From: an uncultured Spartobacteria bacterium
GTDB lineage: Bacteria; Verrucomicrobiota; Verrucomicrobiia; Chthoniobacterales; Chthoniobacteraceae
Reading direction: 5' to 3'
Assembly (NCBI GenBank): GCA_903919125.1
Contig: CAIXGS010000076.1
Coordinates: 186,001 to 250,000, forward strand
Length of the DNA stretch: 64,000 nt
Below, one piece after another: positions 1-64,000 of this stretch (its first letter is position 1; each line of letters begins with the position of its first letter). The notes under the pieces are model-generated. The model made no database searches and was not told where the DNA came from. It saw only the letters and a program-made list of their open reading frames with translations. The translations under genes and the position numbers were made by a program.

Positions 1-1
1 A

Positions 2-151
2 ACCCGCGATGAATCAAAAAACCAACCCGACATGGCGGCTGACCTGACCCAAAAACTCCACGCATGGAGGAAGTCCGTCGGAGCACAGATGCCTACGCCC
101 AATCCAGACTTCGACCAAGAGAAGGATGCGGCGAAGAAAAAAGGGCGGTAA
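2..151 (+). CDS. Sulfatase, C-terminal fragment (runs in from the left)
   Basis: Only the last 49 codons are present, open from the window edge to a TAA at 149-151. The peptide ends AWRKSVGAQMPTPNPDF followed by a lysine-rich tail. This matches the typical C-terminus of type I (formylglycine-dependent) sulfatases of Verrucomicrobiota and Planctomycetota, where a DESKN-like turn precedes a helix ending in W-R-K-x-x-G-A-x-x-P-x-P-N. The catalytic CxPxR region lies outside the window, so substrate and activity cannot be judged. Such enzymes are usually exported and act on sulfated polysaccharides. It is convergent with the gluconolactonase-like gene; the two stops are about 15 bases apart. Confidence 0.7.
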   Translation, partial: TRDESKNQPDMAADLTQKLHAWRKSVGAQMPTPNPDFDQEKDAAKKKGR

Positions 152-165
152 CTTCAGACCGCACC

Positions 166-1221
166 TTAGCAGAAATGTGCTCCTAAAGCTTCCGTGTAGA
201 CGGCGTAAAGCGAACGACTCGCCGTCATAAACAAACGGTTACGCCGAGGGCCGCCGAAACACACGTTGCTGCAAATCTCAGGTAGCAGAATCTGGCCTAT
301 GCGCTGACCTTCCGGCGAAAAGATGTGGACGCCATCGTACCCCTCGCCCACCCAACCCGCGCTCGTCCAGATGTTGCCGTCCTTGTCGCAGCGCATACCG
401 TCAGCGAGGCCAGCAACAGTGGTACCGTTCAGTTCCATTTTCATGGAAATATGCTCCCGACCATTAGAAAGCTTTGCGCCGTTCACATCCCACACCTTGA
501 TGTTTTTGGGAGCCTTGGGGTAATGTGATGCACCGGTATCAGTGACGTATAGCTTCTTGTAATCTGGAGAAAAACAGAGACCGTTCGGTTTAAAAATATC
601 GTCCGTCACCATCTCGATTTTAGCGGTAGCCGGATCAATACGATAGACGGCCTCTTTGAGGTAAAGTTCGCCCTTGTGCCCTTCGAAATTCACAAGGCTG
701 CCATAACCTGGATCGCTGAACCAAATGCTGCCGTCCGGGTGCACGACGCCATCATTAGGAGCGTTGAGAATTTTACCATTAAACTTGTCCGCGAGAACGG
801 TGATGGAACCATCGGGCTCATAACGAACCACGCGTCGATTGCCATGTTCGAAGGAAATCTGACGCCCTTCGCGATCGAAGGTATTGCCGTTACTGAAGGC
901 GGATGGTTTTCGCAGGACACTCACTCGGCCGTCGTCCTGCAGCCATCGGTGCTGAATGTCGTTTGGGATATCACTCCACACAAGATAGTTGCCCCATCCG
1001 CTCCAAGCCGGCCCCTCAGCCCAGTACATTCCTGTGTGAAGGCGTTCAATCGGGGACATCGCGATCTTGTACTTAGCGAAGCTAGGATCCAAGGAAAGCA
1101 CGTCGGGCTCAGGATAGCGCACGGGCGCGGCACCGGGGCTGAAATCGCGGGCTAAGAGAGGCGTTGCGGCAAGGGCGCCAAGGCCTGCGAGAAAGGAACG
1201 TCGGGAGGAGAAAGTTTTCAT
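166..1221 (-). CDS. Tat-exported SMP-30/gluconolactonase/LRE-like protein
   Basis: A protein of 351 residues that begins with a twin-arginine signal peptide (SRRSFLAGLGALAATPLLA, residues 6-24), so it probably folds in the cytoplasm and is exported. The remainder fits the six-bladed propeller SMP-30/gluconolactonase family. Visible family features are EGPAW near residue 70, NGNTFDREG near 112, NAPNDG near 154, SDPGYG near 170, PNGLCFSPD near 214 and DGMRCDKDGNIW near 274; acidic and Asn residues in these stretches normally bind the divalent metal. Family members hydrolyse sugar lactones, often in oxidative sugar catabolism. The lone position beside a sulfatase suggests extracytoplasmic carbohydrate use. 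The specific substrate is unknown. Confidence 0.85.
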   Translation of the reverse strand: MKTFSSRRSFLAGLGALAATPLLARDFSPGAAPVRYPEPDVLSLDPSFAKYKIAMSPIERLHTGMYWAEGPAWSGWGNYLVWSDIPNDIQHRWLQDDGRVSVLRKPSAFSNGNTFDREGRQISFEHGNRRVVRYEPDGSITVLADKFNGKILNAPNDGVVHPDGSIWFSDPGYGSLVNFEGHKGELYLKEAVYRIDPATAKIEMVTDDIFKPNGLCFSPDYKKLYVTDTGASHYPKAPKNIKVWDVNGAKLSNGREHISMKMELNGTTVAGLADGMRCDKDGNIWTSAGWVGEGYDGVHIFSPEGQRIGQILLPEICSNVCFGGPRRNRLFMTASRSLYAVYTEALGAHFC

Positions 1222-1314
1222 GACTTATCGAACAGTTCAGGTAACGAGTATTACGAAACCGCAAATGAATCAACCACGCAAAAGTTGAAGCAAGCATCTC
1301 AGCCCTAGATCATC

Positions 1315-1350
1315 AAAAAAGCGCAAGCAACCGAAGCTGCTTGCGCTTTT
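1315..1350 (-). terminator. Intrinsic terminator of the ribosomal superoperon
   Basis: Read on the minus strand, the arms AAAAGCGCAAGCA (1350-1338) and TGCTTGCGCTTTT (1329-1317) pair perfectly around an 8-base loop, and the T-run continues to 1315. It lies 40 bases past the rpsD stop, so transcription of the 17-kb operon should end here, before the gluconolactonase-like gene. Confidence 0.9.
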
Positions 1351-1389
1351 AATAAATGCTAACGATTGAAAAATCGCTCCGCCTGAGAG

Positions 1390-2001
1390 TTAACGGGAGT
1401 ACAACTCAACGATCAACTGCTCGTTGACTATCGGCGCAATCTCATCACGACTCGGAATGCGCGTAACGCTACCAGAGTAGGTTTCGCGATCCAATGCCAG
1501 CCAATCTGGCACAGGAGCAATCTGCGTGAGTTCCAACCCGCGAGTCGCCAAAGTACGAGAACGAGGAGCGTCCTTAACGGTCACCTTATCGCCAGGTTTG
1601 ACGTTGTAAGAAGAGATGTCTACCTTGCGTCCGTTGACTTGAACGTGGCCGTGACCCACCATTTGACGGGACGCCGAGCGTGAGTTAGCGAAACCCAAAC
1701 GGAACACGACGTTGTCGAGGCGGGTTTCAAGCATTTGCAGGAGGATCTCCCCAGTCACGCCGCGCTTGCGTTGGGCGAGAGCGAAATACCGTCTGAACTG
1801 ACGCTCGAGAAGGCCATACTGATAGCGCAGCTTCTGCTTTTCAGCTAATGCCACAGAATACTCGCTCTGCTTGCGACGCGACCCTTTAGGGCCGTGCATG
1901 CCGGGAGGATAATTCTTCTGCTCCAGTGTCTTGTTTGAGCCGAAAATCGGAACTCCGAAACGGCGGCTGATTTTGTCTTTGGGACCGGTATACCGTGCCA
2001 T
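1390..2001 (-). CDS. rpsD: 30S ribosomal protein S4
   Basis: A 203-residue protein of normal S4 length. It starts MARYTGPKDKISRRFG and carries the S4 RNA-binding domain around residues 93-155 (TRLDNVVFRLGFANSRSASRQ...HGHVQVNGRKVD). The N-terminal zinc-binding cysteines found in some S4 proteins are missing, so this is the C-minus form. S4 nucleates assembly of the 30S 5' domain. In many bacteria it also represses the alpha operon; whether it does so here cannot be seen. It is the last gene of the superoperon: rpoA and rplQ, which usually follow, are replaced by a terminator. Confidence 0.98.
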   Translation of the reverse strand: MARYTGPKDKISRRFGVPIFGSNKTLEQKNYPPGMHGPKGSRRKQSEYSVALAEKQKLRYQYGLLERQFRRYFALAQRKRGVTGEILLQMLETRLDNVVFRLGFANSRSASRQMVGHGHVQVNGRKVDISSYNVKPGDKVTVKDAPRSRTLATRGLELTQIAPVPDWLALDRETYSGSVTRIPSRDEIAPIVNEQLIVELYSR

Positions 2002-2059
2002 GATTGATGTCTGTCTTACTTAAAGATTCTAGATGAGAAAACAGTGAGCGTTTAAAAGA

Positions 2060-2668
2060 TCAAACGCGGCGCTGTTTCGGCGGACGGCAACCGTTATGCG
2101 GCACCGGGGTAACGTCACGGATAAGGGTGATATCCAATCCGACGGCTTGCACAGCCCGGACTGCAGATTCGCGACCTGAACCAGGTCCCTTGACCCGGAC
2201 TTCAACTTCACGAAGACCATGGCCCATCGCTTGGCGGCAGGCATCCTGAGCCACCATCTGAGCTGCATAGGCGGTGCTTTTGCGGGAACCCTTGAATCCA
2301 ACCTTACCAGCGCTGGACCAACCAATCACCGCTCCATTGTGATCCGTAATGGAGACAATGGTATTGTTGAAAGAAGCCATCACATGGACGACACCTGCGT
2401 GGACATTCTTCGATCCCTTGGCCTTGATGACCTTGATGGGTTCGATAACCGAATTTGGGTCGAGTGAAAGGTTTTCAACCTTCTTTTCCTCGGCTGGGGC
2501 CGCCTCCTTCTTACCCTTAGGAGCTCGTGGCTTTACCACTTTGGGAGCGGCAGGGGCTGGAGCGGCTGGTTCCGCAGCCACGGGCGCTGGTACGGTCTCG
2601 GCGGCCGCGGGCGTTGCTACGGCTTCGATTTCTGGTGCAGCTTGTGTAATTTCGTTCTCTTCGGACAT
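2060..2668 (-). CDS. rpsK: 30S ribosomal protein S11 with long N-terminal extension
   Basis: The protein has 202 residues against about 130 in the family. The S11 core occupies roughly residues 83-202 ([19 protein letters not shown], then [11 protein letters not shown], ending [18 protein letters not shown]). Ahead of it lie about 75 residues dominated by Ala, Pro, Glu, Val and Lys, low in complexity and probably disordered. The only well-placed ATG is the one used, 16 bases downstream of the rpsM stop, and no internal ATG lies near the core boundary, so the extension is likely real. S11 forms part of the 30S platform next to the mRNA exit channel. The function of the extension is unknown. 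Confidence 0.97.
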
Positions 2669-2684
2669 AATCAGTTCTTCTTAC

Positions 2685-3062
2685 TTAAGCTTTCGCACGT
2701 TGCACGCCGACAGTCTTACGCGGCCCCTTACGGGTACGCGCATTTGTGGAGGTACGTTGACCACGCACAGGCAACCCGCGACGGTGGCGGATTCCGCGGT
2801 AACAGTTGATGGCCTGAAGGCGCTTCAAGTTCCCTTGAATTTCACGCCGCAAATCGCCTTCGATGGGAAGTCCGCTGGCTGTGATCGCCTGGATAATCTG
2901 ATTGAGCTGCTCTGGCGTCAGGCTCTTAGCACGCACATCAGGGCTGATGTTCGCCTGCTCGAGAATACGTTTAGCGGTGGTCGGTCCAATACCGTAAATG
3001 TAGGGCAACGAAGCTTCAATGCGCTTGTCGCCGGGGATGTCGATTCCAAGAAGTCGGGGCAT
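2685..3062 (-). CDS. rpsM: 30S ribosomal protein S13
   Basis: A 125-residue S13 with the helix-two-turn-helix core ([22 protein letters not shown], residues 5-26) and the basic C-terminal tail [26 protein letters not shown] that contacts 16S rRNA and P-site tRNA. Length and ends are normal. It follows rpmJ by 23 bases and precedes rpsK by 16 bases, the standard start of the alpha operon order. Confidence 0.98.
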
Positions 3063-3085
3063 ATTATGATCTCCAATTATTAGGA

Positions 3086-3199
3086 TTAACCTTGCCGCTG
3101 CTTGTGGCGTGCATTCTTACAAATCACACGTACCACGTTCTGGCGCTTCACGATGCGGCATGCTTCGCAAAGGCGTTTAACTGATGCTCTCACTTTCAT
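3086..3199 (-). CDS. rpmJ: 50S ribosomal protein L36 (zinc-binding form)
   Basis: A short 37-residue frame beginning [19 protein letters not shown] and ending in TAA. Cys11, Cys14, Cys27 and His32 form the zinc ribbon of the C-plus class of L36, and length and position in front of rpsM are canonical. A purine-rich AGAAGGATCC stretch lies just upstream of the ATG as ribosome binding site. The product is the smallest 50S protein and stabilises 23S rRNA domains II, V and VI. Confidence 0.96.
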
Positions 3200-3421
3200 A
3201 AAACAAGGATCCTTCTAAAAATACTCTGAATCTAAAATTTGGTTACTTAACAAACTCTCGGGTCTTGCCCTAAATTACTCAAAACTATCGATTTACCTAT
3301 CATCTAAACTCTACTTTTGACCTATACGGCGGTTTCTCGGCGAAACATTTTAACGAAGCTTAGAGACACTTAGAGACGATGAGTCGGCCCTGAGTAAATT
3401 CTCAGAGCTAAACACAACAAA
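3200..3421. other. Spacer between infA and rpmJ
   Basis: An AT-rich 222-base gap, the largest inside the superoperon. It holds a small inverted repeat CTGAG-N6-CTCAG (3390-3405) just past the infA stop and a tandem CTTAGAGACA repeat (about 3359-3378). There is no T-run, so it is a poor intrinsic terminator. It may hold an internal promoter for rpmJ-rpsM-rpsK-rpsD, but no convincing -35/-10 pair was identified. Confidence 0.4.
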
Positions 3422-3655
3422 TTAAGACACTAACACCTCCAATACTGTCCCTGCAGACAGATCGAAAGCCCTTAACTCTACCAAAACTTTGCTCCCAGGC
3501 AAGCATCGTTTGCTGATGATTCTCTCTTTTCCCGCGAGGTTCGTTCCCTTGTGCGCCAGAAACTGGTGCCCGTTGGATAGTTCCACGCGATATAAGACTT
3601 CGCTCACACATTCAATTACTTGTGCCTCGGTTCGCACTACATCAAACCGCTGCAT
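3422..3655 (-). CDS. infA: Translation initiation factor IF-1, divergent
   Basis: A 77-residue OB-fold protein. The segment YRVELSNGHQFLAH (residues 22-35) and the LPGSKVLVELRAFDLSAGTV segment align well with IF-1 (F-R-V-E-L-x-N-G-H-x-x-L-A-H; I-x-P-G-D-x-V-x-V-E-L-x-x-Y-D-L-x-x-G). Several usually invariant positions differ: the glycine of the first strand is Ala, the SGKMRK loop reads KGTNLAGK, and the terminal RG-R segment reads SAGTV. Its start lies inside the 3' end of map (19-base overlap), implying translational coupling. IF-1 blocks the 30S A site during initiation. Position between map and rpmJ is standard, so the call rests on both sequence and synteny. Confidence 0.85.
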   Translation of the reverse strand: MQRFDVVRTEAQVIECVSEVLYRVELSNGHQFLAHKGTNLAGKERIISKRCLPGSKVLVELRAFDLSAGTVLEVLVS

Positions 3656-4392
3656 GTCAAAATCTCCGGTTCTCCGCGCGTAATCAGCACGGTGTGCTCA
3701 AAATGGGCAGACAACTGATTATCTTGGGTTACAACTGTCCAGCCGTCGCTCAAAACTCGAACCCCTGCCTTGCCAAGATTCACCATCGGCTCAATCGCCA
3801 ACGTCATTCCAGGCTTCAACTTCGGGCCCTCTCCGGGCACACCAAAATTAGGAACCTGAGGCTCCTCGTGCAGTTTCTTGCCCACACCGTGACCAACAAA
3901 TTCGCGAACGACTGAAAATCCGTGGGCGATAACCGCCTGCTCAATCGCCGAACAAAGATCCCCCAAACGACGACCGCTCTCTGCATGAAGCAAGCCCACA
4001 CGGAGCGCCTCCTGCGTTGCACCCAACAATTTAGTGGCTCCCGGAGAAATTTGCCCAACCGCGACAGTCGTCGCCGTATCACCGATCCACCCGGACTTGT
4101 TGACACCGACGTCTAGACTCACAATGTCACCCGGCTGCAACCGCCGAACGCCACCGATTCCGTGTACCACCTCCTCGTTGACGGAGATGCACACTTGGCC
4201 TGGAAATCCGCGATAACCTAAAAAAGCGCTTTTGCACTTTTGCTCCAGCATGAACTCCGCTGCGGCCTGATCTAACTCACGAGTCGTAACCCCAGGCCGA
4301 ACCAGCGCCGCGATCTTTTCAAGCACTGTCCTTGCCGCGCGCCCTGCGGCGCGCATCAGCTCAATTTCAGCCTCGTTTTTAATCGGAATCAC
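3637..4392 (-). CDS. map: Methionine aminopeptidase, type I
   Basis: A 251-residue pita-bread-fold metallopeptidase that removes N-terminal Met from nascent proteins. The five metal ligands are visible: Asp in SLDVGVN (near 94), Asp in GDTATT (near 105), His in GHGVGKKLHEEP (near 168), Glu in AIEPM (near 201) and Glu in EHTVLIT (near 232). There is no N-terminal SH3-binding or zinc extension, so it is class Ia. It lies directly behind secY (21-base gap), with adk, often found between them, missing. Its 3' end overlaps the start of infA. Confidence 0.96.
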   Translation of the reverse strand: MIPIKNEAEIELMRAAGRAARTVLEKIAALVRPGVTTRELDQAAAEFMLEQKCKSAFLGYRGFPGQVCISVNEEVVHGIGGVRRLQPGDIVSLDVGVNKSGWIGDTATTVAVGQISPGATKLLGATQEALRVGLLHAESGRRLGDLCSAIEQAVIAHGFSVVREFVGHGVGKKLHEEPQVPNFGVPGEGPKLKPGMTLAIEPMVNLGKAGVRVLSDGWTVVTQDNQLSAHFEHTVLITRGEPEILTCSGLM

Positions 4393-4413
4393 GCCTTAAC
4401 AACCTCGATATCG

Positions 4414-5913
4414 TTAGCGCTTCGCAATTGCTAAGATCACTCCCAGCAATAAAACCACCGCTAGGAAGACGTACATCCCGACTACCGTCTTCTGCTTGGA
4501 CACCTCGCCCCGCCCTTCAGGCGTACGCTCGGAACGTCCACGCACACCCGAGCGGCGTAGAAAGCCATCATAATTTTTCTGAATCAAGTGAGTCTCCACC
4601 TGACGCATCGTGTCCAAAACTACGCCGACCACAATTAGGAGGCTGGTTCCACCGAAAAACTGGGCGGTCACGTCCGGAACATTAAGCTGTTTGGAGAGCA
4701 TCTGCGGCAGAATAGCCACTACCACCAAGAATACAGCACCAGCAAAAGTCAACCGCGTCATCACGGTGTCGAGGAATTTCGCCGTATCCTGACCAGGACG
4801 AACGCCGGGAACATAACCGCCATACTTCTTCAAATCGTCCGCGATCTGCTGGGGTTGGAACTGTGTGGCCACCCAGAAGTAGCTGAAGAAAAATATGAGC
4901 GCGGAGTAAAAAACGTAGTGCCAGAAGCCCTGCGCGAGGACTGAGGCAACTCTTTGAATCTCGGGTGAATTCCGAAAAGCCATCATTGCAATCGTGGATG
5001 GGAAAATCAGAAGCGCCTGAGCGAAAATGATGGGCATCACTCCCGCATAATTCACCTTCAAAGGCATGTATTGCGTCTGCCCGCCGTAAATCTTCTTGCC
5101 CACTACACGCTTCGCGTACTGGACACTAATGCGCCGCTGCCCCTGCGTAAGGCAGATCACCGCAGCGATCACTGCGAATAGAAACACTAACAATAGCACT
5201 AAAACAATCGGGCTAACTTGACTAGCGACGCGATCGCTCGGAACAAACGTTTTCCAGGCCTGAATAAGACCAGCTGGGAAACGACTCAAAATACCCACAC
5301 TAATGATCAGGGACATTCCATTCCCTATTCCACGATCAGTGATTTGATCACCCAACCACATCAACATCAAAGTACCAGCTGTGAGAGTCACCACAACAAT
5401 CATTCTGAATGCCAACCCCGGATGATTGACGAGAGGCATACCCAATTGAGCAATAGTCTGATCAATCCCATGCAGAATTGGACTTTGCCCAGGATTCTCG
5501 AAAGAAAGCGCCAGCAAATAGCCTTGGAATAAACAAAGACCGATGGTCGCGTACCGAGTTAGCTGAGAGATCCGATGCCGCCCACCCTCTTCTCGAGCCA
5601 ACTTGCCGAGCGTGGGAACCACAGCAGTCAGCAGTTGCATCATAATTGACGCACTAATGTAGGGCATCACTCCTAAGGAAAACACGGCGCAGTTCTCAAG
5701 AGAGCCTCCACTAAAAATGTTGAAAAGTGCCGCTACACTTCCGCCAGACTGAGTATTTAACTGATTATCAAACCAGTGCTGTAAAACCGATGCGTTTACC
5801 CCAGGGCATGTGATGAAAGCACCTATGCGGACCACGACCAAAAGTGCAAACGTAAATATAATCCGTGAGCGCAACTCCGGAATGCGGAAGATATTAGTAA
5901 AAGCTGAAATCAT
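4414..5913 (-). CDS. secY: Preprotein translocase subunit SecY
   Basis: A 499-residue multispanning protein, longer than the usual 430-450. It begins MISAFTNIFRIPELRSRIIFTFALLVVVRIGAFI and contains the plug-domain region (SGGSLENCAVFSLGVMPYISASIMMQLL, about 68-95) and the cytosolic loop GQRRISVQYAKR (about 258-269) that docks the ribosome and SecA. A second loop reads GYVPGVRPGQDTAKFLD (about 368-384). Ten hydrophobic spans are consistent with SecY. It forms the SecYEG channel in the inner membrane. Position after rplO in the spc part of the operon is canonical. Confidence 0.98.
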   Translation of the reverse strand: MISAFTNIFRIPELRSRIIFTFALLVVVRIGAFITCPGVNASVLQHWFDNQLNTQSGGSVAALFNIFSGGSLENCAVFSLGVMPYISASIMMQLLTAVVPTLGKLAREEGGRHRISQLTRYATIGLCLFQGYLLALSFENPGQSPILHGIDQTIAQLGMPLVNHPGLAFRMIVVVTLTAGTLMLMWLGDQITDRGIGNGMSLIISVGILSRFPAGLIQAWKTFVPSDRVASQVSPIVLVLLLVFLFAVIAAVICLTQGQRRISVQYAKRVVGKKIYGGQTQYMPLKVNYAGVMPIIFAQALLIFPSTIAMMAFRNSPEIQRVASVLAQGFWHYVFYSALIFFFSYFWVATQFQPQQIADDLKKYGGYVPGVRPGQDTAKFLDTVMTRLTFAGAVFLVVVAILPQMLSKQLNVPDVTAQFFGGTSLLIVVGVVLDTMRQVETHLIQKNYDGFLRRSGVRGRSERTPEGRGEVSKQKTVVGMYVFLAVVLLLGVILAIAKR

Positions 5914-5998
5914 GGGGCGAGGCGAAAAAGGGGCGACCGTGAAGCCACCCCAATTTTCAAATACTTAGAAGCTTGGTCTTGCGCAATTGATCAAGAAG

Positions 5999-6442
5999 CT
6001 ATTCGACGGATCCACCAGCAGCTTCCACTTTTGCCTTAGCCACCGCGCTGACCGCGACACCTTTGAAATGAAGGACCTTCGCAACTTCACCCACGCTCAA
6101 GAGTTTCACGATCCCCTGCCGATTAGGAACCAACCCAGCAGAAATTAAATCCTTCGGGGTGATTGTTGCACCCGCTTCAAAGTGAGCACCGACCCTACCT
6201 ATGTTTACAGGTAGAAAACCTTCACGGAAGCGGGTATTATTGAAGCCACGCTTAGGCATCTTACGCATCAAGGGCATCTGACCACCTTCAAAACCTAGGC
6301 GAATCGAACCACCCGAGCGGGCTTTCTGCCCCTTGTGGCCCTTACCAGAGGTTTTCCCATGGCCGCTGCTCTCACCGCAACCGAGACGCTTGGTACGATG
6401 CTTCGCACCTGGACGCGGTTTTAAATTACTCAAACTAGTCAT
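5999..6442 (-). CDS. rplO: 50S ribosomal protein L15
   Basis: A 147-residue L15 with the glycine/lysine-rich N-terminal arm that threads into 23S rRNA (LKPRPGAKHRTKRLGCGESSGHGKTSGKGHKGQKAR) and the core motif GFEGGQMPLMRKMPKRGF (residues 50-67). It follows rpsE directly (37-base gap), leaving no room for rpmD (L30), which usually separates the two. Confidence 0.97.
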   Translation of the reverse strand: MTSLSNLKPRPGAKHRTKRLGCGESSGHGKTSGKGHKGQKARSGGSIRLGFEGGQMPLMRKMPKRGFNNTRFREGFLPVNIGRVGAHFEAGATITPKDLISAGLVPNRQGIVKLLSVGEVAKVLHFKGVAVSAVAKAKVEAAGGSVE

Positions 6443-6479
6443 AAACTTATCTCCTTAAAAATTGCGCTGAATCTCAAAC

Positions 6480-7031
6480 CTAGACCTGAGCAGGAGCCAC
6501 AGGGGTGGAACTCACAGAGAAGCCGCGATCAGCTAAACGATCTTCACGGGTCCTCAGCTGGGAGAGTGCGGTGAGTGTCGCCTTCACCACGTTTGCGTGG
6601 TTACTCGAGCCCATGGACTTTGCAAGCACGTCACGGATGCCAACAGCCTCCAAAACCGCTCGCACGCCGCCTCCGGCGATAACTCCTGTACCTGGACTAG
6701 CGGGACGAAGTAGCACTTTGCCGCCGCCAAACTCGCCGTACGCATCGTGAGGTATCGTATTTTTGGTGACGGCGATCTTCACCATCGCCTTCTTGGCGGA
6801 CTCGCCGGCCTTTCGAATTGCTTCAGATACTTCGTTCGCCTTGCCGAAGCCGCAACCGACTCGACCCGCTTTGTCACCAGTGACAATTAGGGCACTGAAG
6901 GAAAAGCGACGACCGCCCTTAACAACCTTCGCGCATCGATTAATGAAAACGACCTTCTCTACAAGATCAGATTGCTCTTTCTGCCTGTCACCGTCACGAC
7001 GACGACCGCGATTATTTTGAGGTGCTGCCAT
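6480..7031 (-). CDS. rpsE: 30S ribosomal protein S5
   Basis: A 183-residue protein with the S5 N-terminal dsRNA-binding fold ([20 protein letters not shown], residues 27-46, then [17 protein letters not shown]) and the C-terminal domain ([28 protein letters not shown]). The loop KVVKGGRRF, where spectinomycin-resistance changes occur, looks wild type. S5 contributes to decoding accuracy and to the mRNA entry helicase activity of the 30S subunit. The order rplR-rpsE-rplO is normal apart from the missing rpmD. Confidence 0.98.
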
Positions 7032-7041
7032 AAACGTAACC

Positions 7042-7407
7042 TTAGAAATTCAAACCCGCTTCGCGCGCCGCATCGGCAAGCGCTTTTACTTTCCCATGAT
7101 AAAGAAACCCGCCGCGATCGAAAACGACTTTGGTCACGTTATGAGCCACAGCGCGGCTGGCAACTTCCTTGCCCACTCGAACCGCAGTCTCAACATTAGC
7201 TGAAACACGCCCACCATCAGAGAAACCCTTCTCTGTTGTGCAAACGCCAGCGATCGTGACGCCCCTGTCATCATCGATGACTTGAGCATAGATGTGACTG
7301 CCTGAAAAATGCACGGACAACCGAGGCCGCTCTGCCGTGCCAGAAATACGCTTCCGAAGTCGGATGTGGCGCAATTTGAGGGCCGAAATATTTTTTGATG
7401 AAGCCAT
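7042..7407 (-). CDS. rplR: 50S ribosomal protein L18
   Basis: A 121-residue L18 with the 5S rRNA-binding signature ([21 protein letters not shown], residues 27-47) and a C-terminus of the form [28 protein letters not shown]. It binds 5S rRNA in the central protuberance together with L5. Two bases separate it from the rplF stop, so the genes are probably translationally coupled. Confidence 0.97.
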
Positions 7408-7409
7408 AA

Positions 7410-7949
7410 CTATTGTACAGTCTTACCTTCCTTACGCTCAATGTGTTCTCCGGCGTAACGCACGCCCTTACCCTTGTAGGGCTCAGGTGGGTAGTAGCCT
7501 CGGATGTTAGCGGCGACTTGACCAACCAACTGACGGTCAATCCCTTCAACCTTAACCTTCGTGTTTTCTGTCACCGTCACCTTGATCCCCGCTGGGATCG
7601 GAAATAACACGGGATGTGAGAACCCTAGGGAAAGATCCAGAAACTCACCCTTTACTGCCGCCTTGAAACCCACTCCATGAATTTCCAAACTGCGAGTGAA
7701 TCCCTCGGAGACCCCTGTGATCATGTTTGCAATCAAAGCCCGACTGAGCCCGTGCTTCGCACGATCATCACGATCTTCGCTTGCGCGAGTCAAAACAACT
7801 TCCGCCCCCTCCACCTTGGCACTCACGTTCTTGGGCAGGTGCCAAGATAATGTGCCCTTTGGGCCGGTGACGGAAACTGAGCCCGCCTCTTCAAAATGGA
7901 CCTTCACCACAGGAGGCAAAGGAATCGGCTTTTTACCTATACGCGACAT
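7410..7949 (-). CDS. rplF: 50S ribosomal protein L6
   Basis: A 179-residue protein with two related alpha/beta domains, [12 protein letters not shown] at the start and the L6 signature [22 protein letters not shown] at the C-terminus (about residues 155-176). It sits near the sarcin-ricin loop and the factor-binding site. Length, ends and neighbours (rpsH before, rplR after) are canonical. Confidence 0.98.
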
Positions 7950-7965
7950 AATCCAGCCTTTCTAA

Positions 7966-8364
7966 TTACCAAACAAATGCCAGAAGTTCTCCGCCAACGT
8001 TTTTACGACGGGCCTCGCGGGAACTCATCACACCAGACGATGTGGAAAGAATTGCGATCCCTACACCGCTTAAAACACGCGGAATCTCAGCTGCCCCAAC
8101 GTACCGACGCAACCCGGGACGGCTGACGCGCTTTAACTCAGTGATTACGGAACGATTACCCGCGTACTTCAGACCCAAACGCAGATGAGGGCGGCCTTCG
8201 ACTGATTCCACAGAATAAGACTCCACGAAGCCCTCCTCCTTTAGAATGCGCGCCACCTCACCTTTAAACTTTGAAAACGGAGCCACTATCTCAGGCTTTC
8301 CAGAACGCACGGCATTGCGCACGCGCGTAAGGAAATCAGCGATAGGGTCAGACACATTTGACAT
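7966..8364 (-). CDS. rpsH: 30S ribosomal protein S8
   Basis: A 132-residue S8: it starts [18 protein letters not shown] and ends with the family signature [33 protein letters not shown], which binds the central domain of 16S rRNA. It follows rplE with only 19 bases between. In the standard spc order rpsN (S14) lies in this gap and is missing here. S8 is the classical translational repressor of the spc operon in E. coli; no repressor site was identified. Confidence 0.98.
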
Positions 8365-8383
8365 AATGACGATACCCTTCTAA

Positions 8384-8962
8384 TTAAACGTTTGCTACAG
8401 CTGCCTTCACAGGCTTCGCCTTGTCTGTAAACGGAACACCCAGTTCCATCAATAAAGACTTTGCTTCGGCGTCTGAACGAGTGCTAGTGACAATGGTCAC
8501 ATCGAACCCAATATTACGCTTGATCTTATCAAGCTCAATTTCAGGGAAGATGCTCTGATCAGTAACACCCAGTGTGTAATTCCCACCACCGTCGAAAGAC
8601 TTAGTGGAGACTCCACGAAAATCTCGGATACGCGGCAACGCCATCCGGATGAGACGTTCCAAGAACTCGTACATACGCTCCCCGCGCAGCGTAACACGAG
8701 CACCGATGGCTTGGTATTGGCGCAACTTGAAGTTCGCGATGCTCTTTTTGGAGATGGTCTCTGCGGGTTTTTGGCCCGTGATTGTCGTGAGATCTGCTTT
8801 CGCGTCCTCTAAAGCCTGCTTTCCATCGGCCTGGCTCCCGACGCATGTGTTGACAACAACCTTCACCACCTTAGGGATCTGATGAATGTTGGTGTAACCG
8901 TGCTTCTCCTGCAATGCAGGGATCACGTGCTTTTTGTAATGGTCTTTTAACGTTTCAGACAT
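8384..8962 (-). CDS. rplE: 50S ribosomal protein L5
   Basis: A 192-residue L5 with the family motifs LKDHYKKHVIPAL (5-17), TGQKPAETISKKSIANFKLRQ (around 57-77) and ALPRIRDFRGVSTKSFDGGGNYTLGV (around 109-134). It binds 5S rRNA and contacts the P-site tRNA elbow. A short C-terminal extension (TDKAKPVKAAVANV) follows the conserved end MELGVPF. It overlaps no neighbour and follows rplX by 7 bases. Confidence 0.98.
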   Translation of the reverse strand: MSETLKDHYKKHVIPALQEKHGYTNIHQIPKVVKVVVNTCVGSQADGKQALEDAKADLTTITGQKPAETISKKSIANFKLRQYQAIGARVTLRGERMYEFLERLIRMALPRIRDFRGVSTKSFDGGGNYTLGVTDQSIFPEIELDKIKRNIGFDVTIVTSTRSDAEAKSLLMELGVPFTDKAKPVKAAVANV

Positions 8963-8969
8963 ATATCCC

Positions 8970-9200
8970 TTAGTGGGCTGCGGCCGGAATCACCTTCACA
9001 TTACTGATGTGAATAGGGCCTTCTTTTTCGATAATTCCCCCCTGAGGGAGAGCTTGAGAGCGGCGGGCGTGTTTTTTAATCATTCGCACACCTTCAACGA
9101 TAACGCGGTCAGAACCTGCTACCAAAACCTTGCCCTGCTTACCACGATGGTTACCGGCAATAATGGTGACTGTATCACCCTTTTTAATGTGAGAGGACAT
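8970..9200 (-). CDS. rplX: 50S ribosomal protein L24
   Basis: A compact 76-residue L24 consisting of little more than the KOW motif ([22 protein letters not shown], residues 5-26) and the segment [34 protein letters not shown]. It is shorter than the 100-105 residue proteobacterial forms, losing part of the C-terminal domain. L24 is an assembly initiator at the 5' end of 23S rRNA near the tunnel exit. One base separates its ATG from the rplN stop. Confidence 0.97.
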
Positions 9201-9201
9201 A

Positions 9202-9567
9202 TTAGAGAACCTCCGGTGCCAAAGAAACGATCTTCATGAAATTCTTCTCGCGCAACTCACGAGCCACAGGGCCGAAGATACGAGTGCCCTTTGGATTGCT
9301 ATCCTTGTCGATAATGACAATCGCGTTGCGGTCGAACCTTAAATAACCACCATCTTCACGGCGTACAGGATGCCGGGTACGAACGACAACGGCACGGACC
9401 ACATCACCTTTTTTGACAGAGCCGCCAGTGCTGGCTTCACGAATGTGCGCAGTGATAATATCACCCACACCAGCCACTAATGTCCGCTTTCCGATGACAC
9501 CAATCATCTTAGCCATTTTAGCGCCGGTATTATCGGCTACATCGAGCCTAGACCTAATCTGCAACAT
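9202..9567 (-). CDS. rplN: 50S ribosomal protein L14
   Basis: A 121-residue L14 of exact family length, with the signature stretch [49 protein letters not shown] (around 37-85) and the end [25 protein letters not shown]14 lies at the intersubunit interface and is the docking site of the silencing factor RsfS. It heads the spc-type order rplN-rplX-rplE. Confidence 0.98.
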
Positions 9568-9584
9568 AAATAAATCTCCTGAGG

Positions 9585-9875
9585 TTAGTGGCTGATCACC
9601 GAAACCAAACGCCAGCGCTTTAATTTTGAAAGCGGACGGGACTCCATGATCAAAACCGTGTCGCCCAACTTGGCGGTAGACGCTTCGTCATGAGCATAAA
9701 ACCGTTTGATCTGCTTAATGATCTTACGAAAACGAGGATGCGGTACACGAGTGGTGGACTCTACGATAATGGTCTTCGCCATTTTGACCGAGACAACCTG
9801 CCCCACACGCTCCTTGCGCTTGCCGCGGGACTCCGAAGATGTCTCCGTATTATGAATTTCAACTGCTTGTTCCAT
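9585..9875 (-). CDS. rpsQ: 30S ribosomal protein S17
   Basis: A 96-residue OB-fold protein. The S17 core begins near residue 20 ([21 protein letters not shown]) and includes [35 protein letters not shown]. About 18 extra polar residues precede the core; the ATG used is the first in frame and is preceded by GGACGAAC, so the extension is plausible. S17 binds 16S rRNA helices 7 and 11. It lies 9 bases after rpmC. Confidence 0.97.
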
Positions 9876-9884
9876 GTTCGTCCT

Positions 9885-10079
9885 TTAGTTTGCGGCGGAA
9901 TGCTCCTTGGAGACAGTTAAAACACGAGCCAGTTCTTTACGCACTGTGCGAGCGCGCACAGGGTTTTCCAACTGCCCGACCTGCTTCTGAATCCGGATTG
10001 TAAACAATTCCTTGCGGAGCTCTGCCTCACGCTGGCGCAACTCCGAAGCGCCCATTGATTTAATTTCTTTCAATTTCAT
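9885..10079 (-). CDS. rpmC: 50S ribosomal protein L29
   Basis: A 64-residue, two-helix L29 that starts MKLKEIKSMGASELRQREAELRKELFTIRIQKQVGQLEN and ends near RTVRKELARVLTV. It forms part of the tunnel exit platform where trigger factor and SRP dock together with L23. Length and position between rplP and rpsQ are standard. Confidence 0.96.
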   Translation of the reverse strand: MKLKEIKSMGASELRQREAELRKELFTIRIQKQVGQLENPVRARTVRKELARVLTVSKEHSAAN

Positions 10080-10091
10080 CGAAAAACTTGG

Positions 10092-10520
10092 TTAGGCAAC
10101 AGAGGAAGCTCCATGCCGGACAATGAAGCGGGTTCTGATTGGCAACTTATCGGCTGCCAACCGCAGAGACTCACGAGCGAGAGACTCAGGAATACCGTCC
10201 AACTCAAAAAGTACGTTTCCTGGACGAATCACTGCGACCCAATACTCGGGCGCGCCCTTGCCCTTACCCATTCGAGTTTCTGGGGGCCGTGCCGTTACTG
10301 ACTTGTCCGGAAACATCCGAATCCACAGCTTGCCCTTACGCTTCATGTTACGAGTGAGCGCGACACGGGCGGCCTCGATTTGAGTGTTTGTGATCCAGGC
10401 GCGCTCAAGGGTCTGCAGAGCAAAAGCGCCGAAATCAATCTTAGTAGCACGTGAAGCGATACCCCGGCGGCTACCCCGCTGGGTCTTGCGATACTTCACT
10501 CTTTTGGGCATCAAAGGCAT
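10092..10520 (-). CDS. rplP: 50S ribosomal protein L16
   Basis: A 142-residue L16 that begins [31 protein letters not shown] and carries the signatures [40 protein letters not shown] and [18 protein letters not shown]. The basic N-terminal arm reaches the peptidyl transferase centre. A conserved arginine in the R-M-G-K-G-K-G loop (a hydroxylation site in E. coli) is present. Order rpsC-rplP-rpmC is canonical. Confidence 0.98.
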
Positions 10521-10538
10521 ATAACTTCTCCTAAAAAA

Positions 10539-11300
10539 TTAATGGGCTGGGGCAACTACTGGTGCAGCTTGGTCGGGCTGCCGCTCAGAACGATCCTGAC
10601 GGTCGCCGCGATCGCGGTGGGGGCGGTCACCTCTTTCACCACGCTCACGCTGAGGCTGGTTCGGATTAGCGGGAGCCTCTGCCGGTTTCCACAGCCAAAC
10701 TTTCACGCCGATGATCCCGTACATGGTATGGGCCTCATAAAAACCGTAATCGATCGGGGCGCGAAGAGTATGCAGCGGGATCTTACCTTCACGGAAAGAC
10801 TCAGAGCGGGAGATTTCGGCACCACCGAGGCGACCTGCACAGCGAATCTTAATACCGATTGCACCGAAATCCATAGTCGCCTGAATCGTCTTCTTCATGG
10901 CGCGACGGAATGAGATGCGGCGCTCAAGCTGCAAGGCGACGTTCTCGGCGACCAACTGGGCGTCAAGCTCCGGAGTTTTGATCTCCTGAATGTCGATTTT
11001 CACTGACTTGCCACCACTCATCTTGCCGATGTCCTCGGTCATACGCTCGATTTCAGAGCCCTTGCGACCAATCACCACTCCAGGACGGGCCGTACAAATT
11101 GTGACGCGAATGCTGTTCCAAGCGCGCTCAATCACCACCCGAGAGACGGCCGCCTGCCTGAGCTTATCCTTCACGTACTTGCGAATTTCAATGTCGCCGT
11201 GAAGAAAAGCTGGGAAGTCTTGATGCGAAGCGTACCAACGCGAACGCCAGTCGCGATTGACTGCCAAACGATATCCGATCGGGTTAACTTTCTGGCCCAT
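10539..11300 (-). CDS. rpsC: 30S ribosomal protein S3 with charged C-terminal tail
   Basis: A 253-residue S3. The KH type-II domain is recognised by CTARPGVVIGRKGSEIERMTEDI (about 69-91), and the C-terminal domain by CAGRLGGAEISRSESFREGKIPLHTLRAPIDYG (about 163-195) and MYGIIGVKVWLW. After residue 213 follows a tail of about 40 residues rich in RGD/RERG/DRQ repeats that ends in a short Ala/Pro stretch, probably disordered. Tails of this kind occur in several phyla. S3 lines the mRNA entry tunnel. It follows rplV by 32 bases. Confidence 0.98.
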   Translation of the reverse strand: MGQKVNPIGYRLAVNRDWRSRWYASHQDFPAFLHGDIEIRKYVKDKLRQAAVSRVVIERAWNSIRVTICTARPGVVIGRKGSEIERMTEDIGKMSGGKSVKIDIQEIKTPELDAQLVAENVALQLERRISFRRAMKKTIQATMDFGAIGIKIRCAGRLGGAEISRSESFREGKIPLHTLRAPIDYGFYEAHTMYGIIGVKVWLWKPAEAPANPNQPQRERGERGDRPHRDRGDRQDRSERQPDQAAPVVAPAH

Positions 11301-11332
11301 AAAATAAAGAGAAATGTTGAAGCAAAAAGGTA

Positions 11333-11668
11333 CTACGCCTTCTCAACAAGAATGATTCTAATGTGACTGCTACGCTTACGGATTGGACCGGCACTGCCCC
11401 GGGCCTTCGGTTGGAAACGCTTTAAAGTAGGTCCCTCACCAACTACAGCCTCCTTGACGATCAGAGTGTCGGCGCGGAGATTGTTGTTATTTTCAGCGTT
11501 AGCAATTGCGCTCTTTAAGGTCTTCTCAACAAGACGCGCGGCTTTCCGAGGAGTGTTTGTCAGAACGTCTAGGGCGTTGGAAACGCTCAGGCCCTGTATT
11601 TCGCGAGTAACCTCGCGGCACTTAAAAGCTGAGAGGCGAGCGCCTTTGTAAATGGAACGTATTTCCAT
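11333..11668 (-). CDS. rplV: 50S ribosomal protein L22
   Basis: A 111-residue L22 with the body SAFKCREVTREIQGLSVSNALDVL and the beta-hairpin region that lines the exit tunnel (GPTLKRFQPKARGSAGPIRKRSSHIRIIL, about 78-106). No unusual insertion in the macrolide-contacting hairpin is seen. In place of the usual rpsS-rplV junction, a gene for an exported protein separates it from rpsS by 565 bases. Confidence 0.98.
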   Translation of the reverse strand: MEIRSIYKGARLSAFKCREVTREIQGLSVSNALDVLTNTPRKAARLVEKTLKSAIANAENNNNLRADTLIVKEAVVGEGPTLKRFQPKARGSAGPIRKRSSHIRIILVEKA

Positions 11669-11700
11669 GGCTATATAATGGTATTGGTTTAAAAGTTAAA

Positions 11701-12210
11701 TTAACGGACAGCCAACCGCACGGGCTTGCCCTCTAGTGTGGAAACATTCCCAGAAAAAGACTGGTCAACCAGCGCTGCCGAAACCGAACTGCGCACATCG
11801 ACCACTCTGGCGTAAACGGAACCACCGACGACAAGCAGTGCACCAGGCAATGCTCCATCAGTACGCCCAACGCCCACCAAAATAACACGCTCTTCGCGAA
11901 TCGATCTCAGAACTGTACCCTGAACAGCCTGTTGCTTTGCTGCAACTGCCGGTTGCAACCCAGCCTCTGCAAGCTGGGATTCTGCGTCTAGTGCGCGGTT
12001 GCGCCACTCGGTGAGTTCCCGCACGATCGATAAAACCGCCCCGTCGCCGCTGCCCAAACCCGCAGCAGCCGCTCCGACAATGTTATTCCTTTCGGCCGCT
12101 TGAGCCACCGCCAACGGCGATGTCAAAAACAGTGCACTCACGCACCATCCCAACCAAGAAGGTAGGGAAAGAGCTGAAGTGGGCCTCTGCACTGCGGAAA
12201 GAACAAACAT
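11701..12210 (-). CDS. Exported protein of unknown function inside the S10 operon
   Basis: A 169-residue protein not recognised as a ribosomal protein. The ATG at 12210 lies 23 bases past the rpsS stop; a longer frame back to 12330 would overlap rpsS and is rejected. Residues 1-37 form a Sec signal peptide (basic start, hydrophobic core WLGWCVSALFLTSPLAVAQAA). There follows a helical stretch with heptad-like character (VLSIVRELTEWRNRALDAESQLAEA, about 55-80). The C-terminal part is probably all beta: VILVGVGRTDGALPGALLVV and VYARVVDVRSSVSAALVDQSF. The coiled coil followed by a beta domain resembles the general plan of MreC, whose beta barrels carry similar G-x-V-x-x-V segments, but the similarity is weak and inferred. 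It must be co-transcribed with S19 and L22. Confidence 0.85.
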   Translation of the reverse strand: MFVLSAVQRPTSALSLPSWLGWCVSALFLTSPLAVAQAAERNNIVGAAAAGLGSGDGAVLSIVRELTEWRNRALDAESQLAEAGLQPAVAAKQQAVQGTVLRSIREERVILVGVGRTDGALPGALLVVGGSVYARVVDVRSSVSAALVDQSFSGNVSTLEGKPVRLAVR

Positions 12211-12232
12211 TGATTTAAAATGAAGTGAAAAA

Positions 12233-12511
12233 CTACTTAGCAACCTTTGCTGTATGAGAACCGTGCTTTTTGAAAACACGGGTAGGAGAGAACTCGCCGA
12301 GCTTGTGTCCAACCATGTTCTCAGTAACAAAAACAGAATTGAAAATCTTGCCGTTATGCACGAGGAAAGTGTGACCGACGAAATCTGGCGTAATCGTAGA
12401 ACGACGCGACCAAGTCTTGATTGGGCGTTTAATGCCTGAATCGTTAATCTTATCGATCTTTTCGAAGAGATGCTGCTCTACGAAAGGACCCTTTTTGAGA
12501 GATCTGCCCAT
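12233..12511 (-). CDS. rpsS: 30S ribosomal protein S19
   Basis: A 92-residue S19: [19 protein letters not shown] at the start and [33 protein letters not shown] (about 51-83) as signature. It belongs to the 30S head next to S13 and bridge B1a. It follows rplB by 18 bases. Confidence 0.98.
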
Positions 12512-12529
12512 ACGGATGGATTAATTAAA

Positions 12530-13372
12530 CTACTTGCGAGCCTTACGGCGTTCGACGATGAAACGATCACTGCCTTTGTGTTTACGACGTGTTTTAAATC
12601 CACGCGCCAATTGTCCCCACGGACTGCAAAGATGCTGGCGACCGCCACCACCCTTAGACTTGCCTTGCCCACCACCATTGGGGTGATCGACAGGGTTCAT
12701 CACCATCCCACGAACAGTTGGGCGAACGCCCTGCCACCGACTGCGACCGGCCTTGCCGCTGGAAACATTCATGTGGTCCACGTTCCCAACCTGACCCATT
12801 GTGGCGTAGCAGTCTTCGTGAACCCGACGAATTTCACCAGATGGTAACTTTAAAAGAGCATATCCTTTCTCACGGTTAGAAAGGACAACCAACTGTCCGG
12901 CAGAGCGGGCTAATTGACCACCCCGTCCAGGGATCAACTCAACACAATGCACAGCTGAACCTAGGGGGACGCGGCTCAGAGGAAGCGCGTTACCAACCTG
13001 AGGGTCTGCCTCCGCACCAGCGACCACTTTCATGCCAACCACTAAACCTACTGGCGCCAATATATAAGCCTTAACGCCATCTGCGTAGGTAAGAAGAGCA
13101 AGCCGAGCCGAACGCAAGGGGTCGTACTCAATTGCCACAACGTCAGCGACGACTGCGCGCTTGGAGCGCTTGAAGTCAACTATACGATGCTTCTGTTTGT
13201 TGCCTCCACCAACGTGCCGACAAGTGATGCGCCCGTTGTTGTTACGACCACCAGTCTTCTTCCGAGTCACAACCAAGCTCTTTTCAGGCTTAGACTTAGT
13301 GATCTCGTCAAAGGATGGTAGCGCCTTGAAACGGTTGGCCGGAGTGAAGGGCCGGAAAGTTTTGAGTGCCAT
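12530..13372 (-). CDS. rplB: 50S ribosomal protein L2
   Basis: A 280-residue L2 with the N-terminal OB domain ([25 protein letters not shown]) and SH3-like domain, the histidine-bearing loop [18 protein letters not shown] (about 228-245) implicated in peptidyl transferase centre assembly, and a C-terminus ending [13 protein letters not shown]2 is a primary 23S binder and intersubunit bridge protein. Length and neighbours are normal. Confidence 0.98.
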
Positions 13373-13408
13373 AAGACGGTTTTAAAGAATTAAACGCCTG
13401 TGCGAAGT

Positions 13409-13693
13409 TTAGGCTAGTTCGAGGGTCTCGCCCGCTGCGAGAGTCACAACCGCCTTCTTCCAATCTGCGGTGTGCCCCGCTGCGGCAGTGCGCTTGCGGC
13501 GGGCTTTCCCGTAATGGTTAGAGGTATTTACGGAAACCACTTTTTTGCCGAACAACTCCTCGATAGCCTTACGGATCTCGATTTTGTTGGCATGGACAGA
13601 GACTTCGAAGACGTACTTGTTCAAGCTCTCCGTGAGAAGAGACGCTTTTTCGGTCAAGCGGACGTTCCGAATGATTTGTGAAGAAAGATGCAT
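13409..13693 (-). CDS. rplW: 50S ribosomal protein L23
   Basis: A 94-residue L23 with IIRNVRLTEKASLLTESLNKYVFEVSVHANKIEIRKAIEELFGKKVVSVNTSNHYGKARR, covering the whole family domain. L23 is the docking protein for trigger factor and SRP at the tunnel exit. It follows rplD by 6 bases, indicating translational coupling. Confidence 0.97.
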   Translation of the reverse strand: MHLSSQIIRNVRLTEKASLLTESLNKYVFEVSVHANKIEIRKAIEELFGKKVVSVNTSNHYGKARRKRTAAAGHTADWKKAVVTLAAGETLELA

Positions 13694-13699
13694 GGCAAA

Positions 13700-14311
13700 T
13701 TAGCTATTAATGCGCTTGGCGATGTCGGCCAAAGCTGCGTGTGTCAGGATCACCTTCTTATGACGGAGCAGATCCTCGGCATTCACATCCGCAGAGCGCA
13801 CCAGATGTGCCCACTGAACATTGCGAGCCGCGAGGAATGTATTCTCGGTGAATTCGTGAGATACGATCAAGACGCTGTCGGAACCACTCAGTCCGTGGAG
13901 CAATGAAATAAAATCCTTAGTCTTCGGATTCTCCACAGAAATTGATTCAACCGTCAGCACCGTCGAGGATTTGATCCGCTCAGAGAGCGCCTTGTTCAAG
14001 GCAGCACGCCGAACGCTTTTGGAGACGATCTTACGGTAGTCGCGAGGTTTCGGTCCAAAGACCACGCCGCCGCCGACCCAGATCGGGGAAGATTTGTAAC
14101 CCGCACGTGCACGGCCAGTGCCCTTCTGACGCCAAGGCTTAGCCCCAGATAGATTCACATCCGCCTTGGACTTGGTGTTAGCACTGCCACTACGGCGGGC
14201 TGCGCGGTAAGCGACAACGACGTCGTGTAGCGCCTGAGTGTAACGGCCATTCTCAATTACGGGTACACCAGCGGCCTTCGCGGCCTCAATGGTTAATATG
14301 TTTGCACTCAT
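13700..14311 (-). CDS. rplD: 50S ribosomal protein L4
   Basis: A 203-residue L4 with the extended tunnel loop KPWRQKGTGRARAGYKSSPIWVGGGVVFGPKPRDY (about 58-92) and the globular part ending VLRHKKVILTHAALADIAKRIN-like. In E. coli L4 autoregulates the S10 operon through its leader; nothing comparable was identified here because rpsJ is preceded by fusA rather than by a leader. It lies 6 bases behind rplC. Confidence 0.97.
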   Translation of the reverse strand: MSANILTIEAAKAAGVPVIENGRYTQALHDVVVAYRAARRSGSANTKSKADVNLSGAKPWRQKGTGRARAGYKSSPIWVGGGVVFGPKPRDYRKIVSKSVRRAALNKALSERIKSSTVLTVESISVENPKTKDFISLLHGLSGSDSVLIVSHEFTENTFLAARNVQWAHLVRSADVNAEDLLRHKKVILTHAALADIAKRINS

Positions 14312-14317
14312 GGTGTG

Positions 14318-14959
14318 TTATTTCGCAGCTTGCCCCTTAATTGCCGGACGGACGACCACGTAGGCGCCGTTAGGACCTGGGATTGCCCCAGAAACCAGAA
14401 TCACGCCCTCTTCGGAGCGCACTTGAACCACACGAAGGTTCTGAACGGTGACCCGCTCGTCACCCATGTGACCAGGCATCGAGGCGTTTTTCCAAATGCG
14501 ACCTGGAGTAGAACGCATGCCGATGGCACCAGTACGGCGATGCATCATCGAACCATGCGAGGCAGGTTGACCCGCAGAGTTATGCTTGCGCATTACACCT
14601 TGGAAACCCTTGCCCTTTGACTTGCCAATCACGTCAACAATATCACCCACTTCAAACTGAGTCACCTCGAGAGTGGCACCTTCGAACTCCGAACCGTCAC
14701 CGGTCGAGCGAAACTCCTTGAGGAGCTTCTTGGGGGCAGCGCCGCCCTTGTTGAAATGACCAAGCTCCGGCTTGGTGAGGCGCTGTGGCTTCTGATCCTC
14801 AAACCCAACTTGGATGGCTGCGTAGCCCTCCTTCTCGTGGGTCTTGGTTTGCACTACCACATTGCCGCCGGCTTCAATCACCGTTACTGCAGTTGCACGC
14901 CCCGAAGCGTCATAGACGCGGGTCATGCCAAGCTTTTTTCCTAAAAGTCCAATCTTCAT
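14318..14959 (-). CDS. rplC: 50S ribosomal protein L3
   Basis: A 213-residue L3 beginning [20 protein letters not shown]. The family signature appears as [46 protein letters not shown] (around 101-146), with the glutamine-bearing loop that approaches the peptidyl transferase centre (the Gln is a methylation site in E. coli). The protein ends with a short Lys tail. It follows rpsJ by 26 bases. Confidence 0.98.
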
Positions 14960-14985
14960 GTCAGCTGCGAAAAGTTGCGATCCGC

Positions 14986-15294
14986 TCAGATCTTGATTGT
15001 GATGTCCACGCCGGCTGGGAGGTTGAGCTTTTTAAGCTCATCAACCGTCTTCGCGGTAGGTTCAACGATATCCAACAACCGCTTGTGGGTGCGGATTTCA
15101 AACTGGTCCATAGACTTCTTATCCACATGGGGGGAGCGATTCACGGTGAACTTCTCCACACGTGTCGGAAGGGGGATGGGCCCCGCGACCTTCGCACCAG
15201 TGCGTTTGGCAGTCTCGACGATTTCGCCTGCAGATTGGTCCAGCATGCGATAATCGAAGGATTTGAGGCGGATGCGTATGCGTTGTCCGGTCAT
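14986..15294 (-). CDS. rpsJ: 30S ribosomal protein S10
   Basis: A 102-residue S10 ([75 protein letters not shown]). All the usual segments are present; S10 also acts as NusE in antitermination. It follows fusA directly; tuf, usually between them, is absent. The 63-base gap between the fusA start side and this gene shows no terminator. Confidence 0.98.
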
Positions 15295-15357
15295 ATTGAT
15301 TAAAAGGGTTCCAATTTATCTGTTGCCAGATTCGGTTAACTAAAAAGGATTACAGGC

Positions 15358-17502
15358 TTACTTTTCTTTCTGTTCGAGGATAGCAGCCTTCACATTTTCA
15401 GGAACTTGCTCGAACTTGCACGGTTCCATTGAGTAGCTTGAACGGCCTTTGGATAGCGAACGAATGGCAGTCGAATACCCGAACATTTCCGCGAGCGGAA
15501 CTTCAGCGGTTACTATCGAAAGACCAGCCTTGTGTTCAATCTGAGAGATACGGCCCCGGCGACGGTTAAGATCACCCATGATGTCACCCTGAAACTCCTC
15601 GGGAGTGGAATTTTCCACCCGCATGATGGGCTCCAAAAGAATTGGTTTCGCACGCTTCATACCATCCTTGACGGCGAAGATTGCGGCCATCTTGAAGGCC
15701 ATTTCATTGGAATCCACTTCATGGTAGCTCCCATCCACGATATCGACATTGATATCGATGACCGGATAGCCGCCGACCACACCGTTTAAAACAGCTTCTT
15801 CGATCCCCTTCTTTACAGCAGGAATGAAGTCCTTGGGAATTGTACCACCAATTACTTTGTTCTCAATAGTCAACCCCTTACCTTGCTCGTTCGGCTGAAC
15901 TTTCACCACCACGTGGCCGTACTGACCGCGTCCACCAGACTGCTTTACCAACTTTCCTTCCCCAGGAGATGCTGCGGTGATGGTCTCGCGGTACGCAATC
16001 TGAGGTTTGCCAGAATTGGCCTCCACCTTGAATTCACGGAGCAGGCGATCTCGGATAATTTCGAGATGCAGCTCACCCATGCCGGCAATGATGGTCTGAC
16101 CCGTGTCTTCGTTGGTGAAGACGCGGAAAGTCGGATCCTCTTCGGCTAAGCGGCCAAGGGCATTTCCCATCTTCTCTTGATCCTGCTTGGTCTTCGGCTC
16201 GATTGACATCGAGATAACCGGATCAGGGAAGGAAGGCGGCTCCAAAAGGATTCCGTGATCCTCATCACAGAGAGTATCACCTGTCGTGATATTCTTAATC
16301 CCAACGATTGCTGCGATATCTCCGGAATAAACCGTTTCGACATCGTCGCGCTTATCAGCTTGGATCTGAATGATTCGGCTAATACGCTCACGCTTGTTTG
16401 TGCGAGGATTGTAAACCGTGTCACCTTTAGAAAGCTTGCCAGAGTAAACTCGGAAGAAGACCAACTTACCAACGAACGGGTCACTCCAAAGTTTGAAAGC
16501 AAGGGAACAAAAATTACCGGCATCGTCCGTAACCACAGCGATCGGTTCATGGCTATCTGGATCCTGCCCATTCGCTGGAGGAATATCCAAAGGACTCGGG
16601 AGATAATCAATAACGGTATCCACCAAATACTGAACACCCTTATTCTTGAAAGCAGACCCACCAACCACCGGACAAAACTTGTTAGCGATCGTCTGACGAC
16701 GAATTCCAGCCTTCAGTTGCTCGTTTGTAATTGGCTGCTCTTCGAGGTACAGCGCACCGATTTCATCATCAAGATTAGCGATTTGCTCCACCAGATCGGC
16801 ACGTGCCTGAACTGCACTCTCCAATAGATCAGCGGGAATCTCTTCAATGTTGTAGGTGGATCCGATCTGGTCGTTATCGTTATAAATAACAGCCTTTTGA
16901 TTCACAACGTCGATCTGCCCCTTGAGATAATCTTCCTTTCCGATCGGAATAAGAACTGGCCAAGCGTTAGCAGCTAATTTCTTGCGCATCGAATCGATTG
17001 CAGCATTGAAATCAGAGCCGACGCGATCCATCTTATTGATGAAAGCGATCCGAGGCACATTGTATTTCGTTGCCTGCCGCCATACGGTTTCAGACTGAGG
17101 CTGAACACCTGCCACCGCATCAAACACGGCGATCGCGCCATCCAAAACCCGCAAGGAACGCTCCACCTCCGCAGTGAAATCCACGTGCCCGGGAGTGTCG
17201 ATGATGTTGACCCGCATCTTCTGTCCCGAATACAGCTTCGTGATCTCGGGCTGATCGATTTGGAGCCAAAAGCACGTCGTTGCGGCTGATGTAATGGTGA
17301 TCCCGCGCTCCCGCTCTTGCTCCATCCAGTCAGTGACTGTTGTGCCCTCGTGCACTTCGCCCATCCGGTGAATACAGCCAGTGTAAAATAAAATACGTTC
17401 CGTCAACGTCGTCTTGCCGGCGTCGATGTGCGCAGCAATGCCGATGTTCCTCGTTTTTTCGAGGGGATACGCGCGGTTTGGAGAATTAGGATTGGTAGAC
17501 AC
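15358..17502 (-). CDS. fusA: Elongation factor G
   Basis: A 714-residue translational GTPase. The G motifs are visible: [12 protein letters not shown] (G1, about 24-35), [11 protein letters not shown] (G2), DTPGHVDFT (G3, about 95-103), NKMD (G4) and SAFKNKG (G5). The later domains contain the EF-G motif [10 protein letters not shown] and domain [13 protein letters not shown]. It moves tRNA-mRNA through the ribosome after peptide bond formation. Length is close to the 690-705 norm. It lies between rpsG and rpsJ, so str and S10 gene sets are fused into one unit. Confidence 0.98.
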
Positions 17503-17559
17503 GGTTGTCGGTGGCTTTCGCCAGAAAATCTAAAGAAAAGGGTGAGGAAGTCTCAACGA

Positions 17560-18033
17560 CTAGAAGCGAAAATGAGCGAAGGCACGATTCGCCTGAGCCA
17601 TCTTGTGGGTATCATCGCGTTTTTTAATGGCGTTACCCTGCCCGTTGGCAGCATCGCGGAGCTCATTAGCGAGTGCATCAGAGATACCAGTGGCTTTCCG
17701 AGACTTCGCATAATTTACTAACCAGCGCATCGCCAAAGCGAGTGCACGAGCTGGGGCAACCTCCATAGGCACCTGATAAGTTGCACCACCCACGCGGCGA
17801 CTCTTCACCTCGAGACGAGGACGCACATTATCAACGGCCTTATTTAGCACTTCCAATGGATCAACTGTCTCGGAGTTTTGACGCGTTTTCTCAATCGCAG
17901 TGTAAACAATGCGCTCTGCGAGAGACTTTTTACCGTTTTGCATCAGAGCTGCAATAAGGCGGGCGACTACCGGACTTCCATAACGGCTGTCCAGTTTCTC
18001 AGTTTTGTGAATAACGCGACGACGACGCGACAT
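17560..18033 (-). CDS. rpsG: 30S ribosomal protein S7
   Basis: A 157-residue S7 starting at the ATG at 18033 (MSRRRRVIHKTEKLDSRYGSPVVARLIAALMQNGKKSLAERIVY). Family motifs VGGATYQVPMEVAPARALALAMRWLV (about 81-106) and the C-terminal DTHKMAQANRAFAHFRF are present. A longer frame reaching 18186 overlaps rpsL and is rejected. S7 organises the 30S head near the E site and represses the str operon in E. coli. It follows rpsL by 19 bases. Confidence 0.98.
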   Translation of the reverse strand: MSRRRRVIHKTEKLDSRYGSPVVARLIAALMQNGKKSLAERIVYTAIEKTRQNSETVDPLEVLNKAVDNVRPRLEVKSRRVGGATYQVPMEVAPARALALAMRWLVNYAKSRKATGISDALANELRDAANGQGNAIKKRDDTHKMAQANRAFAHFRF

Positions 18034-18052
18034 AACGTATAAATTAAATGGG

Positions 18053-18481
18053 TTACTTCTTCTTGGCGCCGGGCTTTCCACCCTTGCCGCCCTTGGTGTC
18101 CACCTGACCCGGCTTCGGACGCTTGGCGCCGTACTTCGAACGGGAACGACGACGTCCGTCCACTCCAAGCGAATCCAAGCTGCCACGTACGATATGGTAA
18201 CGAACGCCTGGAAGATCCTTCACACGACCACCCCGAACCAAAACGATGGAATGCTCCTGTAAGTTATGACCTTCTCCTGGAATGTAAGCGATAATCTCAA
18301 ACCCGTTTGTGAGGCGCACCTTGGCGACCTTACGCAAGGCGGAGTTAGGCTTCTTCGGAGTACGGGTCATGACCTGCGTGCAGACACCTCGGCGAAATGG
18401 GCACTTGGCCAGAGCTGGGCTCTTGGACTTGACCTGAATCTTTTTACGCCCTTTACGGACGAGCTGGTTGATCGTTGGCAT
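18053..18481 (-). CDS. rpsL: 30S ribosomal protein S12
   Basis: A 142-residue S12, first gene of the superoperon. The decoding loops [19 protein letters not shown] (about 39-57) and [17 protein letters not shown] (about 84-100) retain the lysines whose mutation confers streptomycin resistance. The end carries a Gly/Lys-rich tail ([15 protein letters not shown]) beyond the usual 124 residues. Upstream lies a 377-base spacer presumably containing the operon promoter. Confidence 0.98.
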
Positions 18482-18858
18482 GAAACTCTGGGACTAGAGG
18501 ACTGTGACTGAATGAAATTGTGAACTTACCAGACTTGGGCTGTTTTAAAGGCCTTTGGGCTGGCGCGACGTTCAGTCGCATTACCCGCTTTTTACGTCCA
18601 GCGTGAGAGGACCCATCATCGATAGAAGGGCAGCGCAGGATTGCGCCGACACTTTCGTCAATTTCCGGCTTCGGCTCTGCTCGATAGGCCACCTCTCGAG
18701 CGTCCACGGCCAACTTGACCGAAGCCGCGAGAGCGAGGGCATAAGCCGACGAGAGCGCGAAGGGGCGGTGTTTGTACGCTTACCCGCAAAGCTTGGCAAG
18801 AAAGAGATGTAATTTTTTTTTGTTTATTTTCGTTTCGCCCCTTTGAGCCCAGACCCGA
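18482..18858. promoter_or_regulatory. Leader/promoter region ahead of rpsL
   Basis: A 377-base gap between the glycosyltransferase stop and rpsL. No gene is supported. It holds a perfect 9-base inverted repeat CGGCTTCGG (18666-18674) and CCGAAGCCG (18719-18727), 44 bases apart, and an A/T-rich block at about 18810-18834 that may carry the promoter. The long minus-strand frame continuing into rpsL lacks a credible start. A structured leader for ribosomal autoregulation is possible but unproven. Confidence 0.45.
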
Positions 18859-21267
18859 TTACCCCCTCTGAGCGGCGATATTTTCTCCAAAAAAAAGTCG
18901 CGCGGCACCTGACCAATCTCCCATTAATCCCTTTGCATTAACGTTTTGAACAAGCGTCTTCCTGAGCTGTGGATCTTCAACAAGAAGCGTTGTCTTCGCA
19001 CAGAAATCCACCGAGTCCCTAGCGCGTGTGACAAAGCCAGTTTTGCCGTGTTCAACGAGTCCCCGCGGTCCGCCTGCGTCAGAAACAACGCAAGGAATCC
19101 CCGATGCGAGCGCTTCCATTACCACATTACCATATGTGTCCGTTGTACTTGGAAATACAAACACATCAGCGGACGCGTAGGCCGCAGCCAGTTCTTCACC
19201 ATGCAAATATCCTGTAAATATCGCATTTGGAATGTTTTCCTGTAATTCCTCACGGTACGGCCCGTCACCTACCACTGCCAGGATCGCCTTTTGATTACCG
19301 ATTCGTTGCATCAGGGGAATTAGCATATCCAAGTCCTTCTCCCGTGATACTCTACCCACATAGAGTAGAATCGGAACACCCGAGGGCACTCCGCGCTTGA
19401 TCCAAAAGTCTGTGTCTCGTTTTTTATGGTTAAATAATTGGATATCAAGACCTCGCGGTAGAATACGCAAACGCGATGGAGTCGCACCGCGGGCAATCCA
19501 CGCCTCCCGGTAAGGCTCGCTGTTGACAAAAAGTTCGTCTAACCCGGTGTAAAACCAGTGCATGTATGTCCACGTTAGACTCTCCAGACTAGCATCTTCA
19601 GTTAATATTTTGATGTATTTTGGAAAGTCCGTGTGGTAGATGCCTTTTACCGGCAGACCCAGCAGGCGCGCGGCAAGCAATCCCACCAAGCCCACAGGTC
19701 CCGGGGTTGAGACAACAAGCTCCGTAAATCCCTCGCGATGGATATACTCCAGCATTTCAAGCACCGGAGGAAAGGCCAACTTCTGCAGCTCGTACTCCGG
19801 CAATGCGAACTCTCCAATAGGCGCAAAGTTTTTTAGCGGCACTCCCTTGAGTTTGGAATCTTTACGACAACTCAACACCGTGACGTCATACCCCTCGGCA
19901 CGCCCAGCCACAGTCAGCTTAGCGATCGTTGTAGAAACGCCGTTAACGTCCTCGAGCGTATCGGTTAGCCACGCTATTTTGTGCTGCGCCACAGCTCGCA
20001 GATCGCACCCATGGACGGAGCGAGAGAGCTTACGAAGCCAAAGCCCGTCGGGTGCCTCGCGTTTCAGTTCGAAGAAATAGGGCGCAAGCGGCGCCATCAC
20101 GGGAATCAGCACGGCCAGATCCTGAACCGCTTGAATCATGTTTCCCTCGGAAGCCTGCTTGATAAAAGACTTTAAAAACTGAAAGCAAAGCCTTCCCGTA
20201 ATGATATTGGCAATTTTAAATGCCCTTTCCTCTGAGCTCGCAATTCCCTCTAGGTTTTCGCGGAGTACCGACTGAAGTCCCTCACCCTCGACTTCCTCTG
20301 ACAACGCCTTCCAAAGCGACGTGTTAGCTGGCTTTAGAAGTTCAAATATCTTTCCCGAAATAACTCCATCAACCGCGAGTTCCAGCTTTTCGCGCCAAGT
20401 GAGGCTGGTCGGATCCTCTCCCTCCATGAACCTGCCAAGAGCCTGTTGCGCGAAGGCAGAACGCCGCACGGGCTCAAAGCGTTTACCCAGAGCAATAAAC
20501 AGCCTGTTATACATGCCATGCGCGACGGCCAACGGGCCTCCATGCCTGCCCTGCGCCTCACAACGTCCCGCTTTAATGTGCTTTAGAAGCTCCGCGCCCG
20601 TCCCCGCAACTGGCGTCGTGGTCCACGCACGCCCCGCTAGAATCCCAGACTGATCGCCACTCCCTCCTACCAGTACCTTCTCCCACGCCCGAGCATGCAC
20701 CGGGACAATGTCGTGCCGATTGGCGAGCGCTTCAATCTTCCGCTCGCTCAGACTCTGCATAAACTCACTGGTGAACACGTTGGTGAGCTCCGCTCGAAGG
20801 CCGCAAAGCGCCTCAAAGTGGCTAAACATTAACACCAACTTCTCGATATGTGCAGTCTGCAGTCGAGCATCCTTCGAAAACAGGGGATGCGCGACTGCGT
20901 GGGCCAGGTTCTGCTCAATCAAGTACCCGTTCAGTTCGTAGAGATTCTCCCGCAACTCGAGTAAGTCGGCGTGCTGTGCTTCGGTAATTCCCCAAACTAA
21001 GAGGGATACTGGCGTGCGATCTTCAGGGAAAAGAGCCGTGATCTGCGTCGATATAAACACTCCGGGAAGCCCCTGCAGTGCGAGACACCCTTCGATCGAA
21101 TGGTGGTCCGTCAGAGTGAAGTGCGTAAATCCTCGGATTTTCAGAGCATCATACAGCGCACGCGGGTCGGAATAACTCGCAGCCATTCCCAGTCGGCGAA
21201 AGAGCCATTCTTCCGGTCTACCGCTAAAATGAGAGTGCAGATGGAGGTCAACCTTTTGGGTAATCAC
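18859..21267 (-). CDS. PHP-domain/GT4 glycosyltransferase fusion
   Basis: About 802 residues when started at the GTG at 21267, just ahead of the first domain; another GTG at 21354 would add 29 residues, and neither has a good ribosome binding site. The N-terminal domain is PHP-type: KVDLHLHSHFSGRPEEW near residue 6 supplies the HxH metal motif, and FTLTDHHSIEG near 45 the next His pair. About residues 450-800 are a GT-B fold glycosyltransferase of family 4, with DTLEDVNGVSTTIAKL at its N-terminal half, the nucleotide-sugar region GRVSREKDLDMLIPLM, and the E-x7-E-like PSTTDTYGNVVMEALASG. Such GT4 proteins transfer sugars to lipids or glycans at the cytoplasmic membrane face. How the PHP hydrolase-like domain helps is not known. 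Confidence 0.85.
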   Translation of the reverse strand: MITQKVDLHLHSHFSGRPEEWLFRRLGMAASYSDPRALYDALKIRGFTHFTLTDHHSIEGCLALQGLPGVFISTQITALFPEDRTPVSLLVWGITEAQHADLLELRENLYELNGYLIEQNLAHAVAHPLFSKDARLQTAHIEKLVLMFSHFEALCGLRAELTNVFTSEFMQSLSERKIEALANRHDIVPVHARAWEKVLVGGSGDQSGILAGRAWTTTPVAGTGAELLKHIKAGRCEAQGRHGGPLAVAHGMYNRLFIALGKRFEPVRRSAFAQQALGRFMEGEDPTSLTWREKLELAVDGVISGKIFELLKPANTSLWKALSEEVEGEGLQSVLRENLEGIASSEERAFKIANIITGRLCFQFLKSFIKQASEGNMIQAVQDLAVLIPVMAPLAPYFFELKREAPDGLWLRKLSRSVHGCDLRAVAQHKIAWLTDTLEDVNGVSTTIAKLTVAGRAEGYDVTVLSCRKDSKLKGVPLKNFAPIGEFALPEYELQKLAFPPVLEMLEYIHREGFTELVVSTPGPVGLVGLLAARLLGLPVKGIYHTDFPKYIKILTEDASLESLTWTYMHWFYTGLDELFVNSEPYREAWIARGATPSRLRILPRGLDIQLFNHKKRDTDFWIKRGVPSGVPILLYVGRVSREKDLDMLIPLMQRIGNQKAILAVVGDGPYREELQENIPNAIFTGYLHGEELAAAYASADVFVFPSTTDTYGNVVMEALASGIPCVVSDAGGPRGLVEHGKTGFVTRARDSVDFCAKTTLLVEDPQLRKTLVQNVNAKGLMGDWSGAARLFFGENIAAQRG

Positions 21268-21598
21268 GGGTTTAAATGATCGCAAATTAAAGGCGTTTGA
21301 GTGAAGAATAAGCGACAAACTGGAAACAGTGACTCTCGGGACGCGTCGGTGCACCTAAAACCAAGAACAATGAAACGTCCGCCATCACTTCCGATCACCT
21401 CTCATGCAACCTGCATGGCACTAAACTTGCTCAAAAACATTTACCAATAACTTCAAGTGATTTTCGCTGATTTTCTTCTAGGGATTTTCCGAATACCGAT
21501 TTTCACTCATTAAGTAATTTTCCCGAACTCCCGCCTCCTTTCGTTCTGCATTCGTAAACTCGCGTATCCAAGCGCTAATTCAACACTATCAACATCCT
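21268..21598. promoter_or_regulatory. Divergent promoter region, glycosyltransferase and DUF1501 gene
   Basis: An AT-rich gap of 244 to 331 bases (depending on the start chosen for the glycosyltransferase) between divergent genes. It must hold promoters in both directions, but no pair of boxes stands out. No small gene or repeat was found. Confidence 0.4.
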
Positions 21599-23086
21599 AT
21601 GAATACCCCCACCAATTCCGGTTGCTCCTTCGGCCCCGATAGTTCCCCGCTCCTGCATCCCAGTGACCTTGCAGTTTCCTCCCGCCGCGAGTTCCTCACG
21701 CGAAATGGGATCGGCTTCGGTGGGCTGAGTTTGGCTGCCTTGTTCGGACTCAACCCGTTCGACGTGGAGGCCGCTGCCAATGGGGCTCCAATGGGGCCTC
21801 TGGCTCCCAAAATCGCGCATTTTCCCGCTAAGGCTAAAGCAGTTATCCAAATTTTCGCAGGCGGCGCTCCCTCAACGGTCGACACCTGGGACCCTAAGCC
21901 AGAATTAGTCAAAAACGATGGCCAAAAAATTCCCGGTTATGAAGGAGCTGCTCTGGGCTCACCTTTCAAATTTGAGAAGATGGGCAAGTCTGGGGTCGAA
22001 GTTCCAGAAATTTTTCCTCAAATCGGCAAACACATCGACGACATCGCGGTGATCCGTTCGCTGTTTGCGGAGATTCCAGATCACGGCATTGCGGCGAAAA
22101 TGCTCATGACGGGGTCTACCCAGTTACCGAAGCCTAGTCTAGGTTCATGGGTGGTTTACGGCCTCGGAAGCGTTAATCAGAACATGCCTGGCTTCATTTC
22201 CCTTGGTGGCGATTCAACTTTTCGCCAGTGCGCCTTCCTACCCGGCATCTATCAAGGTTGTAACGTCAATTATGACCCGAACGCGAGCCTGTCGACCATT
22301 CTATCGAACATCCGCAGCGAGTTCAGCAGTCTAGACCGTCAGCGCCGCCAGATCGATTTGGCATCGCAGATGAACAAGATGCACGCCGCTCAGCTCCAGA
22401 AAGATGCTCAGCTTGAGGCCCGCATTGAGGCGTTCGAAATCGCTTTCAAGATGCAGACCGAGGCGACAGATGCCTTCGATGTCAGCAAGGAGCCCCAAGC
22501 GATGCGGGATCTTTATGAGTTGAATCCCAACGCAGGCACAATGGCTCGTGGGATGGGAATGGGCGGCGGTGGCCGGAATCCTGTGGGAACCAAGCTGCTC
22601 GTAGCCCGTCGCTTGGTGGAGCGCGGCGTGCGCTTCGTGCAGGTGGCAACAGGCGGCTGGGACACTCACTCGGACATCGGAAACTCAGTCGCCAACGCGG
22701 CCACTTCCATTGACGGTCCTGCGGGAGCCTTGTTGCAAGATCTCAAGCAGCGCGGTTTGCTGGATTCTACCCTCGTAATCTGGGGCGGAGAATTCGGACG
22801 TACCGTCACCGCTGGCGGTGGAGCCGGGAAACCGGGCCGCGACCACAATGGGAAGGCGATGGTTTCGTGGATGGCCGGAGGCGGCATCAAGGGTGGCCAA
22901 GCATACGGGGGCACGGACGAGTTTGGCGGCCGCGCTACCGAGAACAAGATGCACGTGCATGATTTGCACGCCACTATTCTCGCACTGCTCGGCTTCGACC
23001 ACACCAAGCTAATCTACAACTACAATGGCCGTCCCTTCCGTCTCACCGACAACTTCGGTAATGTGGTGAAGGAAATCATCGCCTAG
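21599..23086 (+). CDS. DUF1501 family Tat-exported protein
   Basis: A 495-residue member of the DUF1501 family, which belongs to the alkaline phosphatase/sulfatase-like superfamily and is greatly expanded in Planctomycetota and Verrucomicrobiota. A twin-arginine signal is present (SSRREFLTRNGIGFGGLSLAALFG, residues 27-50). Family segments include VIQIFAGGAPSTVDTWDPKPEL (about 80-101), RSLFAEIPDHGIAAKMLMTGS, GTKLLVARRLVERGVRFVQVATGGWDTHSDI (about 327-357) and LVIWGGEFGRT with RDHNGKAM-SWMAGGGIKGG. Biochemical function is unknown. It is followed 102 bases on by the cytochrome/DUF1549/DUF1553 gene; the pair is a recurrent module in this phylum. Confidence 0.93.
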   Translation: MNTPTNSGCSFGPDSSPLLHPSDLAVSSRREFLTRNGIGFGGLSLAALFGLNPFDVEAAANGAPMGPLAPKIAHFPAKAKAVIQIFAGGAPSTVDTWDPKPELVKNDGQKIPGYEGAALGSPFKFEKMGKSGVEVPEIFPQIGKHIDDIAVIRSLFAEIPDHGIAAKMLMTGSTQLPKPSLGSWVVYGLGSVNQNMPGFISLGGDSTFRQCAFLPGIYQGCNVNYDPNASLSTILSNIRSEFSSLDRQRRQIDLASQMNKMHAAQLQKDAQLEARIEAFEIAFKMQTEATDAFDVSKEPQAMRDLYELNPNAGTMARGMGMGGGGRNPVGTKLLVARRLVERGVRFVQVATGGWDTHSDIGNSVANAATSIDGPAGALLQDLKQRGLLDSTLVIWGGEFGRTVTAGGGAGKPGRDHNGKAMVSWMAGGGIKGGQAYGGTDEFGGRATENKMHVHDLHATILALLGFDHTKLIYNYNGRPFRLTDNFGNVVKEIIA

Positions 23087-23098
23087 GTCATCCGCAAT

Positions 23099-23136
23099 AA
23101 GCTGAACCGGAGTGCGATAAGATACCGGTTCAGCTT
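23099..23136 (+). repeat. Perfect stem-loop between the DUF1501 and cytochrome genes
   Basis: AAGCTGAACCGG (23099-23110) pairs perfectly with CCGGTTCAGCTT (23125-23136) around a 14-base loop, 13 bases past the DUF1501 stop. No U-run follows, so it is not a textbook intrinsic terminator. It could stabilise the 3' end of the first message or act as a partial terminator. Confidence 0.7.
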
Positions 23137-23188
23137 GTTCAGCTCGAGGACAAAATCAGTCCAATTATTTTCCTCAGTCTTCCTTTCC

Positions 23189-26100
23189 ATGAACCTCTCC
23201 AAACCCACTCGCCTCTCTCTGTGCGCAGTTCCCCTCGCGTTCTTCGCCATGGGTACACTGGGATACGCTGCTGTTTCGGCAGCCATCGCGCCTGAGCAAA
23301 AAGAGTTTTTCGAGAACAAGATCCGCCCAATTTTAGCGAATTCCTGCTTGGAATGTCACTCTGCGGAGAAAGGTAAAGTTAAGGGCGGTTTGAACATGGA
23401 CTCCAGGGAGACTGTGCTCAAAGGGGGTGAAACGGGCCCTGCCATGCAGCCGGGCAACGCAGCGAAAAGTTTGCTCATCAAGGCGGTCACTTGGGAGGAC
23501 GACCTCCAAATGCCGCCGAAGAAGAAGTTAACACCCGAGGAAATTGCCGCCCTCAAAGAGTGGATTACTATGGGCGCGCCCGACCCTCGGGAGGCATCAA
23601 AGGTGGTTGTGAAAGATAAGAAGTCGCACTGGGCCTTTCAGCCAATCTCTCGCCCGACCCCACCACCGGTGAAAAATAGCGCCTGGGTGGTCAATTCCAT
23701 CGACAAGTTCGTACTAGCGAAATTGGAAGAAAAACAGATGCTTCCCGCTGCCCAAGCGGACAAGGAAGCGTTACTGCGGCGTGCCTACTTTGACCTCATT
23801 GGGTTGCCGCCATCGCCCCGCGACATCGAGGCCTTCCGGCAAGATAGTAGCCCCGACGCTTTCTCTAAAGTTGTCGACCGCCTCCTTAACGATCCCGCAT
23901 ACGGGGAACGCTGGGCGCGCCACTGGATGGACACTGCGCGCTACTCTGACACCACCGGTGTAGTCGGAAATGATCGCTTCAATGATTTCCGCTACGCGTA
24001 CGCCTACTCCTACCGAGATTGGCTGATCCATTCGCTCAACGCAGACATGCCCTACGATCAGTTTATTTTGAATCAACTGGCAGCCGACAAGATAAAAAAC
24101 AACGAGAAGGAAAACCTCGCGGCGCTGGGTTTTTTAACGGTTGGCCAACGCTTCAACCTGAAAGATGACATCATTAATGACCGCATTGATGTCATCGGTC
24201 GCGGGCTTCTCGGTCTAACAATTGCCTGCGCACGCTGCCACGACCATAAATTTGACCCAGTCACCGCGGCGGACTACTACGCGCTCCGAGGCGTGTTTGA
24301 CAGTATCACCGAACCGAAAGAAGGCCCGATAGTCACCGGAGACGAAAACTCCAAGAGTTATAAGGAGTTCTCCAAGAAGTTGGCGGAGATGGAGCAACAC
24401 GCTTACGACACCTTTTACAAGGTACAGCGGCAAATCTCGGATAGCGCCCGCAAAAACGCTGAAAAGTACTTCGAAGTCGCCTTTTACTCCCGCCGAGATG
24501 CCTCTCCTGAAGAGAAGAAAATCGGAGTTGAGTTGGTGGAAAAAGGCAAAGTCAATGCACAAGAAGTGGATGAACTTGTGAAGTTTAACCCGAACCATCC
24601 TATCACTGGGCCTTTCGTCAAAATTGCGACATCCAAAGACAGCCGCGAAAAGCTCCTCTCCCAGATTGAAGCTGGCAGGGCTAGGTCAAAGACGAATCCG
24701 CTCGTCATAGAATTTTTAAAAAAACAGCCATCGCTCCCCACAGCCCCTCATGATGTCGCCGTACTTTTCGGTAAATTCATGTTGGAGCAGGAACCTAAGG
24801 TCGCCTCGCTCTACGCAGAAATGAGCGATCCATCCAAGGACCTGTCCAAGTCCACCAACCGGGACGCAATGGAAATCGCCACATACCCACTCGGGGTTGT
24901 ACCGGCCTCTGAACTCACAATAGATCGCCTCCGCCAAGAAGGCCTTCGTTGGGGTTTACGTCTGGGAGGAAGGCTAGAAGGTCCGTCGGGCTTGGCTAAG
25001 ATCAACGAGTTCAAACTGACCGCCCGCGGTGGTCCGGTTCGAGCGATGGTGGTAGAGGACCTTCCGAAGCCCAAAGACTCCCCTCTGTTCATTCGCGGTA
25101 ACGCGCCCAAGCAGGGAGAAGACACTAGAATCATACCGCGGCGCTTCATTGACGTCCTGAGTCCAAACCACGAGGCGACCCCCTTCAAAGAAGGAAGCGG
25201 GCGTTTCGAGCTCGCCCAAGCCATTGCCAGCAAATCAAATCCTCTTACAGCTCGGGTAGTGGTAAACCGTGTGTGGATGTACCACTTTGGAGAGGGACTC
25301 GTCCGAACCCCAGACGATCTGGGTAACCAAGCTGGGACGCCATCCCATCCAGAACTGCTAGACTATCTGTCGACTTGGTTTATGGAAGACTACGGCCCGA
25401 CGAAGCGGGGTTGGTCGTTAAAGAGCCTTCACAAGGCGATCATGCTCTCCAAGACCTACCAGCAATCCAGCAATACCTCTTTCCGAACTGCGGATATAGA
25501 CTATGTAAAAATGGACCCGAGCAACAGTCTGCTCTGGCATTACAACGTCCGTCGGCTGGACTTCGAATCGTTCCGCGACTCCCTTCTCTCCATGGCCGGC
25601 ACTTTGGACCGAGGAACTATCGGTGGACCTTCAGTGAACATTACCCAAGAGCCGTTTTCCATGCGCCGTGCAGTTTATGGATACGTCGACCGATCCAATG
25701 TGTCCGATCTTCTGATGCAATTTGATATGGCCAACCCGGACCAACCCAACACGAAACGCACCTCGACGATCGTCCCGCAACAAGCCCTGTTTTTATTAAA
25801 CAGTCCCTTTATCGCAGAGATTGTGCAAAACGTTGTAAAACGTCCCGAGGTCGTTGAAGCTGTTGCACGCAACCGCGACACCAACGCAGGTATTGTCGCA
25901 ATATTCCGGATCGTGTTGCAGCGCACCCCGACCCAAGTGGAGAAAGAAATGGCGATGAAGTTCCTAATAAACGAAAATAAATTCCAAGCTGCGGTCAAGT
26001 CCGAGACAGCTCAAACAACCGCAGCGGCAGCGAAGTTAGCGGAAGCTGCCCTCAAGAGAGCCCAGAACAACAATGGCGCTAAGAAAGCAATTCTCAACGA

Positions 26101-26191
26101 AGGAGAATTGGTGCAAAGGGTCACCTTCAGCCCGTGGGAAGCTTTGGTGCAAGCCATCATATTTTCCAACGAAGCTGCGTACGTGAACTAA
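23189..26191 (+). CDS. Exported cytochrome c/DUF1549/DUF1553 protein (PSD1-type)
   Basis: A 1000-residue protein from the ATG at 23189, which puts a signal peptide (LSLCAVPLAFFAMGTLGYAAVSAAI) at the very start; a frame opening at 23135 adds 18 residues and is less likely. Near residue 53 lies a CxxCH haem motif, CLECHSAEKGKVKGG (planctomycete cytochrome c domain), then TGPAMQPG and DDLQMPPKKKL. DUF1549 spans about 165-375, with WARHWMDTARYSDT and a second CxxCH (CARCHDHKFDP). DUF1553 covers about 680-930 (SKSNPLTARVVVNRVWMYHFGEGLV; WSLKSLHKAIMLSKTYQQSS). Members act outside the cytoplasmic membrane; function is unproven, with electron transfer linked to polymer breakdown often suggested. A strong terminator follows the stop. 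Confidence 0.93.
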   Translation: MNLSKPTRLSLCAVPLAFFAMGTLGYAAVSAAIAPEQKEFFENKIRPILANSCLECHSAEKGKVKGGLNMDSRETVLKGGETGPAMQPGNAAKSLLIKAVTWEDDLQMPPKKKLTPEEIAALKEWITMGAPDPREASKVVVKDKKSHWAFQPISRPTPPPVKNSAWVVNSIDKFVLAKLEEKQMLPAAQADKEALLRRAYFDLIGLPPSPRDIEAFRQDSSPDAFSKVVDRLLNDPAYGERWARHWMDTARYSDTTGVVGNDRFNDFRYAYAYSYRDWLIHSLNADMPYDQFILNQLAADKIKNNEKENLAALGFLTVGQRFNLKDDIINDRIDVIGRGLLGLTIACARCHDHKFDPVTAADYYALRGVFDSITEPKEGPIVTGDENSKSYKEFSKKLAEMEQHAYDTFYKVQRQISDSARKNAEKYFEVAFYSRRDASPEEKKIGVELVEKGKVNAQEVDELVKFNPNHPITGPFVKIATSKDSREKLLSQIEAGRARSKTNPLVIEFLKKQPSLPTAPHDVAVLFGKFMLEQEPKVASLYAEMSDPSKDLSKSTNRDAMEIATYPLGVVPASELTIDRLRQEGLRWGLRLGGRLEGPSGLAKINEFKLTARGGPVRAMVVEDLPKPKDSPLFIRGNAPKQGEDTRIIPRRFIDVLSPNHEATPFKEGSGRFELAQAIASKSNPLTARVVVNRVWMYHFGEGLVRTPDDLGNQAGTPSHPELLDYLSTWFMEDYGPTKRGWSLKSLHKAIMLSKTYQQSSNTSFRTADIDYVKMDPSNSLLWHYNVRRLDFESFRDSLLSMAGTLDRGTIGGPSVNITQEPFSMRRAVYGYVDRSNVSDLLMQFDMANPDQPNTKRTSTIVPQQALFLLNSPFIAEIVQNVVKRPEVVEAVARNRDTNAGIVAIFRIVLQRTPTQVEKEMAMKFLINENKFQAAVKSETAQTTAAAAKLAEAALKRAQNNNGAKKAILNEGELVQRVTFSPWEALVQAIIFSNEAAYVN

Positions 26192-26241
26192 CGAACGCGC
26201 ACATCGAGGATGCTTGCATTCCCAAGCGAATGCATAGAACC

Positions 26242-26285
26242 ACCGCCCTGCAGAGTTGTCAGACGCTGCAGGGCGGTTTACTTTT
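26242..26285 (+). terminator. Intrinsic terminator after the cytochrome/DUF1553 gene
   Basis: ACCGCCCTGCAG (26242-26253) and CTGCAGGGCGGT (26266-26277) pair perfectly over 12 bases, followed by TTTACTTTT. It separates the surface-protein pair from the lactate operon. Confidence 0.85.
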
Positions 26286-26309
26286 ATCTCGGATCTTCAC
26301 TTCTTCGCC

Positions 26310-27026
26310 ATGCGAGTCACTCTTTTCGTTCCCTGTTTTATCGACTCCCTTTACCCAAATGTCGGCATGGCTATGGTCCACGTCTTGGAGCGTCTCGGAC
26401 ACACTGTCGAATTTCCCGAGAACCAAACCTGCTGCGGCCAACCGCCGTTCAACTCAGGGTATTGGGACGAGGCTCGAGTGGTCGCAGCCAAGCAGATAGC
26501 CGTTTTTAAAGATGCAGAAGTCATCCTCTCCGGCTCAGGTTCCTGCGGGGCGATGTTCAAAGTTTTTTATCCTGAACTATTCCATGGCCAACCGATGGAG
26601 CCGGAAGCCAAAGCCATCGCAGCGAAGACGTGGGAGTTTTCGGAGTTCCTCGTCAACAAGTTAGGCGTCACCGATTTAGGCGCCCGCTTTGAAGGCCGTG
26701 CAACCTTTCACGATGGATGCCACGGACTGCGCGAGCTAGGCACGAAACTCGCTCCCCGCGAATTGCTCAAACACGTCAAAGGGTTGGAGCTTGTTGAAAT
26801 GGGCGAGGCCGAAACTTGTTGTGGCTTTGGAGGAACCTTCGCAGTGAAGTACCCTCAGATTTCCACCGCGATGGCAGAAGTTAAATGCAACTCCATTCAA
26901 GAAACCCAAGCCGACTACGTCATCAGCAACGACTCCAGCTGCCTGATGCAAATCGGCGGATGGCTCAACCGTAACGTAGGCTCCATAAAGTGCCTGCACT
27001 TGGCTGAAGTCCTCGCCTCGCGCTAG
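26310..27026 (+). CDS. lutA: L-lactate utilisation Fe-S protein LutA
   Basis: A 238-residue protein made of two CCG (cysteine-rich) domains: NQTCCGQPPFNSGYWDEAR near 36-54 and AETCCGFGGTFAVKYPQIS near 168-186, each paired with a further Cys segment (SGSGSCGAMFK, ISNDSSCLMQIGG). This is the GlpC/LutA/HdrB-type fold that binds an iron-sulfur centre. The start at 26310 gives MRVTLFVPCFIDSLYPNVGMA, the usual LutA N-terminus; a start at 26256 adds residues inside the terminator region and is rejected. LutABC oxidises L-lactate to pyruvate in a flavin-independent way. The gene begins the operon, 44 bases ahead of lutB. Confidence 0.94.
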   Translation: MRVTLFVPCFIDSLYPNVGMAMVHVLERLGHTVEFPENQTCCGQPPFNSGYWDEARVVAAKQIAVFKDAEVILSGSGSCGAMFKVFYPELFHGQPMEPEAKAIAAKTWEFSEFLVNKLGVTDLGARFEGRATFHDGCHGLRELGTKLAPRELLKHVKGLELVEMGEAETCCGFGGTFAVKYPQISTAMAEVKCNSIQETQADYVISNDSSCLMQIGGWLNRNVGSIKCLHLAEVLASR

Positions 27027-27070
27027 CCATCTAGATCCCCAGAGCCCACCGCTCCAAGTCGTCCACACTC

Positions 27071-28516
27071 ATGACAGCTCTCGCCGACCCTCCCCGCCAG
27101 CAGTTCCAAGTCGACGCAAACCGCACCTCTTCTGATAGCCCTCGCCGTGCGGCGGTTCGGCGCGCGTTGAGCAACTACAAGACTGCGCGCGATCGTACCG
27201 GAGCCACTTTCACCGACTGGAAATCCGCGAGGGCAGCAGCCGCGACAATCAAGCATGAGGCGGTCAACCACCTAGACCAGTACTTGGAGGAATTCGAGCA
27301 GAAGTTCACGGCACGCGGTGGCAAAGTATTTTGGGCGAGCGACAGCAAGCAAGCGCGCGACTACATTCTGAACCTTGCCGAAGCAAAGGGTGTACGTTCA
27401 ATCGTCAAATCCAAGGCGATGACGGGAGAGGAAATCCACCTCAACCAAGCTCTTTTAGAAAAAGGCTACGGCGTGGTGGAGAGCGATCTTGGCGAATACA
27501 TCCAGCAACTTAAGGGCGAGGCCCCCTATCACTTCGTATTCCCGTGCATGCATTTACGCCGGGACGAAATCAGTGATCTTTTCGAAAAAGAACTCGGTAC
27601 CGCGAAGACTGACAGTCCCGAAGAACTGACCATGATCGCTCGCCGCGTTCTGCGCCGCGCCTACATCGAAGCTGATATGGGCATCTCCGGAGGCAACTTC
27701 ATCGTCGCGGATACCGGCATGATTTCCATCACGGAAAACGAAGGTAACGCACGCCTCACTGTTGGTCTTCCAAAAATTCACGTCGCACTCATCGGCATCG
27801 AAAAGGTCGTCCCGCGTCTGGGCGATCTCGCGCTTTTCCTGCCCATGCTAGCCACCGCAGGCACAGGGCAGCATCTTACCGGTTACAATTCCATGTATGG
27901 TGGCCCCAGACAGCCCGGTGAAATCGACGGTCCGGAAGAATTCCACGTCGTGTTTCTCGACAACCATCGCACCCGCCTACTCGCCGATCCCGAACAACGC
28001 GACGCCCTGCATTGCATCCGCTGCGGAGCTTGCTTGAACGTTTGTCCGATTTTCAAAAACATCGGGGGCCACACCTATGGAACGACTTACCAGGGCCCGA
28101 TTGGCTCGGTCATCACCCCGCACTTTCGGGGACTGGAAGATTGGAAACATCTCTCGGGGGCCTCGTCTTTGTGCGGCGCCTGCACCGAAACCTGCCCAGT
28201 CGGAATCGACATCCACCATCACCTGCTCCACAACCGCCGAAACGCGGCCGCCCAAAAGCCCGCGGCTGGGGAACAGCTTCTTTGGAAAGCATTTACCTTC
28301 CTAATGAAGCGCCCGGCTCTTTACAGGCTTGCAACAAAGTTTGCCCCGCTTGGTTCCCTGCTGCATCCCCTTATCGCACGCACCATGGTCGACCCCGTTC
28401 GCTCGTGGACAGACACGCGCGAGTTTCCCGCAGCCCCACTCCATTCGTTCCGAGCCCAGTTTAAAGCACACCAGCGCGCCCAAACCCTCGCCTCAAACCT
28501 CGGAGGCACACAATGA
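27071..28516 (+). CDS. lutB: L-lactate utilisation Fe-S protein LutB
   Basis: A 481-residue protein with an N-terminal LUD (DUF162) domain, about residues 70-300, and a ferredoxin-like part with two 4Fe-4S clusters: CIRCGACLNVCPIF (near 316-329) and CGACTETCPVGIDIHHHLLHNRR (near 365-387). It is the central subunit of the LutABC L-lactate dehydrogenase. The last four bases overlap the lutC start (ATGA), showing coupling. Length matches the family (470-480). Confidence 0.95.
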   Translation: MTALADPPRQQFQVDANRTSSDSPRRAAVRRALSNYKTARDRTGATFTDWKSARAAAATIKHEAVNHLDQYLEEFEQKFTARGGKVFWASDSKQARDYILNLAEAKGVRSIVKSKAMTGEEIHLNQALLEKGYGVVESDLGEYIQQLKGEAPYHFVFPCMHLRRDEISDLFEKELGTAKTDSPEELTMIARRVLRRAYIEADMGISGGNFIVADTGMISITENEGNARLTVGLPKIHVALIGIEKVVPRLGDLALFLPMLATAGTGQHLTGYNSMYGGPRQPGEIDGPEEFHVVFLDNHRTRLLADPEQRDALHCIRCGACLNVCPIFKNIGGHTYGTTYQGPIGSVITPHFRGLEDWKHLSGASSLCGACTETCPVGIDIHHHLLHNRRNAAAQKPAAGEQLLWKAFTFLMKRPALYRLATKFAPLGSLLHPLIARTMVDPVRSWTDTREFPAAPLHSFRAQFKAHQRAQTLASNLGGTQ

Positions 28517-29211
28517 GTTTAGGAACCGGAGATCGTGCAGGGATTCTGGGGCGGGTGCGTGAGGCTCTGCGTGAAAAAGCTCCGCTTAAACACCCCGCTG
28601 AACGCTCTGCTGGGGGCGAACCTACGACCGCTCATTTTCGCGAATGGCTCCCACCCGTTGGCCCTTCCATCGATGAAAAATACGCCCTCTTCGCCAAGCT
28701 TAGCGAGCAACTGCGCAGCGAACTCCTCCCCTGCCCCGACGTCGCCCACGCTGCAGCCGCCGTCAGCGCTCTGGCCCAACAGTTAAACTGGAAAACTCTA
28801 GCACTTCACAGAGGCTCACTTTTAGACCAATTAGCGCCCCTGCTCCCTCCGGAACTCGCACTCATTTACGTCGACGCCGGTTACGACAAAGACGCTCTGG
28901 AGGCCTGCGACGCCGGAGTCACAGAATGCGATCTCCTCGTAGCCCAGACAGGCTCCGTCTGCGTCACAAGCACCAGCGCAGGTGGCCGCGTGCTCAGCGT
29001 ACTGCCGCCCCACCACTTTGTTCTCGCCCGCCGCTCCCAGCTCGTCACCGACCTCTCCGAGGCCTATTCCACACTGGCCACCCGCTATCGTGAGAATTAT
29101 CCAAGCATGATTTCCTTCATCACCGGCCCAAGCCGTACTGGTGACATTGAACGCATTCTCGTGCTCGGCGCGCACGGCCCAAAGCGACTCACCCTTTTAT
29201 TGCTGCCCTAG
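28513..29211 (+). CDS. lutC: L-lactate utilisation protein LutC (LUD domain)
   Basis: A 232-residue protein whose second half is a LUD domain: DAGVTECDLLVAQTGSVCVTS (about 134-154), GGRVLSVLPPHHFVL and SFITGPSRTGDIERILVLGAHGPKRLTLLLL (about 199-231). It completes lutABC. The stop lies 9 bases from the convergent prolyl oligopeptidase stop. No lactate permease or lactate-responsive regulator is next to the operon, so uptake and control must be encoded elsewhere. Confidence 0.94.
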   Translation: MSLGTGDRAGILGRVREALREKAPLKHPAERSAGGEPTTAHFREWLPPVGPSIDEKYALFAKLSEQLRSELLPCPDVAHAAAAVSALAQQLNWKTLALHRGSLLDQLAPLLPPELALIYVDAGYDKDALEACDAGVTECDLLVAQTGSVCVTSTSAGGRVLSVLPPHHFVLARRSQLVTDLSEAYSTLATRYRENYPSMISFITGPSRTGDIERILVLGAHGPKRLTLLLLP

Positions 29212-29220
29212 CAGGTCAGC

Positions 29221-31383
29221 TCAGTGCGCCAGACCAAACTGTCGCAACATAAAAGCGTAATCATACGCCTCGTCCTTTAACCTGTCGTACCGCCCCGATG
29301 CGCCACCGTGTCCACCCGGCTCGAGCTTTGTTTTAAATAACAGCGGCCGCCGGTCTGTGCGCAGCGCTCGCAACTTCGCCACATACTTTGCAGGCTCCCA
29401 ATACCCAACCTGACTGTCGTACAGCGACGTCCGTATCAACATCGGCGGGTATGCTTTGGGCTCCAAGTTTTCGTAGGGAGAATACGACCGCATATAGTCG
29501 TACGCCGCCTTCTCGTGGGGATTGCCCCACTCCAAATACTCCCCGACAGTCAGCGGCAGACTTTCGTCCAGCATAGTGTTAATCACGTCCACAAAGGGAA
29601 CATAGGACAGCACCAGTCCGAACAGTTCCGGTCGCATATTCGTCACCGCGCCCATCAAGAGGCCACCAGCGCTGCCGCCCGTGATTGCCAGACGCTCCGG
29701 ACTCGTCACCTTCTTTGCAATCAGATCCTCCGCACACGCGATAAAATCCGTGAACGTGTTGCGCTTCATCATCATCTTTCCCTGATCGTGCCACTCCTTA
29801 CCTAAGTCGCCCCCTCCCCGAATATGCGCCAAAGCATAGACCATCCCACGGTCCAGTAGACTCAGACGATCCGACGAAAAATCCACGTCGCTCGAAATTC
29901 CATAGGATCCATAAGCCTCTAGCAGGACAGCGTTTGAGGCATCTCTTACCATCCCCTTTCGGTAAACCAGCGAAATCGGAATCTCCGCACCATCCGACGC
30001 CTTCGCGTAACAACGTTCCATCACGTACCGTGACGAATCGTAGCCACCAAGCACAGGTCGCTGCTTTTTGAGCACCCGTGTGTGGGCAACCACATCGTAG
30101 TCGTACACAGAGCCCGGTGTAATCAGAGACTCGTAAGAAAAGCGGTAGGTCGTCGCATGAAAATCGGGATTATTTTGCGGTGCAGCCACATAAACCGGCT
30201 CCACAAACTCCAGTTCGTGCGCCTGCTCCGTCACTAAATCGTGAACCGCCAACTTCGGCAACCCTCTCGCACGCTCCACCGTAACGTAGTGCGTCGCAAA
30301 ACAATCCACATCTTCCAGCATCACATCATTTCTGCACGGAATCAGTTCCTTCCAGTGTTCCACGCCAGCCGATTCGACTGGCGCGGCGACTAGGCGGAAG
30401 TTCTTCCCCATGTCATTGGTCCGAACGTAAAAATTTGAACCCAAGTGATCTACATAATACTCGTGTCCCTCCTTACGTTCCAAAAAAAGACGAGGCGCCG
30501 CGTCGGGTTGAGCTGCTGGGATAAAGCGAACCTCACTCGTCGTGCGACTTTCAGACACCGCAAAAATAAAGGCATCGCTACGGGTGCGACTGACGTCCAA
30601 CGAATAAAGCTCGTCCGTTTCGGTATAAACCGTCTCGTGGATCGCGGTTCCCAGCACGTGCCGGAAAAGAACGGAGGCTCTCTTTGTGGTGGCATCCTCT
30701 TGCACGTAAAAGAGCGTACGATTGTCCATCGCCCAAACCACGGCAGTCACCCGCTCAGCAACCTTCTCAAGCACCTTACCAGTCCGCAAATCCTTAACGT
30801 GCAGAACGTACTGACGGTAACCCAAAATATCCGTACTGTACGCCAATAAATTCCCATCCGGACTAATCGCATACTGCCCCAGCGAGAAAAATTCGCGTCC
30901 CTTTGCGAGCGTGTTTTGATCCAGAAACACCTCCTCAGGGGCCTCGATGCTTTCATGTTTCCTGCACAAAATCGGGTACTGCTTGCCTTTTTCGGTGCGT
31001 GAATAATACCACCAACCGTCCTTTTTCACGGGAACTTGCGTGTCGTCTTCTTTGATTCTTCCCAGCAACTCCCGATACAACCTCTCCCTAAATCCGTGGA
31101 GCGACTCAGTCATCGAATCCGCGTAAGCGTTCTCTGCCTTAAGATACCCTAAGACAGAGCGGCTCTTTCGGGAATCATCGCGCAGCCACGCATAATCATC
31201 AGCAAACTCATAACCGTGAATCTTAATGAGTTTCGGATCTTTATGGGCGACAGGTGGTTGCATTACTTGATACATTTTTGACGGAGTGCTTCCTTTGGAG
31301 AAGGAGAGCGAAAAGAAGAATGAAAGGAATCCTGTTAGGACTGTAATCCTGAGCGAAAAAGCGTGCAGAAGTTTCAAAGCCAT
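29221..31383 (-). CDS. Exported prolyl oligopeptidase family serine peptidase (S9A, oligopeptidase B-like)
   Basis: A protein of 720 residues from the ATG at 31383, chosen because it places a signal peptide (MALKLLHAFSLRITVLTGFLSFFFSLSFS) first. The N-terminal propeller domain begins HKDPKLIKIHGYEFADDYAWLRDDSRKS, a strong oligopeptidase B feature. The catalytic triad is visible: Ser in AITGGSAGGLLMGAV (near residue 567), Asp in TSLYDSQVGYWEPAKYVAKLR (near 653) and His in LEPGGHGGASGRYDRL (near 688). The family cuts short peptides after basic residues or proline. Export is inferred from the signal; a cytosolic start at the Met before YQVMQPPVAHK would remove it. Confidence 0.92.
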   Translation of the reverse strand: MALKLLHAFSLRITVLTGFLSFFFSLSFSKGSTPSKMYQVMQPPVAHKDPKLIKIHGYEFADDYAWLRDDSRKSRSVLGYLKAENAYADSMTESLHGFRERLYRELLGRIKEDDTQVPVKKDGWWYYSRTEKGKQYPILCRKHESIEAPEEVFLDQNTLAKGREFFSLGQYAISPDGNLLAYSTDILGYRQYVLHVKDLRTGKVLEKVAERVTAVVWAMDNRTLFYVQEDATTKRASVLFRHVLGTAIHETVYTETDELYSLDVSRTRSDAFIFAVSESRTTSEVRFIPAAQPDAAPRLFLERKEGHEYYVDHLGSNFYVRTNDMGKNFRLVAAPVESAGVEHWKELIPCRNDVMLEDVDCFATHYVTVERARGLPKLAVHDLVTEQAHELEFVEPVYVAAPQNNPDFHATTYRFSYESLITPGSVYDYDVVAHTRVLKKQRPVLGGYDSSRYVMERCYAKASDGAEIPISLVYRKGMVRDASNAVLLEAYGSYGISSDVDFSSDRLSLLDRGMVYALAHIRGGGDLGKEWHDQGKMMMKRNTFTDFIACAEDLIAKKVTSPERLAITGGSAGGLLMGAVTNMRPELFGLVLSYVPFVDVINTMLDESLPLTVGEYLEWGNPHEKAAYDYMRSYSPYENLEPKAYPPMLIRTSLYDSQVGYWEPAKYVAKLRALRTDRRPLLFKTKLEPGGHGGASGRYDRLKDEAYDYAFMLRQFGLAH

Positions 31384-31441
31384 AAGGGTGAAACTAAAGA
31401 TGCGACAAGTTCTCCACAAAACCAGTCTCCACTCCAAAAAC

Positions 31442-31476
31442 AAAAAACCCGCGGTGACTTTGCACAGCGGGCTTTT
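31442..31476 (-). terminator. Intrinsic terminator of the rplM-rpsI operon
   Basis: Reading the minus strand, AAAAGCCCGC pairs with GCGGGTTTTTT around a 14-base loop, the U-run ending at 31442. It lies 47 bases past the rpsI stop and just ahead of the peptidase start, so the peptidase needs its own promoter. Confidence 0.85.
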
Positions 31477-31522
31477 CGAGAAAGGAATGTACTTCCTTGG
31501 CGCTGAGGAGCGCCGGAACGGC

Positions 31523-31921
31523 TTAGCGCTTGGAGAACTGGAAGCGCTTGCGAGCGCCAGGTTGACCGGGCTTCTTACGTTCCTTCATACGAGGATCGCG
31601 ACGCAGAAAACCTTCCGCCTTCAGCACGGCACGCAACTCAGGGTTGATCTCGATCAGAGCACGAGAGACAGCCAACCGCAATGCACCAGCCTGCCCTTGC
31701 AAGCCGCCGCCATCGGCGTTGACCTTCAAATCAAACTGATTGACTTGCTTAACGATTTCAAAAGGGGCCAGAACCGTGTTCTGCAAAGCCTGGGTCTTGA
31801 AATACTCGTCCAAGGGACGACCGTTGATCACAATCTTGCCGCTACCCGCATTCATACGGATGCGTGCCACGGCCGTTTTACGGCGGCCTATCGCTACAAA
31901 TTCTGGAGCCTCTGTCGACAT
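31523..31921 (-). CDS. rpsI: 30S ribosomal protein S9
   Basis: A 132-residue S9 that begins MSTEAPEFVAIGRRKTAVARIRMNAGSGKIVINGRPLDEYF and ends in the invariant basic tail RDPRMKERKKPGQPGARKRFQFSKR, whose terminal Lys-Arg reaches the P-site tRNA anticodon loop. The signature GGGLQGQAGALRLAVSRAL is present. It follows rplM by 18 bases. Confidence 0.98.
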   Translation of the reverse strand: MSTEAPEFVAIGRRKTAVARIRMNAGSGKIVINGRPLDEYFKTQALQNTVLAPFEIVKQVNQFDLKVNADGGGLQGQAGALRLAVSRALIEINPELRAVLKAEGFLRRDPRMKERKKPGQPGARKRFQFSKR

Positions 31922-31939
31922 ATTCGGATACCTATTAGG

Positions 31940-32374
31940 TTACTGGATTTCGGTCACGGGCACAGGGTTCTGTGCTGCATGAGGATGCTCGGAGCCCTTA
32001 TACACCTTGAGCTTCGTTATGATCTGTCTGCCAAGACGGTTGTGCGGTATCATTCCCTTCACAGCACCCTGAACCAGCAGTTCTGGATGGCGCACACGCC
32101 GCTGTCTGAAAGATTCGCTTTTGTGACCGCCGACATATCCGGAGAAAGACATGTACGTCTTTGCAGTCTCCTTCTTGCCGGTGACACGAACCTTGTCCGC
32201 GTTGATAACCACGACAAAATCGCCGGTATCTACGTGAGGTGTGAAAATTGACTTTTCCTTGCCACGCAGCAAGTTAGCGGCTTTGACAGCCACACGACCA
32301 AGCACTTGGTCGGCGGCATCAATTACCCACCAACGGCGCTGCACTTCATTATCTTTTGCTGAAAACGTTGCCAT
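31940..32374 (-). CDS. rplM: 50S ribosomal protein L13
   Basis: A 144-residue L13 started at the ATG at 32374 ([29 protein letters not shown]), preceded by a strong TTTTTGGAGGAAG ribosome binding site; the longer frame to 32416 is rejected. Signature [38 protein letters not shown] lies near the C-terminus. L13 is an early 50S assembly protein. The gene begins 29 bases after the RibD-like stop and is followed by rpsI. Confidence 0.97.
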
Positions 32375-32403
32375 GAATCTTCCTCCAAAAAGGGGTGGTG
32401 AAT

Positions 32404-33177
32404 CTACGATCCACATCCAAGGGAGTCAACTGTTTCCGCAATCTTATTTCGATAATCTAAACGCCAACGAGTGAAGCACTCTCCATCAAGTACTTCCATA
32501 CTTAACAAAGAAGCCTCAACAGACTTCGGTAGCCACTCTCCAAAAGTCCCACTCAATGTTACTCCCCCGCGCCCGCCGAAAATCACCGGACACAATGTCA
32601 GGCACAACTCATCCACGCAATGCGCCCTTAAAAAACTCGCAAACAAAGCGCCTCCTCCCTCAAACACCACTCGCTTCACTTCAAACTCCTGCCGCAAAGA
32701 TGCTAACATCCAAGCTACATCCACCCTTTCTCCCTCAGAAAAACGCAGCACAGCACTCCCTTCCAGCGACTCCCTCGCTGCAAGTGGCATCCGTTGAGTC
32801 GTATAAACCACAACAGGAGAAAACGTCTCCCCAAACAAACGCAATCCAGAATCCACCTCCCCTCCACCACTAACCACCACCCGCAACGGATAAGCCGCCT
32901 GCCCTCGGCTTACCCGCGACTCCCGTAACCTGCTATCCGAGATCCCCATCGTCATCGTGTCCGCACGCACCGTTTCGTAGCCGGCCACCACGGCATCCCC
33001 TTCCGCACGAATCTCTAGGAACCGCTTCTTGTCTGCGGAAGAAGAAAAATTGGAAGGAGTCCGAGCTACGGTCGAGATCCTGCCGTCCCAAGTAATCGCA
33101 AAATTTGCCACCACGTAAGGACGGTTCACCAAGGGCGGCTTCAATGAGGATGATTTCCTTGGCATTTTAGCCTTCAT
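32404..33177 (-). CDS. RibD C-terminal-type pyrimidine/dihydrofolate reductase-like protein
   Basis: A 257-residue protein consisting only of the reductase domain found at the C-terminus of RibD. Family traits are [18 protein letters not shown] (about 19-36), [16 protein letters not shown] (about 58-73), and [36 protein letters not shown] (about 165-200). The NADPH-binding pattern E-G-G-G is intact. No deaminase domain and no other riboflavin gene is nearby, so the substrate cannot be assigned; reduction of an aminopyrimidine in riboflavin synthesis is the closest analogue. It is directly upstream of rplM and could share a transcript with it. Confidence 0.85.
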
Positions 33178-33274
33178 CTAGAATTTGCCCAACGACTGCA
33201 ATCCGCCAAAGCTGCGCAGTCCAAGCAGTCCCTCGGAGGTGCGAGCGGACTAACAAATCTTCAACGACCAGTCC

Positions 33275-35671
33275 TCAACGAATCAGCTCCTCAAGACGCG
33301 CATCAGGAGCCGCACCAAGGGCCGTCGCCTTGTGATACGCATTTCGCGCAGCCTCTTTGTCTGGCGGCTTCTGTGAAGCGCACACCACGGCCAGATTGAA
33401 ATACGCGTCCGCATAACTCGGATCGAGTTCAGCGGCTGCCTCAAGCTCTTTGCGGGCGTTTTCCTGCCAGCCTTTGCGACTCGCGGCGATTCCCAGATAG
33501 TTGTGCGCAATCGCGTTGGAAGGGTTAATCGCAACGGATTGCGTGAGCTCATCCACCGCTTTATCCAGCTTGCCCTGAGTATAATAGACGATACCAAGCG
33601 TGGACCGTGAAAAAGCGTCCTCAGGAGAAAGCTCCAAAGCTTTGCGCAGACTCACCTCAGCCTCTGGATATCGCTTCGCCCGAAACTGAGTCACCCCTAA
33701 GTTTGACAAAACAAACGCATTGCCAGGAGAGGACTCCAGCACCTCTTTGTACAGCTTTTCAGCGACGACGAAATCGTTTCGATCGAAGCGGTCCTTAGCC
33801 TCCGATATTTTCATCCGCACCTCATCAGGAAGCGCGCCAGCGCGACCAAGAGATTTCCCGGCGCCGGCACCAGCAGAAGGAGATGCAGCGGCATCAACGC
33901 GAGCAGTCTGCGTTGCGCCGCCAGCCTTGCTCTCAGCAGCCTGCGCTGCGGGTGCGGGTTTCGCAGAATCCGAGGAAGTAGAGCCCTTGGATGGGGTCTT
34001 CATCGCTGAAATCGAAATTCCCTCATCGCTAATTTCAACCAATGGTTGTTTGAAAAGAGCCTGCTCCTTCTCGCTCAACTGCAACACGGGCTCACCCAAA
34101 AGCCCGATCTGTTTAATCAAAGCGTCGGAACTTACTTTCAAGCGGGACACTTCAGCCACCAAATCTTTCCGCGTCTTATCCCGGCGCGACTGCTCCTGAA
34201 GAGAACGGTTCAAAATTCCTTGCAATAAATTGCGCTCCTCGTGCTCTTTTTCTTTGTCGGCAATCGCTTGACTAGCCTCGTTCTTGGTGACTGCAACCTG
34301 TTGAACTGCAACGGTTAATTTACCCTCGAGTTCCGTGACAGATTTCTCGGCGACATCGGCGCGCTTCATCGCATCGGCAAGTCGAGCGCGAATCACATCC
34401 ACCTCTTCGCCCATGGCCTTGTTGCCCTGAGGAGTCGAGGACCCGTCCGCACGCTGAGCTTCCATCTGCTTCTGAACTTTCGCTAATTTAGCCGCAGATT
34501 CCGCGTTTTCCGCCTCCAGCTTTTCGATAATGTTGCGCGCATCCTTTAACTTCGTCGCCACAGCCAAAGCGTCGTCGCGCTCGCGCGTCACCTTAGCCAG
34601 CGCCGCTTTCGCCGCCTCGCCTTCCTTTTCCGCACGGTCCGCGCTCGCTTTGAAATTGTCCCGCTCACGCTCGGCTACGAGAACCGCACCTCGGGCAGTA
34701 TCCCGCTCGTTGGCAGTCTTTTCCAACTGTTCTTGAAGGGAATTTTTTGCTTTAACAATCCGCGCTAACTCTCCCTGCATTTGCTCCAATTGTTTGCGCG
34801 ACTGACCTGCCTGCTCCACTGCACCGTCCCGTTCCGCATTAGCAGCAACCTCACGCGCCTGCGTTTGGGCCAGACGAGCCTCCAAACGGCGACGCACCTC
34901 CTCCGCAGCATCCTGCTCAGCCTGCAACTCCCGCCTCTGCTGCTTTAGTTGATCCCTATCCCTCTCCAATGCAGAAAGATCTGCTCCGGATTTACTCTTG
35001 TCTTCTCGGGCACTCAAGAGCGCTTTTTCAGCTACGTCTGCCCGTTGTTCCAAAATCTTCGCCATCTCCTCAGCCTTGGAGCGAGCCTTCATATTGTCCT
35101 CCAACGCTTTGGATGCAGTATCCGCAGTCTCTTCCAAATTTTTCAAGAGCGCGGACTTTTCCTTACGCAAGCGTCTGGAGTCCTCCAATGCATCCTGTAA
35201 TTGGCTTTGAAGCAGAGTCAGCCGTCCCTGAATTTCCGCAAAAGGATCCGTTGGCGCAACCGGAACACCATCTCGCTCAGGCAACTGTGGAATCGCTGAG
35301 GAAGACTCCAGCGTGGGCGACGGGCGAGAGCGCGAAGGAGACGTTCCTGCGGTCTGCTGACGCGCTCTCTCAAGCCTTTGAATCGCTTGCGCCGTGAGTT
35401 GCGAGCGGTACTTCACCACCTGCGGACTCCAGCTCGGATATTGCACACTAATCTGTCCAAGTGCTCTAGAGACATCCTGATACAAATTCAGAGCAGCGTT
35501 GCCGTCCCCGCGTTTTTCCAAAGACTCGGCTTTCTGAAAGCTACTGTAAGCATTCAAAAACATCTCGGAACCGTCGCCTGCGGAGTTTGTAGAGCCTCCG
35601 GATTGGGCGTGCAAGGGGGCAGCAGCCATCAAAAGGCAACTTGTAAGGAGTACGGAATAGTTTGGCCGCAT
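33275..35671 (-). CDS. Exported coiled-coil and TPR protein
   Basis: A protein of 798 residues if started at the ATG at 35671, which gives a clean signal peptide (MRPNYSVLLTSCLLMAAAPLHAQ); the first ATG (35692) adds seven residues. After an early helical repeat region (about 35-95) comes a Pro/Ser linker. A very long coiled coil rich in Glu, Lys, Arg and Ala follows, about residues 140-500, with recurrent A-E-R-E-R-D-like heptads. A low-complexity linker rich in Ala and Ser comes next (about 560-620). The C-terminus carries three to four TPR units (AFVLSNLGVTQFRAKRYPEAEVSLRKALELSPED and following). It probably acts as a periplasmic scaffold; no enzymatic domain is seen. Confidence 0.85.
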   Translation of the reverse strand: MRPNYSVLLTSCLLMAAAPLHAQSGGSTNSAGDGSEMFLNAYSSFQKAESLEKRGDGNAALNLYQDVSRALGQISVQYPSWSPQVVKYRSQLTAQAIQRLERARQQTAGTSPSRSRPSPTLESSSAIPQLPERDGVPVAPTDPFAEIQGRLTLLQSQLQDALEDSRRLRKEKSALLKNLEETADTASKALEDNMKARSKAEEMAKILEQRADVAEKALLSAREDKSKSGADLSALERDRDQLKQQRRELQAEQDAAEEVRRRLEARLAQTQAREVAANAERDGAVEQAGQSRKQLEQMQGELARIVKAKNSLQEQLEKTANERDTARGAVLVAERERDNFKASADRAEKEGEAAKAALAKVTRERDDALAVATKLKDARNIIEKLEAENAESAAKLAKVQKQMEAQRADGSSTPQGNKAMGEEVDVIRARLADAMKRADVAEKSVTELEGKLTVAVQQVAVTKNEASQAIADKEKEHEERNLLQGILNRSLQEQSRRDKTRKDLVAEVSRLKVSSDALIKQIGLLGEPVLQLSEKEQALFKQPLVEISDEGISISAMKTPSKGSTSSDSAKPAPAAQAAESKAGGATQTARVDAAASPSAGAGAGKSLGRAGALPDEVRMKISEAKDRFDRNDFVVAEKLYKEVLESSPGNAFVLSNLGVTQFRAKRYPEAEVSLRKALELSPEDAFSRSTLGIVYYTQGKLDKAVDELTQSVAINPSNAIAHNYLGIAASRKGWQENARKELEAAAELDPSYADAYFNLAVVCASQKPPDKEAARNAYHKATALGAAPDARLEELIR

Positions 35672-36361
35672 AGTAATAAGAAAACCAGTCATCTACTTAG
35701 TTGAATTAGTCCAGCGCCGCAACCCGTCTTCTTTACTTGTACCAAACCCCAGAGAAACGCCGCCAAAGTAAAAAACCGCATTTTCCAAAACACGCAGGAA
35801 CATCTCCCCACCCTGCCGTAGGACCGCTGCCATCAGAAAATGTGTTGGGCGTATCGCGAACTGTAAAGCCAGCGTCTATCGCTGAAGCCGGAACGTCGCT
35901 TCAAATGCAAACACAGAAATCGTCCCCTGAGCCTAGCACAGGACAGCGAACTTGGGCGGATTGATTCAGGCTTTCTCTAGGTGGAACAGACGCCACCAAA
36001 AGGAGGTTCCTGAGTATACTGCCTACTAGTCCCATTCCTGCTATGATTGGCCCCGGATTCCTGCGGTTTGCAGAGATTGACGGGGCGCACCATTACCGCC
36101 ATGCCTTCTGCCCAGAAAATGTAGACTAAAGCGAAATGAAATGACCCAGCTAGGGTTTGACGCTTTCCTTGCTGATTCCATTCCGAAATATGCCGCAGAG
36201 CACGTTCGCAGTGGACCTTGGAGTGAACTCGATTCTGCTCTGTGAGGAAGAACTACTCGGGAGAAAAATCGAGGCGGGATTTTGCTCCTTGGAGGCAATT
36301 CATCGCTGTGAGGCGTTTAGCGCGGAGTCACAGATCATCAGGGGAAGCTTTTGAGCAGACA
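35672..36361. other. Gene-poor spacer
   Basis: About 690 bases between two minus-strand genes. Only short, unconvincing frames occur, on both strands. A minus-strand stretch around 35750-35910 stays open for over 50 codons but has no start codon or ribosome binding site and was not recognised. A purine-rich AAAAGGAGGTTCC box (about 35999-36010) is present without a following gene. Possibly decayed sequence; nothing firm can be said. Confidence 0.35.
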
Positions 36362-37882
36362 TTATAAACCCACCAAGACGCCGGTTCTTGCGGTCTGCTC
36401 GGTCTCGTGTGCTTGAATGCTGGCTTCTTTTCCGGCGATTATGTCCCCAACACGAAGCGCCAAAGCGGCGATGGTCAGACCCGTGTTGACGGCTCCGGCG
36501 GAGGGCAGGACGGATGCATCCATGACGTAGAGATTCTCCATGCCGTGCACTTTGCAGGTGGGGTCTAGAACGGAGGAGCTTGGATCCTGGCCAAAGCGCA
36601 CTGTTCCAACCGGATGCCAGAGCGATAGTTGGGAAGGGGCGACGACGTGGTAGCCAGCACGGTTGAAGGTTTTAATCGCTAATTTTTTAAGCCTTTTGGA
36701 GGTTTCCGAATTTTCCAATGGGGGCGTGGTTTTAACAATGTTCCCATTGCTAAACTCATAACCGGACTCGCGAGTGGCAAGCGCCTCCGTCATGTAGAAA
36801 CAATAAAGACTGCGTTCTCCTACGAGGCGGGCGGCAAGCTTCTTCCAAGCTGGCAGAGATGCGGACTCCCAGAACGGCATCTGGCCAGCGGCTTGAATGA
36901 CGCCGGTTGGATATGGCCAGTCGGGTGACTCTTCGTAAAAGCTGTTAATGGAAAATGTTTTGGTGTGCATGGCTGGCAATTTTGTGATGCCAATCAGCGG
37001 GAAGATCATGCCCGTGGTGTGCCCAGAGAAATAACGGCCAACGCAGCCACTAGAATTGCCAAGTCCTTTTGGATACAAGGCACTTCGTGATTGGAGAAGA
37101 AGCCGAGCGGAACCCGGTAAGCCTGCACAAATAGCGACGATCCCCGCTTTAATGGTTTGAGTTTTGCCGTCACGCTGGATCAGGGCGCCTGTTGCCTTTT
37201 TCCCTTTGCTCAGGACTTGGAGACACTCTGTGCGGGTAAGCAACGTTACATTTCCCGTGGCGAGAGCCGGACGAAGCGCCGCCATTTCTGAGTCCATCTT
37301 GGCGTCAAGTTGACAGTAATGAGCGTCGCAAGTTGGGCAGAGGATGCACTTACCTCCTACACGGTAGTCAATTGCGCGAGGCATCGCAGAAACGCAGGCA
37401 CCGGAGTTGCGGAGGCGTTCAACGACAGCGGAAACCCTCGGGGCATGCGGCAGTGGTGGATAAGGAAATGCAGTCGAGCGCGGCGGTTCGGTTCGATCAC
37501 CGTCTGGCGATCCATGCACGCGGTATAACTGCTCCACGTCACAGTAGTATGGCTCTAAGTCCGCGTAGGATATGGGCCACGCTGGAGATTCGCCCGCTTC
37601 ATGTTGTGTAGAGCGGAAGTCGCTTTCACGCATTCGATACATAGCGGCTCCGTAGAATTTCGAAGGTCCTCCCACGAGCTTTGTTTCGTTAGCGAAGTTC
37701 TTAATGTAAATTCCAACCGGCTCGTTCAGTTTCCGGGGAGTTTGCTTAAGATAATCACCCTGTTCGACGACAAGCACCTGCAGTCCGTGTTTCCCGAGTT
37801 GATAGGCGAGGGTGCTTCCTCCCAGTCCACTGCCGATAACAATAACATCGTAACTGTCGCGCAAACTTAAATTGTCATTCAT
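36362..37882 (-). CDS. GMC-family FAD-dependent oxidoreductase
   Basis: A 506-residue flavoenzyme of the glucose-methanol-choline family. The FAD Rossmann motif is VIVIGSGLGGSTLAYQLGKHGLQVLVVEQG (residues 14-43). The substrate half contains SLWHPVGTVRFGQDPSSSVLDPTCKVHGMENLYVMDASVLPS-AGAVNTGLTIAALALRVGDIIA (about 425-490), holding the conserved catalytic His in HPVGT and the C-terminal Asn region. A Cys-rich stretch CILCPTCDAHYCQ (about 183-195) occurs in sugar/polyol-oxidising GMC proteins. No signal peptide or cytochrome partner is adjacent. Substrate unknown. Confidence 0.9.
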   Translation of the reverse strand: MNDNLSLRDSYDVIVIGSGLGGSTLAYQLGKHGLQVLVVEQGDYLKQTPRKLNEPVGIYIKNFANETKLVGGPSKFYGAAMYRMRESDFRSTQHEAGESPAWPISYADLEPYYCDVEQLYRVHGSPDGDRTEPPRSTAFPYPPLPHAPRVSAVVERLRNSGACVSAMPRAIDYRVGGKCILCPTCDAHYCQLDAKMDSEMAALRPALATGNVTLLTRTECLQVLSKGKKATGALIQRDGKTQTIKAGIVAICAGLPGSARLLLQSRSALYPKGLGNSSGCVGRYFSGHTTGMIFPLIGITKLPAMHTKTFSINSFYEESPDWPYPTGVIQAAGQMPFWESASLPAWKKLAARLVGERSLYCFYMTEALATRESGYEFSNGNIVKTTPPLENSETSKRLKKLAIKTFNRAGYHVVAPSQLSLWHPVGTVRFGQDPSSSVLDPTCKVHGMENLYVMDASVLPSAGAVNTGLTIAALALRVGDIIAGKEASIQAHETEQTARTGVLVGL

Positions 37883-38161
37883 CTTTCTGCTCCCGTTCTA
37901 TTGGTGTGATAATGGATCCGATTTTGCAGTTTTTGGCCAAGGCGGCTGCCTTATGGGCTTATGAGCAAGCGTCCGCACTGATGAAGATTCCCACGCGCTT
38001 CCCGAATTCTTGCCTCGTCCTCAGTGTGCCTCCACATGAAGGGGCGTCTCCCGCCCTTTAGTTTTCCTTGCCCTCACTGAATCGCCCGCCCGCTGCGTGA
38101 TCGCTTTGTAAAATGGTTCATAGAATCCATGTACTTTTCATGCCGGCGTCGCGCAGACGCA
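37883..38161. other. Spacer upstream of the GMC gene
   Basis: About 280 bases with no supported gene. A plus-strand frame starting ATGGATCCG near 37911 codes 48 residues but has no recognised similarity and no clear ribosome binding site. The presumed promoter of the GMC oxidoreductase must lie here; it was not pinned down. Confidence 0.35.
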
Positions 38162-38267
38162 CTAAGGATAGGCTCCCTTCTCTGGCGGGCGTAAGTTTTC
38201 TTATTACCGCCCTCGCGTCCGGCCTGAAGAAATCGTACCGAAGGTAAAAGGGAATCCCTATCCTTAG
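38162..38267. repeat. Inverted-repeat element, repeat family copy A
   Basis: CTAAGGATAGG (38162-38172) and CCTATCCTTAG (38257-38267) are perfect 11-base inverted ends, each followed inward by CCCTT-like bases, enclosing 84 bases. Inside lies GCCTGAAGAAATCGTACCG and GGTAAAAGG (38222-38252), which matches the core shared with the copies at 38692, 42439 and 47720. It resembles a small non-autonomous palindromic element. It sits directly against the remnant of the antitoxin reading frame. Confidence 0.65.
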
Positions 38268-38358
38268 AGGTCTTGACGCTAAATTTACCCCGTTAAACGA
38301 AAAGACCATCTCGTATGAAGACTTTTTAAAGGAGTTAAAAGGTCGTGGCCAAATTTGA
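38253..38358 (+). pseudogene. Remnant of a RelB/Phd-type antitoxin gene (C-terminal part)
   Basis: A plus-strand frame ends at TGA 38356-38358, overlapping the toxin start by 14 bases. Its last residues read LNEKTISYEDFLKELKGRGQI, which fits the C-terminus of antitoxins of the type G-K-T-I-S-Y-E-E-x-L-K-E-L that bind RelE-family toxins. Going upstream, the frame runs into repeat copy A and a TAA at 38244-38246 before any start codon. Only about 37 codons remain, without the DNA-binding N-terminal half. The interpretation that the repeat replaced or interrupted the antitoxin gene is inference. Confidence 0.5.
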
Positions 38359-38602
38359 ATTAGTCTTTAACGAGTCGGTCCCCAAAGATCTTAAGGATAC
38401 CCCAAATCAAGGTGTCCGACAGATTATAGAAATAACCAATTTGCTCAGAGATGCCCCCCATCCTGCTGGAAACGTGAAACTGTCAGGCAAAGACTATTAC
38501 AGAATTCGCCAAGGAAATTACCGTTTAATCTACGAGATTAAAGACAGCCAACTCTTCATCATCGTAATTAAAGTTGGGCATCGACGAGAAGTTTACAGCT
38601 GA
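38345..38602 (+). CDS. RelE/ParE-family toxin
   Basis: An 85-residue protein starting at GTG 38345. It has the RelE fold pattern: VFNESVPKDLKDTPNQGVRQIIEI in the helical half, then VKLSGKDYYRIRQGNYRLIYEIKDSQLFIIVIKVGHRREVYS. The R-x-R-x-G-x-Y-R-(V/L)-I-Y segment and terminal H-R-x-x-V-Y are family hallmarks of ribosome-dependent mRNA interferases. Its reading frame is intact. The upstream antitoxin frame appears broken, so the toxin is either silent, detoxified or controlled by an antitoxin elsewhere. Confidence 0.88.
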   Translation: MAKFELVFNESVPKDLKDTPNQGVRQIIEITNLLRDAPHPAGNVKLSGKDYYRIRQGNYRLIYEIKDSQLFIIVIKVGHRREVYS

Positions 38603-38770
38603 AATAGGACTCCAAAAATTCACGTAGAAAGAGGAACAAAATCTCTTTTATCCTGTTCTATTCAGTTATTTGACGTCTTGTTTAACGCTGCCGCGTCTAA
38701 GCTGAAAAAAGTCGTACTGGGGCGGTAAAAAGCTCTTATCTATTCCACAACCCAAGAACGTTTTTGACCA
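38603..38770. repeat. Spacer holding repeat family copy B
   Basis: The segment 38692-38740 contains GCTGAAAAAAGTCGTACTGG followed by GGCGGTAAAAAGC. Relative to copy C at 42439-42485, nearly every base of the core is shared. It lies between the toxin and the ABC transporter, so the toxin is bracketed by copies A and B. Confidence 0.6.
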
Positions 38771-40522
38771 TTGACCAAACCTAAGAGGGGAGAATTAGTT
38801 GAAATACTCTCGGTCATCCGCCATGACCGTGGACTTTTTATCAGCGCGGTACTGTGTTCCACGGTATCGATGAGTTTTGGAGTGCTGTTTCCGCTCCTCG
38901 TTGGAACGATGGTAGATGTTGCCGCGGGCGTCGTTCCTGCTTGGCTTGGCGGGCGTGGTCTGAAATCGGTCGCATTGCTACTGGTAGCGACTTTGCTCGT
39001 GCAATCGGTGCTAAGCTTCTTCTCTTCCTATGTCTATCATCGGGTCGGCGAGGTCGGTGTGGGCAGGTTGAGGAAAGACGTCTTTGAGCATTTGATGGCG
39101 TTGCCCATGCGCTTTTTCAACGAACACCGAGTGGGTGAATTGGCGAGCCGCCTTTCCTCGGATCTCATGCAGATTCAGGACCTGCTGAGTTTTACGGTGG
39201 GACAGGCGATTCGTCAGTGCATGCTTTTAGTGGGAGGCATGGCTGCGATATTCATCACGTCTTGGAGGCTCTCACTTGTCATGGCGTGTTCGTTTCCTGT
39301 GTTAGTCGCAGCAGCGGCGATGTTTGGACGCAGCGTCCGGCGTATGTCGAGGGACGCCAATGACCGCCTTGCCGCAACCGGAGTCATTGCAGTTGAGTCG
39401 CTTCAAGCGATTGCTGCGGTAAAGTCTTTTGGCAATGAAGGCTACGAGAGCAACCGGTTTTCTAAGTCCGTGGACCATTATATTGAAGCGGTTCTGAAGT
39501 CGGCGGTGCGCAGGGCAGCCTTGATCTCTTTTATTATCGCCGGCGTTTTTGGCTCCATCGTGCTCGTGCTTTGGTACGGCGCTGAGTTGCTTCAATCCGG
39601 TGAGCTGACGCACGGCGAACTCACACGCTTTTTGTTATATACGACGTTCATCGGAGGCAGCGTGGCTTCTGCTGCCGAGGTTGTTGGTACCATCAATAAG
39701 TCGCTCGGAGCTGCCTCTCGCGTGATGGCTCTGAAGGACGAAGTCGCAGAGGTCGTTACGGTGGACATGAACGCTCCTCGATTAACGGGCGCAGTAACGT
39801 TCAAAGATTTGACGTTCGCCTATCCCTCACGTCCTGAGTTGCGCGTTTTGGACGGGATCAATTTGGAGGCGCGTCCCGGAGAACGTATCGCTCTGGTAGG
39901 GCCCAGTGGTGCAGGGAAAAGTACGGTCGTGTCACTGCTTTTACGTTTTTACGAACCGACCTCGGGTGGGCTCATGCTCGACGGTGTTTGCGCGGCGGAT
40001 CTTTCTCTCGGTCTTGTGCGCACCAATGTCGCGTTGGTGCCACAGGACGTGGTGCTGTTTGGGGGAAGTATTCGTGAGAATATCGCGTATGGAAAAACGG
40101 GGGCATCGGAGGCGGAGATTGTGCGGGCGGCACAGCTGTCGTGCTGTGAGGAGTTTATTTTAAGATTCCCAGAGGGTTATGACACGCTTGTGGGAGAGCG
40201 CGGAGTGCAGCTCTCCGGGGGTCAAAGGCAACGGGTTGCCATTGCCCGTGCATTTCTGCGTGACCCTGCGATCCTCATTTTAGACGAGGCTACCAGTGCG
40301 TTGGATTCGGAAAGTGAACGCCATGTACAGCAGGCGCTTGAAAAGCTTTTGAAGGGGCGCACGTCCTTTGTGATTGCGCATCGGTTGTCCACGGTCCGCG
40401 CTGCGGATCGTATTTACGTGCTCGAACAGGGGCGTGTGAGTGAGAGCGGGCGCCATGAGGAGCTGATCGCAAGACTCGGAGGCACGTACCGCAAATTGTG
40501 TGAACTACAGTTCACACGCTGA
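38771..40522 (+). CDS. ABC transporter, fused permease and ATPase (type IV exporter half)
   Basis: A 583-residue half-transporter; the best start is a TTG at 38771 (no ATG lies nearby upstream in frame). Residues 1-310 form a six-helix membrane domain with the coupling-region phrase MRFFNEHRVGELASRLSSDLMQIQD. The ATPase domain (about 340-583) carries Walker A GPSGAGKST (near 378), Q-loop VPQDVVLFGGSIRENIAYG, signature LSGGQRQRVAIARAF, Walker B ILILDEATSALD and the H-loop IAHRLSTV. It is likely a homodimer in the cytoplasmic membrane exporting lipids, peptides or drugs (MsbA/LmrA-like). It is not in an operon and its substrate is unknown. Confidence 0.94.
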   Translation: MTKPKRGELVEILSVIRHDRGLFISAVLCSTVSMSFGVLFPLLVGTMVDVAAGVVPAWLGGRGLKSVALLLVATLLVQSVLSFFSSYVYHRVGEVGVGRLRKDVFEHLMALPMRFFNEHRVGELASRLSSDLMQIQDLLSFTVGQAIRQCMLLVGGMAAIFITSWRLSLVMACSFPVLVAAAAMFGRSVRRMSRDANDRLAATGVIAVESLQAIAAVKSFGNEGYESNRFSKSVDHYIEAVLKSAVRRAALISFIIAGVFGSIVLVLWYGAELLQSGELTHGELTRFLLYTTFIGGSVASAAEVVGTINKSLGAASRVMALKDEVAEVVTVDMNAPRLTGAVTFKDLTFAYPSRPELRVLDGINLEARPGERIALVGPSGAGKSTVVSLLLRFYEPTSGGLMLDGVCAADLSLGLVRTNVALVPQDVVLFGGSIRENIAYGKTGASEAEIVRAAQLSCCEEFILRFPEGYDTLVGERGVQLSGGQRQRVAIARAFLRDPAILILDEATSALDSESERHVQQALEKLLKGRTSFVIAHRLSTVRAADRIYVLEQGRVSESGRHEELIARLGGTYRKLCELQFTR

Positions 40523-40639
40523 ATTGAGGTTGTTCGCGGGGGCTCGTCCTGATTGCAGTTTGTAGTTCTCGGATGGCTGACGTATCGGCGATTGCTCTAC
40601 GCTCAGGCCATCGATACTGAGGACAAAGCTGTGCCGTTT

Positions 40640-42241
40640 TTATAATGCCCTTCGGATAATCCGATCCCAAAGCGCGAGTTGTCTGGATTTAAGATGGCCG
40701 GATTGATTCGCTTCCTGAAGCCGCCATGCTGCGGACGGTAGTGCTGAAACTGCGGCAGCAGGTCCGCGTTGTTCGACCTCGTAGTCGACCGCTGCCACGG
40801 CTTCCTCGAGTTGAGAAAAACGCGCCATGGATTTGTCGTCCATGAGAACTTCCCACGTCTTTCCACGACCCGGTTTTCTAAGAACCACAACCTCGCTGAT
40901 TTTTCCCGGAGCTTTCTCAAAATGCAGACCGAGACCGTGCCGTCCCAATGAGAACCAAGCGTTGCCGGAAATGGCGCGCACCTCTTCGTGTACTTCAAGC
41001 GTGAGAGGGTTGAAGGCTGAGGCGCGATCTTGAATTTCAGGCAGGGTAAGCGCGTTGGCCTCCAATTCAAACCCGGGATGATCGAGCAGGATGTTTTGCC
41101 AAGTTCTCCTGGCATCGCTGACATCACCGCCCTCGAGATTAAGATGGCGGGGAATGCCAAATAGCGACGGTAATGTGCATAAACTCAGTGTCGACAAGTC
41201 CACGAAGTCGAGGATGAGGCAGTCTTTCTTCCCGGGGTGGATGCGGGTTCCGCGCCCTACGCACTGGGCGTAAAGGCCCTCGGAGCGAGTGGGACGTGCC
41301 ATAGCGATGCAGGATGTTCCCGGATCATCGAAACCCTCTGTCAGGACGGCGACGTTGGTGAGCACTTGAATGCGGCCGGAGCGGAAGTCTGCCAGCGCCT
41401 TTGCGCGCGCCTCAGCGGACATTTCGCCGTACACAATGCCTGCTGGTACGCCTAGAATATTCAGCGCATGGCAGAGATTGCGGGCATGGTTCACTGTCAC
41501 GCAAAACGCGATGGTGCGGCGGTCTCGTGCAAGCTCTTGAATTGAGCGCGCCACGAGTGCATTGCGCTCCTCGATATCGACGGCTTCGGCGAGTTCGTCT
41601 TCGCGAAAGTCGAGCGAGCCTGAGGACAGCTTTGTAAGATCTGCTGAGGTTGAGATGCGGAAGCCGCGAAGCGTCGCCAAATATCCGTCCTCAATCATCT
41701 CGTGCAAATGGCGGGTGTAGACGATTTTTTCGAATACCTTGTTTAGTCCTTTTCCGTCGCCGCGTGCTGTTGTGGCGGTGAACCCGAGGAGTGTGCCGTC
41801 CCAGTTTTCGTCGAAGGCACCCAACTGTTTGAGCACACGCAGATTATCCTCCGCGGCAGCATGATGACATTCATCATAAATGATCAGCCCCACGTCGCGT
41901 CCCTTCAACACACGTGCGAGTCGTTCTTCGTGCAAAGAGCGGATGGAGCAGACCAGAACTTTAGCATCGGCGGTGGCGCGCTCACTGCCGCGCTCGATGG
42001 AGACGACATGCTGCCCGTCCATTGCGGTTTCTAGTTTGGCTTTTGCCTGGGCAAGGAGTTCCTCCCGGTGCGCTAGGACGAGGACTTGCTTGCGCGCGAG
42101 TCTCGCGAGTTCCGAAAAGATAACTGTCTTTCCTGCCCCAGTGGGCAAACAGACGAGCATCCTACGCACTCCCTGCCGGCGGGCCGCAAGTACGGCCTCG
42201 ATAGCTGCGTGTTGGTAAGAACGTAGGGTGACGGGATCCAC
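40640..42241 (-). CDS. DEAD/DEAH-box SF2 helicase
   Basis: A 533-residue protein with the two RecA domains of SF2 helicases: motif I CLPTGAGKTVIF (about 31-42), Ia LAHREELLAQAK, motif II IIYDECHHAAAE (about 119-130), motif III GFTATTARGDGKG, and in the second domain GEMSAEARAKALADFRSGRIQVLTNVAVLTEGFDDP and motif VI YAQCVGRGTRIHPGKKDCLILD. This resembles SSL2/RadD-type proteins. The C-terminal 150 residues are not assigned; RadD-like zinc cysteines are not evident. It may act in DNA repair. Convergent with the ABC transporter, separated by 117 bases. Confidence 0.9.
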   Translation of the reverse strand: MDPVTLRSYQHAAIEAVLAARRQGVRRMLVCLPTGAGKTVIFSELARLARKQVLVLAHREELLAQAKAKLETAMDGQHVVSIERGSERATADAKVLVCSIRSLHEERLARVLKGRDVGLIIYDECHHAAAEDNLRVLKQLGAFDENWDGTLLGFTATTARGDGKGLNKVFEKIVYTRHLHEMIEDGYLATLRGFRISTSADLTKLSSGSLDFREDELAEAVDIEERNALVARSIQELARDRRTIAFCVTVNHARNLCHALNILGVPAGIVYGEMSAEARAKALADFRSGRIQVLTNVAVLTEGFDDPGTSCIAMARPTRSEGLYAQCVGRGTRIHPGKKDCLILDFVDLSTLSLCTLPSLFGIPRHLNLEGGDVSDARRTWQNILLDHPGFELEANALTLPEIQDRASAFNPLTLEVHEEVRAISGNAWFSLGRHGLGLHFEKAPGKISEVVVLRKPGRGKTWEVLMDDKSMARFSQLEEAVAAVDYEVEQRGPAAAVSALPSAAWRLQEANQSGHLKSRQLALWDRIIRRAL

Positions 42242-42640
42242 TGGGAATTTTTCTTAGTGCCTCTTTAGATCGCAGGGCTGGGAGAAGGAAGGGTAAGTGC
42301 GGTGACGTGATTTGGGATTGGGAGAGGGCGTAAACTCGGGCCGTCCACCCATTGCGGTGGTATCATGATTTGAAGTGGCACGTTTGGTATTCCGTGCTGA
42401 TTCTGAATGAGTTGGGCGGCGATGAGATTAACGCCCCAGCGCCTAGGCTGAAGAAGTCGTGCTGGGGGGTAAAAGCGAATTCTTCTTTTTTATACCACCG
42501 CTTCAGCACGGTATGATCCCCGTGGGCGAAATCTGTCTCTACGCTCTCAACGACATCTGGGCCCGCTGGAAGGAGTAAACGATAGGTCATATTGATTTCA
42601 TAGATTTCCCAGGTAGCGATATTTAGGCTCATAGATTCCC
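42242..42640. repeat. Spacer with repeat family copy C
   Basis: The 399-base spacer holds the best-preserved repeat copy. A conserved stretch begins TTGAAGTG (42370-42377) and runs through GCGGCGATGAG and TTAACGCCCC to the core GCTGAAGAAGTCGTGCTGGG (42447-42466), GGTAAAAGCGAATTCTT. A palindromic partner GCTTCAGCAC (about 42509-42518) lies beyond. A minus-strand frame of 89 codons (42363-42632) covers it, but its C-terminal half is the repeat itself, so it is not called as a gene. The start region of the helicase gene must be promoted from here. Confidence 0.6.
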
Positions 42641-43027
42641 GTGAAAATCAAACCCCTCACCTATGGCCTGGCCACTGTCTTCGCGCTCATCGGACCGGCT
42701 TTATTCCTGCGTAACATCAACCTCGCGGAGTGGGAAATGCTGCCCGTCGAGCTGGGATTTGCGCTCTGGTTAGTCTCGCCCTGCGTACTGGTCGCGCTGG
42801 CGGTCCACTCCGACAGATTTTCGGCCATCGGCTCCCTCATCGCGACGATACTTGCGGGCCTCTTTGGCGCCTGGTTTTACACCGAACTGACCTTCCACTT
42901 TTACACGAAGTCCGATGCCCAAGACGCCATCGCGATGCTCTTCGTCGCCGCCTACCAGCACGCGATCGTCATCCTGACGCTTGGCCTGTTTTTCTTGGTC
43001 GGCTGGCTTCAGGCCCGTCGCAAATAA
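42641..43027 (+). CDS. Small four-helix membrane protein, unknown function
   Basis: A 128-residue protein from a GTG start at 42641. Four hydrophobic helices are apparent at about residues 7-23, 39-55, 63-83 and 102-124, with a short charged loop FYTKSDAQDA between the third and fourth. No known family was recognised. It is followed by a GC-rich hairpin. The frame continues to look coding by its hydrophobic periodicity, but evidence is limited to that and length. Confidence 0.6.
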   Translation: MKIKPLTYGLATVFALIGPALFLRNINLAEWEMLPVELGFALWLVSPCVLVALAVHSDRFSAIGSLIATILAGLFGAWFYTELTFHFYTKSDAQDAIAMLFVAAYQHAIVILTLGLFFLVGWLQARRK

Positions 43028-43031
43028 AAAA

Positions 43032-43051
43032 GGCGCGGCCCGCTCCGCGCC
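43032..43051 (+). terminator. GC-rich hairpin after the small membrane protein
   Basis: GGCGCGG (43032-43038) and CCGCGCC (43045-43051) form a seven-base perfect stem with a six-base loop, 5 bases past the stop. An A-run precedes it and only a short T/A stretch follows, so it is a plausible but imperfect terminator. Confidence 0.5.
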
Positions 43052-43245
43052 CGTTATATTTCCGAAGTGATTGCCCGAGAAACCGTGCGGGTCCACCTCG
43101 GAGTCCGCCCAAGTTTAAACCTTCCCCCATAGGGTTCATTCGAAATTCTTTGTACCACGTTGGACGAGGCCCTTCCTTAAACCTATCGTCGCTTCCACCC
43201 CATCGCTCGCCTGCCCGCTGCGACTCGTGCAACCCTTCTCTTTAT

Positions 43246-43899
43246 ATGCTCCATCGCCACCGCATCTGGCTTATTCCAGCACTTCTACTAACCGCGATCA
43301 TCGTGCCCTTCCTCATCTGGGGCGACACCTTTGAATCCCTCCTCAGCCCAGACGCCATGCGCGCTCTCTTTGAACAGAACCGCCGCTTCGCATGGCTCCT
43401 CGGCATCGCTCTTCTCGTCGCGGACCTCTTCCTCCCCATCCCTAGCACCATCGTGATGTCCTCTCTGGGGTGGCTTTACGGACCAAATACCGGCGGCCTC
43501 ATCTCTTCTACAGGATTGTTCCTCTCAGCCTGCATCGCCTACCAACTCTCGCGTCATCTCGGCCGGCGGCTTGCAGTCCGCCTCGCCGGTGAGGAAAGCC
43601 TCACTGCTGCTGCCGAATGGTTTTCAAAAGCAGGGGGCCCATGCATAGCCATCTCCCGGTGTCTGCCGGTCCTGAACGAGGCTATCTCCTGCCTCGCCGG
43701 CCTCAGCGGTTTTCCGCAACGCCAATTCCTCACCGCCGCTCTCCTCGGCAGCGTTCCCACGGGTTTCGTCTTCGCTCACATCGGCCACCTCGGGCGCAAA
43801 GACTCGACCGCAGCAATCGCACTGAGCGCAATCGTCCCCGTACTCCTCTGGTTTGTCTACCGCAGGATCTCACCCTCAAACGCCCGGCCAAAAAGCTGA
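43246..43899 (+). CDS. TVP38/TMEM64-like (VTT domain) membrane protein
   Basis: A 217-residue protein taken from the ATG at 43246; a frame open from 42730 overlaps the previous gene in another phase and its first part is not protein-like. It has an N-terminal helix (IWLIPALLLTAIIVPFLIW) and the VTT/SNARE-associated domain: ADLFLPIPSTIVMSSLGWLYGPNTGGLISSTGLFLSACIAYQLSRHLG (about 65-112), with the P-x-P re-entrant loop, then RCLPVLNEAISCLAGLSGFPQRQFLTAALLGSVPTGFVFAHIG. Members of the DedA/TVP38 superfamily are implicated in lipid transport across the membrane. Confidence 0.85.
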   Translation: MLHRHRIWLIPALLLTAIIVPFLIWGDTFESLLSPDAMRALFEQNRRFAWLLGIALLVADLFLPIPSTIVMSSLGWLYGPNTGGLISSTGLFLSACIAYQLSRHLGRRLAVRLAGEESLTAAAEWFSKAGGPCIAISRCLPVLNEAISCLAGLSGFPQRQFLTAALLGSVPTGFVFAHIGHLGRKDSTAAIALSAIVPVLLWFVYRRISPSNARPKS

Positions 43900-44008
43900 A
43901 CTCACGACCCCGCGCGTGTTCGCACCAAATACAGCTCCCGTTTGGCAAATTCCTTTAAGGGAAATTTTTGCTTCGAAAAGTGTCTGTCCCTGCGGTTCCC
44001 GCTGTTTT

Positions 44009-44896
44009 TCAGGCGAGTAGCCGCTCGGTGATTAGCGCCACCAACGGATGCGCAATCAGGCGTTCGGCAGTGAGCGCGTAGAAGTGCAGGTGGCAACCGC
44101 TGGCTTGGCCGAGGCTGCGGAATTGGTAGCGCGACACCGCTTCCTTCAACGCCACGGTGGGCACGGCAATGAAGCCGCGGCCTTCGGCGGCCAGCACTTT
44201 CATCAACGCCAGGTCCTCGCATTCCGCCACCACATTGGGTTTCACGTCTTGCGCACGGAACCACGTCTCCAGCACCCTCCGCAACACCGTGTTTTCAGCT
44301 GGCAAAAGCGCTGGGGCGCGGTTGAGCGACTGTGGAAAATTGCGCTTTAACTTGGTGGCCAGCTTAGGCTCGGCGCAAAGAGTGACGGTGCTTTCGCCCA
44401 AGCCATGGCTGAAGACCTTGAAGCTTGCGCTGCTCGGCGCAGGTTCGTCGGCCAGCACCACGTCGAGCCGATGGGCGACCAACTGCGCTAGTAGATCCTC
44501 CAGCTTGCCTTCGCGACACACGATATGCACCCGCTGAGGCTGAGCAAATACAGGCTTGAGAATTTCATTGGTCACCAGCTTGGGGAACGAGTCCACCACA
44601 CCGACGTTCAAGCGCAAGGTGCGCACACCGGGCCGCCGCTGCACAGCGCTCATCAACTCGCCGCCAAGCGTGAAAATTTCCTCCGCGTAATTGAACACCA
44701 CCCGCCCCGCATCGGTGAGCTTGTTGTTGCGGCCCACACGCTGGAAAAGCACCTCGCCCAAAGCGCCCTCAAGCTCGCTAATCTGCTCGGAGATAGAAGG
44801 CTGCGAGACGTGCAGCGCGGCGGCGGCACCTGCAATACTACCTTCCTTGGCGGTGACATAGAAATACCGCAGATGATGATAATTAAGCCAATCCAT
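44009..44896 (-). CDS. LysR-family regulator, NhaR type
   Basis: A 295-residue LysR protein. The winged helix-turn-helix occupies residues 1-65 (LNYHHLRYFYVTAKEGSIAGAAAALHVSQPSISEQISELEGALGEVLFQRVGRNNKLTDAGR). The opening L-N-Y-H-H-L-R-Y-F is typical of NhaR, which regulates sodium/proton antiporter genes in E. coli. The remainder is the periplasmic-binding-like effector domain. No antiporter gene is next to it. It is divergent from the zinc peptidase gene, the usual arrangement for LysR targets. Confidence 0.9.
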   Translation of the reverse strand: MDWLNYHHLRYFYVTAKEGSIAGAAAALHVSQPSISEQISELEGALGEVLFQRVGRNNKLTDAGRVVFNYAEEIFTLGGELMSAVQRRPGVRTLRLNVGVVDSFPKLVTNEILKPVFAQPQRVHIVCREGKLEDLLAQLVAHRLDVVLADEPAPSSASFKVFSHGLGESTVTLCAEPKLATKLKRNFPQSLNRAPALLPAENTVLRRVLETWFRAQDVKPNVVAECEDLALMKVLAAEGRGFIAVPTVALKEAVSRYQFRSLGQASGCHLHFYALTAERLIAHPLVALITERLLA

Positions 44897-44917
44897 CGGG
44901 GCGAAAAATACTTCGAA

Positions 44918-44979
44918 TAAACCTAAGCGTCCATTCGGAAAGGCATATTAGTCGGCGCTGCAAGGCGCGCCTAGGTTTA
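44918..44979. promoter_or_regulatory. Candidate operator between NhaR-like gene and zinc peptidase
   Basis: TAAACCTA (44918-44925) and TAGGTTTA (44972-44979) are perfect 8-base inverted repeats 46 bases apart in the divergent promoter, and AAACCTAG recurs near 45043. Spaced dyads with T-N-A ends are typical for LysR binding. Position and symmetry are seen; binding is inferred. Confidence 0.35.
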
Positions 44980-45053
44980 CTCGCCGGTCACGCCAGAGCA
45001 CCTGAAATCAGGCGCTGAGGCGGACAAGCAATGAAAACCAAACCTAGCACAAT

Positions 45054-45740
45054 ATGATCTGGATATTATTTATCGGTACAATGGTGCTCTCGCTGTGGGC
45101 GATGTGGCGCGTGAAGTCAGTCTATAATCACTACAATCAGGGAGTAGTGAGCTCGGGCCTGAGCGGCAGCGAGGTGGCCGCGCGCATCCTCCTCCGTATT
45201 GGCATCAGCGACGTGGAGATCACCGAGGGCGAAGGCGTGCTCGGAGACCACTACGACCCGATGCACAAGCGCTTGGTACTCTCGCCGGATAATTACCACG
45301 GCCGGACGCCCGCCGCGCTGGGAGTCGCGGCGCACGAGTGCGGCCATGCCATCCAACATGCGCAGGCTTATGCGCCTCTGCACTGGCGTATGGCGGCGGT
45401 GGGTATCACCAACTACGCCAACTACGTGGTGATGTTTCTTCCGTTGTTCGGCCTGTTCACTGGGCTGATCTCGCCGATGACCGGCGCGCTGTTCATGGCG
45501 GGCGCGTGGGGCATCATTATGCTCTTCAACTTGGTCACGCTGCCTGTGGAATTCGACGCCTCGCGGCGCGCCGAAGCGGAGCTGGCGGGCTTTATCACTC
45601 CCGGCGATGAAGCCCTCGGCGTCAAGCGAGTGCTGGATGCGGCAGCATGGACCTACGTCGCGGCGTTCATCACCTCGCTGGCTTATTTCCTATGGCATCT
45701 GCTGCCGCTGCTCACCGGCGGCAGCCGTGAACGCGAATAA
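45054..45740 (+). CDS. Zinc-dependent membrane peptidase (PF04298 family)
   Basis: A 228-residue membrane protein of the Zn_peptidase_2 family, close to the family norm of 225-230. An N-terminal helix (IWILFIGTMVLSLWAMWRV) is followed by a soluble part with VLGDHYDPMHKRLVLSPDNY and the metal motif AAHECGHAIQHA (about 96-107; HExxH). Two to three further hydrophobic helices follow, plus LPVEFDASRRAEAEL, which supplies the third ligand region, and EALGVKRVLDAAAWTYVAAFITSLAYFLWHLL. Function in the family is not settled. It is divergent from the LysR gene and followed 45 bases later by an HPF-like gene. Confidence 0.9.
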   Translation: MIWILFIGTMVLSLWAMWRVKSVYNHYNQGVVSSGLSGSEVAARILLRIGISDVEITEGEGVLGDHYDPMHKRLVLSPDNYHGRTPAALGVAAHECGHAIQHAQAYAPLHWRMAAVGITNYANYVVMFLPLFGLFTGLISPMTGALFMAGAWGIIMLFNLVTLPVEFDASRRAEAELAGFITPGDEALGVKRVLDAAAWTYVAAFITSLAYFLWHLLPLLTGGSRERE

Positions 45741-45785
45741 AATACTCCACAAACAATCAACAACAAACCCACAGACCACACCCAC

Positions 45786-46148
45786 ATGAATACGACCGAC
45801 ATGAACAATATGAGTGAAACCATGCGCTTCAACCTGCACCGACTCAACCTGCGTTCGTTGGAAACCGTTGATGCTTGGGTAAAGAAACAGCTATTCGTCC
45901 TCGGCCAAGCGCGCCAGATCGACGAAGCCAACGTGCGCCTAGTGCGCCACGAAAACGCGAGCCCCGCCTATCAGGTCAACATGCATCTGGTAACCCGGGG
46001 TCCGGACGTTTTTGCCGAGAGCCGCGACCACACTTTGAGGGCTGCGTTAGTTAAAGCCATCGACCAACTGCACGCCCAGATCACGAGCCGCGCCGCCAAG
46101 CGCTTGCAAAGCCTTAAGAGCAACATCAAGGCCCACCGCAGCCGCTAG
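45786..46148 (+). CDS. HPF/RaiA (S30AE)-like ribosome-associated protein
   Basis: A 120-residue protein; the second Met (at 45804 or 45810) may be the true start, since nothing distinguishes them. The segment VRLVRHENASPAYQVNMHLVTRGPDVFAESRDHTLRAALVKAIDQLHAQITSR (about 50-102) follows the beta-strand and helix pattern of the S30AE fold, with the family feature of a D-x-x-x-A-I-D-x-L helix and a basic C-terminus. Members bind the 30S decoding channel and hibernate ribosomes. The N-terminal half is less conserved than in true HPF, so it may be a paralogue. Confidence 0.7.
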   Translation: MNTTDMNNMSETMRFNLHRLNLRSLETVDAWVKKQLFVLGQARQIDEANVRLVRHENASPAYQVNMHLVTRGPDVFAESRDHTLRAALVKAIDQLHAQITSRAAKRLQSLKSNIKAHRSR

Positions 46149-46171
46149 TCGGCATTCCTCCCCTGAGGCTG

Positions 46172-46201
46172 CCCAGCATCTAGGCTGAAACGGAGTAATC
46201 G
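46172..46201. repeat. Partial repeat copy E
   Basis: CCCAGCATCTAGGCTGAA (46172-46189) matches CCCAGCGCCTAGGCTGAA of copy C in 16 of 18 positions; similarity stops after that. It abuts the start of the PIN-domain remnant. Confidence 0.4.
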
Positions 46202-46490
46202 AATCTCGTCGTTCTGGAAGCCTACTTCGCCTGCCAGCACCACTACGACATGCCCAAGGACGCAGTGCTCGCCGGCATCCAATCCCTCCTCTCCATGCCC
46301 ACCGTCACAGTGCATCCCCAATTGCTCCCGTTACTCGCGACCGAGGCGCTTGCCACCGCCAAACCTGACTTCCTCGACAGGCTGGCTGATCCATGCCGTG
46401 GCCACCACTGCCCGTCTGCCCCTCGTCACCTTCGAAAAACACGCCGCACGCCTGCCGCAAACCCAGCTTCTCAACGCCACCGACCACTGA
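46202..46490 (+). pseudogene. Frameshifted PIN-domain (VapC-type toxin) remnant
   Basis: One frame codes VVLEAYFACQHHYDMPKDA then VLAGIQSLLSMPTVTVHPQL and PDFLDRL, matching the middle of VapC PIN domains (V-L-x-E...Y-x-x-x-x-x-x-I-x-x-x-L-x-x-L-L...V..D-F-x-D-x-L). A second frame, shifted by one base near 46385, continues LIHAVATTARLPLVTFEKHAARLPQTQLL and stops at TGA 46488-46490; L-(V/L)-T-F-(D/E)-K-x-x-A-R-L is the classical PIN C-terminus. The N-terminal D-T-N-V-L-V segment is missing. So the gene is truncated and frameshifted, and no antitoxin gene is seen beside it. Confidence 0.75.
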
Positions 46491-46686
46491 TCGCACTCCA
46501 GCGTCAAGTCACGATCACCTTGGCTTCAGCAACGGAGGAGCGAAAAGTGCCTGCCCTTTAAACTGTTGGCGAGCCCCGCGACATGGCGACAGCGATCTGT
46601 TCCCAGAGCTTGATCCGTGGCGCCCGATGGCCAACTAAGCTTCCAGCGCCACATTCAACACCATGCGGCATCCCGAAGGACGCGCA

Positions 46687-47466
46687 CTACTTGGTCAACT
46701 CGTTGAGCTTCGGCGTGATGGCGTCTGCCCAGATCTGGTAACCTGCGGGTGAGAGGTGCAGGAAGTCAGGCATGATCTCCGCAGATAGGGCGTCTTTACC
46801 TTGGATGAATTTATCGCCGATATCGAGGTAATGAATAGACTTCTGGTCGTCGAGCTTGGCGAGGATGCCGTTGATCTCCTTGATCTTCTCGTAGCTGGCT
46901 CCGAGTTTGCCGTCAGGTTTGTTCCCACGCGGAAAAACTGCTAGGAGAAGAATTTGTGTCGTCGGGAGTTTCGCCCGGACGGTTGTGACAATTTTTGTAA
47001 CGCCCTTGGCGATGCCTTCCGCCGAGTCGCTTCCGGTGTTGTTTGTGCCGATCATAATGACCGCCACCTTGGGCTTGATGCCTTCGAGTTCTCCGTTTTC
47101 GATGCGCCAAAGAACGTGCTGTGTGCGATCACCGCCAATCCCGAAATTCGCGGGATTCCACTGGCTGAAGGTTTTAGCCCAGACGTCCTTGCCCGCACCC
47201 GCCCAGCCGGCCGTGATGGAATCTCCAAGGAACAGGACCTGCGCTTTCCCTTCTTTGGCGACGCCCAAAAACTTTTCGTGAGACGCCATAAAACCGACCT
47301 GAGGCTGGGCCGTTTTGGGGTCCATTTTCGGCGCAGCCACATCAGGCAGTTGGGGAGGAAGCGGAGCGGGCGCAACGGCCGGAACCGCAGCAGCGGGCGT
47401 CTGGGCATGAGCCAGCGGCGCGGCAAGCAAGGCAGAAAGGAGAAGGAGTGAGGGGACGTGTTTCAT
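46687..47466 (-). CDS. Exported GDSL/SGNH-family esterase (PAF acetylhydrolase-like)
   Basis: A 259-residue protein from the ATG at 47466, which starts the signal peptide MKHVPSLLLLSALLAAPLAHAQ; the longer frame to 47550 is rejected. An Ala/Pro linker leads to the SGNH core: block I VLFLGDSITAGW (Ser nucleophile, about 78-89), block II NFGIGGDRTQHV, block III VIMIGTNNTGS, and block V MPDFLHLSPAGYQIW with the Asp-x-x-His. All four catalytic residues are present. Members deacylate carbohydrates or lipids; with the nearby sulfatase and GH75 genes a polysaccharide deacetylase role is possible but inferred. Confidence 0.9.
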   Translation of the reverse strand: MKHVPSLLLLSALLAAPLAHAQTPAAAVPAVAPAPLPPQLPDVAAPKMDPKTAQPQVGFMASHEKFLGVAKEGKAQVLFLGDSITAGWAGAGKDVWAKTFSQWNPANFGIGGDRTQHVLWRIENGELEGIKPKVAVIMIGTNNTGSDSAEGIAKGVTKIVTTVRAKLPTTQILLLAVFPRGNKPDGKLGASYEKIKEINGILAKLDDQKSIHYLDIGDKFIQGKDALSAEIMPDFLHLSPAGYQIWADAITPKLNELTK

Positions 47467-47626
47467 CTTCGATGGATAGGGGGTTGTACTAACGGAGGCA
47501 GGCAGGCGAGAGATTTGCTCCGGTTCAAACGGAGTAATGAGCATGCCCAATAAAGGTTTTTTAGGCGTTTGAGATTTAGAAGTCGACTGAAACTGACCTG
47601 CATTTCCTGCCTACGCGGGTGTCGAC

Positions 47627-47770
47627 TTGAAGTGTATGCGCGGTTTTCACGGCATAGGTCTATTTCAAGCGCTCGGCCTGAATCTCAATGCCGGGGGCGA
47701 TGGTGACATAACGCCCCTCCGCGTTCTTGCTGAATCAATCGGGCTGGGGGAAAAGCGAATTCTCCCCTTC
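47627..47770. repeat. Repeat family copy D
   Basis: Alignable with copy C along roughly 120 bases: TTGAAGTG (47627-47634), CCTGAATC, GGGCGATGG, ATAACGCCCC, then the core TTGCTGAATCAATCGGGCTG and AAAAGCGAATTCT (47727-47763). It lies just ahead of the rhodanese gene. Confidence 0.6.
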
Positions 47771-47813
47771 CCTTCCCACGGCGCACGAGGCAGATTTTCA
47801 CTAACAAAAAGCC

Positions 47814-48290
47814 ATGTTATTTTCCTTCGAGAACAGTCGTGTTTTAGGGTCGGTCGCCTTCAGCCTTTTGACAGTTTGCGAACTCTCCCTGCTGACCACT
47901 GCGCCAGTGCTCGCCGCGGACCCTGCCAAAGCCTTGGAGACTCCTGCAAAACCAACCACAAAAATGCCTTCACCTACAAACGTCACGCCGGCAGAGGCGG
48001 AAGCCCTCATCCATTCTCATAAGCAGTTGCTCATTATTGATGTGCGCACTCAGGAGGAATTCGCCGAAGGCCACATAAGCGGGGCAAGAAACGTCAACTT
48101 TAACTCACCCACCTTTTTGGAACGCATGAAGGAATTCGAGGGAAAGTCGATCCTCGTCCACTGCGCAGCCGGAGGCAGAAGCACCCGCGCCTTGGAAGCG
48201 CTCTCAAACGCATCCTTCGCCGAAGTCTATCATCTCAACAAAGGTTTCAACGGTTGGATTGAGGCGGGCAAACCCATCTCAACAAAGTAA
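47814..48290 (+). CDS. Exported rhodanese-domain protein
   Basis: A 158-residue protein with a signal peptide (about residues 1-35, LLTVCELSLLTTAPVLAA) and one rhodanese domain (about 55-155): LLIIDVRTQEEFAEGHISGARNVNF, active-site loop VHCAAGGRSTRALEAL (Cys near 121) and VYHLNKGFNGWIEAGKPI. The six-residue active loop CAAGGRS fits single-domain sulfurtransferases. It likely acts in the periplasm on sulfane sulfur; a partner is not evident. Its stop is 36 bases from the convergent priA stop. Confidence 0.9.
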   Translation: MLFSFENSRVLGSVAFSLLTVCELSLLTTAPVLAADPAKALETPAKPTTKMPSPTNVTPAEAEALIHSHKQLLIIDVRTQEEFAEGHISGARNVNFNSPTFLERMKEFEGKSILVHCAAGGRSTRALEALSNASFAEVYHLNKGFNGWIEAGKPISTK

Positions 48291-48326
48291 CGCATCCAGA
48301 GAAGCGGCCCGGTTCCGCGCCCCGCA

Positions 48327-50600
48327 TTACATCAGCTGATACGCGTCTACATCGACCGTCACGATGACGTCTTCGGGGAAAGGGAGTTTGTCTAAAATAG
48401 CACGCAAATATCGACTCAGTCGCTGAACAGACTTGGTGCGGAGCATCAGATGAAACCGGTACTGCCCGTGCGATTTTTCCAAAGGAGCCGGTGTCGCCTC
48501 GCTTAAAATGAGTCCGGGAGGCGCATCTTCGGCAATCCTTTTGGCCAACGTCTGGGCGGAAAGCTCTCCCCGACCTTGGTGAGGAGAACGAATCGAAAGT
48601 AGAACCAAGTGGGTGAATGGCGGATAATTCCACTGCCGCCTGAAATCAATTTCCTGATCCCAAAAGCCCTCAAAATCATGGTGTCTTGAAAACTGGATGG
48701 CGGGGCTAAACGGAGTAAAGCTCTGCACAAACACCTCTCCTTCAACATCCCCTCGTCCAGCGCGTCCCGCAACCTGCGTTAACAACTGGAAGGTCCGCTC
48801 ACCGGCCCGGAAGTCTGGCAGGTGGAGGCCAAGGTCCGCGTTGATAATTCCCACCAACGTCACGTTGGGAAAATGGAGCCCTTTTGCGATCATCTGAGTC
48901 CCGACCAAAATGTCTATTTTCCCGACGCGAAACTCAGCAAGCGTTTCGCGAAAAGCTGCTTTTCGTTGTAAAACATCGGCGTCCAAACGACGCACGACGG
49001 CTTTGGGAAAAAGCTTTTGCACAACGTCCTCCACTCGCTCAGTTCCCGTCCCCTGCTGGCGTATGCCAGGGTCTTTACACTCCGGACACTTCGTAGGCGC
49101 AAGCGCAATGTAACCACAAGTATGGCACACCAAACGATTTGCAGCCTTGTGAAAAGTTAGCGACACCGAGCAGTTAGGACACTGGCAAACGTTGCCGCAC
49201 TTCTCACACAGCATCGAGGTCGAGAAACCGCGCCGGTTCAAAAAGAGGATACTTTGCTCTCTGCGCTCAATGCGCTGCTGCAGGGCGGTTAGAAGCTTTG
49301 AGGAAATAATTGCGCTCTGTTTCTTGGACTCCATGCGCATATCGATGATGCGAATGTAGGGCAGCTTTTTGTCGTCCACCCGAGTCTTGATGGTCAACAG
49401 ATCGTACTTGCCGAGCTTCACATTGTGGTAGCTCTCCAAGGAAGGCGTCGCAGAACCAAGCAGAACCGCGCACCGCTCCAGAAAGCCCCGCAGCACAGCA
49501 ATATCTCGTCCGTGATAACGCGGCGACTCCTCCTGTTTGTAGGAAGGCTCGTGCTCCTCATCAACCACGATCAAACCCAGTTTTTCCAATGGCGCAAACA
49601 CCGCGCTACGCGCTCCAATAACGATGCGCGCCTTTCCGCTGCGAATCCGGTGCCATTCATCATGCCGCTCGCCTTCGGAAAGATGGCTGTGAAGCACGGC
49701 AACCTCATGCTGGGTCGCAGCGAAACGGCTCTTAAAACGCTCCACCGTTTGGGGGGTAAGCGAAATCTCCGGCACCAGCATGATCGCGCTCCGACCTTGT
49801 TCCAGAACACGTTGGATGGCTTGCAGATAAATTTCCGTCTTCCCACTGCCCGTCACTCCGTGAAGCAGAAACGGCTTGGGTGCTGCTGCATCCGGCGCGC
49901 GTGGAACCAAGGCTTCGCACACTTTATGAAAAACCACCTCCTGCTCGGCGTTGAGCGCCAACGGTGGCGCTTCAATAAACTGTTCGTGCCGACTCGGATC
50001 CCGATCCACACGCTGGCTCTCCACGGCTACCCAACCCTTTTTCTCGAGTGCGCGCACCACCGCGTGCGAAGCGTCCGTGCGCTTGGCGAGCTCCGCGACA
50101 GCCATCAATCCGGGCTCTGCCTGAAGCGCGCGCAACGCAGCCAATTGCAACGGCGCACGCTTTTCAAGCGCCGCAAGAACGTCATCCGTTGGCATTTCCA
50201 CGAGCCGAACCGCCCGCCGCTCCTGATGAGTCATCTCCAATTTGCGAATCACCTGCGGCAGCACCGCACGCAACGCATTCTCCAGCGGACACGCATAGTA
50301 ATCAGCCATCCACACCGCCAGTTCTAACAACGCCGGATTCACGCCTGCGTCGCTCTTTAGCACTTCGGACACAAACCGCACGCCGCTCGCCTCCGTCGAC
50401 GTCGTCACCTCCAACACCGTCCCAAGCACCGTGCGACGGCGCACCGGCACACGCACTCGGCAACCTCGCGCTACCTCCACGTCCTCGGGCACCGCGTAGT
50501 CAAAAACTCGACTTCCCGAATCATCCAAAATAACACGCACGAACCGGCCGCCCTGCACTTCCAGAGCAAACTCAGTGGAATGTAATTCAAGAGGAGACAT
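48327..50600 (-). CDS. priA: Primosomal protein N' (replication restart helicase PriA)
   Basis: A 757-residue protein from the ATG at 50600 (a frame opening at 50642 adds 14 residues). The N-terminal 3' DNA-binding domain begins FVRVILDDSGSRVFDYAVPEDVEVARGCRVRVPV. Helicase motifs are LLHGVTGSGKTEIYLQAI (Walker A, about 246-263), IVIGARSAVFAPLEKLGLIVVDEEHEPSYKQEE (DEEH box) and YHGRDIAVLRG. Two zinc clusters follow: CEKCGNVCQCPNCSVSLTFH and CHTCGYIALAPTKCPEC (about 468-511). The final helicase half has QMIAKGLHFPNVTLVGI and QVAGRAGRG. It reloads the replisome at stalled forks. Standing alone, divergent from the TMEM14-like gene. Confidence 0.96.
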   Translation of the reverse strand: MSPLELHSTEFALEVQGGRFVRVILDDSGSRVFDYAVPEDVEVARGCRVRVPVRRRTVLGTVLEVTTSTEASGVRFVSEVLKSDAGVNPALLELAVWMADYYACPLENALRAVLPQVIRKLEMTHQERRAVRLVEMPTDDVLAALEKRAPLQLAALRALQAEPGLMAVAELAKRTDASHAVVRALEKKGWVAVESQRVDRDPSRHEQFIEAPPLALNAEQEVVFHKVCEALVPRAPDAAAPKPFLLHGVTGSGKTEIYLQAIQRVLEQGRSAIMLVPEISLTPQTVERFKSRFAATQHEVAVLHSHLSEGERHDEWHRIRSGKARIVIGARSAVFAPLEKLGLIVVDEEHEPSYKQEESPRYHGRDIAVLRGFLERCAVLLGSATPSLESYHNVKLGKYDLLTIKTRVDDKKLPYIRIIDMRMESKKQSAIISSKLLTALQQRIERREQSILFLNRRGFSTSMLCEKCGNVCQCPNCSVSLTFHKAANRLVCHTCGYIALAPTKCPECKDPGIRQQGTGTERVEDVVQKLFPKAVVRRLDADVLQRKAAFRETLAEFRVGKIDILVGTQMIAKGLHFPNVTLVGIINADLGLHLPDFRAGERTFQLLTQVAGRAGRGDVEGEVFVQSFTPFSPAIQFSRHHDFEGFWDQEIDFRRQWNYPPFTHLVLLSIRSPHQGRGELSAQTLAKRIAEDAPPGLILSEATPAPLEKSHGQYRFHLMLRTKSVQRLSRYLRAILDKLPFPEDVIVTVDVDAYQLM

Positions 50601-50751
50601 CTTTTGAAACTGTGCCGCTTTCCAGCACACCGCGCAACGCACGGCTCACACTAAAGGGACATCCAAACAAAACATTCGCTATCCCAAGGGCCCCATCTGA
50701 AGAGTTAGCCCTATACAGAACCATTTCCGTAGCGATGAAGTTCTGTTTAAG

Positions 50752-51081
50752 ATGAGAGTCATGTTAAACATCGCACGTCTGTATTACTTTGTATTCGCCG
50801 CACTCACAGCCGCCGGTGGCGTAATGGGATTTGTCAAAGCCAGTAGCAAACCTTCGCTCATCGCCGGAGTCGTCTCTGGGTTATTGCTCGCGGCGGCAGG
50901 CGTATGGATGCCGTCCAACGCAAAAGGCGGCAGCATTTTAGGCATAGTGGTGTCCGTGCTGCTGCTGGGGCGGTTTCTCCCCGCGTTCTTGAAAAAGGGT
51001 GTGTTCATGCCTGCGGTGCCGATGATCATCCTAAGTATCATTGGGATCGTCCTTGCGATTGTGGCTCTCGTTCGAGGCTGA
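50752..51081 (+). CDS. TMEM14-like small membrane protein
   Basis: A 109-residue protein (106 if started at ATG 50761) of four hydrophobic helices, about residues 7-27, 34-51, 58-78 and 84-107. The glycine pattern AALTAAGGVMGFVKASSKPSLIAGVVSGLLLAAAG is the hallmark of the TMEM14 family, known from eukaryotic mitochondria and found also in bacteria. Its function in bacteria is not established. It is followed 27 bases later by the GH75 lipoprotein gene. Confidence 0.8.
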   Translation: MRVMLNIARLYYFVFAALTAAGGVMGFVKASSKPSLIAGVVSGLLLAAAGVWMPSNAKGGSILGIVVSVLLLGRFLPAFLKKGVFMPAVPMIILSIIGIVLAIVALVRG

Positions 51082-51108
51082 AACTAGGCCGCCTTCCAGC
51101 TTCTGAAA

Positions 51109-52473
51109 ATGTCATCCCGCCTCGCCAAGTGTCCTCACCCCGGCCTCGCCGCGAGAGTGTGCGCCAAACTTTTGCGAGGCGTGATTCTTTTGTTTTGTCT
51201 GTCGCCGTTGTTATGGTCGGGGTGCAAGAAGTCCGACAATGTCGAACCGACCGGTGCCACGCAACCTACTCCAGAGGCTCCTGAAACGCCTTCTCCCCCA
51301 GAGCCGACGCCCGCTGCGCCGCTTCCCTTGCTCACCATTCCCTACAAAAAATTAGACACTGCCCGCCTGTTCAACGGGATCCAAGTGAAGACCACATTCA
51401 GTGCTGAGTTCGGAGGGACAGCGACTACGGAACGTCAGGACCCTTCCAGTTACGAACTGGATGTACAACTGCGCGTTCGGGTTCCAAAACCACATCAAAG
51501 TGTCGCTGAATTGCAAAAGCTCAACCCGGAACTGAGCCGCGTACTTCCTGATTTAGAGCTCTTGCTTCAAAGCGCGAAAGTTTCGCCACTATACGAGGAG
51601 CTCTACGACCGCAAAGTTGCGAGTCTGCAAACCAATCTAACCCGCCTCGACGCACTCCTTTCTCGCCACAACTTTTTCGATATCGAAACCATACTCGAAG
51701 TAGAATCTCCCGTGACTCACCGTAAGGCGCTGCTGCTTCAGTCCGACATGGATGTCGACACGGACGGCTCAGACGGCGATCGAGTCAGCACGTTGGATCC
51801 CATTAGCTCCACCTTCCAGCCATTCACCAGTTACCGCTGGCCCAAGCGCACGCAAAAGCCAAACCCCTTCCTCGCTGTTTGGGAAAAGCGACTGAAAGAT
51901 ACGGACAAGGACCTTGGCACGCCAAACCTCACTCCAGTCCGTTTGAAGGAGTTGCAGGAGCTAAAGGGCAATTTAAAGCAGCAGATTATCGATTTAAAAA
52001 AGCAGAGTTTCCTGGTCGGAAACATCGATCCTTACGTCGTGTTGCCTCTTCCCATGGTGGCCCGAAAGGATGGGCAACCAGCGGCGAGGATTGGAGATTT
52101 CTGTGTGATCATCCACGGCAACAAACTTTGGCCCTGTATTATCGGAGACGCAGGACCGAGCTATAAAATGGGCGAAGCCTCTCTGCGCTTGTGCCGGGAA
52201 ATGAACTCGCGCGCTTCCTCAAACGCCCGCGCCGAAAGCGATTTGAAAGTCACCTACCTTGTCTTCCCGGGCACCGCCGAAGCTCCACGCGCAGTTCCTT
52301 CTTTGGAAAAATGGTGGCTTCGCTGCGATGCTTTGCTCGGCGAGCTCGGAGGTTACCGTGGTGAACTCACTTTTTTAGACGATCTTACAAAACCAAAATC
52401 GACACCCCCACCTTGGGAGCCCACTTTTATCGGCCCTTGCCCAGACTTTTACGGCCCGCCTTCCCCTTGGTGA
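51109..52473 (+). CDS. Lipoprotein with GH75 (fungal-type chitosanase) domain
   Basis: A 454-residue protein. Its signal sequence ends in a lipobox LLWSGC (Cys near 39), followed by a Pro/Glu/Thr linker, so it is probably tethered to a membrane. The C-terminal half fits glycoside hydrolase family 75: LLLQSDMDVDTDGSDGDR (about 209-226), IDPYVVLPLP, GDFCVIIHGNKLWPCIIGDAGPSYKMGEASLRL (about 331-363) and VTYLVFPGT. The Asp of GDAGP and Glu of GEASL, nine residues apart, match the family's catalytic acid pair. A 60-residue Lys-rich helical insert (about 245-305) divides the domain, and the N-terminal 100 residues are unassigned. Likely substrate is chitosan or a related glycan. It is 4 bases ahead of dprA. 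Confidence 0.78.
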   Translation: MSSRLAKCPHPGLAARVCAKLLRGVILLFCLSPLLWSGCKKSDNVEPTGATQPTPEAPETPSPPEPTPAAPLPLLTIPYKKLDTARLFNGIQVKTTFSAEFGGTATTERQDPSSYELDVQLRVRVPKPHQSVAELQKLNPELSRVLPDLELLLQSAKVSPLYEELYDRKVASLQTNLTRLDALLSRHNFFDIETILEVESPVTHRKALLLQSDMDVDTDGSDGDRVSTLDPISSTFQPFTSYRWPKRTQKPNPFLAVWEKRLKDTDKDLGTPNLTPVRLKELQELKGNLKQQIIDLKKQSFLVGNIDPYVVLPLPMVARKDGQPAARIGDFCVIIHGNKLWPCIIGDAGPSYKMGEASLRLCREMNSRASSNARAESDLKVTYLVFPGTAEAPRAVPSLEKWWLRCDALLGELGGYRGELTFLDDLTKPKSTPPPWEPTFIGPCPDFYGPPSPW

Positions 52474-52477
52474 TCCG

Positions 52478-53563
52478 ATGCGAGAGGAGATGCAAGACGA
52501 TCTCGACCTTCTTTCGCTCCATTTAGTCTCCAACCTCGGTCCCATCCGCATCCGACGTCTACTGAGCCGTTTCGGTTCTGCGGCTGAGGTGCTAAAGGCA
52601 CCCCTTTCTGACTTGGTGCGCCTCCAAGGGATTTCCCGCGAGTTGGCCCAGGCCATCCACACCGCCGCGCACGATGGTGAGGCCCAGCGCGAATGGGCAC
52701 ATTTGGAGGCCATCAAAGGGTGGCTACTCACCCACGATAATCCCCTTTATCCTATTGCTTTAAAGCAAATCTCCAACGCCCCTATTCTACTCGAAGGAAT
52801 CGGGCAACTCAAAGATTTAGATCGTCACGCCATCGGGATTGTCGGGTCGCGACACACCACTTTTTACGGTTTGGAATGTGCCCGCCAGTTTAGTTACAAA
52901 CTCGCCACCGCAGGGTTAACGATAGTCTCTGGCCTCGCGCGAGGGATAGACACTGCGGCGCATCAAGGAGCCCTCGCCGCCAAGGGACGGACGATCGCGG
53001 TGATTGGCTCGGGTTTGGGACAACTGTATCCGCCCGAGAACAAAGCCTTGGCGGAACGCATCATCGATCACGGCGCAATCTTGAGCGAGTTTCCGTTTGG
53101 CTCGCCGCCTAACCCACAGACTTTTCCGTACCGCAACCGTGTAGTGGCCGGGTGGAGTTCGGAGCTTCTCGTCGTGGAAGCCGGTCCCAAAAGCGGGGCG
53201 TTAATCACCGCGAATTTGGCGATGGAAAGCGGTCGGCAAGTCTATGCGGTTCCCGGTCCCATCAACGTAGAAGGCTCGGCGGGATCTAACCGCCTGATCC
53301 AACAGGGCGCAAAACTGGTCACCTGTGCGGAAGATATTTTAGAGGAAATGCAGCAGCTTTTTCATAGCCCGACCCAGGCGGACAACTCGAACCTTTCTGA
53401 TGACGAACGCCTGCTGCTGCACGCGTTGGCCACAGAGCAGACTATCGACGACTTGGTCGAGCAGACTGGCTTGGCCGCTGCTAAAGTTTGTTCCAGCGTC
53501 CTGTCTCTAGAACTTAAACAACGCGTCAAACCGCTTCCAGGCCAACGTTATACCAGAGTTTAA
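52478..53563 (+). CDS. dprA: DNA processing protein DprA
   Basis: A 361-residue DprA with its full domain set: N-terminal SAM-like part (LLSLHLVSNLGPIRIRRLLSRFGSAAEVL, about 9-37), Rossmann-like DNA-binding domain with AIGIVGSRHTTFYGLECARQF (about 119-139), LTIVSGLARGIDTAAHQGAL and FPYRNRVVAGWSSELLVVEAGPKSGALITANLAMESGRQVYAVPG, and a C-terminal winged helix (LSDDERLLLHALATEQTIDDLVEQTGL). DprA loads RecA onto incoming single-stranded DNA during transformation. It starts 4 bases after the GH75 gene stop, so the two are probably co-transcribed. No other competence gene is in the window. Confidence 0.96.
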   Translation: MREEMQDDLDLLSLHLVSNLGPIRIRRLLSRFGSAAEVLKAPLSDLVRLQGISRELAQAIHTAAHDGEAQREWAHLEAIKGWLLTHDNPLYPIALKQISNAPILLEGIGQLKDLDRHAIGIVGSRHTTFYGLECARQFSYKLATAGLTIVSGLARGIDTAAHQGALAAKGRTIAVIGSGLGQLYPPENKALAERIIDHGAILSEFPFGSPPNPQTFPYRNRVVAGWSSELLVVEAGPKSGALITANLAMESGRQVYAVPGPINVEGSAGSNRLIQQGAKLVTCAEDILEEMQQLFHSPTQADNSNLSDDERLLLHALATEQTIDDLVEQTGLAAAKVCSSVLSLELKQRVKPLPGQRYTRV

Positions 53564-53597
53564 CACGCTCAGAATTACGAGATCAAAACCGCCTCAC

Positions 53598-54542
53598 TCA
53601 CAACGCGATCCACCATAGTCCAGCTTTAATCCAGAACGGGATGGTGAACAAACTGATGGCCGTGCTGAGCAAAATAATTTGAACGCTCATGCGGCTGTCC
53701 CCCTGGAAAAGACGACAAATTACCACTGGCATCATTGCCGCTGGCATAGCGCCCTGGAGCACCAGAATTTTGCGCAAAGGCTCTTCCATAGGAACCCAGC
53801 GCGCAATGGCGAGAATGAGCAACGGCAACAACGCCACTCGGGCCACCAGAGCCATTGTAAGGGCCCCGTAATGGGAACGTCCCTCCTGACGGTCCCGGAC
53901 CTGATCGTAGATAGTGGCACCGGTCAGCAACAGCGCTAGGGGGATGGACGCCTGTCCCAGCATGTGCAGAGATTTTCGCACAAACACGGGAAACCACTCG
54001 TTTGCATGAAGAAGGTTGAGCAACAAGGAACACAAAATCGCAACTGGCGGTCCGCTCAATAGACGCTTCCAAAAGGCTCCGCCACTTCCCCTAGTGAGCA
54101 CCCAGACACCAAGGCTCCACATGCCAATTTCAACCCCAAGATTATGGACAAAAAGCAGGCCCAATGTTTCTCGGTCAAACAAAGCCTCCACCAACGGAAT
54201 AACCATGTACCCGAAGTTCTGTACTCCGGCCGTAACCACCGCCGCACCCACTGTTGCCCTCGGCAACTTGAAGGGCGCCAACAATAAAGCGACAAGCAGC
54301 ATGCTCAGCGCAATCACCAAAAATGCGAGCAGTGGGGGAAACCACAACACACTGGGACGCGCGAGCAGTGGGTTGCCCAAAATGGTGTCGAGAATCAACG
54401 CGGGAAAGAGCACGTTGACCCCAAGCTTGAGCACAGACGCGTCGGACTCGGGAGCCATCCAGCGAATGCGGCGCAGCCCGAACCCGATGCCCAGCACCAT
54501 AAAGACTGGGGCGACTATCCCTAAAAGATCGAAAAAATTCAC
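53598..54542 (-). CDS. Auxin efflux carrier (AEC) family permease
   Basis: A 314-residue protein with about ten hydrophobic helices. The opening FFDLLGIVAPVFMVLGIGFGLRRIRWMAPESDASVLKLGVNVLFPALILDTILGNPLL and the ending VLQGAMPAAMMPVVICRLFQGDSRMSVQIILLSTAISLFTIPFWI match the AEC (PF03547) family, whose members export malate, malonate or other organic acids. The start codon overlaps the stop of the upstream gene (ATGA at 54539-54542), so the two are coupled. Convergent with dprA. Confidence 0.9.
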   Translation of the reverse strand: MNFFDLLGIVAPVFMVLGIGFGLRRIRWMAPESDASVLKLGVNVLFPALILDTILGNPLLARPSVLWFPPLLAFLVIALSMLLVALLLAPFKLPRATVGAAVVTAGVQNFGYMVIPLVEALFDRETLGLLFVHNLGVEIGMWSLGVWVLTRGSGGAFWKRLLSGPPVAILCSLLLNLLHANEWFPVFVRKSLHMLGQASIPLALLLTGATIYDQVRDRQEGRSHYGALTMALVARVALLPLLILAIARWVPMEEPLRKILVLQGAMPAAMMPVVICRLFQGDSRMSVQIILLSTAISLFTIPFWIKAGLWWIAL

Positions 54543-55039
54543 CGGCGTCGACGCTCAGGACGTAAGGGCGGGAAGCACTTTTTTAACGCAAGAGCCTCTG
54601 CGTAAGTGAGTCCCCTAGGAATTGGAAGGAAGCCGTCTGAAACTGGCGCATCAATTTCGAGATCTATAACCTGCCTAGAAGACTTCTCTGTCCCAACAAA
54701 GATGACCATCATGCGGCCTCTGTTAGAGTTGCTCAAGTTGCTAAGCGTGATGCGACCGGAGTTGTCTAAGAGAAACATCGCCCCCCACGAACCGTTCTCC
54801 GCAGGATAAACCTCAACCGCTTTAATCTGCCGCTCGCTCAGGCTAGGGGCCTTCTCAACAAAGATTTGCTTGGGTGGGTCTATAAGACGCAGCTGAATCG
54901 CAAAGGGATCCGCCTGTGTAGAATCCACTTCCATGTGACAACGCAAAGTGCACTTCTGCCTGCGACTGAAAGCGTTGGCTTCTGGAGTGGCGCACAGTAG
55001 AAGGCAAACTGCACTCAAGATTCGCGCGGTAAGAGACAT
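54539..55039 (-). CDS. Small exported protein resembling an isolated SecD P1 domain
   Basis: A 166-residue protein from the ATG at 55039, where a signal peptide begins (MSLTARILSAVCLLLCATPEANAF); the longer frame to 55273 runs across the next promoter and is rejected. The mature part resembles the first periplasmic (P1) domain of SecD: KAVEVYPAENGSWGAMFLLDNSGRITLSNLSNSNRGRMMVIFVG (about 80-123) and IDAPVSDGFLPIPRGLTYAEALALKK (about 132-157) parallel the SecD phrases for E-G-A-x-x-F-x-x-x-T-x-x-N-x-G-x-x-x-A-I-x-x-D and I-S-A-P-x-I...I-x-G-x-F-T-x-x-E-A-x-x-L. No membrane helices follow. The resemblance is from pattern only. Four-base overlap couples it to the AEC permease. Confidence 0.65.
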   Translation of the reverse strand: MSLTARILSAVCLLLCATPEANAFSRRQKCTLRCHMEVDSTQADPFAIQLRLIDPPKQIFVEKAPSLSERQIKAVEVYPAENGSWGAMFLLDNSGRITLSNLSNSNRGRMMVIFVGTEKSSRQVIDLEIDAPVSDGFLPIPRGLTYAEALALKKCFPPLRPERRRR

Positions 55040-55109
55040 ATTCTCTGAATGTGCCCGCTTCCGGCGATGTTTGCAAATCGACATCCGCCTTCCTACAATC
55101 CGCACCATT

Positions 55110-55679
55110 ATGAAAGTCATCTTTCCCCTCTTGGCTGCTCTTGCCGCGCTCTCCCTCCCTCTTTGCGCCGAAGAAGCCCCTGCAGCGAAACCCTCCAGCG
55201 GCATTTGGTCTTCAGTCAAGAGCGGCTGGCACGCTGTCGCGGATCCCACCACCTCCGCACTCAAGTCCACCACTCAGGCCATCACCGGTATCTTCACCCA
55301 GAATTCGAAAACTAAGGTTCCCCTCGTGCTGGACGTGGTGTGCACGCCGAACCCTGTCACTCCGTCCAAATCTCAGGCACTCCAAGTCACAGTTAAACTG
55401 CACAATAACAGTAAGAAAACTCAATTACTCGAATTCCACACCACACAGCGCGCTGATGCTGTTGTACGCGACGCTGCCGGGAAAATCGCAGCCCGCGCTT
55501 CCGGTGAAAAAGAGTTCGCGGCGGAAAATGCGATGGTCACAATCAATCCTGGCGAACGCTTGGAATACACGCTTTCGCTTCCCACTCAGGGTCTTGTTGC
55601 AGGGAAGTCCTACACCTTAGAAGTCGGCCTCACTGGCCAAAACGGACTTTCCGGCACTCTACCAATCACGGTGAAGTAA
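55110..55679 (+). CDS. Exported BsuPI-like (intracellular proteinase inhibitor fold) protein
   Basis: A 189-residue protein from the ATG at 55110, starting signal peptide MKVIFPLLAALAALSLPLCAEE; the longer frame from 54948 overlaps the divergent gene and is rejected. The C-terminal domain (about 70-189) fits BsuPI (PF12690): ALQVTVKLHNNSKKTQLLEFHTTQRADAVVRDAAGKIAAR, then NPGERLEYTLSLPTQGLVAGKSYTLEVGLTG. This is an immunoglobulin-like beta sandwich first described for a Bacillus proteinase inhibitor. Here export makes the original intracellular role unlikely. A 71-base region separates it from the divergent SecD-like gene. Confidence 0.78.
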   Translation: MKVIFPLLAALAALSLPLCAEEAPAAKPSSGIWSSVKSGWHAVADPTTSALKSTTQAITGIFTQNSKTKVPLVLDVVCTPNPVTPSKSQALQVTVKLHNNSKKTQLLEFHTTQRADAVVRDAAGKIAARASGEKEFAAENAMVTINPGERLEYTLSLPTQGLVAGKSYTLEVGLTGQNGLSGTLPITVK

Positions 55680-55808
55680 ACAGGCCCCGCCAACTTTGAT
55701 GGGTTTTGTTTTCTTAAACAACGAATCCTTAGAGAGCTCTGTTAACGAGCCTCCCTCGCTAGCGACTCTCGCTGTCGTCCAGTTTTTCTAACCCAACGCC
55801 TTCGCGCG

Positions 55809-58800
55809 CTACTCCGAAAGCGTTAGCAGATATTGCCGGATCGCATCAAACTGCCGGCGAGCGTCCCCTTCGAGCATTCCCTTCAACTGGGTGCGCTCCT
55901 TCATGTCAGAATAGCGAGGCATCTTCGTCTCGGCATCCATGCGTTGAGGATTCGAGAGCCAACGTTGATAGTACGAAAGGCGCAGGCGTTGCCCAGCCCA
56001 AGCGAGGTTTAACGCTGGAGCCTCGAACGGCGCGGTGGCGGCCTGCTTGCCGACATCGTGGCAAACCGTACACGCAAACCCGCCCTGATCCCCCAACAGC
56101 TTCGCCCCAACCGTTGCCAAATCCCCGCCTCCAGCTCCCGCCAAGGGCGACGACTTCTCCGCATATCCATGCCAATGCGACAGTCCCACCGCCAAACGCT
56201 CGGCGCTCGCCGAAAACGCCGGCATCCGCGCAAATAAATAGGGTCTCGGCTTTTCAACCTGCAGCCCCGCAATCACCTTTGTACTCCAAGCGGGCTGCAG
56301 CTTTTCTCCCAGCCAAGTCATTTGTGGAATGCTCGTCGTGTAGCGTGGACCGTGCGGATTAGCTGCAGTCGGGCCGCCCTTAAGCGCCCCCAAATTGTTC
56401 GCCTCTTCCGTTACCGAAGACCAAACGCTCTGTCGCGCGTCCAACTGATGACACGCCACACAACGTAAGTCCTGCACTGCGCGCTGGGTAAATTCTAACG
56501 CAGAGTCTTGTTCCACGGAGCGCACGCCCGCCTTCACAAAAGCCTGAAGTGCGCCTCGTTGTTCACCGTTGAAGCGATACTCGGGTGCCTTGCCCCGCTT
56601 CTCTGAGGTCTCCGCGAGACAACCAGAATTCCAGGCGCCGGCAATCGTCGACACCAACGACGGCGCGCCGCCCCCTGGAGCACCCGCGTGACACTGAATA
56701 CAGCCCGACGTCGCATAGGCTTGGGCACCACGAGCGATGTCACCGACCGGTAACGGTGGCGGAGTTTGCGCGGGGAACGTGAACAAAAACGCCGTTAAAT
56801 CATCCGCTTCTTTCGTAGAAAGCGGCGTCTTTGGCATGCGGCTTCCGGCGTGATATTGCTGTGGATCGAGCAGGTACGTTTTCAGCGCTGAAGCCTTCCA
56901 CTTCGTGCTCACATGATGGAGCGGAACGCGGTTAAAGTCGTTGCCAACTTTGGATTGCGGCGTGCTGTGACAGGCAATGCAGCCGAGATTGCCGAAGAGC
57001 TTTCCCCCTGCAACGGAATCCCCCGCAGCGGTGGACGACGGTGCGCCCGAGACGCTTGGATTGCTTGGGGCAGCGGCCAAAAACGCTGCGATATCTGCTG
57101 CCTGCTGCCCAGCCTCCGCGCCGTGCAAAACTGCCGGCATCATCGAACCTGGCCGGTACTGATGCGGGTCGCGGATCCATTGCGCCAACCAATCCTGATT
57201 AAAGCGAGCGCCCAAATCCACCAACAGCGGCGCTCCACGGCTCATTTCGGGCATCGCTTCGGCGGCCTGTCCTTTTGGCGCAAGAACTCCGGCGCCGTCA
57301 TGGCAGGCCACGCAATTCGCCTCGGCAAATAACAACCGCCCGTCACGCACTCGCATCCCTGCGCTCACCGACTCCAGCTTTTCAGCCGGCAGCAGCAACG
57401 CAGTCGGCTCCAACGGCTCAGCCGCAAAGTCATCCGCTGCCCACAACATCCGCAACGTTGCCGCGCCAGTGGCTGGGCTGCGATAATTCACTTCCAGCGC
57501 ATTACCGCCCTTAAACAGCTCCACGACCCCTTCCGGACGCTGGCCCGAATCGCTCAACTGGCCTTCAAAAACAACTTTCCCGTTCACCTTCACACTCAAC
57601 GAACCACTACCCTCAGCCGATAACGTCACCCGCTTGCTCAATGGCACCCTCAACACCGTTTCCCACTGCGCCTCAAATGCTCCCTTGGGTATGAAGGGCG
57701 AAACCGCGCCGCCCTCAGGCACATGCAAGGCGATCAACCGATCCCGCCGCGTATCGCTCAAGCCTCCAGACTTCAATGTTACCGACACACCACCGCCGGC
57801 AGTCTTGAGCACCACCCCACCAGACTTCACCAACTTCCCCGCAGGCTCCGGTCCAGTTTCATGCGCCACTACATTGATAGTGTGCACCAACTTCTCAGGC
57901 AACGCCGCGCCATCGGCCGCTTTGATACGCATGGTGATTTCACTTTGCATGACCGGCTTCAAATCTGCGACCTGTAGAAAAACAGATTTGTGATCCGGAG
58001 CTAATATAACGCCGGAAATGTTAATAACATCATGCCCGAGAGCTGAGAGATCGCTGGGTTTGTAATCTTTGGAACCATAGTTAGATGTCCAACGATAATT
58101 ATATTGTTCAATACTATAGTTATCAGGATTGCCCGCACTTTCAGGATCCAGGGGCACATCAAACGAAAGATGCATCCCGCGGTCTGTGACACGAAGTCCA
58201 TTGGGGGCGTTATGCGGCTTGCCAGTATAACGAACGCGCTGAATTGCGCCGTCCTCCGCTCCGTTGGTTTGCCAACCGCGCTGGCCGCCGATGTACAATT
58301 GACCGTCCGCTTGAGAAAAACGAGCCCGCATGGTCCCGGAAGCAAACTTCAAAGGAACCTTCGTCACCCCGCCCTGCACCACCCCACCGACGTCTTCCAT
58401 CAGAACCTCGTAAAGCGAGGATTGACCATAACTCAAGTGCAGCAAACGCCCTTTCAGCGGGCCCCACTTCGGACTGGTCACCCACACCTGACCCCCAGAA
58501 GAATTGTCGATCCACTTCGGAAAAAAGCACACGTGCGGCTCAAATGCCGTGGGCAGCGGATCCTTATGGGACAGATCGGGGACGCTAAGAAAGGAGCCCT
58601 TTTTAACAATGTGAAGATAACACATGGGCACCCAGGTCCCCTCGTTGTCGCCGGTAGTTACTACGTCTCCCGGCCCGACGCACATGCCGTTGGGGGCACG
58701 TAACCCAGTGGCAAACACCTCAAACTTGGAGCCGTCTTTGGAGACTCGCATCATCGTTCCGTTATGTTCGCCGATGGGATCCCAACCACGCCCGCCACCT

Positions 58801-60206
58801 TTCACTGGGCCGCCCTTTTCAAAATAAAAATTCCCTTTCGAGTCGGTTTGCAGATCAAACATGAACTCATGAAAGTTTGGTGTTACATGGACCCTATTAT
58901 TAAAACATTCATAAAAATCAGCTTCTCCATCCCCATTAGAATCAATCAAACGATAGATTCCATCTCGGCACGTCACATAAATAACGTCATCAACAATTTT
59001 CAGTCCCAAGGGTTGATGTAATCCTGCGGCAAATCGTTTCCAACGAATATTTTGTAACGCCGAATCGATGCCGGTCCCCACCCAAACGTCGCCGGTGAGA
59101 GTGGAAAAGGCGACGCGCCCATCAGAGAAAAGATCCAAGCCTCCCAACCGCAGCCAAGAGTGCCAAGGATTGTCCATCGGCAACGCCACGGTATCGAGTT
59201 GGAACGTCCCGTCCTCGGTCCCAACACTCCCCTTGACCGAGACGATTTGCGGCCAAAGCGCTGGGCCAGCCTTGGTCCATGGGAGTAGCGAAACCGCTGG
59301 AGCAAGCCCATTTAAAGCGTGAATCCCCTGTCCCACACCCGCCACATTTCCCTTCCAAAAACCGAGCTTGAATAAGCCACCCGCTTTAAAATCAGGCAAC
59401 TCCAGCACCAACCGCCCCGGAGCCGCCCACGCCCAACGCGCCCCTTTCGGCAACCCAAGCGCTCGCACCACCAGACGCGACTCCGGTTTCGCCGCGTCGT
59501 CCGCCAACACCAAACACCCGTCACGCTCCTCAAGCTTCCCCCCTTCAAGGACTTCAGCAACCAACAAAGCCGAGGCTGCCCCCGCACTCTGCACCTCAAA
59601 CGAACGGGTTAATGCGCCCCCCTCCAACCCGGGACTCTCTAAAATCCCCGCCCCGCCAACACTGTAAGACACCACCACTTTTTCTCCGTGCCGATAGAGA
59701 CCGCGATACTTCGCCCATTCCTCCGGCAACGGCCCGTAAGGCACTGTGCCCGCGCCAAATCCCGTCGGCAGCGCACGAGGATCCGCAAAACTCCCCGCCT
59801 TGCTCCACCCCGGAGCCGCCGCGTTGCGAAACATGACGCTACCCACTGGACCGGGGTTCCCGCCGTGGGACCCACTGAAAGCCACCCCTTTGAAATCCAC
59901 AAACCCGCCCGTCCAACCTCCCGTGCACCGCAATAAATCGGTATCGTAAGCGATGGTTCCGTCTTGGTGGGGCCCCACGCGAATCGCCAATCCCTTAGCC
60001 GTTGCCCCTGGGTTTTCCCCGGGCATTTGAATTGAAAGATTTAAAAACGGGCCGTAATCCATATCCCACTTTTTGCGTTCAAGGATTTTTCGGGCACCGT
60101 CTTCAATTTTAGTGACCAAGCCCTCTAAGGTGGCAGCTTGAGTCAAACAATTGAACATCAAGCAGAAAACGACGAAGAAACAGAAACGAAGTTTACGAAG
60201 ATTCAT
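55809..60206 (-). CDS. Giant exported pentaheme DUF6797/propeller protein
   Basis: A protein of 1465 residues from the ATG at 60206, where a signal peptide starts (MNLRKLRFCFFVVFCLMFNCLTQAA). The N-terminal part (about 40-330) resembles DUF6797 (WDMDYGPFLNLSIQMPGENPGATAKGLAIRVG). A six-bladed propeller of the glucose/sorbosone dehydrogenase type follows (about 350-680; GLHQPLGLKIVDDVIYVTCRDGIYRLIDSNGDGEADFYE). Next come Ig-like and carbohydrate-binding-like modules (about 690-930). Five CxxCH haem motifs lie in the last third: CVACH near 964, CIACH near 1075, CIQCH near 1168, CVACH near 1248, CTVCH near 1378. It probably oxidises a substrate in the periplasm and passes electrons along its own haem chain. 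Substrate unknown. Confidence 0.9.
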   Translation of the reverse strand: MNLRKLRFCFFVVFCLMFNCLTQAATLEGLVTKIEDGARKILERKKWDMDYGPFLNLSIQMPGENPGATAKGLAIRVGPHQDGTIAYDTDLLRCTGGWTGGFVDFKGVAFSGSHGGNPGPVGSVMFRNAAAPGWSKAGSFADPRALPTGFGAGTVPYGPLPEEWAKYRGLYRHGEKVVVSYSVGGAGILESPGLEGGALTRSFEVQSAGAASALLVAEVLEGGKLEERDGCLVLADDAAKPESRLVVRALGLPKGARWAWAAPGRLVLELPDFKAGGLFKLGFWKGNVAGVGQGIHALNGLAPAVSLLPWTKAGPALWPQIVSVKGSVGTEDGTFQLDTVALPMDNPWHSWLRLGGLDLFSDGRVAFSTLTGDVWVGTGIDSALQNIRWKRFAAGLHQPLGLKIVDDVIYVTCRDGIYRLIDSNGDGEADFYECFNNRVHVTPNFHEFMFDLQTDSKGNFYFEKGGPVKGGGRGWDPIGEHNGTMMRVSKDGSKFEVFATGLRAPNGMCVGPGDVVTTGDNEGTWVPMCYLHIVKKGSFLSVPDLSHKDPLPTAFEPHVCFFPKWIDNSSGGQVWVTSPKWGPLKGRLLHLSYGQSSLYEVLMEDVGGVVQGGVTKVPLKFASGTMRARFSQADGQLYIGGQRGWQTNGAEDGAIQRVRYTGKPHNAPNGLRVTDRGMHLSFDVPLDPESAGNPDNYSIEQYNYRWTSNYGSKDYKPSDLSALGHDVINISGVILAPDHKSVFLQVADLKPVMQSEITMRIKAADGAALPEKLVHTINVVAHETGPEPAGKLVKSGGVVLKTAGGGVSVTLKSGGLSDTRRDRLIALHVPEGGAVSPFIPKGAFEAQWETVLRVPLSKRVTLSAEGSGSLSVKVNGKVVFEGQLSDSGQRPEGVVELFKGGNALEVNYRSPATGAATLRMLWAADDFAAEPLEPTALLLPAEKLESVSAGMRVRDGRLLFAEANCVACHDGAGVLAPKGQAAEAMPEMSRGAPLLVDLGARFNQDWLAQWIRDPHQYRPGSMMPAVLHGAEAGQQAADIAAFLAAAPSNPSVSGAPSSTAAGDSVAGGKLFGNLGCIACHSTPQSKVGNDFNRVPLHHVSTKWKASALKTYLLDPQQYHAGSRMPKTPLSTKEADDLTAFLFTFPAQTPPPLPVGDIARGAQAYATSGCIQCHAGAPGGGAPSLVSTIAGAWNSGCLAETSEKRGKAPEYRFNGEQRGALQAFVKAGVRSVEQDSALEFTQRAVQDLRCVACHQLDARQSVWSSVTEEANNLGALKGGPTAANPHGPRYTTSIPQMTWLGEKLQPAWSTKVIAGLQVEKPRPYLFARMPAFSASAERLAVGLSHWHGYAEKSSPLAGAGGGDLATVGAKLLGDQGGFACTVCHDVGKQAATAPFEAPALNLAWAGQRLRLSYYQRWLSNPQRMDAETKMPRYSDMKERTQLKGMLEGDARRQFDAIRQYLLTLSE

Positions 60207-60332
60207 GGTAAGAGGAACAGGGAGAACTAAAACTGTAAATTGGGGCAAGTAAGATACGGGGTTGGGGCCATAAACTTAGAGTAAAATCAGCGAGCGCAGC
60301 GGGAGAGACAGAGAAAGAGAGGCCTCTGCTAA

Positions 60333-60347
60333 TTAGAATAATTCTTG
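60333..60347. promoter_or_regulatory. Candidate PerR/Fur box
   Basis: TTAGAATAATTCTTG contains the perfect dyad AGAAT-A-ATTCT (60336-60346), of the same 7-1-7 layout as PerR boxes (T-T-A-x-A-A-T-N-A-T-T-x-T-A-A). It lies 36 bases ahead of the Fur-family ATG and also in the promoter of the divergent pentaheme gene. Binding is inferred from sequence and position. Confidence 0.5.
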
Positions 60348-60381
60348 ATAAGGGAATGGTACTGCCTATCTTTCCCAAGCA

Positions 60382-60882
60382 ATGTCTCTCCCAAACCCAG
60401 CCACCGACTCCCCCGCGTCGACCACAGGCACCTCGCTTGCATCGCATGCCCCTCATGCGACGCAACCTATGGAATCGCATCCCCTGAAAAAGGGCCTACG
60501 CCAGACCGAACAGCGCAAAGCTGTCTTTGAAGCGCTCATGTCTAACGCAGACCATCCCAGCGCTGTAGACGTGTTCATACGGGTTAAAAATCGAATGCCA
60601 ACCATTTCGCTGGCAACGGTTTACAATTGCCTAGAGACCCTCACCGATAATGGTCTCGTGCGCGCGGTCAACCACGAGCGCGAACCCTCCCGCTTCTGCG
60701 CGAACCTCCAAGAACACGCACATTTGTTCTGCTCCCAATGCGCTTCGGTCACCGACATTCCGCTGCATACCCATACGCCGCCGGAGCAAATCTGGAAATT
60801 ACCCACCGGAATCACAATCACCCAACAGGAGGTGTCTTTCCGTGGCCTTTGTGCAAAATGTGCATCCACTCAAGGCGCGTAA
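60382..60882 (+). CDS. Fur-family regulator (PerR-like)
   Basis: A 166-residue Fur-family repressor. The winged helix covers about residues 33-100 (GLRQTEQRKAVFEALMSNADHPSAVDVFIRVKNRMPTISLATVYNCLETLTDNGLV). The metal site region reads SRFCANLQEHAHLFCSQCASVTDI, and a second CxxC (GLCAKC) follows near the end, so the structural zinc Cys4 site is complete. The HAH pair matches PerR His91/His93, but the position of PerR Asp85 (R-F-D) holds Cys. The first 29 residues are a Ser/Pro/Thr/His-rich extension; ATG 60469 (MESHPLKKGLRQTEQRK) is an alternative start. Located ahead of sufCBD, it probably controls Fe-S assembly and itself. Confidence 0.9.
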   Translation: MSLPNPATDSPASTTGTSLASHAPHATQPMESHPLKKGLRQTEQRKAVFEALMSNADHPSAVDVFIRVKNRMPTISLATVYNCLETLTDNGLVRAVNHEREPSRFCANLQEHAHLFCSQCASVTDIPLHTHTPPEQIWKLPTGITITQQEVSFRGLCAKCASTQGA

Positions 60883-60954
60883 CATTCTAAAAACCGCGTT
60901 TCAACCGCCTCTCTTTTCACACACCCGCGCTTCAACCGCTTTTCACCCCATTTT

Positions 60955-61737
60955 ATGAGTCTCGTTATCCACAATCTTCACGCCCGAGTTGCCGGCGGCC
61001 AGGAAATCTTGCGCGGTCTGAACCTCGAAGTTCAAAAAGGCAGCGTCCATGCCATCATGGGGCCCAACGGGTCCGGAAAAAGCACCCTGTCGAAGGTTAT
61101 CTCAGGGCACCCAGATTATGAGGTGACAAGTGGCGAAGTTTTACTCGACGGCGTCGACGTACTCGCCATGGAGCCTGACGCCCGGGCACGTGCCGGACTG
61201 TTCCTCGCCTTCCAATATCCGGTGGAAATTCCTGGTGTAAGCAACGCCAACTTCATACGCGCTGCACTGCAAGCCCGACTCAAAGACGGAGAGGAGCTCG
61301 ATGCAGTGGATTACTACGGCGATCTTTACAAGGAAATGGATAAGCTGGAAATTCCCCGCACTTTCACTTCCCGCTCGGTCAATGAAGGATTTTCCGGAGG
61401 CGAAAAGAAGCGCAACGAAGTGCTGCAAATGGCCATGCTAAAACCAGCCTACGCGATTTTAGATGAGACCGACTCTGGCTTGGACATCGACGCGCTTAAA
61501 GTTGTGGCAGCCGGGGTCAACGCGCTGCGGAGTCCGAGCGTGGGGATGCTTGTCATTACGCATTACCAACGTCTGCTCGATTACATCGCTCCGGACGTCG
61601 TGCACGTGCTGGTGGGCGGGCGCATTGTGCGTTCGGCTGGGCCTGAACTGGCTTACGAACTGGAATCCAAAGGCTACGACTGGATTAAGGAAACCCTCAC
61701 AGAAGACGCTCACGCTGTTGAGCTTGCCTCCGTATAG
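60955..61737 (+). CDS. sufC: Fe-S cluster assembly ATPase SufC
   Basis: A 260-residue ABC-type ATPase. Walker A is [14 protein letters not shown] (about 36-49), the Q-loop [12 protein letters not shown] with the SufC-typical P-x-x-x-P-G-V phrase, the signature [17 protein letters not shown] (about 148-164) and Walker [17 protein letters not shown]-loop [10 protein letters not shown] is intact. SufC drives conformational change in the SufB2C2D2 scaffold in the cytoplasm. Here it comes first, ahead of sufB; many operons put sufB first. It follows the Fur-family gene by 72 bases. Confidence 0.96.
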
Positions 61738-61841
61738 CGCTTCACTTTCCAGCATTACCTCAAGGAACACGGGCGTCCCGCGCCTAAAAACTTTTATTCT
61801 CCGCTTCGTACGCCCTGCTTCGCCCAAATCTAACAAACTTT

Positions 61842-63254
61842 ATGTCTACAGAAGTCATCTCTCAGATCGACGTCGACCGCACGCGGGGCGATTTTTCCTA
61901 CCCCGAACAACATACCTTCGATGCCGGCACAGGACTCACTCACGGGACGGTGGATTACATCGCAGATGTAAAACAGGAGCCCGACTGGATTCGTGAGTTT
62001 CGCCACAAAGCGCTCGACGTTTTTCTTTCCAAACCCATGCCAACCCACTGGGCGAGCAAGGACTTGGAAAATATCGTCTTCGACAACATCCGTTATTACC
62101 TAGCCAACTCCCAGCGTCCCACTCGTTCTTGGGATGAAGTTCCAGATGACGTGAAGCGCACTTTCGAGCGCCTCGGTATTCCTGAGCAGGAACGCAAATT
62201 CCTCGCCGGAGTCGAAGCCCAATTTGATTCGGAGGCCGTCTATTCCAACATGAAAAAAGCGTTGGGCGACGAGGGCGTTATTTTCGTCGGCTCCACGGAA
62301 GGGCTCAAGGAACATCCCGAGATTTTTAAAAAATGGTTCGGCAAGGTCATTCCCACCGGTGACAACAAATTCAGCGCGCTGAATTCAGCAGTATTCTCGG
62401 GAGGCTCCTTTATTTATGTACCACCTGGAGTGAAGGTTAAGCACCCACTACAGGCATATTTCCGCATCAACGCGGAAAACTTCGGGCAGTTTGAACGTAC
62501 GCTCATCATCGCGGACGAAGGCTCCGAGGTGATGTATATGGAAGGCTGCACGGCACCCAAGTTTGAAACGGCGACGCTGCACTCCGCCGTGGTGGAGTTG
62601 GTAGCGATGAAGGGGGCCAAAATTCAGTATGTGACGGTTCAAAACTGGAGCGCAAACGTCTTTAATTTGGTGACCAAACGGGCCATCGCCCACGAGGAAG
62701 CGGAAGTCAAATGGATCGACTGCAACATCGGTTCACGCCTCACGATGAAATATCCCGGCGTGGTTCTCAAAGGCCGCAAAGCACGCGGGGAAGTTCTCTC
62801 AATCGCTCTAGCCAACAACGGGCAGCACCAGGATACAGGTGCCAAAATGATTCACGCGGCGGATGAGACGACCTCGAATGTCATTTCCAAATCCATTTCC
62901 ATTGGCCACGGACGTTCAACCTACCGCGGGCAAGTCCACATCCCACGACATCTCAAGGGCTGTAAAAACAACACGGAATGCGATGCTTTGCTGATCAACT
63001 CGACCAGCCGCACCGATACCTACCCCGCCATCACCGTGCGCGGTTCGCGAAACTCCGTACAGCACGAGGCCTCGGTGAGCCAGGTGAGCGCGGAGCAAAT
63101 CTTTTACATGCAACAGCGTGGCCTGAGCGAAGCACAGGCGATGAGCTTGAGCGTGAATGGTTTCGTGAATGATTTGGTCCGTGAATTCCCGATGGAATAC
63201 TCGGTAGAACTCAAGCGCCTTATCGACCTCGAGATGGAAGGCTCCGTCGGCTAA
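61842..63254 (+). CDS. sufB: Fe-S cluster assembly scaffold SufB
   Basis: A 470-residue SufB of normal length. Recognisable segments are [24 protein letters not shown] (about 47-70), [50 protein letters not shown] (about 188-237), [39 protein letters not shown] and the C-terminal [50 protein letters not shown]. The Glu/His residues of the central beta helix used for cluster assembly are present; the E. coli Cys405 position is Ser ([10 protein letters not shown]), as in many non-enteric SufB proteins. It works with SufC and SufD. Confidence 0.97.
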
Positions 63255-63358
63255 ACGCATCAAAAGCCGCGAACTCCAGCCGCCCAACGCGCCCTTAAAC
63301 AGGACTATTCCCCTCGGCAGCCCTTGCTCCGGGGAATTACGAAAGACCCTTTTTTTTC

Positions 63359-64000
63359 ATGAGTGACACTTTTCTCCAAGACGCACCACCCGCGCCGACA
63401 GCCGCGCCCGAGTGGTTCGTCACCGCCCAACGCGACGCAGCCAAGCGCTTCGAATCGCTGCCCATGCCTTCCCGCAGGGACGAGTCTTGGCGCTTCTCCA
63501 ACCTCAAAGCGCTCGATCCACTTGACTTCACCCAAGCCCGTCCCGTGGTGCAGGAACTTGCCGAGCAGCTCCTCGCGGACTCCGTTGGCTTCGAGGCCGC
63601 TTTAGCCACGCTGGTTTTCGCAAATGACCGCCTCATCGCAAAGCGGGCAGACGAACATCTCGCTACACAGGGAGTCATCTGGCTGCCCCTCGAGGAGGCT
63701 CTCAACACCCACTCTGAACTCGTCCATCGCCACTTCATGCGGAGTGAGTCGTCCGTGGGCACCCCAAAACTCCTCGCCCACCATCAGGCTTCTGTGCGCG
63801 CCGGCACCTTCTTGTACGTTCCGCAAGGCGTGCGCCTGAGTGCACCTCTCCAGGCAGTTCATTGGGCAGCTGGGTCAGGCCAAGCGATATTCCCGCACAC
63901 GCTGATTGTAGCCGAAGAAGGCAGCGCAGTCACTTTTGTAGACTGGTTTAAATCGAGCGGCGAGGGACGAAATATGGCCTGCGGCGTCAATGACTTGCAC
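63359..64000 (+). CDS. sufD: Fe-S cluster assembly protein SufD (3' truncated by window end)
   Basis: Starts at ATG 63359 and stays open to the window edge, giving 214 codons. The N-terminus reads SDTFLQDAPPAPTAAPEWFVTAQRDAAKRFESLPMPSRRDESWRFSNL, containing the SufD phrase P-x-P-x-x-R-x-E-x-W-R-(Y/F)-S-(N/P)-L. Later, GTFLYVPQGVRLSAPLQAVHWAAG and LIVAEEGSAVTFVDWFKSSGEG mark the beginning of the beta-helix core, matching SufB/SufD paralogy. It forms the heterodimeric scaffold with SufB. sufS and sufU or sufE would be expected beyond the edge. Confidence 0.93.
   Translation, partial: MSDTFLQDAPPAPTAAPEWFVTAQRDAAKRFESLPMPSRRDESWRFSNLKALDPLDFTQARPVVQELAEQLLADSVGFEAALATLVFANDRLIAKRADEHLATQGVIWLPLEEALNTHSELVHRHFMRSESSVGTPKLLAHHQASVRAGTFLYVPQGVRLSAPLQAVHWAAGSGQAIFPHTLIVAEEGSAVTFVDWFKSSGEGRNMACGVNDLH

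What the first reader, a model, noticed from the sequence alone, without database searches (positions are those of the whole stretch)
11701..12210. Exported protein gene inserted between rpsS and rplV
The rplB-rpsS-rplV-rpsC order is among the most stable in bacteria. Here a 169-residue protein with a Sec signal peptide, a short helical stretch and a beta-rich C-terminus is embedded between S19 and L22 on the same strand. It will be made in step with ribosomes yet works outside the cytoplasm. The loose MreC-like layout hints at a growth-coupled envelope role, but that is inference.
Basis: partly seen in the sequence, partly recalled or inferred. Interest (0 to 1): 0.55.

Follow-up and report, generated by a model that had tools for sequence, protein, structure and literature searches.

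The report
Exported protein inside ribosomal S10 operon
A gene for an exported coiled-coil and barrel protein of unknown function sits between two ribosomal protein genes in many Verrucomicrobiota, including the human gut bacterium Akkermansia muciniphila, which may tie production of an envelope protein to production of ribosomes.

Summary
The 169-residue frame (window 12210..11701, minus strand) is a real gene under purifying selection, 22 bp after rpsS and 32 bp before rplV. In its genus, all 8 genomes whose assembly holds rpsS have it there; the other 4 lack rpsS. Longer relatives lie in the same slot across the order, the class and some other classes of the phylum, including Akkermansia muciniphila. 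Some lineages have a nearly empty site.

The build is an N-terminal export signal or anchor, a coiled coil of varying length, and a C-terminal six-stranded barrel of the FlgT-C/MreC/F1-ATPase fold. No curated family matched the window protein significantly. It is not MreC, which the genome encodes elsewhere, though the family's barrel is a remote relative of MreC's first barrel. Most likely it is a non-catalytic periplasmic scaffold whose dose follows ribosome synthesis; that role is inferred. The alternative, a passenger frozen in a conserved operon, is not excluded.

The parts
11701..12210 (-). CDS of the exported protein X (169 aa, ATG start, stop included)
   Evidence: homologues in the same place; purifying selection
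12097..12210 (-). predicted signal peptide, residues 1-38, hydrophobic stretch ending in AVAQA (likely cut near residues 36-38)
   Evidence: sequence and rough hydropathy rule; cleavage not tested
11965..12045 (-). helix 56-82, corresponding to the coiled coil that is much longer in other family members
   Evidence: AlphaFold2 model; long form helices 10-78, 83-120, 126-143
11704..11934 (-). C-terminal six-stranded barrel, residues 93-169 (FlgT_C / MreC / F1-ATPase N-terminal barrel fold)
   Evidence: pLDDT 96-97; Foldseek and VIA-align; conserved glycines and V-x-x-R motif
12233..12511 (-). rpsS (S19), 22 bp upstream of X
11333..11668 (-). rplV (L22), 32 bp downstream of X
12530..13372 (-). 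rplB (L2)
10539..11300 (-). rpsC (S3)

Best explanation
X is the S10-operon member of a Verrucomicrobiota family of exported, apparently non-catalytic envelope proteins. Steps shown by sequence or model: it is a real gene; it has an export signal; it has a coiled coil (long, short or absent by lineage) and one C-terminal FlgT_C/MreC-like barrel; and it is embedded without room for an obvious promoter between rpsS and rplV in much of the phylum. Steps inferred: it is co-transcribed with ribosomal proteins, exported by Sec to the periplasm or held at the inner membrane, oligomerises through its coil, and its barrel binds a partner in the envelope (as related barrels do in MreC and FlgT complexes), so that the amount of an envelope scaffold or adaptor follows ribosome output.
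For: Same place in 8 of 8 genus genomes that hold rpsS. At loci with both S19 and L22 scoreable: 21 of 21 (of 22 loci), 30 of 30, 76 of 76 (of 80) named loci, 20 of 20 class representatives; these sets were picked by profile hits and overlap in genomes. From rpsS-anchored regions outside the class, 9 of 26 scoreable (of 40 fetched) have X. Akkermansia muciniphila has it (G300, 100% Amuc_1100). Selection on the protein: dN/dS about 0.12-0.23 in 11 of 11 pairs. X distances follow ribosomal distances (Mantel rho 0.34, 0 of 999 permutations reach it, 56 loci). Barrel fold and relatives. N-terminal hydrophobic stretch in 55 of 57.
Against: No experiment on localisation, partner or phenotype. Several lineages have clean losses or never had it (gaps of 7-47 bp), and two 0.9-Mb genomes keep MreC but lack X, so it is dispensable in some settings. 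Conservation of place alone does not prove that co-expression matters. The coil shrinks to nothing in some lineages (108-130 aa forms), so a fixed coiled-coil mechanism cannot be general. The fold is shared by proteins with unrelated jobs (F1-ATPase). No oligomer was modelled.
Confidence: 0.45

Rival explanations
1. Passenger: X is an ordinary periplasmic protein whose gene happened to land in the S10 operon of an early Verrucomicrobiota ancestor and stayed because that operon is rarely rearranged; its expression with ribosomal proteins has no special meaning.
For: S10 gene order is unusually stable (established knowledge); X evolves much faster than its neighbours (mean distance 0.71 against 0.31); it is absent from several lineages; paralogues with the same barrel sit elsewhere in the genome in mixed contexts.
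Against: Where X is kept it stays in this one slot while coil length changes widely, and near-empty sites at this slot show that the operon does tolerate editing here.
Confidence: 0.35
2. X is a divergent part of the rod or elongation machinery, a one-barrel partner of MreC.
For: Remote barrel homology to MreC (NCBIfam MreC best 1.2e-3 in 3 of 54; Pfam MreC best 1.8e-3 in 4 of 54); similar order of parts.
Against: Akkermansia-like G237 has X but no MreC match, while the other 38 of 39 genomes, with or without X, have MreC, so presence does not track MreC; FlgT and F1 barrels fit as well.
Confidence: 0.1
3. Regulatory nascent chain: translating an exported protein inside the S10 message brings its polysomes to the membrane or senses Sec capacity (SecM-like), tuning rplV and later genes.
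For: An exported protein directly upstream of rplV with short spacers.
Against: No conserved C-terminal arrest-like motif is visible in the alignments; a whole folded barrel domain is conserved, which a sensor would not need.
Confidence: 0.05
4. Not a functional gene (chance frame or decaying relic).
For: Fast divergence and shortened form in this genus.
Against: Open in 8 of 8 genus loci, low dN/dS, invariant glycines and arginine.
Confidence: 0.01

Closest known systems
Unnamed Verrucomicrobiota family: membrane-anchored coiled coil plus the same C-terminal barrel, encoded outside the S10 operon
   Same: Same C-terminal domain (hhalign 99.2%, E 1.5e-19), same order of anchor, coil, barrel
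   Different: Elsewhere in the genome (near rny in L241 and L244, near ruvC in L238; gene names from reading the neighbours, not from a scan); looks permanently anchored
FlgT C-terminal domain (PF16538; flagellar H-ring protein)
   Same: Best structural match of the long form (3w1e Z 11.3, 1.9 A over 79 residues; 8z5n Z 11.8, 1.8 A over 75); weak Pfam match in 19 of 54 members, best 6.2e-5
   Different: FlgT's other domains are absent and X has a coiled coil; no flagellar context at the locus
MreC (PF04085)
   Same: Anchor or signal, coil, barrel; remote homology of the barrel to MreC's first barrel
   Different: X has one barrel; MreC is a separate gene in the same genome; locus is S10, not mre
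F1-ATPase alpha/beta N-terminal barrel
   Same: Fold of the barrel (Z about 10.6, 1.9-2.7 A over 68-73 residues)
   Different: No ATPase domain; fold resemblance only
secY, adk and map in ribosomal operons of many bacteria (recalled)
   Same: Non-ribosomal genes, one of them for a membrane export protein, inside ribosomal operons
   Different: Those are widespread and of known function; X was found only in Verrucomicrobiota as far as searched and its function is unknown

Membership tests
MreC | Match to Pfam PF04085 over its cut-off | tested here: not met
   P0001 has no MreC match at E up to 10; 4 of 54 family members at E up to 0.1, best 1.8e-3 (bits not shown there)
MreC | Two barrels after the coil | tested here: not met
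   One barrel in both models
MreC | Is the genome's MreC | tested here: not met
   A 138-bit MreC lies on another contig, G000:C8
MreC | Acts with MreB, MreD, RodA, PBP2 | not testable with these tools
   needs interaction data
FlgT | FlgT_C domain over Pfam cut-off | tested here: inconclusive
   None in P0001; 19 of 54 members at E up to 0.1, best 6.2e-5; cut-off 27 bits, bits shown for one member only, 19.1; fold agrees
FlgT | N-terminal and middle FlgT domains | tested here: not met
   Region before the barrel is signal plus helix only
Verrucomicrobiota anchored coil-plus-barrel family | Same C-terminal domain by profile comparison | tested here: met
   A6 against A8: 99.2%, E 1.5e-19 over 74 columns; genus profile A2 joins A6 at 94.2%, E 1.2e-7
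rpsS-X-rplV family of the order, class and phylum | Lies between rpsS and rplV and matches the family profile | tested here: met
   profile A3 finds the window genome at E 1.1e-7

The most novel reading that the evidence does not exclude
Verrucomicrobiota carry a phylum-specific genetic wire between ribosome production and the cell envelope: a periplasmic scaffold translated from the S10 message, so that envelope building capacity is set by ribosome output at each growth rate.
Probability: 0.25. Interest if true: 0.8.

Novelty: new variant of a known kind. Interest (0 to 1): 0.6.

Why it matters
A gene of unknown function is kept in one of the most conserved operons of bacteria across much of a phylum, including a cultured human gut species in which it could be tested. 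If the coupling matters, it is a concrete case of envelope growth tied to ribosome synthesis by gene arrangement. It also offers a simple marker, the rpsS-rplV gap, for the history of Verrucomicrobiota, and draws attention to a protein family that the curated libraries searched here do not cover.

Tried and rejected
Pfam, NCBIfam and PDB sequence searches gave mainly coiled-coil noise plus weak FlgT_C, MreC and TsaP matches. X as the genome's MreC: rejected. X as a substitute for MreC: rejected as a rule, since 38 of 39 genomes with or without X have MreC. SecM-like arrest: no conserved end motif seen. Internal promoter or terminator: none beyond chance. Remnants of X in the two 0.9-Mb genomes and in G038: nothing above noise by tblastn. 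Neighbours of the anchored paralogues: mixed, not informative. Counts by profile A3 alone (195 of 213 genomes in the order; 290 of 384 in the class) include hits to the anchored paralogues, so positions were used for the claim. MreC rows with wrong or partial frames were dropped before alignment A7 (22 of 30 kept). The AXA rule matched 57 of 57 and tells nothing. Papers: the ten searches listed no paper whose title or abstract start describes a gene between rpsS and rplV in Verrucomicrobiota; only passages were read of PMC4960237, PMC2474590, PMC3444138 and PMC13335675. Supplements could not be read.

Full report
What is there. The minus-strand frame at window 12210..11701 encodes 169 residues and lies between rpsS and rplV in an otherwise standard S10 order. 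Spacers are 22 and 32 bp; no sigma-70-like promoter was found in 11300..12600.

It is a gene. A single-sequence search found it in 8 of 12 genomes of the genus and in none of the 45 other genomes of that call. A search with the S19 protein showed that the 4 remaining genus genomes (G002, G005, G007, G010) have no rpsS match in their assemblies, so all 8 genus genomes that can be judged have X, and all 8 have it between rpsS and rplV. Identity to the window protein falls from 77% to 35%, while S19, L22, L2 and S3 stay at 83-99%. Window against G009: NG86 dN 0.158, dS 0.968.

It is a short form of an old family. The genus profile (A2) matched 44 of 213 genomes of the order, 36 of them outside the genus at E 1e-6 to 1e-3. 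I had loci for 22 of those 36: in 21 both S19 and L22 are present and X lies between; in one (L029) S19 is not in the stretch. The relatives that are complete have about 255-315 residues: signal, long coiled coil, same C-terminal domain. A profile of ten of them (A3) found matches in 195 of 213 order genomes, including the window genome at E 1.1e-7; some of these matches are paralogues outside the operon. All 30 best loci of that call have X in the slot. A scan of named genomes gave 80 loci from records titled Verrucomicrobia, Spartobacteria, Chthoniobacterales, Chthoniobacter, Udaeobacter, Terrimicrobiaceae and the like; 76 of 76 scoreable have X in the slot, and in the other 4 the contig ends before S19.

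Class and phylum. Twenty genomes of the class, picked because they had strong hits (one of them of the window's own family), all have X in the slot. Genomes picked because they had no or weak hits were anchored on rpsS instead: of 30, 22 had rpsS; 3 of these have a short X of 122-130 residues (L171-L173) and 19 have none, 13 of the 19 with gaps of 7-47 bp. Further short forms (108-111 residues) lie in the slot in L230, L231, L248 and L250. Outside the class I fetched 40 rpsS regions from the 'same phylum' rows; 26 could be scored, 9 with X in the slot and 17 without; in 14 no L22 was recognised. So the slot was filled early in the phylum, or X spread within it, with several losses; I did not count events on a tree.

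Akkermansia. G300 has the Amuc_1100 protein at 100% identity on a single contig of 2,664,102 bases, which equals the length I recall for the A. muciniphila type strain. It has X (236 aa) between rpsS and rplV. A 2026 paper names Amuc_0296, 0297, 0301 and 0304 among ribosomal genes raised by icariin (one passage of PMC13335675); I could not fix the locus tag of X.

Build and fold. The Akkermansia-like long form (L174) models at mean pLDDT 87: helices 10-78, 83-120 and 126-143, then a six-stranded barrel at about pLDDT 96. The window protein models at 79, with a low-confidence N-terminus, helix 56-82 and a barrel 93-169 at pLDDT 96-97. Against PDB the long form ranks the flagellar FlgT first (Foldseek 9.0e-5 and 1.4e-4; Z 11.8 over 75 residues and 11.3 over 79), then F1-ATPase N-terminal barrels (Z about 10.5) and MreC 2j5u (Foldseek 7.8e-4). 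The window protein ranks F1 barrels first (Foldseek 3.8e-4; Z 10.6), with FlgT at Z 10.3, which is tied. Fold shows no function here. Profile comparison links X to membrane-anchored coil-plus-barrel paralogues of the phylum (99.2%, E 1.5e-19), the genus form to the long form (94.2%, E 1.2e-7), and the family remotely to MreC's first barrel (88.7%, E 2.6e-6); the genus profile alone is not linked to MreC.

How it may work. It is in all likelihood exported (55 of 57 with a hydrophobic start against 21 of 112 control chains, a rough rule). No conserved catalytic-looking cluster is seen, mainly glycines and one V-x-x-R motif, so a binding or scaffold role is the simplest reading. Co-transcription follows from the spacing but was not shown. 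That its dose is meant to follow ribosome output is the bold step; the plain alternative is a passenger in a frozen operon. Against a universal need: absences in several lineages, and two 0.9-Mb genomes that keep MreC but have only 152 and 317 bp without recognisable remnant in the slot.

What is known. No curated family matched the window protein significantly (Pfam best E 0.05; NCBIfam none), and across 54 members only weak matches appeared. None of the ten literature searches listed a paper describing this gene; only passages of four papers were read.

Noticed in passing
L223-L246, L249, L251 (e.g. L223:1117-1980, L244:1489-2244): Verrucomicrobiota have a second, unnamed family: N-terminal membrane anchor, long coiled coil and the same C-terminal barrel, outside the S10 operon; in L241 and L244 it neighbours what reads as RNase Y, in L238 RuvC.
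   Followed up: partly
G237 (f15 g47, Akkermansia-like): Only genome of 39 without a PF04085 MreC match.
   Followed up: no
G041 and G050 (L161, L160): Two 0.9-Mb single-contig genomes of the order keep MreC but lack X, with 152 and 317 bp without recognisable remnant in its place.
   Followed up: partly
G660:C1022, G717:C235, G687:C67: S19 matches that run through one TAA codon; could be a sequence error, a short S19 or recoding.
   Followed up: no
L154 (G038), between rpsS and rplV: A 556-bp gap with no recognisable X although two other genomes of its genus (G083, G084) match the X profile strongly.
   Followed up: partly
window 18859-21354 (-): 831-residue frame directly upstream of rpsL that reads as a PHP-like metal-dependent domain joined to a glycosyltransferase (from reading only).
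   Followed up: no
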